40,361 nt of DNA from positions 1 to 40,361 of IMG/VR virus record IMGVR_UViG_3300012006_000013; one strand, given 5' to 3'. Shown here one piece after another: positions 1-40,361 of this stretch. Positions within the stretch are counted from its first letter, which is position 1; each line of letters starts with the position of its first letter. This DNA is from a virus. The notes below the pieces were generated by a model. That model was not told the origin of the DNA, ran no database searches, and saw only the letters and a list, made by a program, of their open reading frames with translations. The position numbers were made by a program, and so were the translations under genes.

Positions 1-1
1 T

Positions 2-349
2 CTTGCAGCTAAATTAAAAGCAGATCTACAAACACAAATGATGCAATCTCATACACAAGAATTACAAGCAGCTGCTAGAGTTGTAGAAGCAGAAGCTAAA
101 GCTGGTTGGTTTGCAGCTAGTTGGAGACCTTTATTAATGTATGTGCTTATATTTATATTAATATGGAATTATGTATTAGGGCCTGTAATATTATTTTTCT
201 TTAAGGCATCTATAACTATAGAACTTCCAGGAGATGTGTGGACACTATTACAAATAGGTCTTGGTGGTTATGTTGTAGGAAGATCTGCAGAATCAGTAGC
301 CAGAACCATGGCTAATAAACCTACATCAAAAGACCAAGAAAACGGATAG
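2..349 (+). CDS. 3TM holin-like protein (5' truncated)
   Basis: Small membrane protein resembling the three-TM holin family of gene-transfer agents and phages (GTA_holin_3TM type). An amphipathic Ala/Gln/Glu-rich N-terminal part is followed by a WRP motif, a hydrophobic segment (LLMYVLIFILIW), a second one around LGPVILFFF, and a C-terminal GGYVVGRSAE segment typical of the family. The reading frame is open to the window edge, so the true start probably lies to the left; the ATGs at 38 and 41 have no ribosome-binding site. It would make or regulate holes in the inner membrane at lysis. It overlaps a tiny lipoprotein ORF by one base, which fits a lysis cassette, but no endolysin is in view. 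Family assignment is by pattern recognition. Confidence 0.7.
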   Translation, partial: LAAKLKADLQTQMMQSHTQELQAAARVVEAEAKAGWFAASWRPLLMYVLIFILIWNYVLGPVILFFFKASITIELPGDVWTLLQIGLGGYVVGRSAESVARTMANKPTSKDQENG

Positions 350-450
350 TGAAATACTTAGTTATTTTGTTATTGCTTTATTCTTGCAATAATGTAAATT
401 CACCTTACATAGATAATATAACATTATTAAAAATAGAAAAGACATTCTAA
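349..450 (+). CDS. 33-aa candidate lipoprotein overlapping the holin
   Basis: A GTG-started ORF that shares one base with the holin stop (TAGTG). It reads as a short basic start, a hydrophobic stretch (LVILLLLYS) and a cysteine at about residue 14, i.e. a lipoprotein-type signal with a slightly unusual lipobox (LYSC), then about 20 polar residues. Rz1-type outer-membrane spanin lipoproteins look like this and often overlap or follow holin genes, so a lysis role is possible. No partner i-spanin of normal length is seen. The alternative is a chance ORF; the lipobox and the tight overlap argue for a real gene. Confidence 0.45.
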   Translation: MKYLVILLLLYSCNNVNSPYIDNITLLKIEKTF

Positions 451-451
451 T

Positions 452-646
452 ATGATAGAAAGATTAAAAGATTTAATAGTTAAAAACTTTTCTAATAAAG
501 AAATAGAAAAGAAAAATGATGCTTTACTTAGAAGTAGAAAAGAAGTTGAAATTAATGGTAATGGAACTTCTGGTTATACTATTAAAGAAGGTTCTCATAA
601 AGGTACCGTTGTAGGCCATATCACTAGAAGTCCCAAAGTAATTTAA
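452..646 (+). CDS. small conserved-type protein of unknown function
   Basis: 64 residues with a charged helical N-terminal half (Lys/Glu-rich, about residues 1-33) and a Gly/Thr/Ser-rich C-terminal half (GNGTSGYTIKEG) that looks like a short beta segment. No signal peptide or membrane segment. It starts one base after the stop of the upstream lipoprotein ORF, so it is probably translationally coupled. It is the last gene before a consensus sigma70 promoter. I do not recognise the family. Confidence 0.6.
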   Translation: MIERLKDLIVKNFSNKEIEKKNDALLRSRKEVEINGNGTSGYTIKEGSHKGTVVGHITRSPKVI

Positions 647-650
647 CTGG

Positions 651-679
651 TTGACAAACCAATCAAATTAGTATATAAT
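651..679 (+). promoter_or_regulatory. Consensus sigma70 promoter (TTGACA-17-TATAAT)
   Basis: TTGACA at 651-656 and TATAAT at 674-679 are separated by 17 bases, a perfect match to the bacterial housekeeping promoter. It lies in the gap after the 64-aa gene and about 30 bases upstream of the 49-aa membrane protein, whose start has an AGGA Shine-Dalgarno. It should be read by unmodified host RNA polymerase, i.e. early in infection. Confidence 0.8.
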
Positions 680-710
680 ATAATATACATTAACTAAAAA
701 AGGAATAAAC

Positions 711-860
711 ATGTTTACATATAAAAATATAGCTATTGCTACAGTGGTAGTATTAGTTTTAGTTGTAGGATTTTACACATTAATAAAACCTTCTAAAAAG
801 GTAGATGTAACACCAGCAAAACCTGCTGTTACACAACCGGTTGCTCCAGTAAAGAAATAA
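711..860 (+). CDS. 49-aa membrane-anchored protein
   Basis: One N-terminal membrane segment (residues about 7-24, Val/Leu/Ile-rich) followed by a Lys/Pro/Val-rich tail (KPSKK, then alternating Pro, Ala, Val, Thr). The topology suggests a short tail exposed at the periplasmic face. The start is fixed by AGGA eight bases upstream. It is the first gene behind the consensus sigma70 promoter at 651-679 and is followed after one base by a lipoprotein gene. The pairing of an inner-membrane anchor with a lipoprotein recalls i-/o-spanin pairs, but both are far shorter than known spanins. Function unknown. Confidence 0.6.
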   Translation: MFTYKNIAIATVVVLVLVVGFYTLIKPSKKVDVTPAKPAVTQPVAPVKK

Positions 861-861
861 T

Positions 862-1023
862 ATGATAAGAGTATTGAGTATTTTTGTTATATTATCCTTA
901 ACTGCATGTAACACTGTATCTGGTATACAATCAGATATAAAATCAGCAAAAGATAAATCAGTAGATTGGTATAAAAAAAATGTAGATCAAAATGCTGATG
1001 GTGTAGAAAAAAAAAGTAATTAA
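862..1023 (+). CDS. 53-aa entericidin-like lipoprotein
   Basis: A clear lipoprotein signal: N-terminal MIRV, hydrophobic core, lipobox LTAC with the acylated Cys at residue 16, then NTVSGIQSDIKSAKDKSVDW, which recalls the small entericidin-type lipoproteins (A-C-N-T-V-x-G-x-x-x-D-I). The rest is Lys/Asp-rich. It is likely exported and anchored in a membrane. It follows the 49-aa membrane protein by one base and probably shares its sigma70 promoter. It could alter the envelope (lysis control, superinfection exclusion) or be an acquired host-type lipoprotein; the entericidin link is a motif resemblance only. Confidence 0.6.
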   Translation: MIRVLSIFVILSLTACNTVSGIQSDIKSAKDKSVDWYKKNVDQNADGVEKKSN

Positions 1024-1034
1024 AGAATTTATAT

Positions 1035-1062
1035 AGACTAGATACAATAAGGTGTCTAGTCT
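1035..1062 (+). terminator. 11-bp hairpin between small genes
   Basis: AGACTAGATAC (1035-1045) pairs with GTGTCTAGTCT (1052-1062) around a 6-base loop, with one G-T wobble. There is no long T-run after it; instead the TATAAATA late promoter starts at the next base (1063). It could end early transcription from the 651 promoter, insulate the late promoter, or act as an RNA processing site. Confidence 0.5.
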
Positions 1063-1070
1063 TATAAATA
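1063..1070 (+). promoter_or_regulatory. T4-type late promoter TATAAATA
   Basis: Exact TATAAATA. With the T4 register (the box covers about -13 to -6) transcription would start near 1076, giving a 30-base leader with an AGGAG ribosome site before the ATG at 1106. It directly abuts the hairpin at 1035-1062. Confidence 0.75.
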
Positions 1071-1105
1071 GAAATGCTATTAACACACACACAAAGGAGA
1101 AAACA

Positions 1106-1444
1106 ATGGCAACAACATCAAAAAACGGATATGAAATCCGATCAGACTTATTAGGATTAGCGAAAGATATCGTTGATTTTAATTTTCAAGCTCAAGTAAA
1201 AGAGTACGAATACTCAATTAAAAAAGACGGCGACCAAGTAGTGCAAGAGTTTAAAGCACCAACTGTTACACCAACAGATATTATTGAAATTGCAAAACAA
1301 TTCAATGAATTTGTTACTAGCGGCGATGTTATTAAACAAACGCAAGAGAACATACAGAAAGCTCAAGAAATGGTAAAACCTTATGCTGAAGCATATCAAA
1401 ACACAGTAAAAGCGTTTTTTCCAAATCTAAAGAACGGTAAGTAA
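1106..1444 (+). CDS. Conserved phage protein with NGYEIR motif
   Basis: 112 residues. It starts with a short Thr/Ser stretch and the motif KNGYEIRSDLLGLA, which I associate with a group of uncharacterised small proteins in marine T4-like phages. The middle is charged; the C-terminal third (residues about 65-112) is predicted helical with regularly spaced Gln/Ala/Val, slightly phasin-like. No membrane segment or signal. The start at 1106 rather than an upstream in-frame ATG is chosen because AGGAG lies five bases before it and because the upstream region carries the late promoter. Probably a late gene; function unknown. Confidence 0.75.
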   Translation: MATTSKNGYEIRSDLLGLAKDIVDFNFQAQVKEYEYSIKKDGDQVVQEFKAPTVTPTDIIEIAKQFNEFVTSGDVIKQTQENIQKAQEMVKPYAEAYQNTVKAFFPNLKNGK

Positions 1445-1445
1445 T

Positions 1446-1607
1446 ATGTTTCCATATAACCCTTGTGAAAACAAATGGTTATCTGATATTAAAAAAGGTG
1501 GTCAAGTTGATAAGAAACCTGGCCATCTTTTATCAGGTCAATCTTTTATAGATTATTTAAAAGATAAACTTAAAAAAAAACACTACCTATTATTTAAAAA
1601 AAACTAA
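1446..1607 (+). CDS. Small Lys-rich protein of unknown function
   Basis: 53 residues, beginning MFPYNPCENKWL and ending in a strongly basic tail (KDKLKKKHYLLFKKN). The start lies one base after the previous stop, suggesting co-translation. The middle carries GGQVDKKPGHLLSGQ. No membrane segment. The basic tail could contact nucleic acid. I do not recognise a family. Confidence 0.55.
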   Translation: MFPYNPCENKWLSDIKKGGQVDKKPGHLLSGQSFIDYLKDKLKKKHYLLFKKN

Positions 1608-1615
1608 ATATAATT

Positions 1616-1813
1616 ATGATAAAAACAATTATTGTTACTACTATATTAATACTATTAGCATTAGCAATTATAGGTGTTATACGTTCCGATAATACACAAT
1701 TTACATTGTTAAAAGCATCACCAGAGATTGATCGTAAAGAAAAGATAGCATTTAAGTTTATGTTAATAATGATAATACTTTTTGTATTATTGTTAATTAC
1801 TTCTTGGTTCTAA
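1616..1813 (+). CDS. Two-TM small membrane protein
   Basis: 65 residues with two hydrophobic helices (residues about 3-21 and 48-63) joined by a polar loop (IRSDNTQFTLLKASPEIDRKEKIAFK). Such hairpin membrane proteins are common accessory phage genes and may affect the host membrane. It sits between the Lys-rich 53-aa gene and the promoter of gene 33. No known family recognised. Confidence 0.6.
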   Translation: MIKTIIVTTILILLALAIIGVIRSDNTQFTLLKASPEIDRKEKIAFKFMLIMIILFVLLLITSWF

Positions 1814-1821
1814 GAATTTAC

Positions 1822-1850
1822 TTGACATTCCTGATAATATATGATATAAT
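1822..1850 (+). promoter_or_regulatory. Consensus sigma70 promoter of gene 33
   Basis: TTGACA at 1822-1827 and TATAAT at 1845-1850 with a 17-base spacer: a perfect housekeeping promoter. The expected start site (about 7 bases after the -10 box) falls on or next to the ATG of gene 33 at 1857, so the transcript should be leaderless or nearly so. It supplies a host-polymerase-driven source of the late-transcription coactivator. Confidence 0.8.
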
Positions 1851-1856
1851 TATATT

Positions 1857-2069
1857 ATGAACTCAAAAGAATTTTCATTACAAATAGAAAAGATAGTGCA
1901 AGAGAGAAAAGGCATATCTTATATGGATGCTATATTACGTTATTGTGAAGAAAACGAATTAGATCCTGGTACAGTAGCACCTATGATTACAAAAACATTA
2001 AAAGATAAGATTACAATAGAAGCACAGAATTTAAATTATATACCAAAGACAGGCCAGTTACCGGTATAA
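1857..2069 (+). CDS. 33: Late promoter transcription accessory protein gp33
   Basis: 70-residue homologue of T4 gp33, the coactivator that bridges the flap of host RNA polymerase beta subunit to the gp45 sliding clamp during late transcription with gp55. Motifs shared with short marine-phage gp33 proteins: an N-terminal helix FSLQIEKIVQERKGISYMDA, then ILRYCEENELDPGTVAP, then a helix TKTLKDKI. T4 gp33 is longer (112 aa). It is followed one base later by gene 59 and then, two genes on, by gene 32, matching the T4 order 33-59-32. There is no Shine-Dalgarno; the consensus -10 box sits six bases before the ATG, so the mRNA is probably leaderless. Confidence 0.85.
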   Translation: MNSKEFSLQIEKIVQERKGISYMDAILRYCEENELDPGTVAPMITKTLKDKITIEAQNLNYIPKTGQLPV

Positions 2070-2070
2070 T

Positions 2071-2682
2071 ATGTATGGTGGATTTGAAGTATTTAAAACT
2101 TACTTGGCAGTCAAACTACACTTCACAACAGATAGTTATGACTACCATAAATATGAAGGAAAAGTTAATTGTAAACTAGATACCTTTACTAAAAGAAATG
2201 ATAGATATTTTTTTCACAAGCTCAGTACCAGATATAATCAGGATGATATATTGGGTTTTTTTGTTAGTAATTTTTTATCTGATAGTAACAAGTGGGTAGG
2301 GAGTTTAATAAGAAATGATGGCCAAGATATTTTTACAGAATGGAAGAAACGCAATGAATCTTTTGAATATTATTTTAGAAGTGATTGTGTCCACATTTTT
2401 AATGATTTTAATGCTAAGCATCTTTCTTTTGATGATGGTTTTAGCAGTTTTGGTGGACAACATCCTAGATTTTTTCAATTGGTTTTGTCAAAAAAAATAT
2501 CTTATGAAACTGCAATCGTTTTCAATAAAGTGTTATCTTATAGTAAGTCTTGGAACAAACAGATTGTTGAACAAGTGGTTTGGCCAATCCACTCAAAAAG
2601 AATAGACAAATATGCACCGTTCGTTAACTATAATGAAACGGCAATAAAATTAATATTGAAAGAGGTATTTGTAAATGGATAA
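2071..2682 (+). CDS. 59: DNA helicase loader gp59
   Basis: 203 residues, close to the 217 of T4 gp59, which binds forked DNA and gp32 and loads the gp41 replicative helicase. The N-terminal part (KTYLAVKLHFTT, then YDYHKYEGKVNCK, then KRNDRYFFHKL) is the conserved all-helical HMG-like DNA-binding part of the family; the C-terminal part is helical with many aromatic and basic residues (WPIHSKRIDKYAP). It lies between gene 33 and gene 32 as in T4. Its last bases overlap the following 68-aa gene by 8. The GGFGG-like segment FSSFGGQHPRFF is near the middle. Confidence 0.88.
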   Translation: MYGGFEVFKTYLAVKLHFTTDSYDYHKYEGKVNCKLDTFTKRNDRYFFHKLSTRYNQDDILGFFVSNFLSDSNKWVGSLIRNDGQDIFTEWKKRNESFEYYFRSDCVHIFNDFNAKHLSFDDGFSSFGGQHPRFFQLVLSKKISYETAIVFNKVLSYSKSWNKQIVEQVVWPIHSKRIDKYAPFVNYNETAIKLILKEVFVNG

Positions 2683-2881
2683 AAGAATAGAAGAACTTTG
2701 TAAAGAGGTAAATAGATTTAATCATACAGATAAATATTTTAATCCCTATATGAAAATATCAGATTTTTTTAAACAATCAAATGGTAGAATTAAAGGTGAA
2801 TTAAAATTCTTAGTTAAAAAAATTTTAATTAATCTATCAATAGCATCATTAGTGGTTGGTTTATATTACATATTTAGATAA
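2675..2881 (+). CDS. 68-aa protein with C-terminal membrane anchor
   Basis: A soluble charged N-terminal region (residues 1-45, helical, many Lys/Glu) is followed by a single hydrophobic segment (about 48-66, ILINLSIASLVVGLYYIF). It looks like a tail-anchored protein facing the cytoplasm. It overlaps gene 59 by 8 bases and its stop overlaps the next start (TAATG), so it is part of one translationally coupled operon. Not recognised. Confidence 0.6.
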   Translation: MDKRIEELCKEVNRFNHTDKYFNPYMKISDFFKQSNGRIKGELKFLVKKILINLSIASLVVGLYYIFR

Positions 2882-3729
2882 TGTCTAACGTATTTTGTAT
2901 AGGTAACGGTACAAGTCGTAAAAATTTCAATTTAGAAAAAATAAGACCTTACGGTAAAATATTTGGTTGTAATGCCATATATAGAACATTTACACCAGAT
3001 GTATTAGTATCCGTTGACCATGGTATAATGCACGAAATATATCATAGTGGTTATTGTAAAAAAAACGAAACTTGGTTTAGAGATTGGACTAAATGTCCTG
3101 ATTTTATGTATGATAGTTTAGTACATGCCGGTCTTTCTAAAATAGATATAGATGAAATAAACAAATGGCATGTTAAAAATGAAAATAAAAGAACAGATGA
3201 AAAAGAATTTGTTATGCACGGCGCCAATTTATCTGGTTTAATAACTATATTAAATAAAGACAAATCAAAATTTCAGAAAAATATAAATTCAAATCAATTA
3301 GTAATTAGTTGGGTAAGAGATACTGATAAGACACATGATTTAAAAGAAATAATGGTAAATCAACAAGGCTCTGCCATAGATCACGGTTGGTCAGCAGGCC
3401 CAACTTCAGGTTATATTGCAATCAAATTATTTTCACCTAAAAAAGTATATCTTATAGGCCACGATTTGTACAGTAATGATGACAAAGTTAATAATATGTA
3501 TGCCGGGACTAAACATTATACTATACCTGAACATAGTCCAACACCTTGTGTTAACTGGATTGAACAATGGAAAACATTGTTTACCTGGGAGCCTAAAATT
3601 CAATTCATAAAAGTAAACGAATTTAATGATGATAGAGATACTACCAATACGGCCATTAATGAATGGCACGGCAAACCTAATATACGGTACATTAACTTTC
3701 AACAGCTTGACAAAGAACTAGGTCTATGA
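2881..3729 (+). CDS. DUF115/sialyltransferase-like protein
   Basis: 282 residues. The N-terminus FCIGNGTSRKNFNLEKI followed by GCNAIYRTF and PDVLVSVD is a Rossmann-like nucleotide-binding pattern seen in DUF115-type and GT42-type proteins (GNGxS, then an Asn-containing strand, then an Asp). A central SAGPTSGYIAIKLFSPKKVYLIGHDL segment fits the second half of that fold (a Gly-rich turn, then strand plus GHD). These features suggest a nucleotide-sugar-dependent or related enzyme, but activity cannot be assigned. It is inserted in the otherwise T4-like 33-59-32 block, so it is a late addition to a replication operon. An acidic or metal-binding site is not obvious apart from SVD and GHD. Confidence 0.6.
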   Translation: MSNVFCIGNGTSRKNFNLEKIRPYGKIFGCNAIYRTFTPDVLVSVDHGIMHEIYHSGYCKKNETWFRDWTKCPDFMYDSLVHAGLSKIDIDEINKWHVKNENKRTDEKEFVMHGANLSGLITILNKDKSKFQKNINSNQLVISWVRDTDKTHDLKEIMVNQQGSAIDHGWSAGPTSGYIAIKLFSPKKVYLIGHDLYSNDDKVNNMYAGTKHYTIPEHSPTPCVNWIEQWKTLFTWEPKIQFIKVNEFNDDRDTTNTAINEWHGKPNIRYINFQQLDKELGL

Positions 3730-3741
3730 TATATTAATGGT

Positions 3742-3876
3742 ATGTATATTAGAATATTGAATTATTTAATTAATAGACTTGAAAAACTACGAGATAGATT
3801 GAGATACCCTAAAGGTATTTCAGCTAAAGAATGGGCATCTCAACACAAAAAGTGGCGAGAAAAGAGTTATAAATAA
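3742..3876 (+). CDS. 44-aa basic small protein
   Basis: Short ORF from ATG 3742, with a helical N-terminus rich in Leu/Arg and a C-terminal segment ISAKEWASQHKKWREKSYK. Strongly basic with three Trp/Tyr pairs. The late promoter TATAAATA (3868-3875) overlaps its last three codons. Similar short WxxWRxK proteins occur in phage replication regions, but I cannot name a family. The coding style matches its neighbours. Confidence 0.5.
   Translation: MYIRILNYLINRLEKLRDRLRYPKGISAKEWASQHKKWREKSYK
3868..3875 (+). promoter_or_regulatory. Late promoter upstream of gene 32
   Basis: Exact TATAAATA inside the end of the 44-aa ORF. The start would be near 3881, leaving a leader of about 47 bases before gene 32, which has a good GGAG ribosome site at 3919-3922. 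In T4 gene 32 also has a late promoter. Confidence 0.7.
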
Positions 3877-3927
3877 TACTGATAGCGATTATACAGCTAA
3901 CACAAATACAAACATACGGAGAATACA

Positions 3928-4824
3928 ATGGACTTCAATACATTAAAAACTAGTCATTCTAACTTTGATAAACTTACCAAAGCACTAGAGGCTAACCTCA
4001 ATCCTGAGGATATTAATAAAACATCAAAAGACAAATACGCAGACGACAGAATATGGAAACCTGAACTAGATAAAACTGGTAGTGGTTATGCCGTACTTCG
4101 TTTCTTACCTGCTTCTGAAAAAGAAGAAATGCCATGGGTAAGAGTTTGGTCTCATGCCTTCCAAGATAAAGGTGGTTGGTATATTGAGAACTCATTAACG
4201 ACTTTAAATCAGAAAGATCCTGTCAGTGAAGAAAATACTAGATTATGGAACACAGGTGTTGAATCTGATAAAGAGATAGCAAGAAAAAGAAAAAGAAAAT
4301 TATCTTACTTCTCTAACATATTAGTTGTAAGTGATCCTAAACATCCAGAAAATGAAGGCAAAGTATTCATATTCAAATTCGGTAAAAAGATATTTGATAA
4401 GATTACTGAAGCAATGCAACCAGCATTTGAAGATGAAGCGGCCATTAACCCATTTGATTTTTGGAAAGGTGCAAACTTTAAACTAAAAATTAGAAAAGTA
4501 GATGGTTATTGGAACTACGACAAGTCTGAATTTGAGCCTGTTGCTCCTATTGCTGATACTGATGAAAAAATCAAAGCAATATGGTCTAAACAATATGCTC
4601 TTACACCTTTCTTGGCCCCTACTAATTTTAAATCCTATGATGAACTCAAAGAGAAACTGAATAGGGTAATTACGGGAACTAGAAATGCTGCTACTATTGA
4701 ATCTGCTGATCTCCCATCGGCTAAGACAAATGGTGCAGTAAAAAGTAATGGTAAAACTACTCCAGCCGCTAGTGATGATGACGATACGTTATCTTACTTT
4801 AGTAAATTGGCGGATGACGAGTAA
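3928..4824 (+). CDS. 32: Single-stranded DNA-binding protein gp32
   Basis: 298 residues (T4: 301). It coats ssDNA during replication, recombination and repair and recruits gp59, gp41 and polymerase. The OB-fold core is clear: WVRVWSHAF, LSYFSNILVVSDP, HPENEGKVFIFKFGKKIFDKI, FDFWKGANFKLKIRKVDGYWNYDKSEFEP. The C-terminal tail is acidic (DDDD, then KLADDE), the usual partner-binding arm; the N-terminal basic B-domain is present (residues about 1-20). The protein has no cysteine at all, so the zinc site of T4 gp32 (His64, Cys77, Cys87, Cys90) is absent. Start fixed by GGAG. A bidirectional terminator follows. Confidence 0.95.
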   Translation: MDFNTLKTSHSNFDKLTKALEANLNPEDINKTSKDKYADDRIWKPELDKTGSGYAVLRFLPASEKEEMPWVRVWSHAFQDKGGWYIENSLTTLNQKDPVSEENTRLWNTGVESDKEIARKRKRKLSYFSNILVVSDPKHPENEGKVFIFKFGKKIFDKITEAMQPAFEDEAAINPFDFWKGANFKLKIRKVDGYWNYDKSEFEPVAPIADTDEKIKAIWSKQYALTPFLAPTNFKSYDELKEKLNRVITGTRNAATIESADLPSAKTNGAVKSNGKTTPAASDDDDTLSYFSKLADDE

Positions 4825-4848
4825 TCTCTCTCTTTACTCATAACTTTG

Positions 4849-4872
4849 ACGGTGGCCAGAAATGGCCACTGT
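4849..4872. terminator. Bidirectional hairpin between gene 32 and the tail operon
   Basis: ACGGTGGCCA (4849-4858), loop GAAA, TGGCCACTGT (4863-4872): a 10-bp stem with one wobble pair, closed by a stable GAAA tetraloop on the plus strand. It lies between the stop of gene 32 and the converging stop at 4873, so it can serve both directions. T-runs are short on either side. Confidence 0.7.
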
Positions 4873-6459
4873 TTAAATCGGCACTGAATTTAAATTAATA
4901 AAAGAACGATCAAAGTTTGTAGGTTCCATAGTCATAGCCTGTGTATTAGAAGCATTTACACTACTATTAGATATATTAGGAGCTACTACTGTATTGTTAG
5001 TAGGTTTAGATTCATTTAATGCTTGGTTTTCTACACTCATTTGATTTAAATTTTGTGATCTAACATTTTTAGTCATTTGACTTATACTTCTTCTATCTTC
5101 ACCGCCTTCGGCATTGATAGGTAATATTTTCATAGCATCAGAATCACGACCTGTTTCAAAAGTCTTTACATCTTTAGATGTTTCACCATCAATTTCATTT
5201 CTGTTGACCATTTGTCCTTGACCAGTACGTTTTTGAATATCATTTTGATATTGAGGACTTTCTTTATTTTCTTGGCCAGGCACGGCAGTTTTACTCTTAT
5301 CTCCTACATCTTTATTTTTATTATCATCATCTTTTAATAAACTAAATGGCCATATTTTACTGATACCATCAAATATGTCAGCAAAGAAATCAATTACACT
5401 CTTAATAGCTTTATATAAAGCATATATAACAACACCTACCATAATGGCAATTAATATAAAAGGAATTAAAGGTGCTAACAATGCTAAAAATCCCATAGCA
5501 ACTCTACCTACCAAACCTGCTAATTTACCAAAACCTTTAAATAAATCACCACCTAATTGTTTGATTTCTTTACCAAAAGTTTTTATATTTCTAAATGCTT
5601 CACCAACTGTTTGGTCTAACATTCCAGAAACTCTTTCTTTAGGTTTTAACCCAGCTTTTTCTTTATCTCTCTCTAATAATTTATTCTTTTCAGATAAATT
5701 TTCTTGTCTTAGTAATATTTTTTCTTGATCCTCTTTATCTATTGTATCACTTTTTTTTAATTCTTTTAATTCTTTAGCTAAATCTTTTTCTTCTTGTTTT
5801 AATTTTCTTTCTTCTTCTTGTATTCTTTTTAACTCTATTCTTTCTTCTTTTTTAGATTTAATTTCTAATTTTAAAGTCTTTTCATTAACGTAAGTATTAA
5901 TTCCTCTTTCTCTTAATATATCTCTTTCTTTAGTTAATTCTTGTGTTTTTTCTACTCTAATTCTTTCAGCTTCTGCTTTATCTTCTTTACGTTGTCTATT
6001 CATATCGTAAAGTTTTTGAACAGAATCACCTATTTCTTTACTGTATTTACCTAAATCTACACCTAGTCGTGATTGTAGTCTATCAATTAATTCAAAACCT
6101 TTATCTATATCTCCTTCATAATTAGAAGATATTAAATCATTTACTTGTTTTATTTGTGAATCAATAGGTAAAAATTGCTTTGTCGTATTTAACGACATTT
6201 GATTAATTCTATTTGTTATTGATGTAGCTACTGTACCTAATACAGAAGCAATGTTTGTTGTGGTTAGGGGTTTTCCACCTTGTGTTGTGGCAATAGATTT
6301 TATATTGGCAACAGATTGTGCTTTATCTCTCAATCTTTCATCAACGATTTGTTGTTGCTGATTAGCAATTTTATCTTGTTTAGCAGTTAGTCTTTCCATC
6401 TGATTAAAGATTTTATTACCACCTGCCATATACAAACTATTATCGTTTTCGTCGGCCAT
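4873..6459 (-). CDS. Probable tail tape measure protein (gp29 position)
   Basis: 528 residues (T4 gp29 is 590). N-terminal helical region, then a long charged coiled coil (about residues 150-285, runs of Glu/Lys/Arg), then a strongly hydrophobic block (about 325-370, two segments including LALLAPLIPFILIAIMVGVV) and a low-complexity Asn/Ser-rich C-terminus. This coiled-coil plus central hydrophobic pattern is typical of tape measure proteins. It is the last gene of a minus-strand tail operon and lies just downstream of gene 26 with its frameshift extension, where tape measure genes sit in many phages. T4-like marine phages lack a recognisable gp29, and this gene would fill the role. Assigned by architecture and position, not by motif. 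Confidence 0.6.
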   Translation of the reverse strand: MADENDNSLYMAGGNKIFNQMERLTAKQDKIANQQQQIVDERLRDKAQSVANIKSIATTQGGKPLTTTNIASVLGTVATSITNRINQMSLNTTKQFLPIDSQIKQVNDLISSNYEGDIDKGFELIDRLQSRLGVDLGKYSKEIGDSVQKLYDMNRQRKEDKAEAERIRVEKTQELTKERDILRERGINTYVNEKTLKLEIKSKKEERIELKRIQEEERKLKQEEKDLAKELKELKKSDTIDKEDQEKILLRQENLSEKNKLLERDKEKAGLKPKERVSGMLDQTVGEAFRNIKTFGKEIKQLGGDLFKGFGKLAGLVGRVAMGFLALLAPLIPFILIAIMVGVVIYALYKAIKSVIDFFADIFDGISKIWPFSLLKDDDNKNKDVGDKSKTAVPGQENKESPQYQNDIQKRTGQGQMVNRNEIDGETSKDVKTFETGRDSDAMKILPINAEGGEDRRSISQMTKNVRSQNLNQMSVENQALNESKPTNNTVVAPNISNSSVNASNTQAMTMEPTNFDRSFINLNSVPI

Positions 6460-6462
6460 TTA

Positions 6463-6777
6463 TTACCCTATTTGATCTTCGTCTAAATTAATTTTTATTT
6501 TGTTTGCTTCAATCTTTTTAGTTTCAATCTTTTCTTGTGTTCTACCATATGCTGTTACACCTAATACGGCACCCATAGCTATATGAAAGAAACCAGCACC
6601 TTGTAATGTTAATGGATTCCATTGTGTAAACACAACTGTTTTTAAATATGTTGCTTGTGCAAAATTCCATAATATAGGAAATATAACAAAATCAAAAGCA
6701 CATACTGCTAGATATAACCAGCCCATAGCAGGACGCCACTTAGTATTAAAACTTGTTTCTTTATTCTGTGTACTCAT
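6463..6777 (-). CDS. Holin-like membrane protein in the tail operon
   Basis: 104 residues: NTKWRPAMGW near the N-terminus, a hydrophobic segment (LYLAVCAFDFVIFPILW), an amphipathic linker, a second hydrophobic segment (GAGFFHIAMGAVLGVTAYG) and a charged Lys/Glu tail. The WRP-TM-TM-G-x-x-x-G-R-x-x-E layout matches the 3TM holin family also seen at 2-349. The ATG overlaps the stop of the frameshift extension (ATGA, 6774-6777), so translation is coupled to it. Its place between the chaperone-like gene and the tape measure is unusual for a holin; it may instead be a tail-tip membrane component. Confidence 0.6.
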   Translation of the reverse strand: MSTQNKETSFNTKWRPAMGWLYLAVCAFDFVIFPILWNFAQATYLKTVVFTQWNPLTLQGAGFFHIAMGAVLGVTAYGRTQEKIETKKIEANKIKINLDEDQIG

Positions 6778-6959
6778 TGACTATTCCTTTTCTTTCTATC
6801 TGCTTCTTCTTTTAAATGATTAATCAATAACGAAATGTAAATATCACGTTCCCAAGGTATCATATTCTCTATCTCACTTAGTGAATATTTATGATGCTGT
6901 ATCAATGCAAAGTTAGTTTCAAAGTATGCCTCTAACGAATTATGAGAGAGGCTTATTCG
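6774..6959 (-). CDS. -1 frameshift extension of gp26 (gp51 position)
   Basis: A reading frame with no start codon near its beginning that continues gene 26 in the -1 frame for 61 codons from position 6959. It encodes a helical peptide with LEAYFETNFALIQHHKYS, SEIENMIPWERDIYISLL and a basic Lys/Arg end, the WExxxY-type C-terminal domain found in tail assembly chaperone T-domains and in small hub assembly proteins. The first possible start is a TTG far inside. In T4 the gene after 26 is 51, the hub assembly factor. Expression as a gp26 fusion of about 299 residues is predicted from the slip site at 6959-6965. Inference, but strongly supported by frame, motif and structure. Confidence 0.65.
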   Translation of the reverse strand, partial: RISLSHNSLEAYFETNFALIQHHKYSLSEIENMIPWERDIYISLLINHLKEEADRKKRNSQ

Positions 6960-6965
6960 AAAAAA
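6928..6965 (-). promoter_or_regulatory. -1 frameshift signal: slippery site plus hairpin
   Basis: On the minus strand the end of gene 26 reads GAT TTT TTC GAA TAA. T TTT TTC (6965-6959) is a classical X XXY YYZ heptamer in the correct frame. Six bases later, GCCTCT (6952-6947) can pair perfectly with AGAGGC (6933-6928) around a 13-base loop. Heptamer, short spacer and hairpin together are the standard parts of a programmed -1 frameshift signal. The zero-frame stop lies inside the spacer. Confidence 0.7.
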
Positions 6966-7672
6966 TCAGATATTCCTGTTAAAACCACTTTACTTTTCAC
7001 GTTAGTTTTAGGATTAGTTACCTCTATTTCGTGTTTTAATACAGGCATTGTTTCAAAAAACTTTCTTATTTTAATAAAAGCTTCTTGTGGTAGACCTTCT
7101 AGGAATTCTCTTAATTCTTTTTTAGTACTATCTTTTGCTGGGTATATTTTATCACCTTCAAAAACGTGATCTATACAATCAACTAAAATTGTAAACATCA
7201 ATTCTAATTGTTGAGTATCAATTTTACCTTTACCATAATCATAGTTTTTTAAAGTAGGATAACCTAATACTACACCTAAGTTTCTTTTTTCATCTAAAAT
7301 TATTTTATTTGAATGTGAGTCATCAACTTGAACTTCAATTTTAGTTAAATCAACTTCAGTTTCAACATAAGTTTTTCCATCGTCTGGACATATCGTTTTA
7401 AATTTAGATATTTCTGATACTGATTTAGCTCTTAATTGTAAAAATATATACTCTATATCAAATATAGGTAGTAAATCTACTTTTAAAACATTAAATGTAC
7501 AAGCATTAATTATTTCTCTTATTGCTTCAACAATTTGTTTATTGTCTCCTGTTTCTTGTGCTATAAAAAGTATTTTTTCTTCTCTAACAAGAAAAGGCCT
7601 ATACTTTACTTTTAAATCTTGTGATGGCAGTGTCAACTCATATGTAGGCACATCAACTCTTGGTAACGTCAT
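6953..7672 (-). CDS. 26: Baseplate hub subunit/assembly protein gp26
   Basis: 239 residues, T4-type gp26 (T4: 208). Begins TLPRVDVPTYELTLPSQ and KYRPFLVREEKIL, the conserved opening of the family, then LRAKSVSEI, a Cys-Pro-Asp loop (TICPDDGKTY) and the C-terminal KKELREFLEGLPQEAFIKI. In T4 gp26 is needed for hub assembly. Its sequence style (a substrate-binding globular protein followed by a frameshift extension) resembles the lambda gpG/gpGT tail chaperones. A good AAGGAG ribosome site precedes the ATG at 7672. It follows gene 54 after 15 bases and leads into the extension ORF. Confidence 0.85.
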   Translation of the reverse strand: MTLPRVDVPTYELTLPSQDLKVKYRPFLVREEKILFIAQETGDNKQIVEAIREIINACTFNVLKVDLLPIFDIEYIFLQLRAKSVSEISKFKTICPDDGKTYVETEVDLTKIEVQVDDSHSNKIILDEKRNLGVVLGYPTLKNYDYGKGKIDTQQLELMFTILVDCIDHVFEGDKIYPAKDSTKKELREFLEGLPQEAFIKIRKFFETMPVLKHEIEVTNPKTNVKSKVVLTGISDFFE

Positions 7673-7687
7673 TATTATCTCCTTTTA

Positions 7688-8671
7688 TTATAAATTAAGT
7701 GGTGGAAAATTGCCAAATGGAGGAAATACTCGACCACCTGTAATACCACCGATTGGTATACGTCTTTTTAGTCCTTGTAATACATCAACACCAGCACGTC
7801 TTAATTCTGGTGGTAATTTGTTTAATAGGCCGCCAAATGCACCAAAAGAACTTTTAACGGTAACATCTCTAAAGTTTGGTTGACCTAATTCTATATTGCC
7901 TGATCTATCTAAGAAGTAATTTATCCAATATCTAAAACCAAATGTCACTTGAAAAGTTTGTACAGCATTATTATCATACGAATACTCTACAGCACTTATA
8001 GTTTTTGGAAAACAATCAAATAACTTGACAGCATATGTTACATCATCTCTTTCGTTACGACTTGCAAATTGACCTAATTGAAATATGTTTACATCAGAAA
8101 CATAATTATCATAAAAATTAAAATTATGACTTTGATTGCTGAACGCAGCTTTTTGCCATAATTCAAAATAACTTCTTTCTCTTAAAAATTTATCAGCATA
8201 AAATGTTGCTGTTATATCTGCTGACTTATAATCTATTGCTATTTTATATGCTGGGCCGTGGTGTTTAACTTCTTTCATTTCAACTGTACGTTCAGGCATT
8301 GATATAGCAGAACAAAATGCTTGTACACGTCTAGCGTTTGCTTTTTGTACAGAAATCATTTCTGCTGAAGTTTTGAATGTAGTTGCTAATTCGTTTGCAC
8401 CATCACTTAATTCAGAACCAGGATCTATATTTGTAAGACCTGCACCACCAGCTTTTGGTAAATTAAACTCAACATAAAATCTTGCCTTACGAGCAAATCC
8501 TTCTGCCTCATTAATATATGATTGTACACGACCCATAGTCGTTTCAGGATTGCCACCTGCTTTTTGTCTAAATCGTGGATCGCCTTCAACATTATCTAAA
8601 GAACGATCACGAGGTAAACCTAATCTTATATCAAAACCACCAATACGAACTCCGCCTCTTAATATGGCCAT
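7688..8671 (-). CDS. 54: Tail tube initiator gp54-like protein
   Basis: 327 residues from the ATG at 8671 (T4 gp54: 320). It carries a tail-tube fold: FCSAISMPERTVE, YKIAIDYKSADITATFYAD, RSYFELWQKAAF, then YAVKLFDCFPKTISAVEYSYDNNAVQTFQVTFGFRYW, the strand pattern found in gp19/gp54-type proteins. Gp54 forms the ring on the baseplate from which the tail tube grows. The start was chosen at 8671 because it has AAGGAG upstream and overlaps the previous stop (TAATG); the longer upstream frame lies inside the preceding gene. The N-terminal 60 residues are Gly/Arg-rich and flexible. Confidence 0.75.
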   Translation of the reverse strand: MAILRGGVRIGGFDIRLGLPRDRSLDNVEGDPRFRQKAGGNPETTMGRVQSYINEAEGFARKARFYVEFNLPKAGGAGLTNIDPGSELSDGANELATTFKTSAEMISVQKANARRVQAFCSAISMPERTVEMKEVKHHGPAYKIAIDYKSADITATFYADKFLRERSYFELWQKAAFSNQSHNFNFYDNYVSDVNIFQLGQFASRNERDDVTYAVKLFDCFPKTISAVEYSYDNNAVQTFQVTFGFRYWINYFLDRSGNIELGQPNFRDVTVKSSFGAFGGLLNKLPPELRRAGVDVLQGLKRRIPIGGITGGRVFPPFGNFPPLNL

Positions 8672-9222
8672 TACAATGATCTCCTTGAAGCTGCATATAC
8701 ACCAGCAGCAGGCCTTTTTTGAAATTGTTGTACTGGTAAATAACAAGCAATAGCGGCCTGTGATAAATCAATTCTTAAAAAACTTGACCTTACGTGTTTG
8801 TACAAATACTTTTTGATTGTTGGTTTTACAAGTGGTATATTTTTTACTCTTGACCAACTTACGTCAAATCTTGCTGTGTCTATTTTAGGACTTGTTGCGT
8901 ATCTTTGCATATTTTCTAATAATCTTAATCTTAATAATGGTGGTAAATAATGAAAATTCAAACCACTAAATCCACCTTTAATTGACTCTAATGGTAACAC
9001 TAGAGGAAACGTATCGTAGTATGGTAATGTTTCTTTATACTTTGGATCATAAAAGAATAAATTTAATAACCCCACATTCGGTCGTGCAGTCAATGTTCCT
9101 TGTGCCATTAACTTATTGGCACTAATCTTTTGGCCAATAGATGATATGGCGTTTTTATACCAACTTGCTGATTTAGTAGTATCGCCTTGTTTATTAGTTA
9201 ATTTGTCTAGTATTGAAACCAT
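8671..9222 (-). CDS. 2: DNA end protector gp2-like protein
   Basis: 183 residues. The central block LNLFFYDPKYKETLPYYD, FPLVLPLE, GGFSGLNFHYLPPLLRLRLL and the later KKYLYKHVRSSFLRI match what I remember of T4 gp2 and relatives, the protein bound to the ends of packaged DNA that protects them from host RecBCD. T4 gp2 is longer (274 aa). The neighbour upstream is gene 4, as in T4 where 2 and 4 are close. A late promoter TATAAATA ends six bases before the ATG, so the transcript would have essentially no leader. An alternative is another head-completion protein of the same block. Confidence 0.6.
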   Translation of the reverse strand: MVSILDKLTNKQGDTTKSASWYKNAISSIGQKISANKLMAQGTLTARPNVGLLNLFFYDPKYKETLPYYDTFPLVLPLESIKGGFSGLNFHYLPPLLRLRLLENMQRYATSPKIDTARFDVSWSRVKNIPLVKPTIKKYLYKHVRSSFLRIDLSQAAIACYLPVQQFQKRPAAGVYAASRRSL

Positions 9223-9228
9223 TGTCTA

Positions 9229-9236
9229 TATTTATA
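9229..9236 (-). promoter_or_regulatory. Late promoter directly in front of gene 2
   Basis: On the minus strand TATAAATA is followed by six bases and ATG. With the T4 register the +1 base is 9223, one base before the start codon, so the mRNA would be practically leaderless. Confidence 0.65.
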
Positions 9237-9671
9237 TTAACTATAGACACCTATGTCTTTTTCAGTAAAGATTTTAAACTCTAAATCGTTGCCTTCACAG
9301 TACACTTTAGCGGCTTGCCATTTAGCTTGGTTCTTTATATATTCTAACTGTTCACTCACAAAAGAACGACTTTGTTTTTTTGGTTTTTTAGGTGGAAAAC
9401 ACTGGCGATATGGTTTTATTTCAACCATATATTTTTTACCTGTTTTTAACTTAAATATAAAATCAGGATAGTATCTATGAATACGATAATCAATAGGTGA
9501 ACGATAGATAATAGGTATTTCTTCACTAGCCCAAAACTCAACAGCATCATTTTTATCCAAATACACCATCATACGCCTTTCTAATAGTGAACGATACACT
9601 ATTCTATTTGGATCACCAGCGTACTTTTTAGGGTGTGTAGGTTTGTAAATTCCTTTATAACTTGCTCTCAT
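9237..9671 (-). CDS. 4: Head completion protein gp4
   Basis: 144 residues (T4 gp4: 150). It joins filled heads to tails. Motifs: YKGIYKPTHPKKYAGDPNRIVYRSLLE, then FWASEEIPI, then RRYY-type strand HRYYPDFIFKLKTGKKYMVEIKPY. The pattern Glu31, Asp70 and Glu84-x-Lys86 is the restriction-endonuclease-like (TnsA-type) site known in the family. C-terminal KWQAAKVYCEGNDLEFKIFTEKDIG is also typical. It is the first gene of the minus-strand operon and faces gene 48 across a 38-base divergent gap with late promoters. Confidence 0.9.
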   Translation of the reverse strand: MRASYKGIYKPTHPKKYAGDPNRIVYRSLLERRMMVYLDKNDAVEFWASEEIPIIYRSPIDYRIHRYYPDFIFKLKTGKKYMVEIKPYRQCFPPKKPKKQSRSFVSEQLEYIKNQAKWQAAKVYCEGNDLEFKIFTEKDIGVYS

Positions 9672-9677
9672 ATCACA

Positions 9678-9685
9678 TATAAATA
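9678..9685 (+). promoter_or_regulatory. Late promoter of gene 48 operon
   Basis: Exact TATAAATA in the 38-base gap between divergent genes 4 and 48. Predicted start near 9691, leader about 19 bases to the ATG at 9710, without a clear Shine-Dalgarno. Confidence 0.7.
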
Positions 9686-9704
9686 TTACTATTAAACATA
9701 CAAG

Positions 9705-9712
9705 TATTTATG
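9705..9712 (-). promoter_or_regulatory. Late promoter variant CATAAATA for gene 4
   Basis: Minus-strand CATAAATA, one base from TATAAATA and fitting the looser NATAAATA of marine T4-like phages. It overlaps the first codon of gene 48 on the other strand and would start transcripts near 9699 for the gene 4-2-54-26 operon. Confidence 0.45.
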
Positions 9713-10885
9713 GCACTATCAAAAGTAGCAAATTTAATCCAAAAGAATTTAGGTAACTTAACAGGCGGCGGTTTAGTCGGTTTAGGTGGTGGTATTATAG
9801 GTGCTTTAACAGACAAAGCAAAGAATATGGCACAGACAAATGCCGCTGCTGCCAAGATATTAAACAAATCACCATTAGAATTAAACGATACAAGTCCTGT
9901 AGCACATATGAAAGAAAATCCTTATGACTATGGCACAGTATATTATCCTAATAATGTTCAATCACTAGAATCAGGTCATTACATAATTTTTGATGTATTA
10001 GAAAAAGATACAGCAGCAAGTGCTCTTGCACAAAGTGCTATGGCAGGTTCAGCTAAAGTAGCTAGATCATTAGGTAGAGATGATGTAGCACAAAAGTTAC
10101 AACCAGCACAACGAACAAGTAGAGTTACTACAATAAAAAATAGAAAAGGTGGAACTGAAGATAGAATAGTACAACCATCAAGTGGCATTAGCGCAGGTTT
10201 AGCAGGCAATAGAACTGTAAGAGTTTCAAAGACAATTGTATTATATACGCCACCAGGATTAAAAACTTCTTATGGTGCAGTACACGAGGGTGTAGAAACA
10301 GGAATTATAGGAAATCTTTTAGGTTTACAAGGTGGTGGTGCTATTAAATCAACAGCAGAACTGGCCGGCAGATTAAAAGATGCCGCAGCTGCATTAGGTA
10401 CAGAACTTATATCTGGTGCATTATCAATTATTCCTGGTATGGGAGATTTAAAAGGCGCATTAACAAAAGTTACAGGTAAGGCAACTAATCCTAATACAGA
10501 AATGGTATTTAAAAGTGTACCTATGAGAAGTTTTGATTTTGTTTTTGAATTTGCACCTAAAAATAAAAAAGAATTAGAAAGTATGACAAAGATTATAGAA
10601 ATCTTTAAATATCATATGCACCCTGCTATTGAACAATTTGGAAATGATTTTATAGTACCAGAGGAATTTCAAATAACTTATATGTACTTAGAACACAGAA
10701 ACCAATATATTCCTAGAGTAAGTCGTTGTGTATTAACTAATTTAGATTTACAACACGGCGATGATAATAATTTTAGTACTTTTGCAGGCGATGATAATGG
10801 CGCTGCTCCAATTTATACTAAAATGTCATTAAAGTTTAGTGAAACGGAAATTATGACTAAAACAACTATTGTCAAAGGATTCTAA
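9710..10885 (+). CDS. 48: Baseplate tail tube cap gp48
   Basis: 391 residues (T4: 364). Gp48 sits on the hub and nucleates the tail tube together with gp54. The family-typical stretch NPYDYGTVYYPNNVQSLESG with HYIIFDVLE is at residues about 66-93; the C-terminal part has the tube-type fold (SFDFVFEFAPKNKKE, FKYHMHP, FQITYMYLEHRNQYIPRVSRCVLTNLDL). The N-terminus is Gly-rich (LTGGGLVGLGGGI). An insert of Ala/Thr-rich sequence around residues 100-150 differs from T4. Its stop shares a base pair overlap with gene 53 (TAATG). Confidence 0.88.
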   Translation: MALSKVANLIQKNLGNLTGGGLVGLGGGIIGALTDKAKNMAQTNAAAAKILNKSPLELNDTSPVAHMKENPYDYGTVYYPNNVQSLESGHYIIFDVLEKDTAASALAQSAMAGSAKVARSLGRDDVAQKLQPAQRTSRVTTIKNRKGGTEDRIVQPSSGISAGLAGNRTVRVSKTIVLYTPPGLKTSYGAVHEGVETGIIGNLLGLQGGGAIKSTAELAGRLKDAAAALGTELISGALSIIPGMGDLKGALTKVTGKATNPNTEMVFKSVPMRSFDFVFEFAPKNKKELESMTKIIEIFKYHMHPAIEQFGNDFIVPEEFQITYMYLEHRNQYIPRVSRCVLTNLDLQHGDDNNFSTFAGDDNGAAPIYTKMSLKFSETEIMTKTTIVKGF

Positions 10886-11418
10886 TGTACTTCTCATATT
10901 TTCCAAAAGGTACTTACGATTTAAAAGGTGACGGTAAAGAAAAACTTGTTACTAATTTAATGAGTAGAGTTAAGATAAGATCAAAAGTTTTAGATGAAGT
11001 AAGTCTATATGATCTATACGATATACCTGAAGGAGAAACACCAGAAATTACAGCAAGAAAACATTTTGGCAGTCAATATTATCATTGGGTAATTTTAATG
11101 ACAAATGATATAACAGACCGATATTACGGTTGGCCATTAACAACATACGAATTTGAAAATTATATAAATGACAAATACACAAATCCAGATGGTGTACATC
11201 ATTATGAAATTATACAATCAAGTGGTAAAATTAAAGGTGAAGGTCCAAGTGATTTTGAACATAAATTAATTGTTAATAGCACTGAACCAAATGCTATAGC
11301 AATAACAAATAGAGATTATGAACAAAGAATACAAGATCAAAAACGACAAATCAAATTATTAGACCCAGCGTATTTACCTATATTATTAGAAGAATTTGAA
11401 AACTTGATGAGCGAATAA
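10885..11418 (+). CDS. 53: Baseplate wedge subunit gp53
   Basis: 177 residues (T4: 196). Gp53 clamps neighbouring wedges to each other and to the hub. Conserved features: YFSYFPKGTYDL at the N-terminus, VKIRSKVLDEVSLYDLYDIPEGETPE, HFGSQYYHWVILMTNDI and YYGWPLTTYEFENYI. The last third is charged (YEQRIQDQKRQIKLLDP). It overlaps gene 48 and the following hub gene by single bases (TAATG on both sides), so the three are made together. Confidence 0.9.
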   Translation: MYFSYFPKGTYDLKGDGKEKLVTNLMSRVKIRSKVLDEVSLYDLYDIPEGETPEITARKHFGSQYYHWVILMTNDITDRYYGWPLTTYEFENYINDKYTNPDGVHHYEIIQSSGKIKGEGPSDFEHKLIVNSTEPNAIAITNRDYEQRIQDQKRQIKLLDPAYLPILLEEFENLMSE

Positions 11419-12908
11419 TGAATCTATATGACACAATAGACGGCAAAGCTTTAAAAAAGCCTGGTGATTATATACTTTCAGATATAAGATTAATTTCATA
11501 TCGCAGTGTAGATGGTAGCAATACGCCAGATATTATTGAAATAGAAACTCTTGTATTAGATTTAAACATTTACGAAAGTATTTACAATAAAACATTATCA
11601 GGCAATATGTTGATTGTAGATGGTAATAACGTAATAGGTAAATTGCCACTAACAGGTAATGAAAGACTTGAATTTAAATTTTTCACTCCATCATTAGGTA
11701 AAGGTTATGATTTCTCTATGAAGTCAGGCAACCCAATGTATGTTTACAAAATACAAAACAGATCACCAATAGGTCCCAAAACTCAAACTTATCTATTACA
11801 TTTTTGCAGTAAAGAAATGATACAGAATGAATTGGTTGTAGTAAAGAATGCTATGACAGATACATTTTCAAATATGGCGGCCAAAATTACTAAAGAACCA
11901 AATACATTATCATCAGCAAAGAATTTTTATTTTGAACCATCATATGGATTATATAAACACGTATTTGGTAGATTAAGACCTTTTGACGCCATTGACCAAA
12001 TATCCTTATTATCTCAAAGTGAGAAATACGCAGGTGCCGGTTATTACTTTTATGAAACAAGTTTAGGTTTTAATTACCGTTCACTTGAAAGTATGTTAGC
12101 AATAGATGGTAACACAGCAAGACCAGTTGTTGCAAGATTTAGACCAAAACCATCAAACGTAAAAGATGGTGGTGGCAGTACAGATATTAAAAATGAAATG
12201 CAGATTGTAAATAATTTTAAAATATTAGACCAATTTGATACACTAAAAAATTTAAGAAATGGTGTATATGCAAGTAAGTTAATTACACACGATCAATTGA
12301 ATAAAACTTACGAAGAAACAGATTTTGATTATAACAAAGAATACCAATATTTACACCACACTGAATCAGGAAAAGACGGTGTTAAAACAGATAACAAAGG
12401 TATATTGCCATTACATTTAAGAGAAGGCGCCTACTTATCAGACTATCCAGAATCAACAATGTACCTATGGCCGGATACACAATCAATACACGGTGACATA
12501 AGCTCACCACCTATTAAAGACATATTACTCAAAAGACTTTCACAAAGATTGGCGTTTATGTCAAATCGTTTAGAAATTACAGTACCAGGATTTACTGGTG
12601 TAACCGCAGGAGATTTGATTACTTTTGAAATGCCTTCATATACACCTGCCGGTGATGTAGAACCATCAGGAAATGATCCTTATATGTCAGGTCGTTATCT
12701 GGTTACTTCAGTAAGACATCAATTAAACCGAACATTAAAGAAACACGTAATGGTATTAGAGTGTATGAAAGACAGTGTTCGCAGACCTTATCCTGAAGAA
12801 ACTAACGATACATTTATTGGTAAGGAAAAAAACAACGAAGGTATTATAGACATATACAAATTAGATGAAATATATAGCAATATAGCAGGTGGACTCTTTA
12901 AAGGTTAA
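11418..12908 (+). CDS. Baseplate hub protein (gp27-like)
   Basis: 496 residues. N-terminal strand-rich domain (PDIIEIETLVLDLNIYESIY, TLSGNMLIVDGNNVIGKLPLTG) followed by a second domain containing LYKHVFGRLRPFDAIDQISLLSQ and a C-terminal domain with VPGFTGVTAGDLITFEMPSY and GRYLVTSVRHQLNRT. The two-domain tube-like start and the late OB-like segment are characteristic of phage hub proteins (T4 gp27, Mu gp44 class). It forms the trimer onto which the gp5 spike docks. Gene 53 comes before it and gene 5 after it, which supports this role. Clearly longer than T4 gp27 (391). Confidence 0.7.
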   Translation: MNLYDTIDGKALKKPGDYILSDIRLISYRSVDGSNTPDIIEIETLVLDLNIYESIYNKTLSGNMLIVDGNNVIGKLPLTGNERLEFKFFTPSLGKGYDFSMKSGNPMYVYKIQNRSPIGPKTQTYLLHFCSKEMIQNELVVVKNAMTDTFSNMAAKITKEPNTLSSAKNFYFEPSYGLYKHVFGRLRPFDAIDQISLLSQSEKYAGAGYYFYETSLGFNYRSLESMLAIDGNTARPVVARFRPKPSNVKDGGGSTDIKNEMQIVNNFKILDQFDTLKNLRNGVYASKLITHDQLNKTYEETDFDYNKEYQYLHHTESGKDGVKTDNKGILPLHLREGAYLSDYPESTMYLWPDTQSIHGDISSPPIKDILLKRLSQRLAFMSNRLEITVPGFTGVTAGDLITFEMPSYTPAGDVEPSGNDPYMSGRYLVTSVRHQLNRTLKKHVMVLECMKDSVRRPYPEETNDTFIGKEKNNEGIIDIYKLDEIYSNIAGGLFKG

Positions 12909-13003
12909 CTCAGAACGCCTCCGAGACCGCCGCTCCGACGGCTATGTAATATTATAACTATATGGACGCTGGCCACCTTACAGAAACCAAGAGGGAACCG
13001 CAC

Positions 13004-13011
13004 CATAAATA
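13004..13011 (+). promoter_or_regulatory. Late promoter variant CATAAATA
   Basis: CATAAATA in the 220-base spacer after the hub gene. The predicted start near 13017 is followed by AAAGGG and then ATG at 13031, a sensible leader for the two small genes and gene 5. Confidence 0.45.
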
Positions 13012-13030
13012 TGTAGAAAGGGAAACAACT

Positions 13031-13132
13031 ATGAAAATAAGTGAATACAACATTATAGGTATCAAAGAAACTTTGAAACAAATTAAAGAATATCTCTTTG
13101 GTAGAAGATGTAAGTGTAAAAATAAGAAATGA
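13031..13132 (+). CDS. 33-aa basic peptide
   Basis: Short ORF behind AAAGGGAAA. The N-terminal half is neutral (MKISEYNIIGIKETLKQIKE), the end is very basic with two Cys (GRRCKCKNKK). Its TGA overlaps the ATG of the next small gene (ATGA). The spacer before it (12909-13000) holds a GC-rich patch with two CTCCGA copies and a weak GCCG/CGGC stem; I see no gene there. No recognised family. Confidence 0.4.
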   Translation: MKISEYNIIGIKETLKQIKEYLFGRRCKCKNKK

Positions 13133-13287
13133 ATAAACTAATGAATATGATAAAAGCAATATACGAGGGTATCGGCCACCTCTATGATAAAGTCGTGCTA
13201 GCGCACTCCTTGTCTAATAGTATATGGATTTATTACGGTGTCATACTGTTTTGTATATTCTTTTTGGTGGCCAGCTGGCCTGCGTAG
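13129..13287 (+). CDS. Small membrane protein between hub and spike genes
   Basis: 52 residues from the ATG at 13129 (alternative 13141). N-terminal amphipathic helix (MIKAIYEGIGHLYDKVV) and one C-terminal membrane segment (SIWIYYGVILFCIFFLVASW). It overlaps the previous peptide by four bases. Composition is more GC-rich than the rest of the window. Conserved position between hub and spike genes may mean a role at the tail tip-membrane contact, but this is a guess. Confidence 0.5.
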   Translation: MNKLMNMIKAIYEGIGHLYDKVVLAHSLSNSIWIYYGVILFCIFFLVASWPA

Positions 13288-13356
13288 AGAATAGGAAATA
13301 GAAATTTATGACGTATGTTGTTGTGTTATTATCAGGCGCTCTAACGAGAGTAAACA

Positions 13357-14454
13357 ATGAATAACGAAAACTTTATGGGACTTGGAGGTTTTCTCTGGTT
13401 CTTCGGTGTAGTAGAAGATCGTCAAGATCCACTCAAAGTCGGCCGTCTAAGAGTAAGAATAGTCGGTGTTCATACACAGGATAAACAGGCATTACCAACG
13501 GCCGATCTACCGTGGTCTCTTTGTGTTTTACCGATTACGGCCAGTGGTATTTCAGGTATCGGCCAGTCGGCAACCGGACTACTCGAAGGCAGTTGGGTGT
13601 TTGGGTTTTTTAGAGATGGCAATTTTCGTCAAGAGCCACTTATATTAGGTAGTTTACCAGGAAGGCCAACTGAATTGGCGGACAATCGAAAAGGTTTTTA
13701 TGATCCAAATGAAATTTATCCGAAATACAAAAACGAACCAGATATAAATCGTCTGGCCGTTAATTCAAAGGATTCGGATGGTAACGAAATCAATCCAAGT
13801 TTAGCATTAACAATCCGTAGAGCAACACGCATAACAGGCATACCAACGGCCGACTTTAATTTCATTACAACGGCCTCTGGCGACCGAATAGCCGATTCAG
13901 AAAGCACGATATGGAATCAACCTGAAATACCTTACAATGCTCTTTACCCATATAACCACGTATACGAGACCGAGTCTGGCCATATACAAGAGTTTGATGA
14001 TACTCCAAATGCGGAACGAATCCATATCCGCCACCGTTCTGGTACATCAACGGAAATCTCGGCCAATGGTACATTAACGAATATTACCAAAGGTGACCAT
14101 TACAGTATCATAGATGGCAATAAACAGGCCTACGTACAGGAGAATAACGACCTGACTATAAATGGCCGTTACAAGTTATATATTAATAAGAATGGTTCAC
14201 TCAATAACCACTATGATATACAGATAGGGCCAGGTGCAAATGTAAATATACAGGTGGATAATGGTGATATTAATTTACACACATTGACTGGCCGTTTAAA
14301 TTTAAATAGTGGCGGCGATACGAATTTAAAGGTAGGTGGTTCTTTAACGATTGATGTAGCAGGCAATTTGATTCAGAACGTAGAAGGCAATACTACACAA
14401 CAAACTACAGGCACAGTGATTGTGCGTGGTGCAACGATTGATCTAAATCCATAA
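13357..14454 (+). CDS. 5: Baseplate central spike gp5 (no lysozyme domain)
   Basis: 365 residues. N-terminal OB-fold (FLWFFGVVEDRQDPLKVGRLRVRIVG; ADLPWSLCVLP; SWVFGFFRDGNFRQEPLILGSLPG), a linker, then YPYNHVYETESGHIQEFDDTP with IHIRHRSGT and a C-terminal triple-stranded beta-helix of short repeats (about 225-365, e.g. INLHTLTGRLNLNSGG). This is the T4 gp5 / VgrG-like spike that pierces the outer membrane, but the lysozyme domain between OB and beta-helix in T4 is missing (T4: 575 aa). Nucleotide composition is distinctly GC-richer here and GGCC words are very frequent. The PAAR tip protein is encoded 6 kb away. Confidence 0.9.
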   Translation: MNNENFMGLGGFLWFFGVVEDRQDPLKVGRLRVRIVGVHTQDKQALPTADLPWSLCVLPITASGISGIGQSATGLLEGSWVFGFFRDGNFRQEPLILGSLPGRPTELADNRKGFYDPNEIYPKYKNEPDINRLAVNSKDSDGNEINPSLALTIRRATRITGIPTADFNFITTASGDRIADSESTIWNQPEIPYNALYPYNHVYETESGHIQEFDDTPNAERIHIRHRSGTSTEISANGTLTNITKGDHYSIIDGNKQAYVQENNDLTINGRYKLYINKNGSLNNHYDIQIGPGANVNIQVDNGDINLHTLTGRLNLNSGGDTNLKVGGSLTIDVAGNLIQNVEGNTTQQTTGTVIVRGATIDLNP

Positions 14455-14646
14455 AGGCCAGTGGTGGAACTGGAGAGCAATCGTAATCTATAAATGCAAT
14501 AACATCAAGACAAGGTAATAATAGACATTTTCCTATAGGAAACCCGGAGGCCATTCCAATATCATCCAGGTTCGGTAAAGAGTTCTTACTTAAAGAGAGT
14601 GTAAAAATTTCCTGGTGGATTTTATGAGTTACAGGTTTGAGATATA

Positions 14647-15210
14647 TTATTGAATTATATAAGATTGAAAGATGTTCACTACTTTTTCCCAAGTGTTTAT
14701 TTGAGGTGTTGGCCTTGCTTTAATTGCAACGGCATATCTAGTTTTTCCTTCTTTTGAATAATTATAGGCGTTATGTATTTTTGTTGAATTTACTAAGTAT
14801 ACACCATTATGTTCCGTTTTATATTTTTTAGATGGAGGGCTGTTTACTTTAAATACAGTTCTATATAAGCCTGCTACATCTTTATCTACAGTACGTTGAT
14901 AAATCTGATTCTCTTCCCAAAAACACATACCACCTCCTTCACCATATACCCAATTAATAGACCAATAAAATTGTGAAGTATCTCTTGTATCGTTGTGTAT
15001 AATACCAAAACTGCCAGGAGGTTTGTTAAAAATACTAAGATGAAACCAATCTAAATTATTAATATTAGTCCAGTTTGGATGAAGGAAGTTTTTAATGGGT
15101 ACAGAATAAACATGATTTGGTTTTTTATATTCACCAAAAGGATCTAACTTTAAATCGTCTTTAACTACGTCTATTAATCCTGGTAAATTTAATTTATAAA
15201 CATATTCCAT
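14647..15210 (-). CDS. 2OG-Fe(II) oxygenase-like protein
   Basis: 187 residues from ATG 15210 (an upstream start at 15267 would overlap the neighbouring gene). The 2-oxoglutarate/iron site is visible: His72-x-Asp74 in GIIHNDTRD, His146 in STKIHNAYN and Arg158 in KTRYAVA. The segment between has WSINWVYGEGGGMCFWEEN, a strand pair of the jelly roll. Substrate unknown; such enzymes hydroxylate proteins or small molecules. It is the downstream partner of the aspartyl hydroxylase-like gene, five bases after its stop. Confidence 0.65.
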   Translation of the reverse strand: MEYVYKLNLPGLIDVVKDDLKLDPFGEYKKPNHVYSVPIKNFLHPNWTNINNLDWFHLSIFNKPPGSFGIIHNDTRDTSQFYWSINWVYGEGGGMCFWEENQIYQRTVDKDVAGLYRTVFKVNSPPSKKYKTEHNGVYLVNSTKIHNAYNYSKEGKTRYAVAIKARPTPQINTWEKVVNIFQSYIIQ

Positions 15211-15214
15211 AATA

Positions 15215-15790
15215 TTATGGATTGTTTGGTGACATTGGCACATCAAAGATAAAAGCAATTCTCTCACAATTACCTATATTCTCGGCCATATGGTTCTTCT
15301 TATTGTTAAACCAGAAGAATGTACCTGGTTGTATTATCACTTCTTCTTTAGTGGATTCTAAATCGCCATCGTCCCATACAGTATATCTATATGTACCTGT
15401 TATACTCAAATGATAACGGTCTTTTGTTGTATAGTATTTTCCTTCATCTATATGTTTGCCTGTGATTTCACCAATTGGTGTTTTAAGAAAAGCACAACGG
15501 CCGAGTCGCCGACCAAAATTATTTTCGGCCAGGAATCGTTGGATCTCGGTGTGTCTTGAAGCGGCTTCAGTGGGTACACATATTTCTGTGTCACCAATAA
15601 ACTCACCAGGTTTTGAAATGCCTCCCATGACTAATTGAAGTACACCTGATTTAACTAAACGTGTATGAGGGTCTTGGCGGTCAATCCCTTTCATACGGCC
15701 TACATTACCCCAATCTTCAGGATGTTGTTTCAATTGTTTTACAATACCTGATACGTCTATATTCTCTTTTATTATACGTATGTTCTTCAT
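15215..15790 (-). CDS. Aspartyl/asparaginyl beta-hydroxylase-like dioxygenase
   Basis: 191 residues. Second half is a clear AspH-type jelly roll: His113-x-Asp115 in GKHIDEGKYY, YHLSITGTYRYTVWDDGD, QPGTFFWFNNKKNHMAENIG with the distal His167, and Arg177 (2OG carboxylate) in CERIAFIFDV. Expected reaction: 2-oxoglutarate-dependent hydroxylation using Fe(II) and oxygen, in this family on protein Asp/Asn or related groups. Such genes are common in marine T4-like phages, with unknown targets. The start ATG overlaps the stop of a small membrane protein (ATGA). Confidence 0.8.
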   Translation of the reverse strand: MKNIRIIKENIDVSGIVKQLKQHPEDWGNVGRMKGIDRQDPHTRLVKSGVLQLVMGGISKPGEFIGDTEICVPTEAASRHTEIQRFLAENNFGRRLGRCAFLKTPIGEITGKHIDEGKYYTTKDRYHLSITGTYRYTVWDDGDLESTKEEVIIQPGTFFWFNNKKNHMAENIGNCERIAFIFDVPMSPNNP

Positions 15791-15882
15791 TTACGAAGTA
15801 TATCTTTAAACATTAATATCCAAAGACCAATTATAGCAATCACGGCCACTAAGAAGAATGTATTTAATATTAATTGTAACAT
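15787..15882 (-). CDS. 31-aa single-TM peptide
   Basis: MLQLILNTFFLVAVIAIIGLWILMF is nearly all hydrophobic, followed by KDILRK: a one-pass inner-membrane peptide with a positive cytoplasmic end. The stop overlaps the start of the hydroxylase gene (ATGA) and it begins just after the nuclease stop, so it belongs to the same minus-strand operon. Function unknown. Confidence 0.5.
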   Translation of the reverse strand: MLQLILNTFFLVAVIAIIGLWILMFKDILRK

Positions 15883-15883
15883 A

Positions 15884-16315
15884 TTAATTACACCACGACT
15901 CTTTTGCAAGACCGTAATATTCTCGTGCATATCCGTTTTTGATTAATAACACACGTAATGATTTACCATCAATTAATACATCACCTAATACACGACCACC
16001 AAACTTATCCCAATCGGCAATGGCAATCTGTATTTTTTTACCATTCGCAATTGTAGTCTTTGTAAATTCAGTTGCGGCTAAACCCTTTGTGTTTTCTTGT
16101 GGACATTGAGCACGGTGTCCTTTTTCTGGTGTATCAACACCATAGACACGAATAAGTAATTCTTTTTTAAGTGGATCTGGTAGAAATTTCGCTTCAAAAC
16201 CTACAGTATCACCATCTAATACTCTTGTTAATTTATAATCATACACTTTCATTTCTACTTCCTTCGCCAACGCCAAAGACGGTAGAAACATTAATATTAA
16301 TAGTAATATTCTCAT
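15884..16315 (-). CDS. Secreted thermonuclease-like (SNase) protein
   Basis: 143 residues with a cleavable signal peptide (MRILLLILMFLPSLALA) and one staphylococcal-nuclease domain. Motifs: RVLDGDTVGF, LLIRVYGVDTPE and GGRVLGDVL, which supply the catalytic Arg56, Glu64 and Arg108 and the calcium-binding aspartates (Asp36, Asp61). It should cut DNA or RNA in the periplasm or outside the cell. First gene of the minus-strand run that continues with the TM peptide and the two oxygenases. Two late Cys (71 and 142) may form a disulfide, fitting an exported enzyme. Confidence 0.88.
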   Translation of the reverse strand: MRILLLILMFLPSLALAKEVEMKVYDYKLTRVLDGDTVGFEAKFLPDPLKKELLIRVYGVDTPEKGHRAQCPQENTKGLAATEFTKTTIANGKKIQIAIADWDKFGGRVLGDVLIDGKSLRVLLIKNGYAREYYGLAKESWCN

Positions 16316-16352
16316 ATATCTAATATATACTATTTAATGTGTTTTGTCAAGC

Positions 16353-16360
16353 AATAAATA
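16353..16360 (+). promoter_or_regulatory. Late promoter variant AATAAATA, five bases from ATG
   Basis: AATAAATA (NATAAATA class) followed by five bases and the ATG at 16366. In the T4 register the +1 base is the A of ATG. No ribosome-binding site is present, consistent with leaderless translation. Confidence 0.5.
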
Positions 16361-16365
16361 ATAGC

Positions 16366-17223
16366 ATGAACAACATACCTACAATAGATTTCAACAGTAT
16401 CTTGGTTTTTTTAAGATCAGCAGAAAAAACAAATTGGACTATCGTAAGAGTTAAGGATGATATATGTAATTTAGAGTTTATGAACAAAATAAAAGAAGTA
16501 TCAAAAACAGTTGCTTTTAAAAGTAAAGATAATTTGCAATTATATGAAGGTATTGGTATACAATATAAAGATGCAGATATAACAGATGATGATAAAAAAT
16601 ATAATATATTGGATGTGTATTCTAACAATACCTTTTTTGCACAAGAAATTGGCGACTTTGTTTCATATAACAAAGAAGGAAAATGTTTTATAGTTAAAAG
16701 TAATCTGAAAAGAATTAAACTATCGGAAGTATCACAAGTATTAAAAGACAAAGCTAAACAGTATGATATGAAAATTAATAATTCAAATATTCATCCATCA
16801 ACAAGCTATGTTTTTTTAAATGAATGGGCGGGAGTTTTTAAAGATTTTATTACATATTTTTTAAATAAAAATATATTTTTACATAGAGGAAGATTATTAA
16901 ATTGTAAACCCGGTAAACAATCTGGACCTATACATATAGATAATAATGTTCGTATTCATATACCAATTTATACTAATAAAAAATGTACAACTACTTTTTA
17001 TGATAAACAAAAAAAACTTATAGGAGAATATCATTTGCCAGCTGACGGTTCTTTTTATTTATTTAATAGTTGGTTGCCTCATTGTTTTGGAAATATGGGA
17101 GATGAAGATAGATTACATGCAGTTTTTGCTTTTACTGACAAAATATTTTATTATTCAAAATCTAAACTACTATTGGCAAATGATATAAAAAATATGATGT
17201 TAAAAGATTTAAATAAATTTTGA
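16366..17223 (+). CDS. Aspartyl hydroxylase-like 2OG oxygenase, long form
   Basis: 285 residues from ATG 16366 (a GTG at 16339 would lie upstream of the promoter). The N-terminal 140 residues are not recognised. The C-terminal half is an AspH-like dioxygenase: His190-x-Asp192 in SGPIHIDNNVRIHIPIYTN, the strand pair EYHLPADGSFYLFNSWLPHCFGN with distal His239, and Arg249 in DEDRLHAVFAF. Third oxygenase of this island, divergent from the nuclease operon and convergent with the SDR gene. AT-rich, Lys-rich codon use contrasts with the GC-richer gene 5 region. Confidence 0.75.
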   Translation: MNNIPTIDFNSILVFLRSAEKTNWTIVRVKDDICNLEFMNKIKEVSKTVAFKSKDNLQLYEGIGIQYKDADITDDDKKYNILDVYSNNTFFAQEIGDFVSYNKEGKCFIVKSNLKRIKLSEVSQVLKDKAKQYDMKINNSNIHPSTSYVFLNEWAGVFKDFITYFLNKNIFLHRGRLLNCKPGKQSGPIHIDNNVRIHIPIYTNKKCTTTFYDKQKKLIGEYHLPADGSFYLFNSWLPHCFGNMGDEDRLHAVFAFTDKIFYYSKSKLLLANDIKNMMLKDLNKF

Positions 17224-17226
17224 TAA

Positions 17227-17745
17227 TTATTTTGGGGTAAAAGTAATATCGTGTATGTTAACATTACTCTTTAATACATAATCTAAAACAGTTACTACAT
17301 CTTCGCATACCATTTTAACTTTATTTTTATTTCTAACCATATCAGTGTCTACATAGCCAGGTCTTAAATTTATAATTTTTGGATATTCGTATATATTTTT
17401 TTGGCAAAACTTATCTTGTTTATGTTTATAGATAGCGTACTGATTAACAGGCCAGTTGCTGGCCGTTGATGATACGTTTATTATTATTTTTTTCTTTGTC
17501 TTCCACAGTTTAAAAGATTCTTCTAATAAAATATTTTGACTGTCATCATGTATATGGTAAGCATTATTAACAAATATATCAGTATCTATTAATTCATTTA
17601 AGATTATTTGTCTATCAGTTTGTTTTGAAATGTCGCAAAGAGTTGATTTAGAAAATCCTATTACGATATTATTTAAATCTTTTTTAAAATATTCGTATAT
17701 TGATTTACCAATACCTTTAGTGTGGCCGGTTATCACAACTTTCAT
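17227..17745 (-). CDS. Short-chain dehydrogenase/reductase
   Basis: 172 residues, shorter than the usual 250 of classical SDRs. Cofactor motif TGHTKGIG (6-13), NNAY (60-63, for NNAG), active-site Ser92/93 in NVSSTAS and Tyr103-x-x-x-Lys107 in YAIYK, plus RPGYVDTDM. An NAD(P)-dependent oxidoreductase; substrate unknown. Some substrate-loop sequence is reduced. A GATAAATA box lies exactly five bases before the ATG, so the late transcript would be leaderless. It converges with the long oxygenase gene with a gap of only three bases. Confidence 0.85.
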   Translation of the reverse strand: MKVVITGHTKGIGKSIYEYFKKDLNNIVIGFSKSTLCDISKQTDRQIILNELIDTDIFVNNAYHIHDDSQNILLEESFKLWKTKKKIIINVSSTASNWPVNQYAIYKHKQDKFCQKNIYEYPKIINLRPGYVDTDMVRNKNKVKMVCEDVVTVLDYVLKSNVNIHDITFTPK

Positions 17746-17750
17746 AATTA

Positions 17751-17758
17751 TATTTATC
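17751..17758 (-). promoter_or_regulatory. Late promoter variant GATAAATA, five bases from ATG
   Basis: Minus-strand GATAAATA-N5-ATG. The T4-register start site is base 17745, the first base of the SDR gene. Confidence 0.5.
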
Positions 17759-17763
17759 TTCTT

Positions 17764-18003
17764 TTAAAGTATCTTTTTAATTTCTTCATACCAATAGATG
17801 CCACCCTCACGTAGTTTATCATTTGCATTACGTAATTTTTCCATACGTCTTTTGAAATAGGCCAGTTGAGAGCGATTTAATAAATCTTTATCCTCAATAT
17901 AACTAATAATATGGTCTACGTCAGGACAAGTAAAGTCAGGTATCTTTGGTGCTTTTTTCTTTAATGTTTTTAAATTAGGTTTTCTTTTTTTTCTACCAAA
18001 CAC
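17764..18003 (-). CDS. Small basic phage protein
   Basis: 79 residues with a GTG start at 18003 placed about eight bases after AGGTAGG. N-terminus very basic (FGRKKRKPNLKTLKKKAPK), then PDFTCPDVDHIISYI and a C-terminal helical part with LAYFKRRMEKLRNANDKLREGG. The PDVDHII and helix motifs recall small uncharacterised proteins of cyanophages. It overlaps the upstream membrane protein gene by 11 bases in another frame. Possibly nucleic-acid or ribosome binding; unknown. Confidence 0.65.
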   Translation of the reverse strand: MFGRKKRKPNLKTLKKKAPKIPDFTCPDVDHIISYIEDKDLLNRSQLAYFKRRMEKLRNANDKLREGGIYWYEEIKKIL

Positions 18004-18160
18004 GTTTTTTCCTACCTCTTAACGACAACAGCTTAAGTTTCTTTAATTGTTTTAATTTTTTTAAATAACGTTTTGTTTGACAAAAGATAGATATGTAAAT
18101 ATAACCTAGTCCAGCAAATATGCCGGCAAGTATGATTAGTCCTACGTATAGATTGTTCAT
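17993..18160 (-). CDS. 55-aa membrane protein with basic tail
   Basis: One N-terminal membrane helix (residues about 4-25, YVGLIILAGIFAGLGYIYIS) and a strongly basic C-terminal tail (about 10 Lys and 5 Arg). Topology: short N-terminus outside, basic tail in the cytoplasm. Its Shine-Dalgarno (AAAGGG) lies inside a hairpin, see 18163-18187. The stop overlaps the start of the following basic protein gene. Function unknown. Confidence 0.6.
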   Translation of the reverse strand: MNNLYVGLIILAGIFAGLGYIYISIFCQTKRYLKKLKQLKKLKLLSLRGRKKRVW

Positions 18161-18162
18161 GT

Positions 18163-18187
18163 ACCCTTTGTTTGCAAATCAAAGGGT
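18163..18187 (-). promoter_or_regulatory. Hairpin covering the ribosome site of the 55-aa gene
   Basis: On the minus strand ACCCTTTG (18187-18180) pairs perfectly with CAAAGGGT (18170-18163), the latter containing the AAAGGG ribosome site two bases before the ATG at 18160. Its 5' arm shares three bases with the adjacent terminator-like hairpin (18185-18206), so the two structures compete. This could couple translation of the membrane protein to upstream events. Confidence 0.5.
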
Positions 18188-18206
18188 GCCTAGTAAACTA
18201 GGCACC
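18185..18206 (-). terminator. 9-bp hairpin after the acidic protein gene
   Basis: GGTGCCTAG and CTAGGCACC form a perfect 9-bp stem with a 4-base loop (TTTA on the minus strand), 18 bases after the stop of the acidic protein. It lacks a T-run on either side, so it may be an RNA processing or attenuation element rather than a strong terminator. Confidence 0.5.
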
Positions 18207-18223
18207 TGAAATATAGATTGTTA

Positions 18224-18397
18224 TTATTCTTCGTCTGTTTCGTCTATTTCTTCGTCCTCATCAGAGTCGGAAATATCTTCATCAGAAGAAACATTTATAG
18301 TATCTTCTAGGTCGTATAATAAATCGTCAATTTCAGATTGTTTTTCTTTTATAGCTTCAATTATATCTTCAGGAGTTTTTACTTTTTTTCTGCCCAT
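18224..18397 (-). CDS. 57-aa acidic-tail protein
   Basis: A basic start (MGRKKVKTPE), a helical middle (IIEAIKEKQSEIDDLLYDLEDT) and an almost purely acidic end (SSDEDISDSDEDEEIDETDEE). The ATG is preceded by AAGGAG. Divergent late promoters lie upstream (18425-18438). The acidic tail could mimic DNA or compete for nucleic-acid binding proteins, or bind a basic partner such as the 49-aa or 79-aa proteins nearby. No family recognised. Confidence 0.6.
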   Translation of the reverse strand: MGRKKVKTPEDIIEAIKEKQSEIDDLLYDLEDTINVSSDEDISDSDEDEEIDETDEE

Positions 18398-18424
18398 TAT
18401 AACTCCTTGGTTAATTGGTAATAG

Positions 18425-18438
18425 TATTTATATAAATA
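18425..18438. promoter_or_regulatory. Palindromic bidirectional late promoter
   Basis: TATTTATATAAATA is a perfect 14-base palindrome made of two overlapping late boxes: TATAAATA on the plus strand (18431-18438) and TATAAATA on the minus strand (18432-18425). It serves the divergent pair: the 58-aa gene/epimerase to the right and the acidic protein gene to the left. Confidence 0.7.
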
Positions 18439-18447
18439 ATATTATAA

Positions 18448-18624
18448 ATGCACACAGACAGAACAAATAGTTTACATCAATATAACGCAGGTAATTTTCA
18501 AGAATACACATATGAAAGAGAATATATGGAATGCGCTTGGAATATTGTTTATAAACAAATTGATTTGGTAACGGCTTTTTATTATCCTTGGATTATACAT
18601 GAAAATAGTACTAACAGGCAGTGA
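18448..18624 (+). CDS. 58-aa protein overlapping the epimerase gene
   Basis: MHTDRTNSLHQYNAGNF, then EYTYEREYMECAW, then a Tyr/Trp-rich end. It starts only nine bases after the late box, with a predicted leader of about four bases, and its last 26 bases overlap the start of the epimerase in another frame. Aromatic-rich, no membrane segment. Real gene status rests on promoter placement and the clean ORF; function unknown. Confidence 0.5.
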   Translation: MHTDRTNSLHQYNAGNFQEYTYEREYMECAWNIVYKQIDLVTAFYYPWIIHENSTNRQ

Positions 18625-19363
18625 AGGTTTTATAGGTAGTAATTTAAAAAAAAGATTACTTATAAAAAAACATCAACTAGTTTGTTACGATTTATCTCTT
18701 AACAAAGACATTAAAGACTTTACATTAGATGGTGATGAAAATTTTGTAATTCATTTGGCTGCAAAGACAAACGTTAGAGAGAGTGTTAAAAATCCTGCAC
18801 CATATTTTATTACAAACGTGGACTACAGTAAAAAAATATTTAATCTTTGTAAAGAAAAAAACATACCTTGTTTATACGCTTCTAGTTCTTCTGTACATAA
18901 CTGGACTAAATCCCCATACGGTAAAAGTAAGTTAATGATGGAAGAGGCCGCACATACTGGTCAAGTAGGATTAAGATTTGCCACCACATATGGAGAAACT
19001 CCACGTAAGGGTATGTTATTTGATTATATAGTGAATGGTACTGTAAAATATAAAACAAATCATAAAAGAGATTTTATTTACGTAGATGATGTAGTGAACG
19101 CAATATTATTGTTTATTAAGTTGGGATTGAAGAATAAAAACAAAACCTATGAAGTAAGTTCTGGCCATTTATACAGTGTAAAAGAAGTAATAGAAGAAGC
19201 TGGATTTAAAGTACCATTAAGAAAAGGTGAAGATTGTGAAGCTGAAAGTAATGCCAGTGACAATAGTGAATTAAAAAAATTAGGTTGGGAACCTACAATG
19301 ACAGTGTGGACGTTTTTAAGAAATTTAGATTTAGATAAAGTAGTAAGATTAGGTAGATTGTAA
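18599..19363 (+). CDS. NAD-dependent nucleotide-sugar epimerase/dehydratase
   Basis: 254 residues, extended SDR family. TGSEGFIGSN (6-15) binds NAD; HLAAKTNVRES follows; Ser/Ser/Ser-Val around 95-99 and Tyr107-G-K-S-Lys111 form the catalytic site; RDFIYVDDVV is the conserved late motif. It resembles UDP-glucose 4-epimerase-type enzymes but is shorter than the usual 310-340, so the C-terminal substrate domain is reduced. Likely makes a sugar nucleotide for glycosylation, matching the glycosyltransferases at 36-38 kb. Its end overlaps the converging 52-aa gene by 15 bases. Confidence 0.85.
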   Translation: MKIVLTGSEGFIGSNLKKRLLIKKHQLVCYDLSLNKDIKDFTLDGDENFVIHLAAKTNVRESVKNPAPYFITNVDYSKKIFNLCKEKNIPCLYASSSSVHNWTKSPYGKSKLMMEEAAHTGQVGLRFATTYGETPRKGMLFDYIVNGTVKYKTNHKRDFIYVDDVVNAILLFIKLGLKNKNKTYEVSSGHLYSVKEVIEEAGFKVPLRKGEDCEAESNASDNSELKKLGWEPTMTVWTFLRNLDLDKVVRLGRL

Positions 19364-19507
19364 TTCTTTTTTTATTTGGTCAACTTCTTCGCACCAATCA
19401 GCAATTTCTTCTTTTAACATTACATTAGAAAAGCCTTTATACTTTACAAGATAAAGTTTACCCCAAACTCCTGTAGAATTGATGTCTTTAATTACTGGTT
19501 TTTCCAT
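19349..19507 (-). CDS. 52-aa conserved-type small protein
   Basis: MEKPVIKDINSTGVWGKLYLVKYKG forms a short strand pair, followed by NVMLKEEIADWCEEVDQIKKELQ, an acidic helix. Looks like a compact folded domain. The ATG overlaps the stop of the upstream membrane protein (TAATG), so it is in the minus-strand operon that starts at 20081. Function unknown. Confidence 0.55.
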   Translation of the reverse strand: MEKPVIKDINSTGVWGKLYLVKYKGFSNVMLKEEIADWCEEVDQIKKELQST

Positions 19508-19737
19508 TATTTTATTAATAGATTATAAATTAATCCAATTGCATTGACAGATGCCAAAGTAAGATTGGTTACAATTAATGCAGGTTCTTTCCACATTATA
19601 CTCACAACTAGCCAAAGTAATCCACCAATTAAATATAGTATTGGTCCCAAAGGATAAATGTTAAGTGATGTCATTGCAGTTGCAACAACCAGAACGGCCG
19701 TCGCTAACCACTTTAAATTAGTATCTAAGGCTTTCAT
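19507..19737 (-). CDS. Three-TM small membrane protein
   Basis: 76 residues with three hydrophobic segments (about 9-26, 30-47 and 53-75) and short loops with Pro/Trp (YPLGPILYLIGG; SIMWKEPALIVTN). It resembles small membrane proteins found in many marine phages and bacteria, whose role is unknown. Overlaps the upstream one-TM gene by 20 bases. Part of a four-gene minus-strand operon. Confidence 0.6.
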   Translation of the reverse strand: MKALDTNLKWLATAVLVVATAMTSLNIYPLGPILYLIGGLLWLVVSIMWKEPALIVTNLTLASVNAIGLIYNLLIK

Positions 19738-19843
19738 ATATTCCTATGTAATCAGCGAAGTAATAAAATCCGAACATTAACACATAACCAAATGCTACGA
19801 TAGCAGCGGCTACCAATAGACTTTTTATATCATCTTTATTCAT
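19718..19843 (-). CDS. 41-aa single-TM protein
   Basis: A charged start (NKDDIKS), then a hydrophobic helix (LLVAAAIVAFGYVLMFGFYYF), then a polar end. Start at 19843, directly after the stop of the 78-aa gene; the 3' end overlaps the next membrane gene in a different frame. Unknown function; possible partner of the three-TM protein. Confidence 0.5.
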   Translation of the reverse strand: MNKDDIKSLLVAAAIVAFGYVLMFGFYYFADYIGIYESLRY

Positions 19844-19844
19844 A

Positions 19845-20081
19845 TTAAGAAGGTTTGTATTCATAAAAACCGTTAAGTTTAGCAGAATGAAATACAGTAT
19901 CGTATTCTTTTATATCATCAAGTTCAAAACCTTCAAAATCATTTCTTTTTTCAAGATATTTTTCTAGTTTTTTTTTAGAAAACTTAATTGCCTCATCTTC
20001 ATTATCGGCCATAATAGCCGTATCTATGTTTTTGATGTCACTCTCAAAGTACACAGTATAAGTTACGTTATATTTTGTCAT
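19845..20081 (-). CDS. 78-aa protein of unknown function
   Basis: Start at ATG 20081 (the longer frame from 20129 would include the promoter region). MTKYNVTYTVYFES is a beta strand start, AIMADNEDEAIKFSKKKLEKYL an alpha helix, and DDIKEYDTVFHSAKLNGFYEY a C-terminal strand-like end: a small alpha/beta domain similar in layout to many single-domain phage proteins (DpnD/PcfM or YfcZ-like layout). First gene of the operon behind the candidate promoter at 20109-20137. Confidence 0.6.
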   Translation of the reverse strand: MTKYNVTYTVYFESDIKNIDTAIMADNEDEAIKFSKKKLEKYLEKRNDFEGFELDDIKEYDTVFHSAKLNGFYEYKPS

Positions 20082-20108
20082 ATTATTATTAATTGTTAAT
20101 ATACATAT

Positions 20109-20137
20109 AATATAACACGTAAAAATCAATAAAACAA
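20109..20137 (-). promoter_or_regulatory. Candidate sigma70-like promoter of the 20081 operon
   Basis: Minus strand TTGTTT (20137-20132), 17 bases, then TATATT (20114-20109) with an extended TGT just before it. Weaker than the 651 and 1822 promoters but correctly spaced and placed 20-30 bases upstream of the ATG at 20081. The rest of the 20082-20280 gap is AT-rich with a poly-A/poly-T segment and shows no gene. Confidence 0.4.
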
Positions 20138-20280
20138 GCGAAAAGCGCCATAGTTTTAAAGAAATAAAGCAGTAAAATCAATAACTTAACAACTATTTTT
20201 TGCCGGACTACGTTTGTTCTTGTGTTTTTTTCAAAAAAAATGAATATTTTTGATAAAGAATCACACTAAATAGTAAATAT

Positions 20281-20430
20281 ATGGCAAAAAAAACTGCAAG
20301 TAACACAAATACAAAAAAATCAAATAGAAAACCGAAATATACAAGTATCGGCAGAGGTTATACGAGCTCTTCTATGATGAATAAACACAAAAGACGAAGT
20401 TATAAGAAGTATAGAGGCCAAGGAAGATAA
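20281..20430 (+). CDS. 49-aa very basic protein
   Basis: Lys/Arg-rich throughout with Ser/Thr/Asn and several Tyr (KKSNRKPKYTSIGRGYTSSS, then KHKRRSYKKYRGQGR). No membrane segment. It shares one base with the PAAR gene (TAATG). The composition suggests a DNA-associated or structural peptide made with the tail genes. No family recognised. Confidence 0.55.
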   Translation: MAKKTASNTNTKKSNRKPKYTSIGRGYTSSSMMNKHKRRSYKKYRGQGR

Positions 20431-20693
20431 TGCCAGGCGTTGCACGTAAAGATACAGACGCTGCCGGCGGCGTTGCAATTGAAGGAAGTGAAAATGTTTT
20501 TGTAAATAGTTTTGGAGTTGTTAGAATTGGCGATAGAGTTGCAGGACACGGATTGCCACCACATAGTCCATCACCACCTATGTCAGAAGGATCAACAAAT
20601 GTATTTGTAAATGGTATCGGAGTGTGTAGAGCAGGTGATTCAGCATCTTGTGGCGATATTATTAGTGGTTCTGATAATGTTTCAGTAAATTAA
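20430..20693 (+). CDS. PAAR-repeat spike tip protein
   Basis: 87 residues. Starts MPGVARKDTDAAGG, the opening of PAAR proteins, then two short repeats of the form GSENVFVNSFGVVRIGD and GSTNVFVNGIGVCRAGD, with DSASCGDIISG near the end. His54 and the Cys around 70 and 77 may bind the stabilising metal. PAAR proteins sharpen the tip of the gp5 spike (T4 gp5.4). It stands at the head of the gp25-gp6 operon rather than near gene 5. Confidence 0.85.
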   Translation: MPGVARKDTDAAGGVAIEGSENVFVNSFGVVRIGDRVAGHGLPPHSPSPPMSEGSTNVFVNGIGVCRAGDSASCGDIISGSDNVSVN

Positions 20694-20701
20694 TATAAAT
20701 A
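20694..20701 (+). promoter_or_regulatory. Late promoter of gene 25 with five-base spacing to ATG
   Basis: TATAAATA, then TACAT, then ATG at 20707. In the T4 register +1 is exactly the A of the start codon, so gene 25 mRNA from this site is predicted to be leaderless. There is no Shine-Dalgarno between them. Confidence 0.7.
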
Positions 20702-20706
20702 TACAT

Positions 20707-21132
20707 ATGCCAAACTACGATGCTGGTTCTTTAAACAAAAGTAAAAGAGCCACAAAACAATATAGAGATTTAGATTTAGATTTTGGTCGTAATTCGGTAA
20801 CAAATGATGTAAATAAATTAACTGATATTGAAGCTGTTAAGAGAAGTGTAAGAAATTTAATTAATACATCACACTTTGATAGGCCTTTTCATCCAGAAAT
20901 AGGTTCAAGTGTAAGAGCAATGTTGTTTGAGCCAATGACGCCTCTAACTGCATTGAATTTACAAAGAAAAGTACAAGAAGTTTTGATTAATTTTGAACCA
21001 AGAATTAAATTAGTTCAAATAGTATCAAATCCGAATATTGATAGCAATTCATATGATTTAAGAATTTATTTTTACGTTATTGGTTCAAATGATCTGATAG
21101 AAGTACAAACATTTTTAGAAAGACTAAGATAA
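20707..21132 (+). CDS. 25: Baseplate wedge subunit gp25
   Basis: 141 residues (T4: 132), gp25/GpW lysozyme-like family. Conserved motif block SVRNLINTSHFDRPFHPEIG and MLFEPMTPLTALNLQRKVQEVL with NFEPRIKL in the middle. Gp25 lies at the wedge core (bundle with gp6) and triggers sheath contraction. It has an N-terminal extension (NYDAGSLNKSKRATKQYRDLDLDF) before the core. Gene 6 begins one base after the stop. A late promoter directly precedes the start. Confidence 0.93.
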   Translation: MPNYDAGSLNKSKRATKQYRDLDLDFGRNSVTNDVNKLTDIEAVKRSVRNLINTSHFDRPFHPEIGSSVRAMLFEPMTPLTALNLQRKVQEVLINFEPRIKLVQIVSNPNIDSNSYDLRIYFYVIGSNDLIEVQTFLERLR

Positions 21133-21133
21133 G

Positions 21134-22990
21134 ATGGCAAGTAACAAATTAGAAGTATCAGATTTTGATTTTGATAGTATAAAAGCAAATTTAAAAACAT
21201 TTTTACAAAGTCAAACAGAATTTCAAGATTATAATTTTGAAGGTTCAGGCTTTTCTATACTTTTAGATGTATTAGCATACAACACACACTATCTAGGCTT
21301 CAATGCTAATATGTTAGCAAACGAAATGTACTTAGACAGTGCTGACATACGAAAAAATATTGTGTCGTTAGCTAAAATGTTAAACTACACACCATCATCA
21401 GTAAGATCACCAGTAGCAAGTATAGATATTGAAGTAAATGATGCAACAGGTTCAACTTTAACAATGCCAAAAGGCACAATATTTACAACTACAGTTTCAG
21501 GAGTAGGCTATCAATATTTAACAAACGAAGATTATACAATTACACCTACAAATGGTGTATTTAATTTTTCAGATGTAGATATTTACGAAGGCACGTTAGT
21601 TACATTTAGATATACAGTTGATAATGAAGATCCAGACCAAAAATACATAATTCAAAATGCAAATGCTGATACAACAACACTCAAAGTATCAGTACAAGAA
21701 AGTTCTACAAATACAACTACAAACATTTATTCATTAGCAGGTGGTTTTAATAGTGTTACAGATACATCTAAAGTTTATTTTTTACAAGAAGTAGATGATG
21801 GTAAATTTGAAGTTTATTTTGGTGATGGTGTTTTAGGTGCGGCCGTTTCAACAGGCAATATAGTAATTTTAGAATATATTGTTACAAATAGAGATGAATC
21901 AAATGGAGCTTCTACATTTAGTTTAGCAACAACTATCGGTGGATTTTCTGATATTACAATTACAACTAATTCTGTATCACAAGGTGGTAATGCAGCTGAA
22001 TCTAAAGAGTCAATTCGTTTTAATGCACCTTTAGGTTATGCCACACAAAATCGTGCTGTAACAACTTCTGATTATGAAACAATTGTAAAATCAATTTATC
22101 CTAATGCTCTATCAGTCAGTGCTTGGGGTGGAGAAGATGATGAAACTCCTGTTTATGGTACAGTTAAAATTGCAATCAAAGCGGCCAGTGGTTCTACATT
22201 GACAACTTCTACTAAAGCAAGTATAGTGGCATCATTAAAACCGTTTAATGTTGCTTCAGTAAGGCCAGTTATTGTAGATCCTGAAACAACTTCTGTTTTA
22301 ATTACAAGTAATGTAAAATACGATTCAAGATTAACTACTAAATCAGCTGCAACTTTAAAATCGGATGTATTGAACACTATTACTGATTATAATACAAACA
22401 CTTTACAGAAATTTGATGGTATATTCAGATATTCAAAACTATTAGGTTTAATTGACAACACAGATACAAGTATAATATCAAACATAACAACAATAAAAAT
22501 TAAAAAAACATTTACACCTACTCTAAGTTCATCTACAAAATATAACATATACTTTAGAAACGCATTATATAATCCTGTGTCAGGTTACAATGCTTCACAA
22601 GGTGGTATTTTAGAGTCATCAGGATTTAAAATAAGTGGTGACACAACTAACATTTATTTTTTAGATGATGATGGTGCAGGTAATGTAAGAAGATATAGGT
22701 CATCAGGTGGAGTAAGAACATATGCAAATAATACGCAAGGCACAATTAGTTATGCAACAGGACAAATTACTTTAAATTCTTTAAACATAACAACAGTGGA
22801 AAATATAAGAGGTGAAGCTTCAACAGTTATAGAATTAATTGTTAAACCAAATTCAAACGATATTGTTCCAGTAAGAGATCAAATCGTAGAGATTGATGTT
22901 GAAAATTCTAATGTTACAGTGGAAGTAGATACTTTTATAGGTGGTTCAGCTGATGCAGGAGTGGGTTACTCAACTTCAACTAGCTATTAA
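21134..22990 (+). CDS. 6: Baseplate wedge protein gp6
   Basis: 618 residues (T4: 660). Opens FDFDSIKANLKTFLQSQTEF then FSILLDVLAYNTHYLGFNAN, MYLDSADIRKNIVSLAKMLNYTP, a conserved J-like baseplate signature. Central beta-rich domain includes YFGDGVLGAAVSTGN and YATQNRAVTTSDYETIVKSIYPNALSVSAWGG, also typical. It forms the ring of the baseplate with gp25 and gp7. Position directly after gene 25 follows the T4-like order. Confidence 0.93.
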   Translation: MASNKLEVSDFDFDSIKANLKTFLQSQTEFQDYNFEGSGFSILLDVLAYNTHYLGFNANMLANEMYLDSADIRKNIVSLAKMLNYTPSSVRSPVASIDIEVNDATGSTLTMPKGTIFTTTVSGVGYQYLTNEDYTITPTNGVFNFSDVDIYEGTLVTFRYTVDNEDPDQKYIIQNANADTTTLKVSVQESSTNTTTNIYSLAGGFNSVTDTSKVYFLQEVDDGKFEVYFGDGVLGAAVSTGNIVILEYIVTNRDESNGASTFSLATTIGGFSDITITTNSVSQGGNAAESKESIRFNAPLGYATQNRAVTTSDYETIVKSIYPNALSVSAWGGEDDETPVYGTVKIAIKAASGSTLTTSTKASIVASLKPFNVASVRPVIVDPETTSVLITSNVKYDSRLTTKSAATLKSDVLNTITDYNTNTLQKFDGIFRYSKLLGLIDNTDTSIISNITTIKIKKTFTPTLSSSTKYNIYFRNALYNPVSGYNASQGGILESSGFKISGDTTNIYFLDDDGAGNVRRYRSSGGVRTYANNTQGTISYATGQITLNSLNITTVENIRGEASTVIELIVKPNSNDIVPVRDQIVEIDVENSNVTVEVDTFIGGSADAGVGYSTSTSY

Positions 22991-22996
22991 TTTTTT

Positions 22997-25513
22997 ATGG
23001 CTATATTCAAAGATAAACTTTCAAACCTTATAGGTTCACAAGTACCTAATTTTGTACTTGACGACCATCCTAAATTTTTACAATTTTTAAAAACATATTA
23101 TTCATTTATGGAAGCTGCCGAGTTAGCAGTTACATCAATTCAAACTACAGACGGCATTCAATTAGAAACTCAAACAAACCAATTGAATGAATTACTATTA
23201 GATGGCTCTCGTATTGATTCTGATAGAACAGCCTTAGATGAAGGAGATAAAATACTTTTAGAAAGTTCTACGTTTGGTAAATTTACAAGAGGTGAAACAA
23301 TTGTAGGCCAAACTTCAAAAGCAACATCTACAATATTATCAGAAGATTTAGATAACAGTAGATTGTTCATTGTAGCACAAGATAAATTTATTATGGGAGA
23401 AACTATATTAGGCACATCTTCTAATGCAAGTGCTGTAGTTAATAATTACAAACCAAATCCAGTAAACAATATACAAGAGTTATTAAACTTTAGAGATCCT
23501 GATAAAGCTATATCTAATTTTTTAACTAACTTTAGAAATGAATTTTTAACTACGTTACCTGAAAATTTAAATTCTAATGTTAATAAAAGAAATTTAATCA
23601 AAAATGTTAAATCATTATACAAGTCAAAAGGTACAAAAACAGGACACGAAGTATTTTTTAGATTACTTTTTGATGAAGTATCAGAAACTTTTTATCCACG
23701 TGAACAAATTTTAAGAGTATCTGATGGTAAATTTACAACAAATAAAGTTTTAAGAGCTACAACCTTAGTAGGAGAAACTTCTAATTTAGTCGGCAGACCA
23801 ATAACAGGTACAACATCAAATGCAACGGCTATAGTTGAAAGTGTAACTAAATTTTTAATTGGTTCTACTTCTATATCAGAATTTATTTTAAATTCAGATA
23901 GTATTAAAGGAAGTTTTGTTGTAGGTGAAAATATAACAGGAACAGTTGATGATATAGATGATATTTTAATTGAAGCAACAATTTCAGGCATACCTATCTC
24001 AAAAGTAATATCAAATGATGGATCTTTACATACAACAGCCGAGCCGGCAACAATAACAGGCGGAGGAGACGGTGCAATTATTCAAACTAAAACAATTGGT
24101 TCAGGTGGAATTACAGAAATAATTATAGACAATGCAGGAACAGGATATTCTATTGGCGATGATTTAATTTTTGTAAACACAAATACAAATGGTGCAGGAG
24201 CTGCAGGATTTATTTCTGTTGTTAACGGAGGATTTACACCTGAAGATAGCACAAGCACAACAGAAGAACACATTATATTAGAAGAAGCTACGACACAAGA
24301 CGATACTTATTTTGGTAATAAACTTGTACAAGAATCAGGAACTGATATTGGCGATATAACAGATATATTTTTATATGACAATGGAGGAGGATATACTTCT
24401 TTACCTACGGTTACAATTAGTTCTTCAGGTACAGGTTCTATATTAAAAGCTTTTGGAAGCAAAATAGGTAGAGTATTAGATTTAAATATAGTTGAGTTAG
24501 GAATAAATCACCAATTATCTCCTACGCCGCCTGTTGTTAATTTATTTAAAAATTGTATTATTACAGGAGTAACAGGTACTTTTGCTGCAAATTCCAGTGT
24601 AACAATTAATGGTAGTGTTACAGCTACTGTAGTAAGTTTTAATTCTGTATTAGGTCTATTATCATTAAAAAACAATTCAGGTACAATTAGTGTAGGCAAC
24701 ACAGTTGTTGGTTCAAGTGGTTCAGCTACAATTAGAAAAATAGATGGTGCTACAGCTACTTTAACAATTGGTTCTGTTGCTGATACAGATGGTAGATTTA
24801 TAAATGAAGATGGGTTTATTTCTGAAAGTACAATGAACATACAAGATAGTTTATACTATCAAGATTTTTCTTATGTTATAAAAGTTGCTAGATCAATTTC
24901 AGATTGGCGAGATGACTTTAAAAAAACCATGCATACTTCAGGTTTTTATTTAGCGTCCGAAGTTAATATACAAACTAAATTGAACGCTCGTATATCTATG
25001 CCTATCATAGGAAATGTTTCAGGTGTTATTGATGAGCCGTTCTTTGCAATTATTAATACATTATTTACAACAATTGTAGGAAGAAGATTAGGTACAATTG
25101 ATGATGGCACAACTTTAAGAGCAAATGCTAAATTAGGTATACCTGCTGATTTTGATACAAGTACAATATCTCCTTTTAGTAATACAACACGAGATGTAAC
25201 TTTAGTTAGAGTGCCTATAAGAATCGATTACACATCAAGAGTAAGAGATATATTTAATGGCATTACGATTAGTCAAGGTTATGGTTATGCCGGCCCACGT
25301 TATGGTACAATCAATAGAGAAGTTTTTAAAACATTTAAAACAACTGGCACAAATTATTCTATATCTGAATTAAGTAATAACGTTACTTTTGGTACAAGAA
25401 CATCTTTAAATGGACAAGATAATACATTATTATTTTGTTCAACATACTTAGGTAGATTTATAAAAACAAAACTTACAATGCCAGCAGAAATTACAATAAC
25501 AACTACACCATAA
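22997..25513 (+). CDS. Large baseplate wedge protein (gp7 position)
   Basis: 838 residues (T4 gp7: 1032). N-terminal helical part with PNFVLDDHPKFLQFLKTYYSFME and RDPDKAISNFLTNFRNEFL, a chain of short beta repeats (FxxGExIxGxxSxAxAxV at about residues 96, 131, 262 and 305), Gly-rich strands (GGGYTSLPTVTISSSG) and a C-terminal domain. The order after gene 6 and before gene 8 suggests the gp7 role of linking wedge parts; the sequence itself is not diagnostic. It shares its repeat units with gp8 and the 2027-residue protein. Confidence 0.6.
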   Translation: MAIFKDKLSNLIGSQVPNFVLDDHPKFLQFLKTYYSFMEAAELAVTSIQTTDGIQLETQTNQLNELLLDGSRIDSDRTALDEGDKILLESSTFGKFTRGETIVGQTSKATSTILSEDLDNSRLFIVAQDKFIMGETILGTSSNASAVVNNYKPNPVNNIQELLNFRDPDKAISNFLTNFRNEFLTTLPENLNSNVNKRNLIKNVKSLYKSKGTKTGHEVFFRLLFDEVSETFYPREQILRVSDGKFTTNKVLRATTLVGETSNLVGRPITGTTSNATAIVESVTKFLIGSTSISEFILNSDSIKGSFVVGENITGTVDDIDDILIEATISGIPISKVISNDGSLHTTAEPATITGGGDGAIIQTKTIGSGGITEIIIDNAGTGYSIGDDLIFVNTNTNGAGAAGFISVVNGGFTPEDSTSTTEEHIILEEATTQDDTYFGNKLVQESGTDIGDITDIFLYDNGGGYTSLPTVTISSSGTGSILKAFGSKIGRVLDLNIVELGINHQLSPTPPVVNLFKNCIITGVTGTFAANSSVTINGSVTATVVSFNSVLGLLSLKNNSGTISVGNTVVGSSGSATIRKIDGATATLTIGSVADTDGRFINEDGFISESTMNIQDSLYYQDFSYVIKVARSISDWRDDFKKTMHTSGFYLASEVNIQTKLNARISMPIIGNVSGVIDEPFFAIINTLFTTIVGRRLGTIDDGTTLRANAKLGIPADFDTSTISPFSNTTRDVTLVRVPIRIDYTSRVRDIFNGITISQGYGYAGPRYGTINREVFKTFKTTGTNYSISELSNNVTFGTRTSLNGQDNTLLFCSTYLGRFIKTKLTMPAEITITTTP

Positions 25514-25518
25514 ATGAG

Positions 25519-25556
25519 TATAAATAAGTAATAGGTTTGAATAACTTGTATAAATA
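25519..25556 (+). promoter_or_regulatory. Tandem late promoters upstream of gene 8
   Basis: Two exact TATAAATA boxes, 25519-25526 and 25549-25556, 30 bases apart. Starts are predicted near 25532 and 25562, leaders of about 46 and 16 bases to gene 8. Confidence 0.75.
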
Positions 25557-25577
25557 TAACAAAAGAAACTAAAAACT

Positions 25578-27047
25578 ATGCCAGCAATTATAACAAATAA
25601 GTTTAGAATCAATAACGCTGAACAATTTAGCGAGTCATTTTCAGAAGCATCACCAGAAGTATACTACCTAGGTATTGGTAGACCTCAAGCATTTGCTACA
25701 CAAACAAGAGGTGATTTAAGAACAGAAAACCAAGGCACAGATTCAGCTGCAATAACACCAGCCGATAGTGTTATAGAAGAATTTAATACGTTTGATGATT
25801 TACTGGCTGTTAAAAAAATTACAACTTCAGATACATCATTCGTAATACCAAGAAGAAACTGGACTACAACTACAGTCTATGATTATTACAGACACGATTA
25901 TGGTAATCGTGTTACAGGCACAACTACAACACAAACAGCAAACAGTGGTGCAACAACTTTATTTGATGCAACGTTCTATGTATTAACTACAGCAAGAAAC
26001 GTTTATAAATGTTTAGATAATAATGGTAATGCAGCTTCGACTACGGAACCAACAGGAACATCTACATCTATTTTAACAACTGCTGATGGTTATAAGTGGA
26101 AATATATGTATTCTTTATCGGCAACACAACAAGCAAATTTTTTATCAACAGATTTTATGGCCGTTGCTACAGATGCTACAATATCTTCAGCTGCTGTTGA
26201 TGGTGCAATCAGCACAGTAAAAATTAAATCTGGCGGTACAGGTGGCACAAACGGAACATTTACAAGTATTCCAATAAGAGGCGATGGTACAGGCGGAACA
26301 ATTTCTGCTGTAGTATCAGGAGGTGTTGTAACAACAGTAACAGTTACAAATGCTGGTTCAGGTTATACAATTGCATATGTAAGAAATGCTGATATAGTTT
26401 CTGCTGGTGCAACAAGTTTATCAGGCGCAGAAATAGATGTAATTATTCCACCAAAAGGTGGCCACGGATTTAATGCAGTAAAAGAATTAGGTGGTTTTTT
26501 TGTAATGATAAACGTAAGTTTAGAAGGAACAGAATCATCAAGCACAGGTGACTTTACAGCAGAAAACGATTTTAGAAGAATTGTTTTAATTAGAAATGCA
26601 TTTTCAGGTGGTACAGCAGCTTCTGCTACAACATTAAGAGGAACAAAAGCGGTAAGATTTGCTGCTTCTCCTACACCAGGAACTTTTACAGTTGATGAAA
26701 AAATTACTCAAGCAACAACAGGTGCTGTAGGTAAAGTTGTAGAATATGATTCAACAAATAGAATTTTACATTACATACAAACAAGATTTAATGACGAAGG
26801 ACTTAGTTCTTTAGGTAATAGAACTGCATTTTCAGGAGCAAATGTTATTACAGGTGCAACTTCAGCTGCTACAGGCACACCAAGTGCAACAGCAAGTGAA
26901 ACTGCTGACCAAATTACATTTACAAGTGGTTATAAAGATACAGAAATAGATAGACATAAAGGTGACGTTTTGTATATTGAAAACAGAGCGCCAATAACAA
27001 GAGCTTCAGATCAAACTGAAAATATTAAATTAGTAATTGAGTTTTAG
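25578..27047 (+). CDS. 8: Baseplate wedge subunit gp8
   Basis: 489 residues (T4: 334), so it carries an insertion. The N-terminus PAIITNKFRINNAEQFSESF with VYYLGIGRPQAFA, RNWTTTTVYDYYRHDYG, FYVLTTARNVYKCLDNN and YKWKYMYSLSATQQANFLSTDFMAV is the conserved gp8 core. Beta-rich repeats (Gly/Thr-rich, about residues 205-280 and 360-440) make up the extra length. Gp8 connects gp7, gp10 and the wedge. Behind tandem late promoters; the following gene starts 9 bases later with its own AGGGAG ribosome site. Confidence 0.9.
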   Translation: MPAIITNKFRINNAEQFSESFSEASPEVYYLGIGRPQAFATQTRGDLRTENQGTDSAAITPADSVIEEFNTFDDLLAVKKITTSDTSFVIPRRNWTTTTVYDYYRHDYGNRVTGTTTTQTANSGATTLFDATFYVLTTARNVYKCLDNNGNAASTTEPTGTSTSILTTADGYKWKYMYSLSATQQANFLSTDFMAVATDATISSAAVDGAISTVKIKSGGTGGTNGTFTSIPIRGDGTGGTISAVVSGGVVTTVTVTNAGSGYTIAYVRNADIVSAGATSLSGAEIDVIIPPKGGHGFNAVKELGGFFVMINVSLEGTESSSTGDFTAENDFRRIVLIRNAFSGGTAASATTLRGTKAVRFAASPTPGTFTVDEKITQATTGAVGKVVEYDSTNRILHYIQTRFNDEGLSSLGNRTAFSGANVITGATSAATGTPSATASETADQITFTSGYKDTEIDRHKGDVLYIENRAPITRASDQTENIKLVIEF

Positions 27048-27055
27048 GGAGATTT

Positions 27056-30000
27056 ATGCCAAGTCCAACAGACTTTAACCTCTCACCTTACTTTGATGAC
27101 TACGCTGAGTCAAAGAAATTCCATAGAGTTCTTTTTAGACCAGCATTCGCAGTACAGGCTAGAGAGTTAACACAATCACAATCAATTCTTCAAAATCAAA
27201 TTGAAAGAATATCAGACCATCTTTTTGAAAAAGGTGCAATGGTTCTTCCAGGAGAAATTGCTTTTGATTTAGATTATTATGCTGTAAAACTTACATCTAA
27301 AACATTTGCTACAGTTGCCGAATATATTGGTAAAGAATTAACAGGTGTTACATCAGGTGTTAGAGGTATTTGCGTTAATGCTGTTGTAACAGACGGTACA
27401 GATCCAGATACTCTATATGTAAAATATAATAAAACAGGAACAAATAATACATCTTTTGTTTTTACGTCTGGTGAAACAATACAGGCCAGAACAGTAGGTG
27501 TTGCAACAGTTTTAGCAACTGCTGTGGTAAATTCAACAGCCACTGGTTCTGCTGCTAGTGTAGCTGCAGGAGTTTATTATATAAATGGTTTTCACGTTTC
27601 AGTATCGGAACAAACATTAATACTTGACAAATACACAAACACACCAAGTTATAGAATAGGTTTAACAGTTGTTGAATCTTTTGTTACTTCTAACGAAGAT
27701 GGCACTTTAGTTGATAATGCTCAAGGTTCATCAAACGTAAATGCACCAGGTGCTCATAGATTTAAAATAGATTTAACATTATCTAAAAGAACAATCACAT
27801 CAACAGATGATGCCGATTTTGTAGAATTATTAAGATTATCAAATGGTATTAGACAAAACCAAGTTCGTTCAACAGAATATAACATATTAGAAGATACACT
27901 AGCAAGAAGAACGTTTGATGAATCTGGTGATTATACAGTAAGAGAATTTGATTTAGATATAAGAGAACATTTAATATCAGGAAATAATAGAGGTATTTAC
28001 ACATCAGGTAATGGTGGTGTTGAAACAAAATTAGCTGCAGGTTTATCACCTGGAAAAGCATATGTAAAAGGTTATGAAATTGAAACTATAGGAACAACTT
28101 TTGTTGATATAGATAAAGCTAGAGATTTTGGTACAGAAAATAATTTCAATACAAGATTTGACGTAGAAAATTTTGTAAACGTTACAAACGTATATGGTTC
28201 ACCTGATATTGGATTTGTTACTGGTGATGTTGAAGCATTTAAAAATGTTAATCTATTTGATACAGCCACAGTTACAAGAGGCACACAACAATCAACAGTG
28301 GGTGTTACAGTACCGCAAATTGGTCGTGCTAAGTCAAGAGGCTTTGAATTAAACAACGGAACGGCCAGTGCAAACACATTTTCTAGTTCAGCCTTAACAA
28401 GTGCAGTTTATAAACATTTTCTATTTGATGTAGAAATGTTTACACATTTAAATGTAAAAACAGCGCCTGCTTTTTCTAACGGAGAAAAAGTAACAGGTGG
28501 TACATCAGGAGCTTTTGGTTTTGTTCAATCTATATCTAATACAAAATCGGCAGCAGTTTCAAGTATTTCAGTTGCAAGTCCTGGAGTTGTAACATTAAAC
28601 GCACACTCATTTAAAGAAGGAATGCAAATTACTTTAACAGGTGGTTCTTTTGCTATTAATTCGGTTGCATATACAACTGGCACAGTATTTACAGTTAAAA
28701 ATCCTACAACAAATACTTTTCAATTATTTGATGCCGCTGGTGATACGGCAATTAATGTAACTTCTTATAGTTCAGCGCCTACGGCCGCACACGGTGTTAC
28801 AGTTTTAAATAATGTAACAGGCACATTTGTAGAAGGAGAAACAATTACAGGTGCTACTTCAAGTGTAACAGCAGTTATACAAAATGAAAGATATGGATTT
28901 AAAGGTATTCAGATTTTTGATTTTACACAAGTTAAACAAGTTGGTATGGCAGGTTCACCTACTTATACGGCAGACGTTGCTAAAGATTTAACTTTTGGTG
29001 AAGTTTATCCAGTATTTGGTTCTATATCTATTGCAAATAGTGGTACAGCGATTACAGGATTTGGTACTTTATTTTTAACTGAATTAAAAATTGGAGATTC
29101 TATTACATTTACTACTGATGCAGGAAGTTCAGTTACAAGAATTGTTGAATCTATTTTCTCAAATACAAGTTTACAATTATTAACAGCAGTTGGTGGTTCT
29201 GATGTTTCTACTAAAACAGTTGCATTTAGAAATCGTGGTAAATTACAAGGTTCAAATAAAAACATTGCAATATTTCAATTACCAAATACAAGAATTAAAA
29301 CATTAAAAACTACAGCAAATAGTGGTATAACAGATACAAACTTTAATGTAAGACGACATTTTACAGGTACATTATCAGCAAATGGTGATGTAACAATTAC
29401 AGCTGGTACAAATGAAACATTTCCTGCTTTAACAGAAAAAGATTTTTCAGTTTCTATTATGACATTGGGTGCAGGTACTTCAGGCGCCGTAGGAAACGTA
29501 TTGAGTTTATCAGGAAATAATCACGAAGGATTTTCTACATTCGTAAGAGGTGGTTCACCAACAGGAAAAACATTAACTTTAGATTTTGGTGCTAATTATT
29601 CAGGACACAAAGTTAAAATTTTAGCAACAGTTCAAAGAAGTGTTGCAAGTTCAAAAACAAAAACATTAAACATTAATCAAACAGTTGCTATTTCTTCTCA
29701 AACAATAATACAATCTGGAACAATAGGGTTAGCAAAAGCAGATGTTTATAAAATAAATGCTGTTTATATGTCAGCAGATTTTAGTACAGCCGCAACAACT
29801 GGTAGTACAAATGTTACGTCAAGATTTGAATTGGATACAGGTCAAAGAGATAATTTTTATGATATAGGTAGAATTAAATTAAAAAAAGGCGCAATTGCAC
29901 CAATAGGAAGATTATTAATTAATTTTGATTTTTTCTCACACGGTTCAGGAGATTATTTTGATGTTGATTCATATTCGGGAGTAATAGATTATAAAGATAT

Positions 30001-33000
30001 ACCATCATATAATTCTGATACAACAGGTGTAAAATATGATTTAAGAGATTGTTTAGATTTTAGGCCTAGAGTAGATGATGCATCTACAGTTACAAGTTCA
30101 ATACAAAATAGACAATATAGTGGTTCAGGAAATTCAACAGTTGATATTGTGCAATTTAATTCAGATGTAACTACAGATTTAGAATTTTATTTACCTAGAG
30201 TTGATAAAATATTTTTAGATAAAGATGGAGTGTTTAGAGTTCTTAAAGGTGCCGGCTCTTTAAGTCCACAAATTCCAAAAGGACTTGAAAATGCTATGCA
30301 TTTATATACTATATTTTTAAAAGCATATACTTTGAATACGTCTGATCTTATAATTAAAAAACAAGACAATAAACGATATACTATGAGAGATATTGGCCGT
30401 TTAGAAAAAAGAATTGAAAATGTAGAGTACTATACACAATTATCTCTACTAGAAACACAAGCACAATCTTTACAAATACAAGACGCTGAAGGTTTTGATA
30501 GGTTTAAAAACGGATTTATTGTAGATAATTTTACAGGCCACGGAATAGGAGATGTAGGAAATTTAGATTACAAAGTTTCTATGGATATGGCCGGCGGTTA
30601 TGTTAGACCTTTATTTAATTCTGAGTCTGTACAATTAATTGAAGCAGATGATGATGGCACTGCAATATTAGCAGCTGATAGAACAGCAGCCAACTATCAA
30701 AAAACAGGAGATTTAATTACATTACCTTACACTGAAACTACAATTATAAATCAACCATATGCAAGCAAATACGTAAATGTAAATCCTTTTAATGTATTTA
30801 CTTGGTCAGGTTCAGTTACCCTTGATCCTCCAGGCGATGAATGGAAAGAAACAAATAGAGTTCCTGATTTATTAATTAATGAACAAGGTGCCTTTGATAC
30901 AATGGCCGCTAATTTAGGTAATCCTAATTTAGATAGTATAGAAATAGATACAGTGTGGAATGAATGGCAAGATTTTTGGCAAGGTACGCCAGTAGAAACT
31001 TCAAGTGTATCAAATGTTAGAAGAGGAAGGTCAGGTGGATGGACAGTTGATTTTGGCGATGTTACAACAACAACATCTCAAGCAGTTTCTTCAACTAGAA
31101 CAGGTGTTAGATCATCTTTAGTTCCTCAGGTTGTTAGAACATCTTTAGGTGATAGAGTATTAAATATAGCTTTCATACCATTTATTAGAAGTAGAACAAT
31201 TAATTTTACTGCTACTAGAATGAAACCAAATACAAGAGTTTATCCTTATTTTGATAATGTAGCTATCACAGCATATGTTACACCAACAGGTGGTTCATTA
31301 AGTGGTAATTTGGTTACAGACGCCAATGGTGCTGTATCAGGAACTTTTGCTATACCTGATGCAACTAACGACTCTAATCCTAGATGGAGAACCGGTCAAA
31401 GAGTATTCAGATTAACAAGTTCAGTTACAAATTCAACAACAGACGTTGAAACTTCTGCTGAAGCAGATTATATAGCTAAAGGTTCTTTAGAAACGGTGCA
31501 AAATACAATTGTGTCAACAAGAGAACCACAATTAGTTAGACAAGATGTAAATGATACAAGAAATATTACACGAACATCAACTAGAACAACAACAGAAGTT
31601 GTAGCTTGGATTGATCCTATTGCACAAACATTTTTAATTGATGACACTGATGGTGTTTTTGTAACATCTATTGAGTGTTATTTTCAATCAAAAGATGCTA
31701 ATATTCCTGTTACAATGCAAATAAGAGAAGTTGTAAATGGTTATCCTTCTCGTACAATTGTGCCTTTTGGTGAAGTTGTTTTAAATCCAAGTTCAGTTAA
31801 TATTAGCGATGATGCAAGTACATCAACTAAATTTACTTTTCCTTCTCCAGTTTATTTACAAGAAAAAACTGAATATTGTTTTTGTTTATTAAGTAATTGT
31901 AATAGTTATAACGCCTTTGTTGCAAGATTGGGAGATACACAAATCGGTTCAAACAGAACAATATCTGAAAACCCTTATGCCGGTGTTTTCTTTAAATCAC
32001 AAAACGGTTCAACTTGGACGGCCGATCAAGAAGAAGATATAAAATTTAAAATTAATCGTGCAGAATTTAGTAATGTAACAGGTACAGTAACACTTGTAAA
32101 TGATAGTGTTCCAGTAAAAACTTTACCAAATAATTCATTAAGAACAACAAACACTTCAGGAGTAATAAGAGTATTTCATAAAAATCACGGAATGCACGGT
32201 TCAAATAATAATGTTACAATAGCTGGCGTGGCAGCAGGTACATATAACGGAATTTCTTCAGCAAATATTAATGGAACATATACAAGTATTACAAACGTAA
32301 CTTTAGATAGTTATGATATTACAACAGCTGGTACGGCAACTGCTACAGGAGATATTGGCGGATCAACTGTAACGGCCACACAAAATAGATTATTTGATTT
32401 ATCTTGTTTAAACATATCTACACTTACAGTACCCGGTACTTCAATCACATATGATATGAGACCAACTTCAGGTAAATCAATTCACGGTTCTGAAACTGAA
32501 TTTAGTTTAACAAGTGCTACCAACGCTATAAGCGTAATACCTGGAGATAATATTTACTTTACTTCACCTAAACTTGTTGCAAGTTCTATAAATGAAACAA
32601 ATGAGATGTTAGGTGGTAAATCTTTATTTGTAAATTTAACAATGACAACATCTAGTACAAAAATATCACCAGTATTAGATGTTAAACGTATGAGTATGGT
32701 TGCTGTACAAAATAGATTAAATAATCCTACATCAGGCAATACGCCAAATTTTGTAGCTGATACAAGTCCTACAGGAACATCATCAGCCGCTGTTTACGTA
32801 ACAAGACCAATTACTTTAGAAAATAAATCTACTGCTTTGGATGTTAGATTGACTCAGAACGTAAGATCAAGTTCAGAAGTTTTAGTTTTCTTTAGAGTTA
32901 CAGGTGCTGAAGAAGTAAGAAACATAAACGATTTATCTTGGACACCTTTTAATACAGATGGTTCAGAAGATATAAGTGTTACGCCTGCAGAAAATGATAA

Positions 33001-33139
33001 CGTATTTAAAGAATACAAATATTCAGCTTCAGGTATAAACACATTTACGGCATTTCAAATTAAAATAGTTATGAAAGGTAGTATTTCTTCTTATCCTCCT
33101 ATTATTAGAGATTTAAGAGGAATAGCTTTAGCAGCATAA
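27056..33139 (+). CDS. Giant baseplate/tail protein, DUF4815 type
   Basis: 2027 residues, the largest gene of the window. N-terminus FNLSPYFDDYAESKKFHRVLFRPAFAVQARELTQSQSILQNQIERI is typical of DUF4815 proteins, which occur in marine T4-like phages as large virion proteins. The following part is a mosaic of beta repeats, including FxxGExIxG units at about 140, 475 and 590. The region at about 1080-1160 has KDIPSYNSDTTGVKYDLRDCLDFRPR. The last 500 residues include a jelly-roll-like part (WIDPIAQTFLIDDTDGVFVTSIECYF; PVYLQEKTEYCFCLLSNCNSYNAFVAR). It probably takes the place of gp9/gp10 or connects baseplate and fibres. Function by position and family. Confidence 0.7.
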   Translation: MPSPTDFNLSPYFDDYAESKKFHRVLFRPAFAVQARELTQSQSILQNQIERISDHLFEKGAMVLPGEIAFDLDYYAVKLTSKTFATVAEYIGKELTGVTSGVRGICVNAVVTDGTDPDTLYVKYNKTGTNNTSFVFTSGETIQARTVGVATVLATAVVNSTATGSAASVAAGVYYINGFHVSVSEQTLILDKYTNTPSYRIGLTVVESFVTSNEDGTLVDNAQGSSNVNAPGAHRFKIDLTLSKRTITSTDDADFVELLRLSNGIRQNQVRSTEYNILEDTLARRTFDESGDYTVREFDLDIREHLISGNNRGIYTSGNGGVETKLAAGLSPGKAYVKGYEIETIGTTFVDIDKARDFGTENNFNTRFDVENFVNVTNVYGSPDIGFVTGDVEAFKNVNLFDTATVTRGTQQSTVGVTVPQIGRAKSRGFELNNGTASANTFSSSALTSAVYKHFLFDVEMFTHLNVKTAPAFSNGEKVTGGTSGAFGFVQSISNTKSAAVSSISVASPGVVTLNAHSFKEGMQITLTGGSFAINSVAYTTGTVFTVKNPTTNTFQLFDAAGDTAINVTSYSSAPTAAHGVTVLNNVTGTFVEGETITGATSSVTAVIQNERYGFKGIQIFDFTQVKQVGMAGSPTYTADVAKDLTFGEVYPVFGSISIANSGTAITGFGTLFLTELKIGDSITFTTDAGSSVTRIVESIFSNTSLQLLTAVGGSDVSTKTVAFRNRGKLQGSNKNIAIFQLPNTRIKTLKTTANSGITDTNFNVRRHFTGTLSANGDVTITAGTNETFPALTEKDFSVSIMTLGAGTSGAVGNVLSLSGNNHEGFSTFVRGGSPTGKTLTLDFGANYSGHKVKILATVQRSVASSKTKTLNINQTVAISSQTIIQSGTIGLAKADVYKINAVYMSADFSTAATTGSTNVTSRFELDTGQRDNFYDIGRIKLKKGAIAPIGRLLINFDFFSHGSGDYFDVDSYSGVIDYKDIPSYNSDTTGVKYDLRDCLDFRPRVDDASTVTSSIQNRQYSGSGNSTVDIVQFNSDVTTDLEFYLPRVDKIFLDKDGVFRVLKGAGSLSPQIPKGLENAMHLYTIFLKAYTLNTSDLIIKKQDNKRYTMRDIGRLEKRIENVEYYTQLSLLETQAQSLQIQDAEGFDRFKNGFIVDNFTGHGIGDVGNLDYKVSMDMAGGYVRPLFNSESVQLIEADDDGTAILAADRTAANYQKTGDLITLPYTETTIINQPYASKYVNVNPFNVFTWSGSVTLDPPGDEWKETNRVPDLLINEQGAFDTMAANLGNPNLDSIEIDTVWNEWQDFWQGTPVETSSVSNVRRGRSGGWTVDFGDVTTTTSQAVSSTRTGVRSSLVPQVVRTSLGDRVLNIAFIPFIRSRTINFTATRMKPNTRVYPYFDNVAITAYVTPTGGSLSGNLVTDANGAVSGTFAIPDATNDSNPRWRTGQRVFRLTSSVTNSTTDVETSAEADYIAKGSLETVQNTIVSTREPQLVRQDVNDTRNITRTSTRTTTEVVAWIDPIAQTFLIDDTDGVFVTSIECYFQSKDANIPVTMQIREVVNGYPSRTIVPFGEVVLNPSSVNISDDASTSTKFTFPSPVYLQEKTEYCFCLLSNCNSYNAFVARLGDTQIGSNRTISENPYAGVFFKSQNGSTWTADQEEDIKFKINRAEFSNVTGTVTLVNDSVPVKTLPNNSLRTTNTSGVIRVFHKNHGMHGSNNNVTIAGVAAGTYNGISSANINGTYTSITNVTLDSYDITTAGTATATGDIGGSTVTATQNRLFDLSCLNISTLTVPGTSITYDMRPTSGKSIHGSETEFSLTSATNAISVIPGDNIYFTSPKLVASSINETNEMLGGKSLFVNLTMTTSSTKISPVLDVKRMSMVAVQNRLNNPTSGNTPNFVADTSPTGTSSAAVYVTRPITLENKSTALDVRLTQNVRSSSEVLVFFRVTGAEEVRNINDLSWTPFNTDGSEDISVTPAENDNVFKEYKYSASGINTFTAFQIKIVMKGSISSYPPIIRDLRGIALAA

Positions 33140-33140
33140 T

Positions 33141-33359
33141 ATGAAAATTAAAGTTGAAGGCCATAGTTCACTTGTAAGAGATATAAGATCAAACGCTATT
33201 GTAAATACAAATAAAAGTGAATATCAGGTGTATATGAATAGAATCAAATCACGTGAACAACAAGGTGACCAAATAAGAACTACTATAAAAGAGATAAATA
33301 TTTTAAAACAAGAATTATTTGAAATAAAAGAATTATTAAAAGAGGTAATTAAAAAATAA
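33141..33359 (+). CDS. Small coiled-coil protein between tail genes
   Basis: 72 residues. First third KIKVEGHSSLVRDIRSNAIVN is strand-rich, the rest (about 30-72) a charged helix with repeating Ile/Leu and Glu/Lys (IKEINILKQELFEIKELLKEV), suited for coiled-coil oligomers. It begins one base after the giant protein's stop. Small proteins of this type are conserved in T4-like cyanophages beside fibre genes. Likely a virion or chaperone component. Confidence 0.7.
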   Translation: MKIKVEGHSSLVRDIRSNAIVNTNKSEYQVYMNRIKSREQQGDQIRTTIKEINILKQELFEIKELLKEVIKK

Positions 33360-33362
33360 ACA

Positions 33363-34250
33363 ATGGCATTTACAGTAATCAATGACACTGATACACTAGA
33401 ACAAATGCGAGTTAAGTTAAATACTTTAACTCAAACTGATTTTGGTAATCCATCATTACTTGCAGGCGCTGGTCTTTCGGCCACGTCTATTGTAGGTGCA
33501 GTTGTGGAAATAGCCGGCGTTGCTTTTAATGCTGCAGCTTGGACTATACGAGATTCAAGTTCAACAATTCAAGCTATAGGTGCAGGTCAAATTTTAGACG
33601 TAAAAGGTACTTCAAATCAAATTAATGCAATTGTAAGTTCACCAGATACATTAACTGTAAGTTTAACTAGTAACGTTACTATACCAAATAACTTAACAGT
33701 AACAAATAACTTAACGGCCACAGGTTCAACGCATACATTAGGCACAGTAGAAATTAGTGGTAATACAATTCGTTCTGTAGATTCAACACGATTGTTTGTT
33801 AACGATATATTAAGAGCAAATGCATTTTCTACATCTGCTGGTAGTGGTTCTTTTTATGAAACGGCAGGTTTTCCTACAATTGAATCATTAAGAGCTGATA
33901 AAATTTTAAATTTTGATGCTACTCCTGTATTTAATTCTTCAATACTTTTTGAAGGTTCATCATCTGATGCTTTTGAAACAACAGTTACAGTTGTTAATCC
34001 TACAGCAGACAGAACAATTACAATACCTAATATTACGGGAACATTAATTACATCTGCTGATACAGAAACAGTTTCAAATACAATGTTAACTGGCAGTATA
34101 ACAGGTGGAAAATTATTAGATAGTGCAATAATAGAAGCTAAAATAGCTGACAACGCTGTTGCGGCAGCAAAATTAAAAAGCGTGGTTACATTATCAATAT
34201 TAAACTCAACTGGAGGAGTTTTAAAAACTTTATACGGCGCAGGAGCGTAA
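33363..34250 (+). CDS. Tail fibre-like protein with T4-type repeat
   Basis: 295 residues. N-terminal INDTDTLEQMRVKLNTLTQTDFGNP attachment-like segment; a beta stretch with TIPNNLTVTNNLTATG repeats; and the fibre motif DAFETTVTVVNPTADRTITIPNITGTL seen in many marine phage fibres. C-terminus short (LSILNSTGGVLKTLYGAGA). Receptor-binding or connector fibre; no obvious chaperone next to it. Starts three bases after the coiled-coil gene. Confidence 0.75.
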   Translation: MAFTVINDTDTLEQMRVKLNTLTQTDFGNPSLLAGAGLSATSIVGAVVEIAGVAFNAAAWTIRDSSSTIQAIGAGQILDVKGTSNQINAIVSSPDTLTVSLTSNVTIPNNLTVTNNLTATGSTHTLGTVEISGNTIRSVDSTRLFVNDILRANAFSTSAGSGSFYETAGFPTIESLRADKILNFDATPVFNSSILFEGSSSDAFETTVTVVNPTADRTITIPNITGTLITSADTETVSNTMLTGSITGGKLLDSAIIEAKIADNAVAAAKLKSVVTLSILNSTGGVLKTLYGAGA

Positions 34251-34256
34251 TTCATT

Positions 34257-35192
34257 ATGGCAGTGAGAAAACCATTATATTATGTATCAGGTAATTTAAG
34301 AGAGATGGACGCCGGTATGATTACCGACCTGCAAAATCTTGCTATTTACGAATATTCTTTAAATCCTTCAAAATCATTAACAGTTATAGGTTCCGGTGGA
34401 AATTTAACTTCTATTAACGATACAAGATTACAAGCAGGTGCGGCTTCAACAAATGCAGTTGCTTTTCCTACTGAAGCTACAACAGCAGAACCGAGTACGG
34501 TAACAATAGCATATCAAAGAATTTTACAAGCGGCCGCTACTGTAACTCCTACTTCTGATACTGGTAAAACTTTTCCTTTATATTATACTACAGGTGGTAA
34601 TTTACAGCATATGTCATCTACTGATTTTATTGATACGTTTATTGCACCAGCTATTACAACATTAACAAGTGGATCATTAACTGCATTACAAGGTGGAACA
34701 TATTTTGTTTCGACTACTTTAAGTGAGGCAGGAGCAACAGTAGTATCTTCTACTCCAATATTTACCGATACAAGAGCCGATACTACGTTATATACAGCTG
34801 CTAGTATACCTGAAGCTATAGATCAACCAACCACAATTACAAATTATTATTTACATAAAATTAATGGTAGTACTGTTACTTTAAGTCAAGTGCCTTTATA
34901 TGCTGATGGTAGTAACAATATAAAACAATTTTCACAAGTAGAAATTGCAGCATTATTATCAAATTATATTCGTTCCGAAGCAGCTGCATCTGTTTCAGGA
35001 AATTCAATAACTTATAATATTGATGGTACAGGTACTAGCAGAGGATCATCAATAGTAAATACTATATTAGCAGGAGGTACGGGTAATTATCAGACTTTTC
35101 AAGCAGGAGCTGATGATTATAGAGCACAAGAATTTCCTGATGGTGCACCAACAACAGCTAACACTTATGTGTTTCGTATAAATAAAGTATAG
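34257..35192 (+). CDS. Tail fibre/structural protein
   Basis: 311 residues, Thr/Ala/Ser-rich and beta-rich. It begins AVRKPLYYVSGNLREMDAGMITDLQNLAIYEYSLNPSKSLTV, a start also seen in fibre-related proteins of marine myoviruses. Repetitive T-rich central part without a clear catalytic motif; C-terminus GNYQTFQAGADDYRAQEFPDG, then NTYVFRINKV. It follows the fibre gene by six bases. Probably a fibre or virion decoration protein. Confidence 0.6.
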   Translation: MAVRKPLYYVSGNLREMDAGMITDLQNLAIYEYSLNPSKSLTVIGSGGNLTSINDTRLQAGAASTNAVAFPTEATTAEPSTVTIAYQRILQAAATVTPTSDTGKTFPLYYTTGGNLQHMSSTDFIDTFIAPAITTLTSGSLTALQGGTYFVSTTLSEAGATVVSSTPIFTDTRADTTLYTAASIPEAIDQPTTITNYYLHKINGSTVTLSQVPLYADGSNNIKQFSQVEIAALLSNYIRSEAAASVSGNSITYNIDGTGTSRGSSIVNTILAGGTGNYQTFQAGADDYRAQEFPDGAPTTANTYVFRINKV

Positions 35193-35199
35193 GAGAATT

Positions 35200-35517
35200 A
35201 TGTCACTTTTACAAACAATAGAATTAACAAGACCTTCAATAGAAGTTAAAATATTTAGATTATCAGATATAGGCATACCGCATAATGCTACATTTGATAG
35301 AATACAAAAGAAATATCTTGATAGCGGTCAATTAATTTCTAAAGCTCAAAACCAAACAGCCGATCAATTAACATTTTCTTATGCTTTCTTATGGAAAACT
35401 AAAGAGGATTTTGAAGCATATTTGAGTGAAGAAGAATTAAAACTTCCTTTTTTAATTAGAAAAGGATACGAAACACAAAATAATATAACGAGAAAAGTTA
35501 CTACAGTAGAGGTTTAA
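35200..35517 (+). CDS. 105-aa structural or chaperone protein
   Basis: Starts behind AGGAG. MSLLQTIELTRPSIEVKIFRLSD, then IQKKYLDSGQLISKAQNQ and LTFSYAFLWKTKEDFEAYLSEEEL: a small alpha/beta protein, no signal or membrane segment. Co-transcribed with the fibre genes. It could be a fibre chaperone or minor tail protein; not recognised. Confidence 0.55.
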   Translation: MSLLQTIELTRPSIEVKIFRLSDIGIPHNATFDRIQKKYLDSGQLISKAQNQTADQLTFSYAFLWKTKEDFEAYLSEEELKLPFLIRKGYETQNNITRKVTTVEV

Positions 35518-35520
35518 ATT

Positions 35521-36006
35521 ATGGCAATTTTTAGTGGAAAAATAATAGAAGCTTATTATACAAATAAAGAAAGAAATACTATAGAAGTAATATATAAAGA
35601 AGGCGAAAAGGCTATTAGTTATTATTTAATATATGATCCTTCTCATCCAGATTTTATTGATTTAATAAAAGAATATAGTTCTGAAAATTTATTAACATCA
35701 ACAACTGAACGTTTAAATCAATATCGTTCACAACTAAAAAAAGTTGTTTCAAAATACGAACAAGACGCTTTAGATGAAGCCAAAGATATTCAGAAGGAGG
35801 TTAATAAATTAAAAGATGGCTTTTCTAATAGTTTACTAAATTTTGATACTACAAACCAATTACATTTAGAAATTTTGTTTTCATTAAAAGTAAAAGTTTT
35901 TGAATTAGACCTTATAAAGAATAGTACAGATGCTGATAAAAAGTTATTAATTAGAAACGCCAAATCAATATTAGAAGTCCTAGACAGTTTAAAAGATATT
36001 AAATAA
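35521..36006 (+). CDS. 161-aa helical protein at the end of the tail operon
   Basis: An N-terminal beta part (FSGKIIEAYYTNKERNTIEVIYKEG; AISYYLIYDPSHPDFIDLI) leads into mostly helical sequence (KKVVSKYEQDALDEAKDIQKEVNKLKDGF; LDSLKDIK), rich in Lys/Asp. The first 45 residues suggest a small OB or barrel. Last gene of the plus-strand structural run. Possibly a fibre chaperone or attachment protein. Unknown. Confidence 0.55.
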   Translation: MAIFSGKIIEAYYTNKERNTIEVIYKEGEKAISYYLIYDPSHPDFIDLIKEYSSENLLTSTTERLNQYRSQLKKVVSKYEQDALDEAKDIQKEVNKLKDGFSNSLLNFDTTNQLHLEILFSLKVKVFELDLIKNSTDADKKLLIRNAKSILEVLDSLKDIK

Positions 36007-36024
36007 ATCTTTTATATATTATGT

Positions 36025-36756
36025 ATGATTGAAAACACAATAGTATGCGTAAAGTGGGGAACAAAATATAATGGCTATGTTGAAAAATTAAAAAAGCAAA
36101 TAGAAAAAAATTGTTCTGTTCCTTTTAATTTTTATTGCCTTACAGATAATCCAATAAACGACTACGATATAGCATTACCCAATTTTTGGGATAAGCATTA
36201 TAGACCAACTAAATTTTGGGCCTACAGAAAATTATATATTTTTAATGAAGATTTGTTTCCTACTATACAAGGAAATAAATTTTTATACTTAGATTTAGAT
36301 ATACTAATACATAAAGATTTAAAATATTTTTTTAACTTAGATATGAAAAAACCTTATATTGCAAAAGGTTGGTGGAATGATATTGGAAAATGTAAAAATA
36401 ATTATGGTAAGATACAATGTCCTATTTTAAATTCATCAGTTGTTCGTTGGAATAGAAGTCAGTTAAAACCAATTTACGAACACGTGGTTAAGAATATAGA
36501 GGTTATATTTTTTACATATAGAACTATAGATAACTATTATAATCATTTTTTTTATAACACTTGGAAAGAAGAAGATAGTTTTTTCAATGTGTATCCAAAA
36601 GGAGATATATATTCTTGGTATAAAGGAAATGTATTTCCAGACGACATGGAAATTAAAAAATTAAGAACAGATCATAAAATTTGTTTATTTAATAATAGTG
36701 CAGATAAAATAGAAGAACATATGTATCAAGTTGATGAAATAAAGGAGTTATGGTAG
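36025..36756 (+). CDS. Glycosyltransferase (GT8-like, DxD)
   Basis: 243 residues. N-terminal Rossmann-type start (NTIVCVKWGTKYNGYVEKLKKQI), then FYCLTDNP, PTKFWAYRKLYIF and the metal/nucleotide-sugar motif Asp-Leu-Asp in KFLYLDLDILIHKDL. The C-terminal part has PILNSSVVRWNRSQL and an HKICLFNN end. GT-A fold transferase of the phage/bacterial GT8-like kind. It overlaps the methyltransferase gene by 7 bases. No promoter box is evident, so it may be transcribed with the tail operon. Confidence 0.75.
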   Translation: MIENTIVCVKWGTKYNGYVEKLKKQIEKNCSVPFNFYCLTDNPINDYDIALPNFWDKHYRPTKFWAYRKLYIFNEDLFPTIQGNKFLYLDLDILIHKDLKYFFNLDMKKPYIAKGWWNDIGKCKNNYGKIQCPILNSSVVRWNRSQLKPIYEHVVKNIEVIFFTYRTIDNYYNHFFYNTWKEEDSFFNVYPKGDIYSWYKGNVFPDDMEIKKLRTDHKICLFNNSADKIEEHMYQVDEIKELW

Positions 36757-37376
36757 ATTATATAAAGTACACTTCTGAAATGGCAAATGACTGGAGTAAA
36801 ACTTGGTATGATACAAAATTTGAAAAACCTTGGGCATTTAAAAGATTATTGGATTCATCAACATCATCTCAAATGCAATCTAAACTATGGTTAACAACTG
36901 AATTACAAAAATTAAATTTATATCACAAGAAGGTTGCAATTATTGGTGGCTGGTTTGCACATTACATTACACCTTTATTAATAGATAATTTAAAAGTTGA
37001 TTTGGTCCACAATTATGATATAGATGAAGATGCTCGATTAATAAGTTGTGAGTTTAATAGAAGATATAAAAAAAAAGGCAAATATAAAGTATATGAAAAA
37101 AATGTTTTTATAGATCCTATTGAAGAACATTATGATATGATTGTTAATACTGCTTGTGAACATATGTTCTATATGAAAAAAATTAAAGAATTGAATCCAG
37201 CCTTAGATGCAATATTAGTTTTACAGTCAACTAGTGAAACAAAATATGATGACCATATTAATTGTGTTAGTAGTGCTGAAGAATTGAGTAAACAGGCAAA
37301 TTTAAAAGAAATATATTTTTCAGGTTCAAAAGTTTTACATAATGGTATGACACGATTTATGGTTATAGGAAAATGA
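36750..37376 (+). CDS. SAM-dependent methyltransferase-like protein
   Basis: 208 residues. HKKVAIIGGWFAHYITPLLIDNLKVDLVHNYDIDEDARLISCEFNRRY reads as the Rossmann start (IIGGW) and acidic strand end (YDIDEDA) of a class I methyltransferase; later YDMIVNTACEHMFYMKKIKEL fits the catalytic strand. A Gly-Gly-Trp instead of the usual GxGxG is common in phage-type members. Substrate unknown; sits between two glycosyltransferases, so modification of a sugar or acceptor is likely. Overlaps the preceding gene by 7 bases. Confidence 0.65.
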   Translation: MVDYIKYTSEMANDWSKTWYDTKFEKPWAFKRLLDSSTSSQMQSKLWLTTELQKLNLYHKKVAIIGGWFAHYITPLLIDNLKVDLVHNYDIDEDARLISCEFNRRYKKKGKYKVYEKNVFIDPIEEHYDMIVNTACEHMFYMKKIKELNPALDAILVLQSTSETKYDDHINCVSSAEELSKQANLKEIYFSGSKVLHNGMTRFMVIGK

Positions 37377-37397
37377 TGAATAAGTTAGATGTAAATT

Positions 37398-38090
37398 ATG
37401 AAAATATTTGCTATTAGAATAGGAGAAAAATACGGTCCCGAATATGAAGAATATCTTAAGCAAAAACTTCCTTCTTATGATTTACAATTTATTAGAGAAC
37501 CTATAGACCCTAGAGTACAACTTCAATGGAATAAAATGTACGGTATGTCATTAGACATAAATGAACCTATTTGTTTTATTGATATTGATATTTTATTAGT
37601 AAATGATTATAAACAACTATTTGATTATCCTATTAAACCCGGCCAGTTTATAACTATACCTGGGTGGTGGAGAAACGAAAAAAATTATAAAATTAATGGT
37701 GGTTTTTTTAAATACTATCCTAAAGATTGTAAATATATCTATGATAAGTTTATGAAAGATATTGATTACTGGCAATCTTATTATATAAAAAATGGCACAA
37801 CAACAGGTCCAGTAAATGGTGAACAATGTTTTGTTGAGGATAGTGTTAAAGAAAGATTAGAATTAATTACTGTGCCGGATAGTTGGATTACTCGATGGTG
37901 TTCTAACGATAGTATTGATGGAGTGTATTTACCCCGTTGGCAATTTAGTATTACAAAGAAATATAAAGATTTAACAAATAATGATTATATATATTTGGGT
38001 GGAGAATTTCATAAAGATATAAAGTTAGTGCATTTTACTAGTGCGGTAAATAAACCTCACGAATGGATTGACTACAATAAGTTTGTTTAG
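37398..38090 (+). CDS. Glycosyltransferase-like protein (DxD)
   Basis: 230 residues. Begins MKIFAIRIGEKYGPEYEEYLKQKLP; the donor-binding motif is Asp-Ile-Asp in PICFIDIDILLVNDY (about residues 56-60), followed by INGGFFKYYPKD in the position of the family's NSG motif, and a C-terminal HFTSAVNKPHEWI. Closely related in layout to the transferase at 36025. The stop overlaps the opposite gene's stop (TTAG, 38087-38090). Likely a second sugar-adding step of the same pathway. Confidence 0.7.
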   Translation: MKIFAIRIGEKYGPEYEEYLKQKLPSYDLQFIREPIDPRVQLQWNKMYGMSLDINEPICFIDIDILLVNDYKQLFDYPIKPGQFITIPGWWRNEKNYKINGGFFKYYPKDCKYIYDKFMKDIDYWQSYYIKNGTTTGPVNGEQCFVEDSVKERLELITVPDSWITRWCSNDSIDGVYLPRWQFSITKKYKDLTNNDYIYLGGEFHKDIKLVHFTSAVNKPHEWIDYNKFV

Positions 38091-38698
38091 ACTTTGTGAG
38101 TTCCTGAAAACATTGGATGGTTATTTTCTAATGATGTACTTGAAAAAATATGAATAGGTAAAACTATAAGACCTTCTTCATCAGTTGAAAAATGATGAGG
38201 TATCATTTTATCTAGTATAACAACAGTTCCTGGTGTTAAATCATAAGTTTTAATTTTATCATCTTGGCCTATATGACTTTTTCCTTTACCTTGATGTACA
38301 TATACAACTCTAGCTGTAGAGTGAACGTGATGTGCTTGTTCTGCTGAATATGGTGGAATATACAACAACTGCCAAGTAGGATCGCCAAGTCTATTAGGAT
38401 TAATTAATTGTTTTGTACTACAACCATTAATATAAGGTAAATCTGATAGTCTATCATATGTACTAGTTCTAGTTTCTGGTGTGTAACCAAAAAGTTCAAC
38501 ACACATTTTATCACTTTCAATTATTTGATTGTCGCCAGTTTTAGATATAACTATATTTTCTTTTAAGTACCAATAACTACTTTTTGTATTTGTTTGAATT
38601 GTGTGGTTGCCTATGAAAACTTTATATTGATACAAGTCGTAAGGTTTAGATTCATAAACCACATTTTCTTTTATATTATAAAAATTATAACTTACCAT
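38087..38698 (-). CDS. Cupin-type protein
   Basis: 203 residues. Central cupin core: YIPPYSAEQAHHVHSTARVVYVHQGKG with histidines for metal binding, then DLTPGTVVILDKMIPHHFSTDEEGLIVLPIHIF with the second motif His. An N-terminal strand-rich part (YNFYNIKENVVYESKPYDLYQY) precedes it. Such proteins may be sugar isomerases or dioxygenases; the role cannot be fixed. A perfect TATAAATA-N5-ATG precedes it, so the transcript from it is predicted to be leaderless. Confidence 0.7.
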   Translation of the reverse strand: MVSYNFYNIKENVVYESKPYDLYQYKVFIGNHTIQTNTKSSYWYLKENIVISKTGDNQIIESDKMCVELFGYTPETRTSTYDRLSDLPYINGCSTKQLINPNRLGDPTWQLLYIPPYSAEQAHHVHSTARVVYVHQGKGKSHIGQDDKIKTYDLTPGTVVILDKMIPHHFSTDEEGLIVLPIHIFSSTSLENNHPMFSGTHKV

Positions 38699-38703
38699 AT
38701 TTT

Positions 38704-38711
38704 TATTTATA
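38704..38711 (-). promoter_or_regulatory. Late promoter of the cupin gene, five bases from ATG
   Basis: Minus-strand TATAAATA-N5-ATG. The T4-register start is base 38698, the A of the start codon. No Shine-Dalgarno in between. Confidence 0.7.
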
Positions 38712-39861
38712 CAAAGGAATTGTTATCGTTCCAGATACTTTCAGGTATGTCATTTCTGCCAAAATTCATTTTATCATCTATGTATCTTGCTGGAACACGT
38801 GTCATAAAAACATCAGCTAAACTTCCCCATTTAACTTTGTTTTTCCAATAATCCTCATTATTGTCAAATTTGTATATTATATCTTTTGCTATATATTTGT
38901 ACGATTTATAATCATCTCTAATTAGTTTGTCCGGATTATTCATAACCCACAATTGCATTTCAGTATCACTAAAAAAAGCAAAATAATTATCTTCCATTTT
39001 TAATGTTTTTTCATATTTTGGTTTTACATAAGCTAATGTCCTTGTGTATACAGATTGCCATTTCAATGTAAAATTTAACCACCAGAAAAAATGATAAATG
39101 CTTGTTATTTCTAAAGGAGCCTTTCCAATAACGTTGAATAATGGCAATATTACCTTGCTAGCTTCTTTTTTGGTTAAGGTTTCATTAGTTAAATGTGTAT
39201 CTAAAAATATTTTTTCTATTTTTTCGTAAGTAACTTCTCCTTGTACAAACTCTTTACCATATTTAATATAAAAATTTCTTGTAGCCATTGAACCAAATAA
39301 TTGATCTCCAGTTTCTCCAGTTACTACTATGTAGTTGTTGTTCCCTAAAAAGTGCGTAAAATCAAATGTGCTTTCAATATTACATTTTTTAATTATATAA
39401 TTTTTAAAAAAATTCTCATTTTCAAAAATACTGGCATGTGTTAATAAAACAATAACATGCTCTTTTAGTTCTTTGTCTGTTGCAACTTTTAATAAACTAA
39501 CCATAATTAATGTACTATCAATACCTCCACTATACATTATTGTTAGTTTTCTATTTGTTGATATAGCTTTGTCTAGTAACAATCTTGCTCTTTTTTCACA
39601 TAGTTCTTCAAAATTTGTGTTTACTTTTTTAAGTTCTGGTAATTTTAAAAAAGGCAAAATTGTACAATTTATAGGAACTTTTATTGTTTCAGTTCTATCC
39701 ATCATTGAAATTTGAGAACCAAAAAATTGAATAACATAACGTATAAAATTAAAACCAGGTTTGTTTTGAAATATTGGTGTATGCGTACCTCTTGTGCTAT
39801 GAAATATATCAACAGCACTATACCATATAAGATTATATTCTGGCATACATTGAACTTTCAC
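38707..39861 (-). CDS. Asparagine synthase-like PP-loop enzyme without glutaminase domain
   Basis: 384 residues. The PP-loop Ser-Gly-Gly-Ile-Asp-Ser-Thr (111-117) in TIMYSGGIDSTLIM and the later GETGDQLFGS (182-191, like the GEGGDELFGG of AsnB) show an ATP-pyrophosphatase of the asparagine synthase type, which forms an amide from a carboxylate through an adenylate. The N-terminal class II amidotransferase domain with its Cys2 is missing, so it would need free ammonia or a partner, or make another amide bond. It lies 8 bases before the cupin gene. The ORF ahead of it overlaps by 29 bases. Confidence 0.8.
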   Translation of the reverse strand: MKVQCMPEYNLIWYSAVDIFHSTRGTHTPIFQNKPGFNFIRYVIQFFGSQISMMDRTETIKVPINCTILPFLKLPELKKVNTNFEELCEKRARLLLDKAISTNRKLTIMYSGGIDSTLIMVSLLKVATDKELKEHVIVLLTHASIFENENFFKNYIIKKCNIESTFDFTHFLGNNNYIVVTGETGDQLFGSMATRNFYIKYGKEFVQGEVTYEKIEKIFLDTHLTNETLTKKEASKVILPLFNVIGKAPLEITSIYHFFWWLNFTLKWQSVYTRTLAYVKPKYEKTLKMEDNYFAFFSDTEMQLWVMNNPDKLIRDDYKSYKYIAKDIIYKFDNNEDYWKNKVKWGSLADVFMTRVPARYIDDKMNFGRNDIPESIWNDNNSFV

Positions 39862-40168
39862 GTAAAAATTGATTAAGTATTAAATATATTTTTTTAATAT
39901 CATTTTCATTTTTTATTAAATTTTTATATTTTAAACGCATATTTTCTGTATTATTTAATCTTGTTTTGTATATTTTTGTTTGAAGTAAAACTTCTTTAGC
40001 TGCTGTTTTCAAATCTATATTTTTAGATTCTGCATATTCTCTCAAAAAAGGAAAATTAATTTCATCAATATTTTCGTTGCTATTTGTAATTTGTTCCGCT
40101 TCTTGTTGTTTAAAAGAATAAATTGATTCTTGTAAAAAAAGACCATTCCATACTGAACGTCTATGCAC
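39833..40168 (-). CDS. Phage tail-type helical protein, interrupted by an amber codon
   Basis: Starting at GTG 40168 the ORF gives 111 residues (VWNGLFLQESIYSFKQQEAEQ, then INFPFLREYAESKNIDLKTAAKEVLLQ, then ENMRLKYKNLI). This alternating pattern is known from small tail or fibre-associated proteins of many phages. The same frame is coding-like upstream: it runs 42 more codons to a TAG at 40295-40297, and past it to the window edge (FNKLYDLNNFNILSNKP before the stop; LTRLYNRVLEQDEDNFN after). Either the protein is split by a nonsense mutation, or TAG stands for a former TGG (Trp), or this is a base-call error at the edge. TAG is a normal stop elsewhere in the window. Confidence 0.5.
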   Translation of the reverse strand: MHRRSVWNGLFLQESIYSFKQQEAEQITNSNENIDEINFPFLREYAESKNIDLKTAAKEVLLQTKIYKTRLNNTENMRLKYKNLIKNENDIKKIYLILNQFLRESSMYARI

Positions 40169-40361
40169 ATTTATTCTAAAATTTAAATAGTCTAAAAGTG
40201 CTGCTTTTTCAACAATTAAATGAAAACGATATAATTCATCATAATTAAAATTATCTTCATCTTGTTCTAGTACTCTATTATAAAGGCGAGTTAACTATGG
40301 TTTGTTTGATAATATATTAAAATTATTTAAATCATACAATTTATTAAATGAATGGCGGGGA

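Follow-up and report, generated by a model that had tools for sequence, protein, structure and literature searches.

The gp26 gene of an uncultured, T4-like marine phage very probably makes two tail assembly chaperones, the long one by −1 ribosomal frameshifting. The gene lies in the 40,361-bp IMG/VR record IMGVR_UViG_3300012006_000013, which over its full length is called the window here. A conserved slippery heptamer, a conserved stem, an open −1 frame under coding selection and homology of that frame to gp51 together make a frameshift-made chaperone of the lambda G/GT type the best reading of the locus, and they support what an earlier reading of the letters alone (the sequence-only reading) had proposed. 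From this evidence we infer ribosome slippage at the heptamer, the ratio of the two isoforms and their action as chaperones.

The gp26 locus of the window

The gp26 locus is surrounded by T4-type baseplate, head-closure and DNA-metabolism genes, and membership of the window protein in the gp26 family follows from PF12322 and phrog_150 profiles that match across its full length (Table 1). On the minus strand the gene ends GAT TTT TTC GAA TAA, with the heptamer TTTTTTC in frame. The heptamer is followed by GAATAA (6958–6953), by the two arms of a stem (GCCTCT, 6952–6947, and AGAGGC, 6933–6928) and, after a −1 slip, by 61 codons (6959–6777) and a TGA (6776–6774) that overlaps the next ATG as ATGA. 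The fusion product of such a slip has 299 aa. No ATG, GTG or TTG was found near the beginning of the extension frame, whose first ATG is codon 35 of a 63-residue frame. The sequence-only reading had described the in-frame heptamer, the 6-bp stem with its 13-base loop 6 nt downstream, the start-less extension of 61 codons, the ATGA overlap and the size of the fusion; all of these proved correct.

Table 1. Features of the gp26 locus and its neighbours in the window
Feature	Position	Strand	Basis
Candidate tape measure protein, 528 aa	4873..6459	−	position and composition only
Membrane protein, holin-like, 104 aa	6463..6777	−	PF11351 GTA_holin_3TM; ATGA overlap with the stop of the extension
−1 frame extension, 61 codons + TGA, putative C-domain of the long isoform (TAC-NC / GT-like)	6774..6959	−	phrog_634 1.5e-29; phrog_150 positions 231-281; pN/pS
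Stem-loop GCCTCT / 13-nt loop / AGAGGC, 6 nt past the heptamer	6928..6952	−	−9.5 kcal/mol, z −3.1; compensatory changes in relatives
gp26 homologue, putative short isoform (TAC-N / G-like), 239 aa	6953..7672	−	PF12322 T4_baseplate 6e-61; phrog_150 1e-65, positions 5-233 of 282
Slippery heptamer T TTT TTC, gp26 frame	6959..6965	−	sequence; conservation; codon-usage test
AGGA, possible Shine-Dalgarno-like stimulator (tentative), 8 nt before the heptamer	6974..6977	−	SD-like matches in relatives
Tail tube / tube-initiator (gp19/gp54-like) protein, upstream of gp26	7688..8668	−	phrog_45 6.8e-38

The chaperone gene has a tube-like gene upstream, and the tape measure candidate, named by position and composition, lies two genes on. 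The order of chaperone, extension and tape measure given by the sequence-only reading was therefore only partly retained: the chaperone with its extension stands, but the holin-like gene (PF11351 at 26.7 bits, cut-off 24.8) intervenes before the candidate tape measure gene. Small ORFs of 90–142 aa occupy the same place in HTVC008M, Mosig, Melnitz, phiM12 and AF3; none was present there in KVP40 and the cyanophages examined. The 528-aa candidate has a charged, Lys/Glu-rich stretch and a hydrophobic stretch at residues 313–356. Its assignment by homology failed, as Pfam and PHROG profile searches returned nothing worth naming and blastp found no similarity to the proteins at the same position in HTVC008M or Mosig.

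Elsewhere in the window, two plus-strand genes (22997–25513 and 27056–33139) encode proteins of 838 and 2027 aa with piecewise matches to several PHROGs (phrog_3465, phrog_2885 and others; phrog_358, phrog_877), which suggests that they may be mosaic virion or host-recognition proteins. A nucleotide-sugar epimerase-like ORF (18599–19363, plus strand; phrog_540 positions 293–583) is located within the structural region.

Conservation of the signal and of the extension

We gathered relatives from IMG/VR and phage records and obtained 175 with a readable gene end. The motif T TTT TTN stood in the gp26 frame beside an open −1 frame in 174 of them, the single exception being PhaxI (Ackermannviridae). 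After a cut at <90% identity, all 75 non-redundant relatives carried the heptamer (64 TTTTTTC, 10 TTTTTTT and 1 TTTTTTG), and their −1 extensions measured 58–68 codons, with one shorter at a contig end. The 0-frame stop shifts relative to the conserved slip site and was found 7, 10, 13 or 31 nt away. The same arrangement is present in KVP40, phiM12, Rhizobium AF3 (TTTTTTG), Aeromonas AS-zj, 65.2 and Aeh1, EniLVp02, HTVC008M, Mosig, Melnitz, S-PM2, P-SSM2 and MED4-213. An alignment of relatives, which the sequence-only reading had suggested together with RNA folding, thus recovered heptamer, stem and extension frame as conserved.

The extension is under protein-level selection ahead of its first ATG. 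Across 49 distinct relatives and the 32 codons upstream of the first ATG of the window, pN/pS was 0.175 in the −1 frame, which contains no stops, 0.99 in the 0 frame and 3.8 in the +1 frame. Extensions in relatives mostly start with FFR[IVL] and share a core resembling HHKYSLxEIENMxPWER. These data bear on the view that no fusion is made and that ribosomes reinitiate after terminating at the gp26 stop, translating gp51 as a small gene of its own. GenBank records do annotate separate CDSs, and an ATG overlaps or closely follows the gp26 stop in S-PM2, P-SSM2, KVP40, phiM12, AF3, EniLVp02 and some Ackermannviridae. However, the first ATG of the extension lies at codon 18 or later in 48 of the 75 relatives, the window among them, and the stretch between the slip site and this ATG is conserved. 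The annotated starts in HTVC008M, Mosig, Melnitz and C48C1 would remove conserved residues, and a universal U6 heptamer would be without reason. We therefore consider a separate gene without fusion very unlikely. Besides the fusion, 24 of the 75 relatives could produce a separate C-domain, since their extensions have an ATG at codon index 4 or 5.

Folding of the RNA pointed in the same direction as frameshifting. The 48 nt downstream of the slip site had a mean fold z-score of −2.48 in relatives (z −3.1 for the window stem), against +0.36 and −0.14 in flanking controls (p ~1e-23). The stems comprise 6–17 bp and differ in register: GCCTC/GAGGC in the clade of the window, up to 17 bp in S-PM2-like phages and another register in P-SSM2-like phages. 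Within registers we observed some compensatory changes (G-C to C-G, C-G to U-A); covariation inside one register class is modest, and the folding z-score is the stronger structural evidence. In a few relatives (AF3, C48C1, HTVC008M) the stem is weak or absent. Strong folding together with differing stems and registers indicates that a stem is maintained at the right distance while its sequence and register change.

The upstream element is less clear. A 4-nt SD-like match occurs at −17..−7 in 55 of the 75 relatives, and the Gly codon at this site is GGA or GGG in 42 of 75 cases versus 161 of 492 elsewhere. Since the Gly itself is invariant, protein constraint may explain the match, and the SD-like stimulator stays tentative.

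The same fusion could in principle arise by transcriptional slippage, because a homopolymer run of T6 or T7 sits at the junction and one extra U yields the same frame. Strict codon phase and a stem 6–8 nt downstream are ribosomal hallmarks, however, and the runs mostly comprise just six T, which is short for transcriptional slippage. We hold this route to be highly improbable.

These AT-rich phages favour TTT and NNT codons, and codon usage alone predicts the heptamer at a mean of 0.49 per sequence. Its conservation by chance nevertheless has a probability of 10^-8, even counting only 17 clusters at <60% identity. Of 80 other Phe-Phe dipeptides in these genes, only 8 are slip-like, and the GC-rich relatives AF3, S-B68, MC09 and phiM12 retain the heptamer against their own codon preference, at a chance of ~0.1–0.15 each. 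That a conserved Asp-Phe-Phe, whose Phe-Phe is indeed kept, merely happens to spell the heptamer beside an accidentally open −1 frame is practically negligible as an explanation, and was rejected on the codon-usage, folding and pN/pS tests, as the extension evolves as a protein in the −1 frame.

Relation to gp26 and gp51 of T4

PF12322 and phrog_150 each detect both T4 gp26 (208 aa) and T4 gp51 (249 aa). The phrog_150 match of gp26 ends at position 235 of 282, whereas that of gp51 reaches 280. Judged by these profiles, the two are paralogues; gp51 corresponds to gp26 with the extension added in a single frame. This paralogy accounts for the match of the window extension both to phrog_634, annotated as 'baseplate hub assembly catalyst' (gp51), and to the end of phrog_150 (Table 1). 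A profile of the −1 extension matched the C-termini of gp51 from Aes508 (1.6e-11), RB43 (2.1e-8) and T4 (2.7e-6) and did not match T4 gp26. By profile similarity, then, the window extension and the C-terminus of T4 gp51 are homologous. T4 gene 26 itself ends GAG TTC TTT GAG TTA CTA TAA; this end lacks a slip site and its −1 frame is closed. Genes 26 and 51 are on opposite strands.

Among 19 complete phage genomes, PF12322 occurred in two copies in T4, RB43 and Aes508 and in one copy in the other 16; phrog_634 was detected in 18 and never more than once per genome. Every heptamer-bearing complete genome searched had a single PF12322 copy. These relatives, through which the window, a 40-kb fragment, was judged, do not show the T4-type two-gene arrangement. 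The contrast runs through the Straboviridae: KVP40, Aeh1, AS-zj and EniLVp02 combine one copy with the heptamer, which 65.2 also carries, whereas in T4, RB43 and Aes508 the family is present twice and gp51 occupies a single frame. Since T4 gp51 is a full-length gp26 paralogue with the extension, T4 encodes the two isoforms as two genes. The equation of gp26/gp51 with G/GT in the sequence-only reading is supported as regards a putative chaperone role; T4 gp51 is not, however, the equivalent of the extension alone.

AlphaFold2 models of the window gp26 (pLDDT 85.6) and of a T4-like gp51 (pLDDT 89.6), the latter used as a proxy for the fusion, share the order of helices and strands, and gp51 has three extra C-terminal helices. 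In a tree, gp51 proteins formed one clade (99/98) apart from the single-gene proteins; the timing of the duplication is not fixed by this tree, in which gp26 of RB43 and Aes508 are long branches. Matches among viral predicted structures were gp26 relatives, some of them in Campylobacter and Bacillus phages. Foldseek gave no significant solved structure: the HK97 gp13 chaperone 2ob9 appeared only at E 3.6 (probability 0.16) and was not among the best 50 matches of the gp51 model. Sequence searches of gp26 and gp51 against the PDB gave no tail chaperone link. We also considered gp28 as a third paralogue and rejected it, as T4 gp26 reached the gp28 family only at E 9e-4 and T4 gp28 had no phrog_150 match.

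In RB43 (record L099, 3001–4294) the genes of the long paralogue (gp51) and the short one (gp26) lie side by side and overlap on the same strand, in contrast to the opposite strands of T4. This adjacency is possibly a relic of tandem duplication.

Proposed mechanism, known systems and annotation

In the proposed mechanism, most ribosomes would stop at the TAA and release the 239-aa short form. A fraction would slip by −1 on U UUU UUC, with help from the stem-loop located 6 nt downstream and perhaps from the SD-like AGGA upstream, and produce the 299-aa long form, whose C-domain is small and helical. If lambda G/GT is taken as the model, the short form would be the bulk chaperone that coats the tape measure, tube subunits would be recruited by the C-domain of the less abundant long form, and both isoforms would depart before tail completion. 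The T4 counterparts would be gene 26 for the short and gene 51, in one frame, for the long isoform. Marine 'gp51' fragments would then be explained as the C-domain of a long chaperone isoform and not as a separate hub catalyst.

One joint reading, which we judge evenly balanced between right and wrong, treats frameshifting as the older state of the T4-like chaperone. The stimulatory stem would have been rebuilt repeatedly in new registers with the heptamer constant. The T4/RB43 branch would have swapped recoding for gene duplication, one copy losing slip site and extension and the other losing the stop, which would leave two dosage-set genes. In the Ackermannviridae there would be a third state, based either on a degenerate NUU UUC site or on reinitiation.

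The lambda G/GT pair was reportedly studied by Levin in 1993 and Xu in 2004 and 2013. There, the short form works on the tape measure, and tube subunits are brought in by the rarer long form (PMC5009743). The window resembles lambda in its short protein with a predicted −1 frameshifted extension near the 3' end of a gene that lies between a tube-like gene and the candidate tape-measure gene, but differs in its slip site (U UUU UUC) and in the membrane-protein gene before the presumed tape measure. A 2016 review called G-T frameshifting conserved 'except T4' (PMC5009743). In T4, gp26 and gp51 have been listed as hub assembly chaperones, and gp51 is required yet absent from the particle (PMC3004832). 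Our results support a chaperone role for these two proteins, which have traditionally been regarded as a hub component and as a catalyst without a known function.

The sequence-only reading had called gp26/gp51 the 'long-sought' G/GT equivalent. This description does not hold, as the T4-like chaperone genes were already identified by Vladimirov, Gautam & Davidson 2022 (Virology 566:9-15), according to two papers that cite it: for T4-like phages with one short and one long fused gene (PRFect paper, PMC10885494) and for polyT slip sites in T4-like TAC-N genes (phage Adele paper, PMC12846349). As presented in these citations, the TAC-N/TAC-NC genes belong to the same family as that of the window, a contig from an uncultured marine phage; for T4-like phages the principle has been known since 2022, and the window adds a member. 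The TAC genes of Vandenendeviridae and Andersonviridae, such as phage Adele, likewise have a conserved polyT slip motif at the TAC-N end and an open −1 frame wrongly annotated as a gene in its own right, but the motif is GTTTTT and the phage families differ (PMC12846349). Perhaps new are the stems that recur in shifting registers, the copy-number contrast within the Straboviridae, the Ackermannviridae variant and the annotation gap. The natural slip sites and stems also form a ready panel for measuring how sequence controls the isoform ratio.

The variant was seen in six records of Ackermannviridae and Vibrio D510 (L095, L193, L194, L195, L196, L197). The gp26 ends in these records lack a U6 site and have NTT TTC/TTT instead (GTT TTT CGC in VAP7). 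A homologous −1 extension is kept in five of the six records, Vibrio D510 (unclassified in its record) being marginal. Reinitiation is possible in those Ackermannviridae that have TAATG; in PhaxI, PWKp5 and phiEa2809, no ATG is present at the gp26 stop (TAATT or TAATA), yet the extension follows.

In no public record examined are the two frames joined, and several of these records place the start of 'gp51' at an internal ATG. The locus appears to be misannotated as a separate gene in most of the hundreds of public records that contain it, which a curated frameshift join would correct. For Aeromonas AS-zj (record L090, 4013–6043), the GenBank annotation shows no gene from the end of gp26 to the tail completion gene and omits both the extension of gp51 type and a presumed tape-measure region, which spans ~600 codons.
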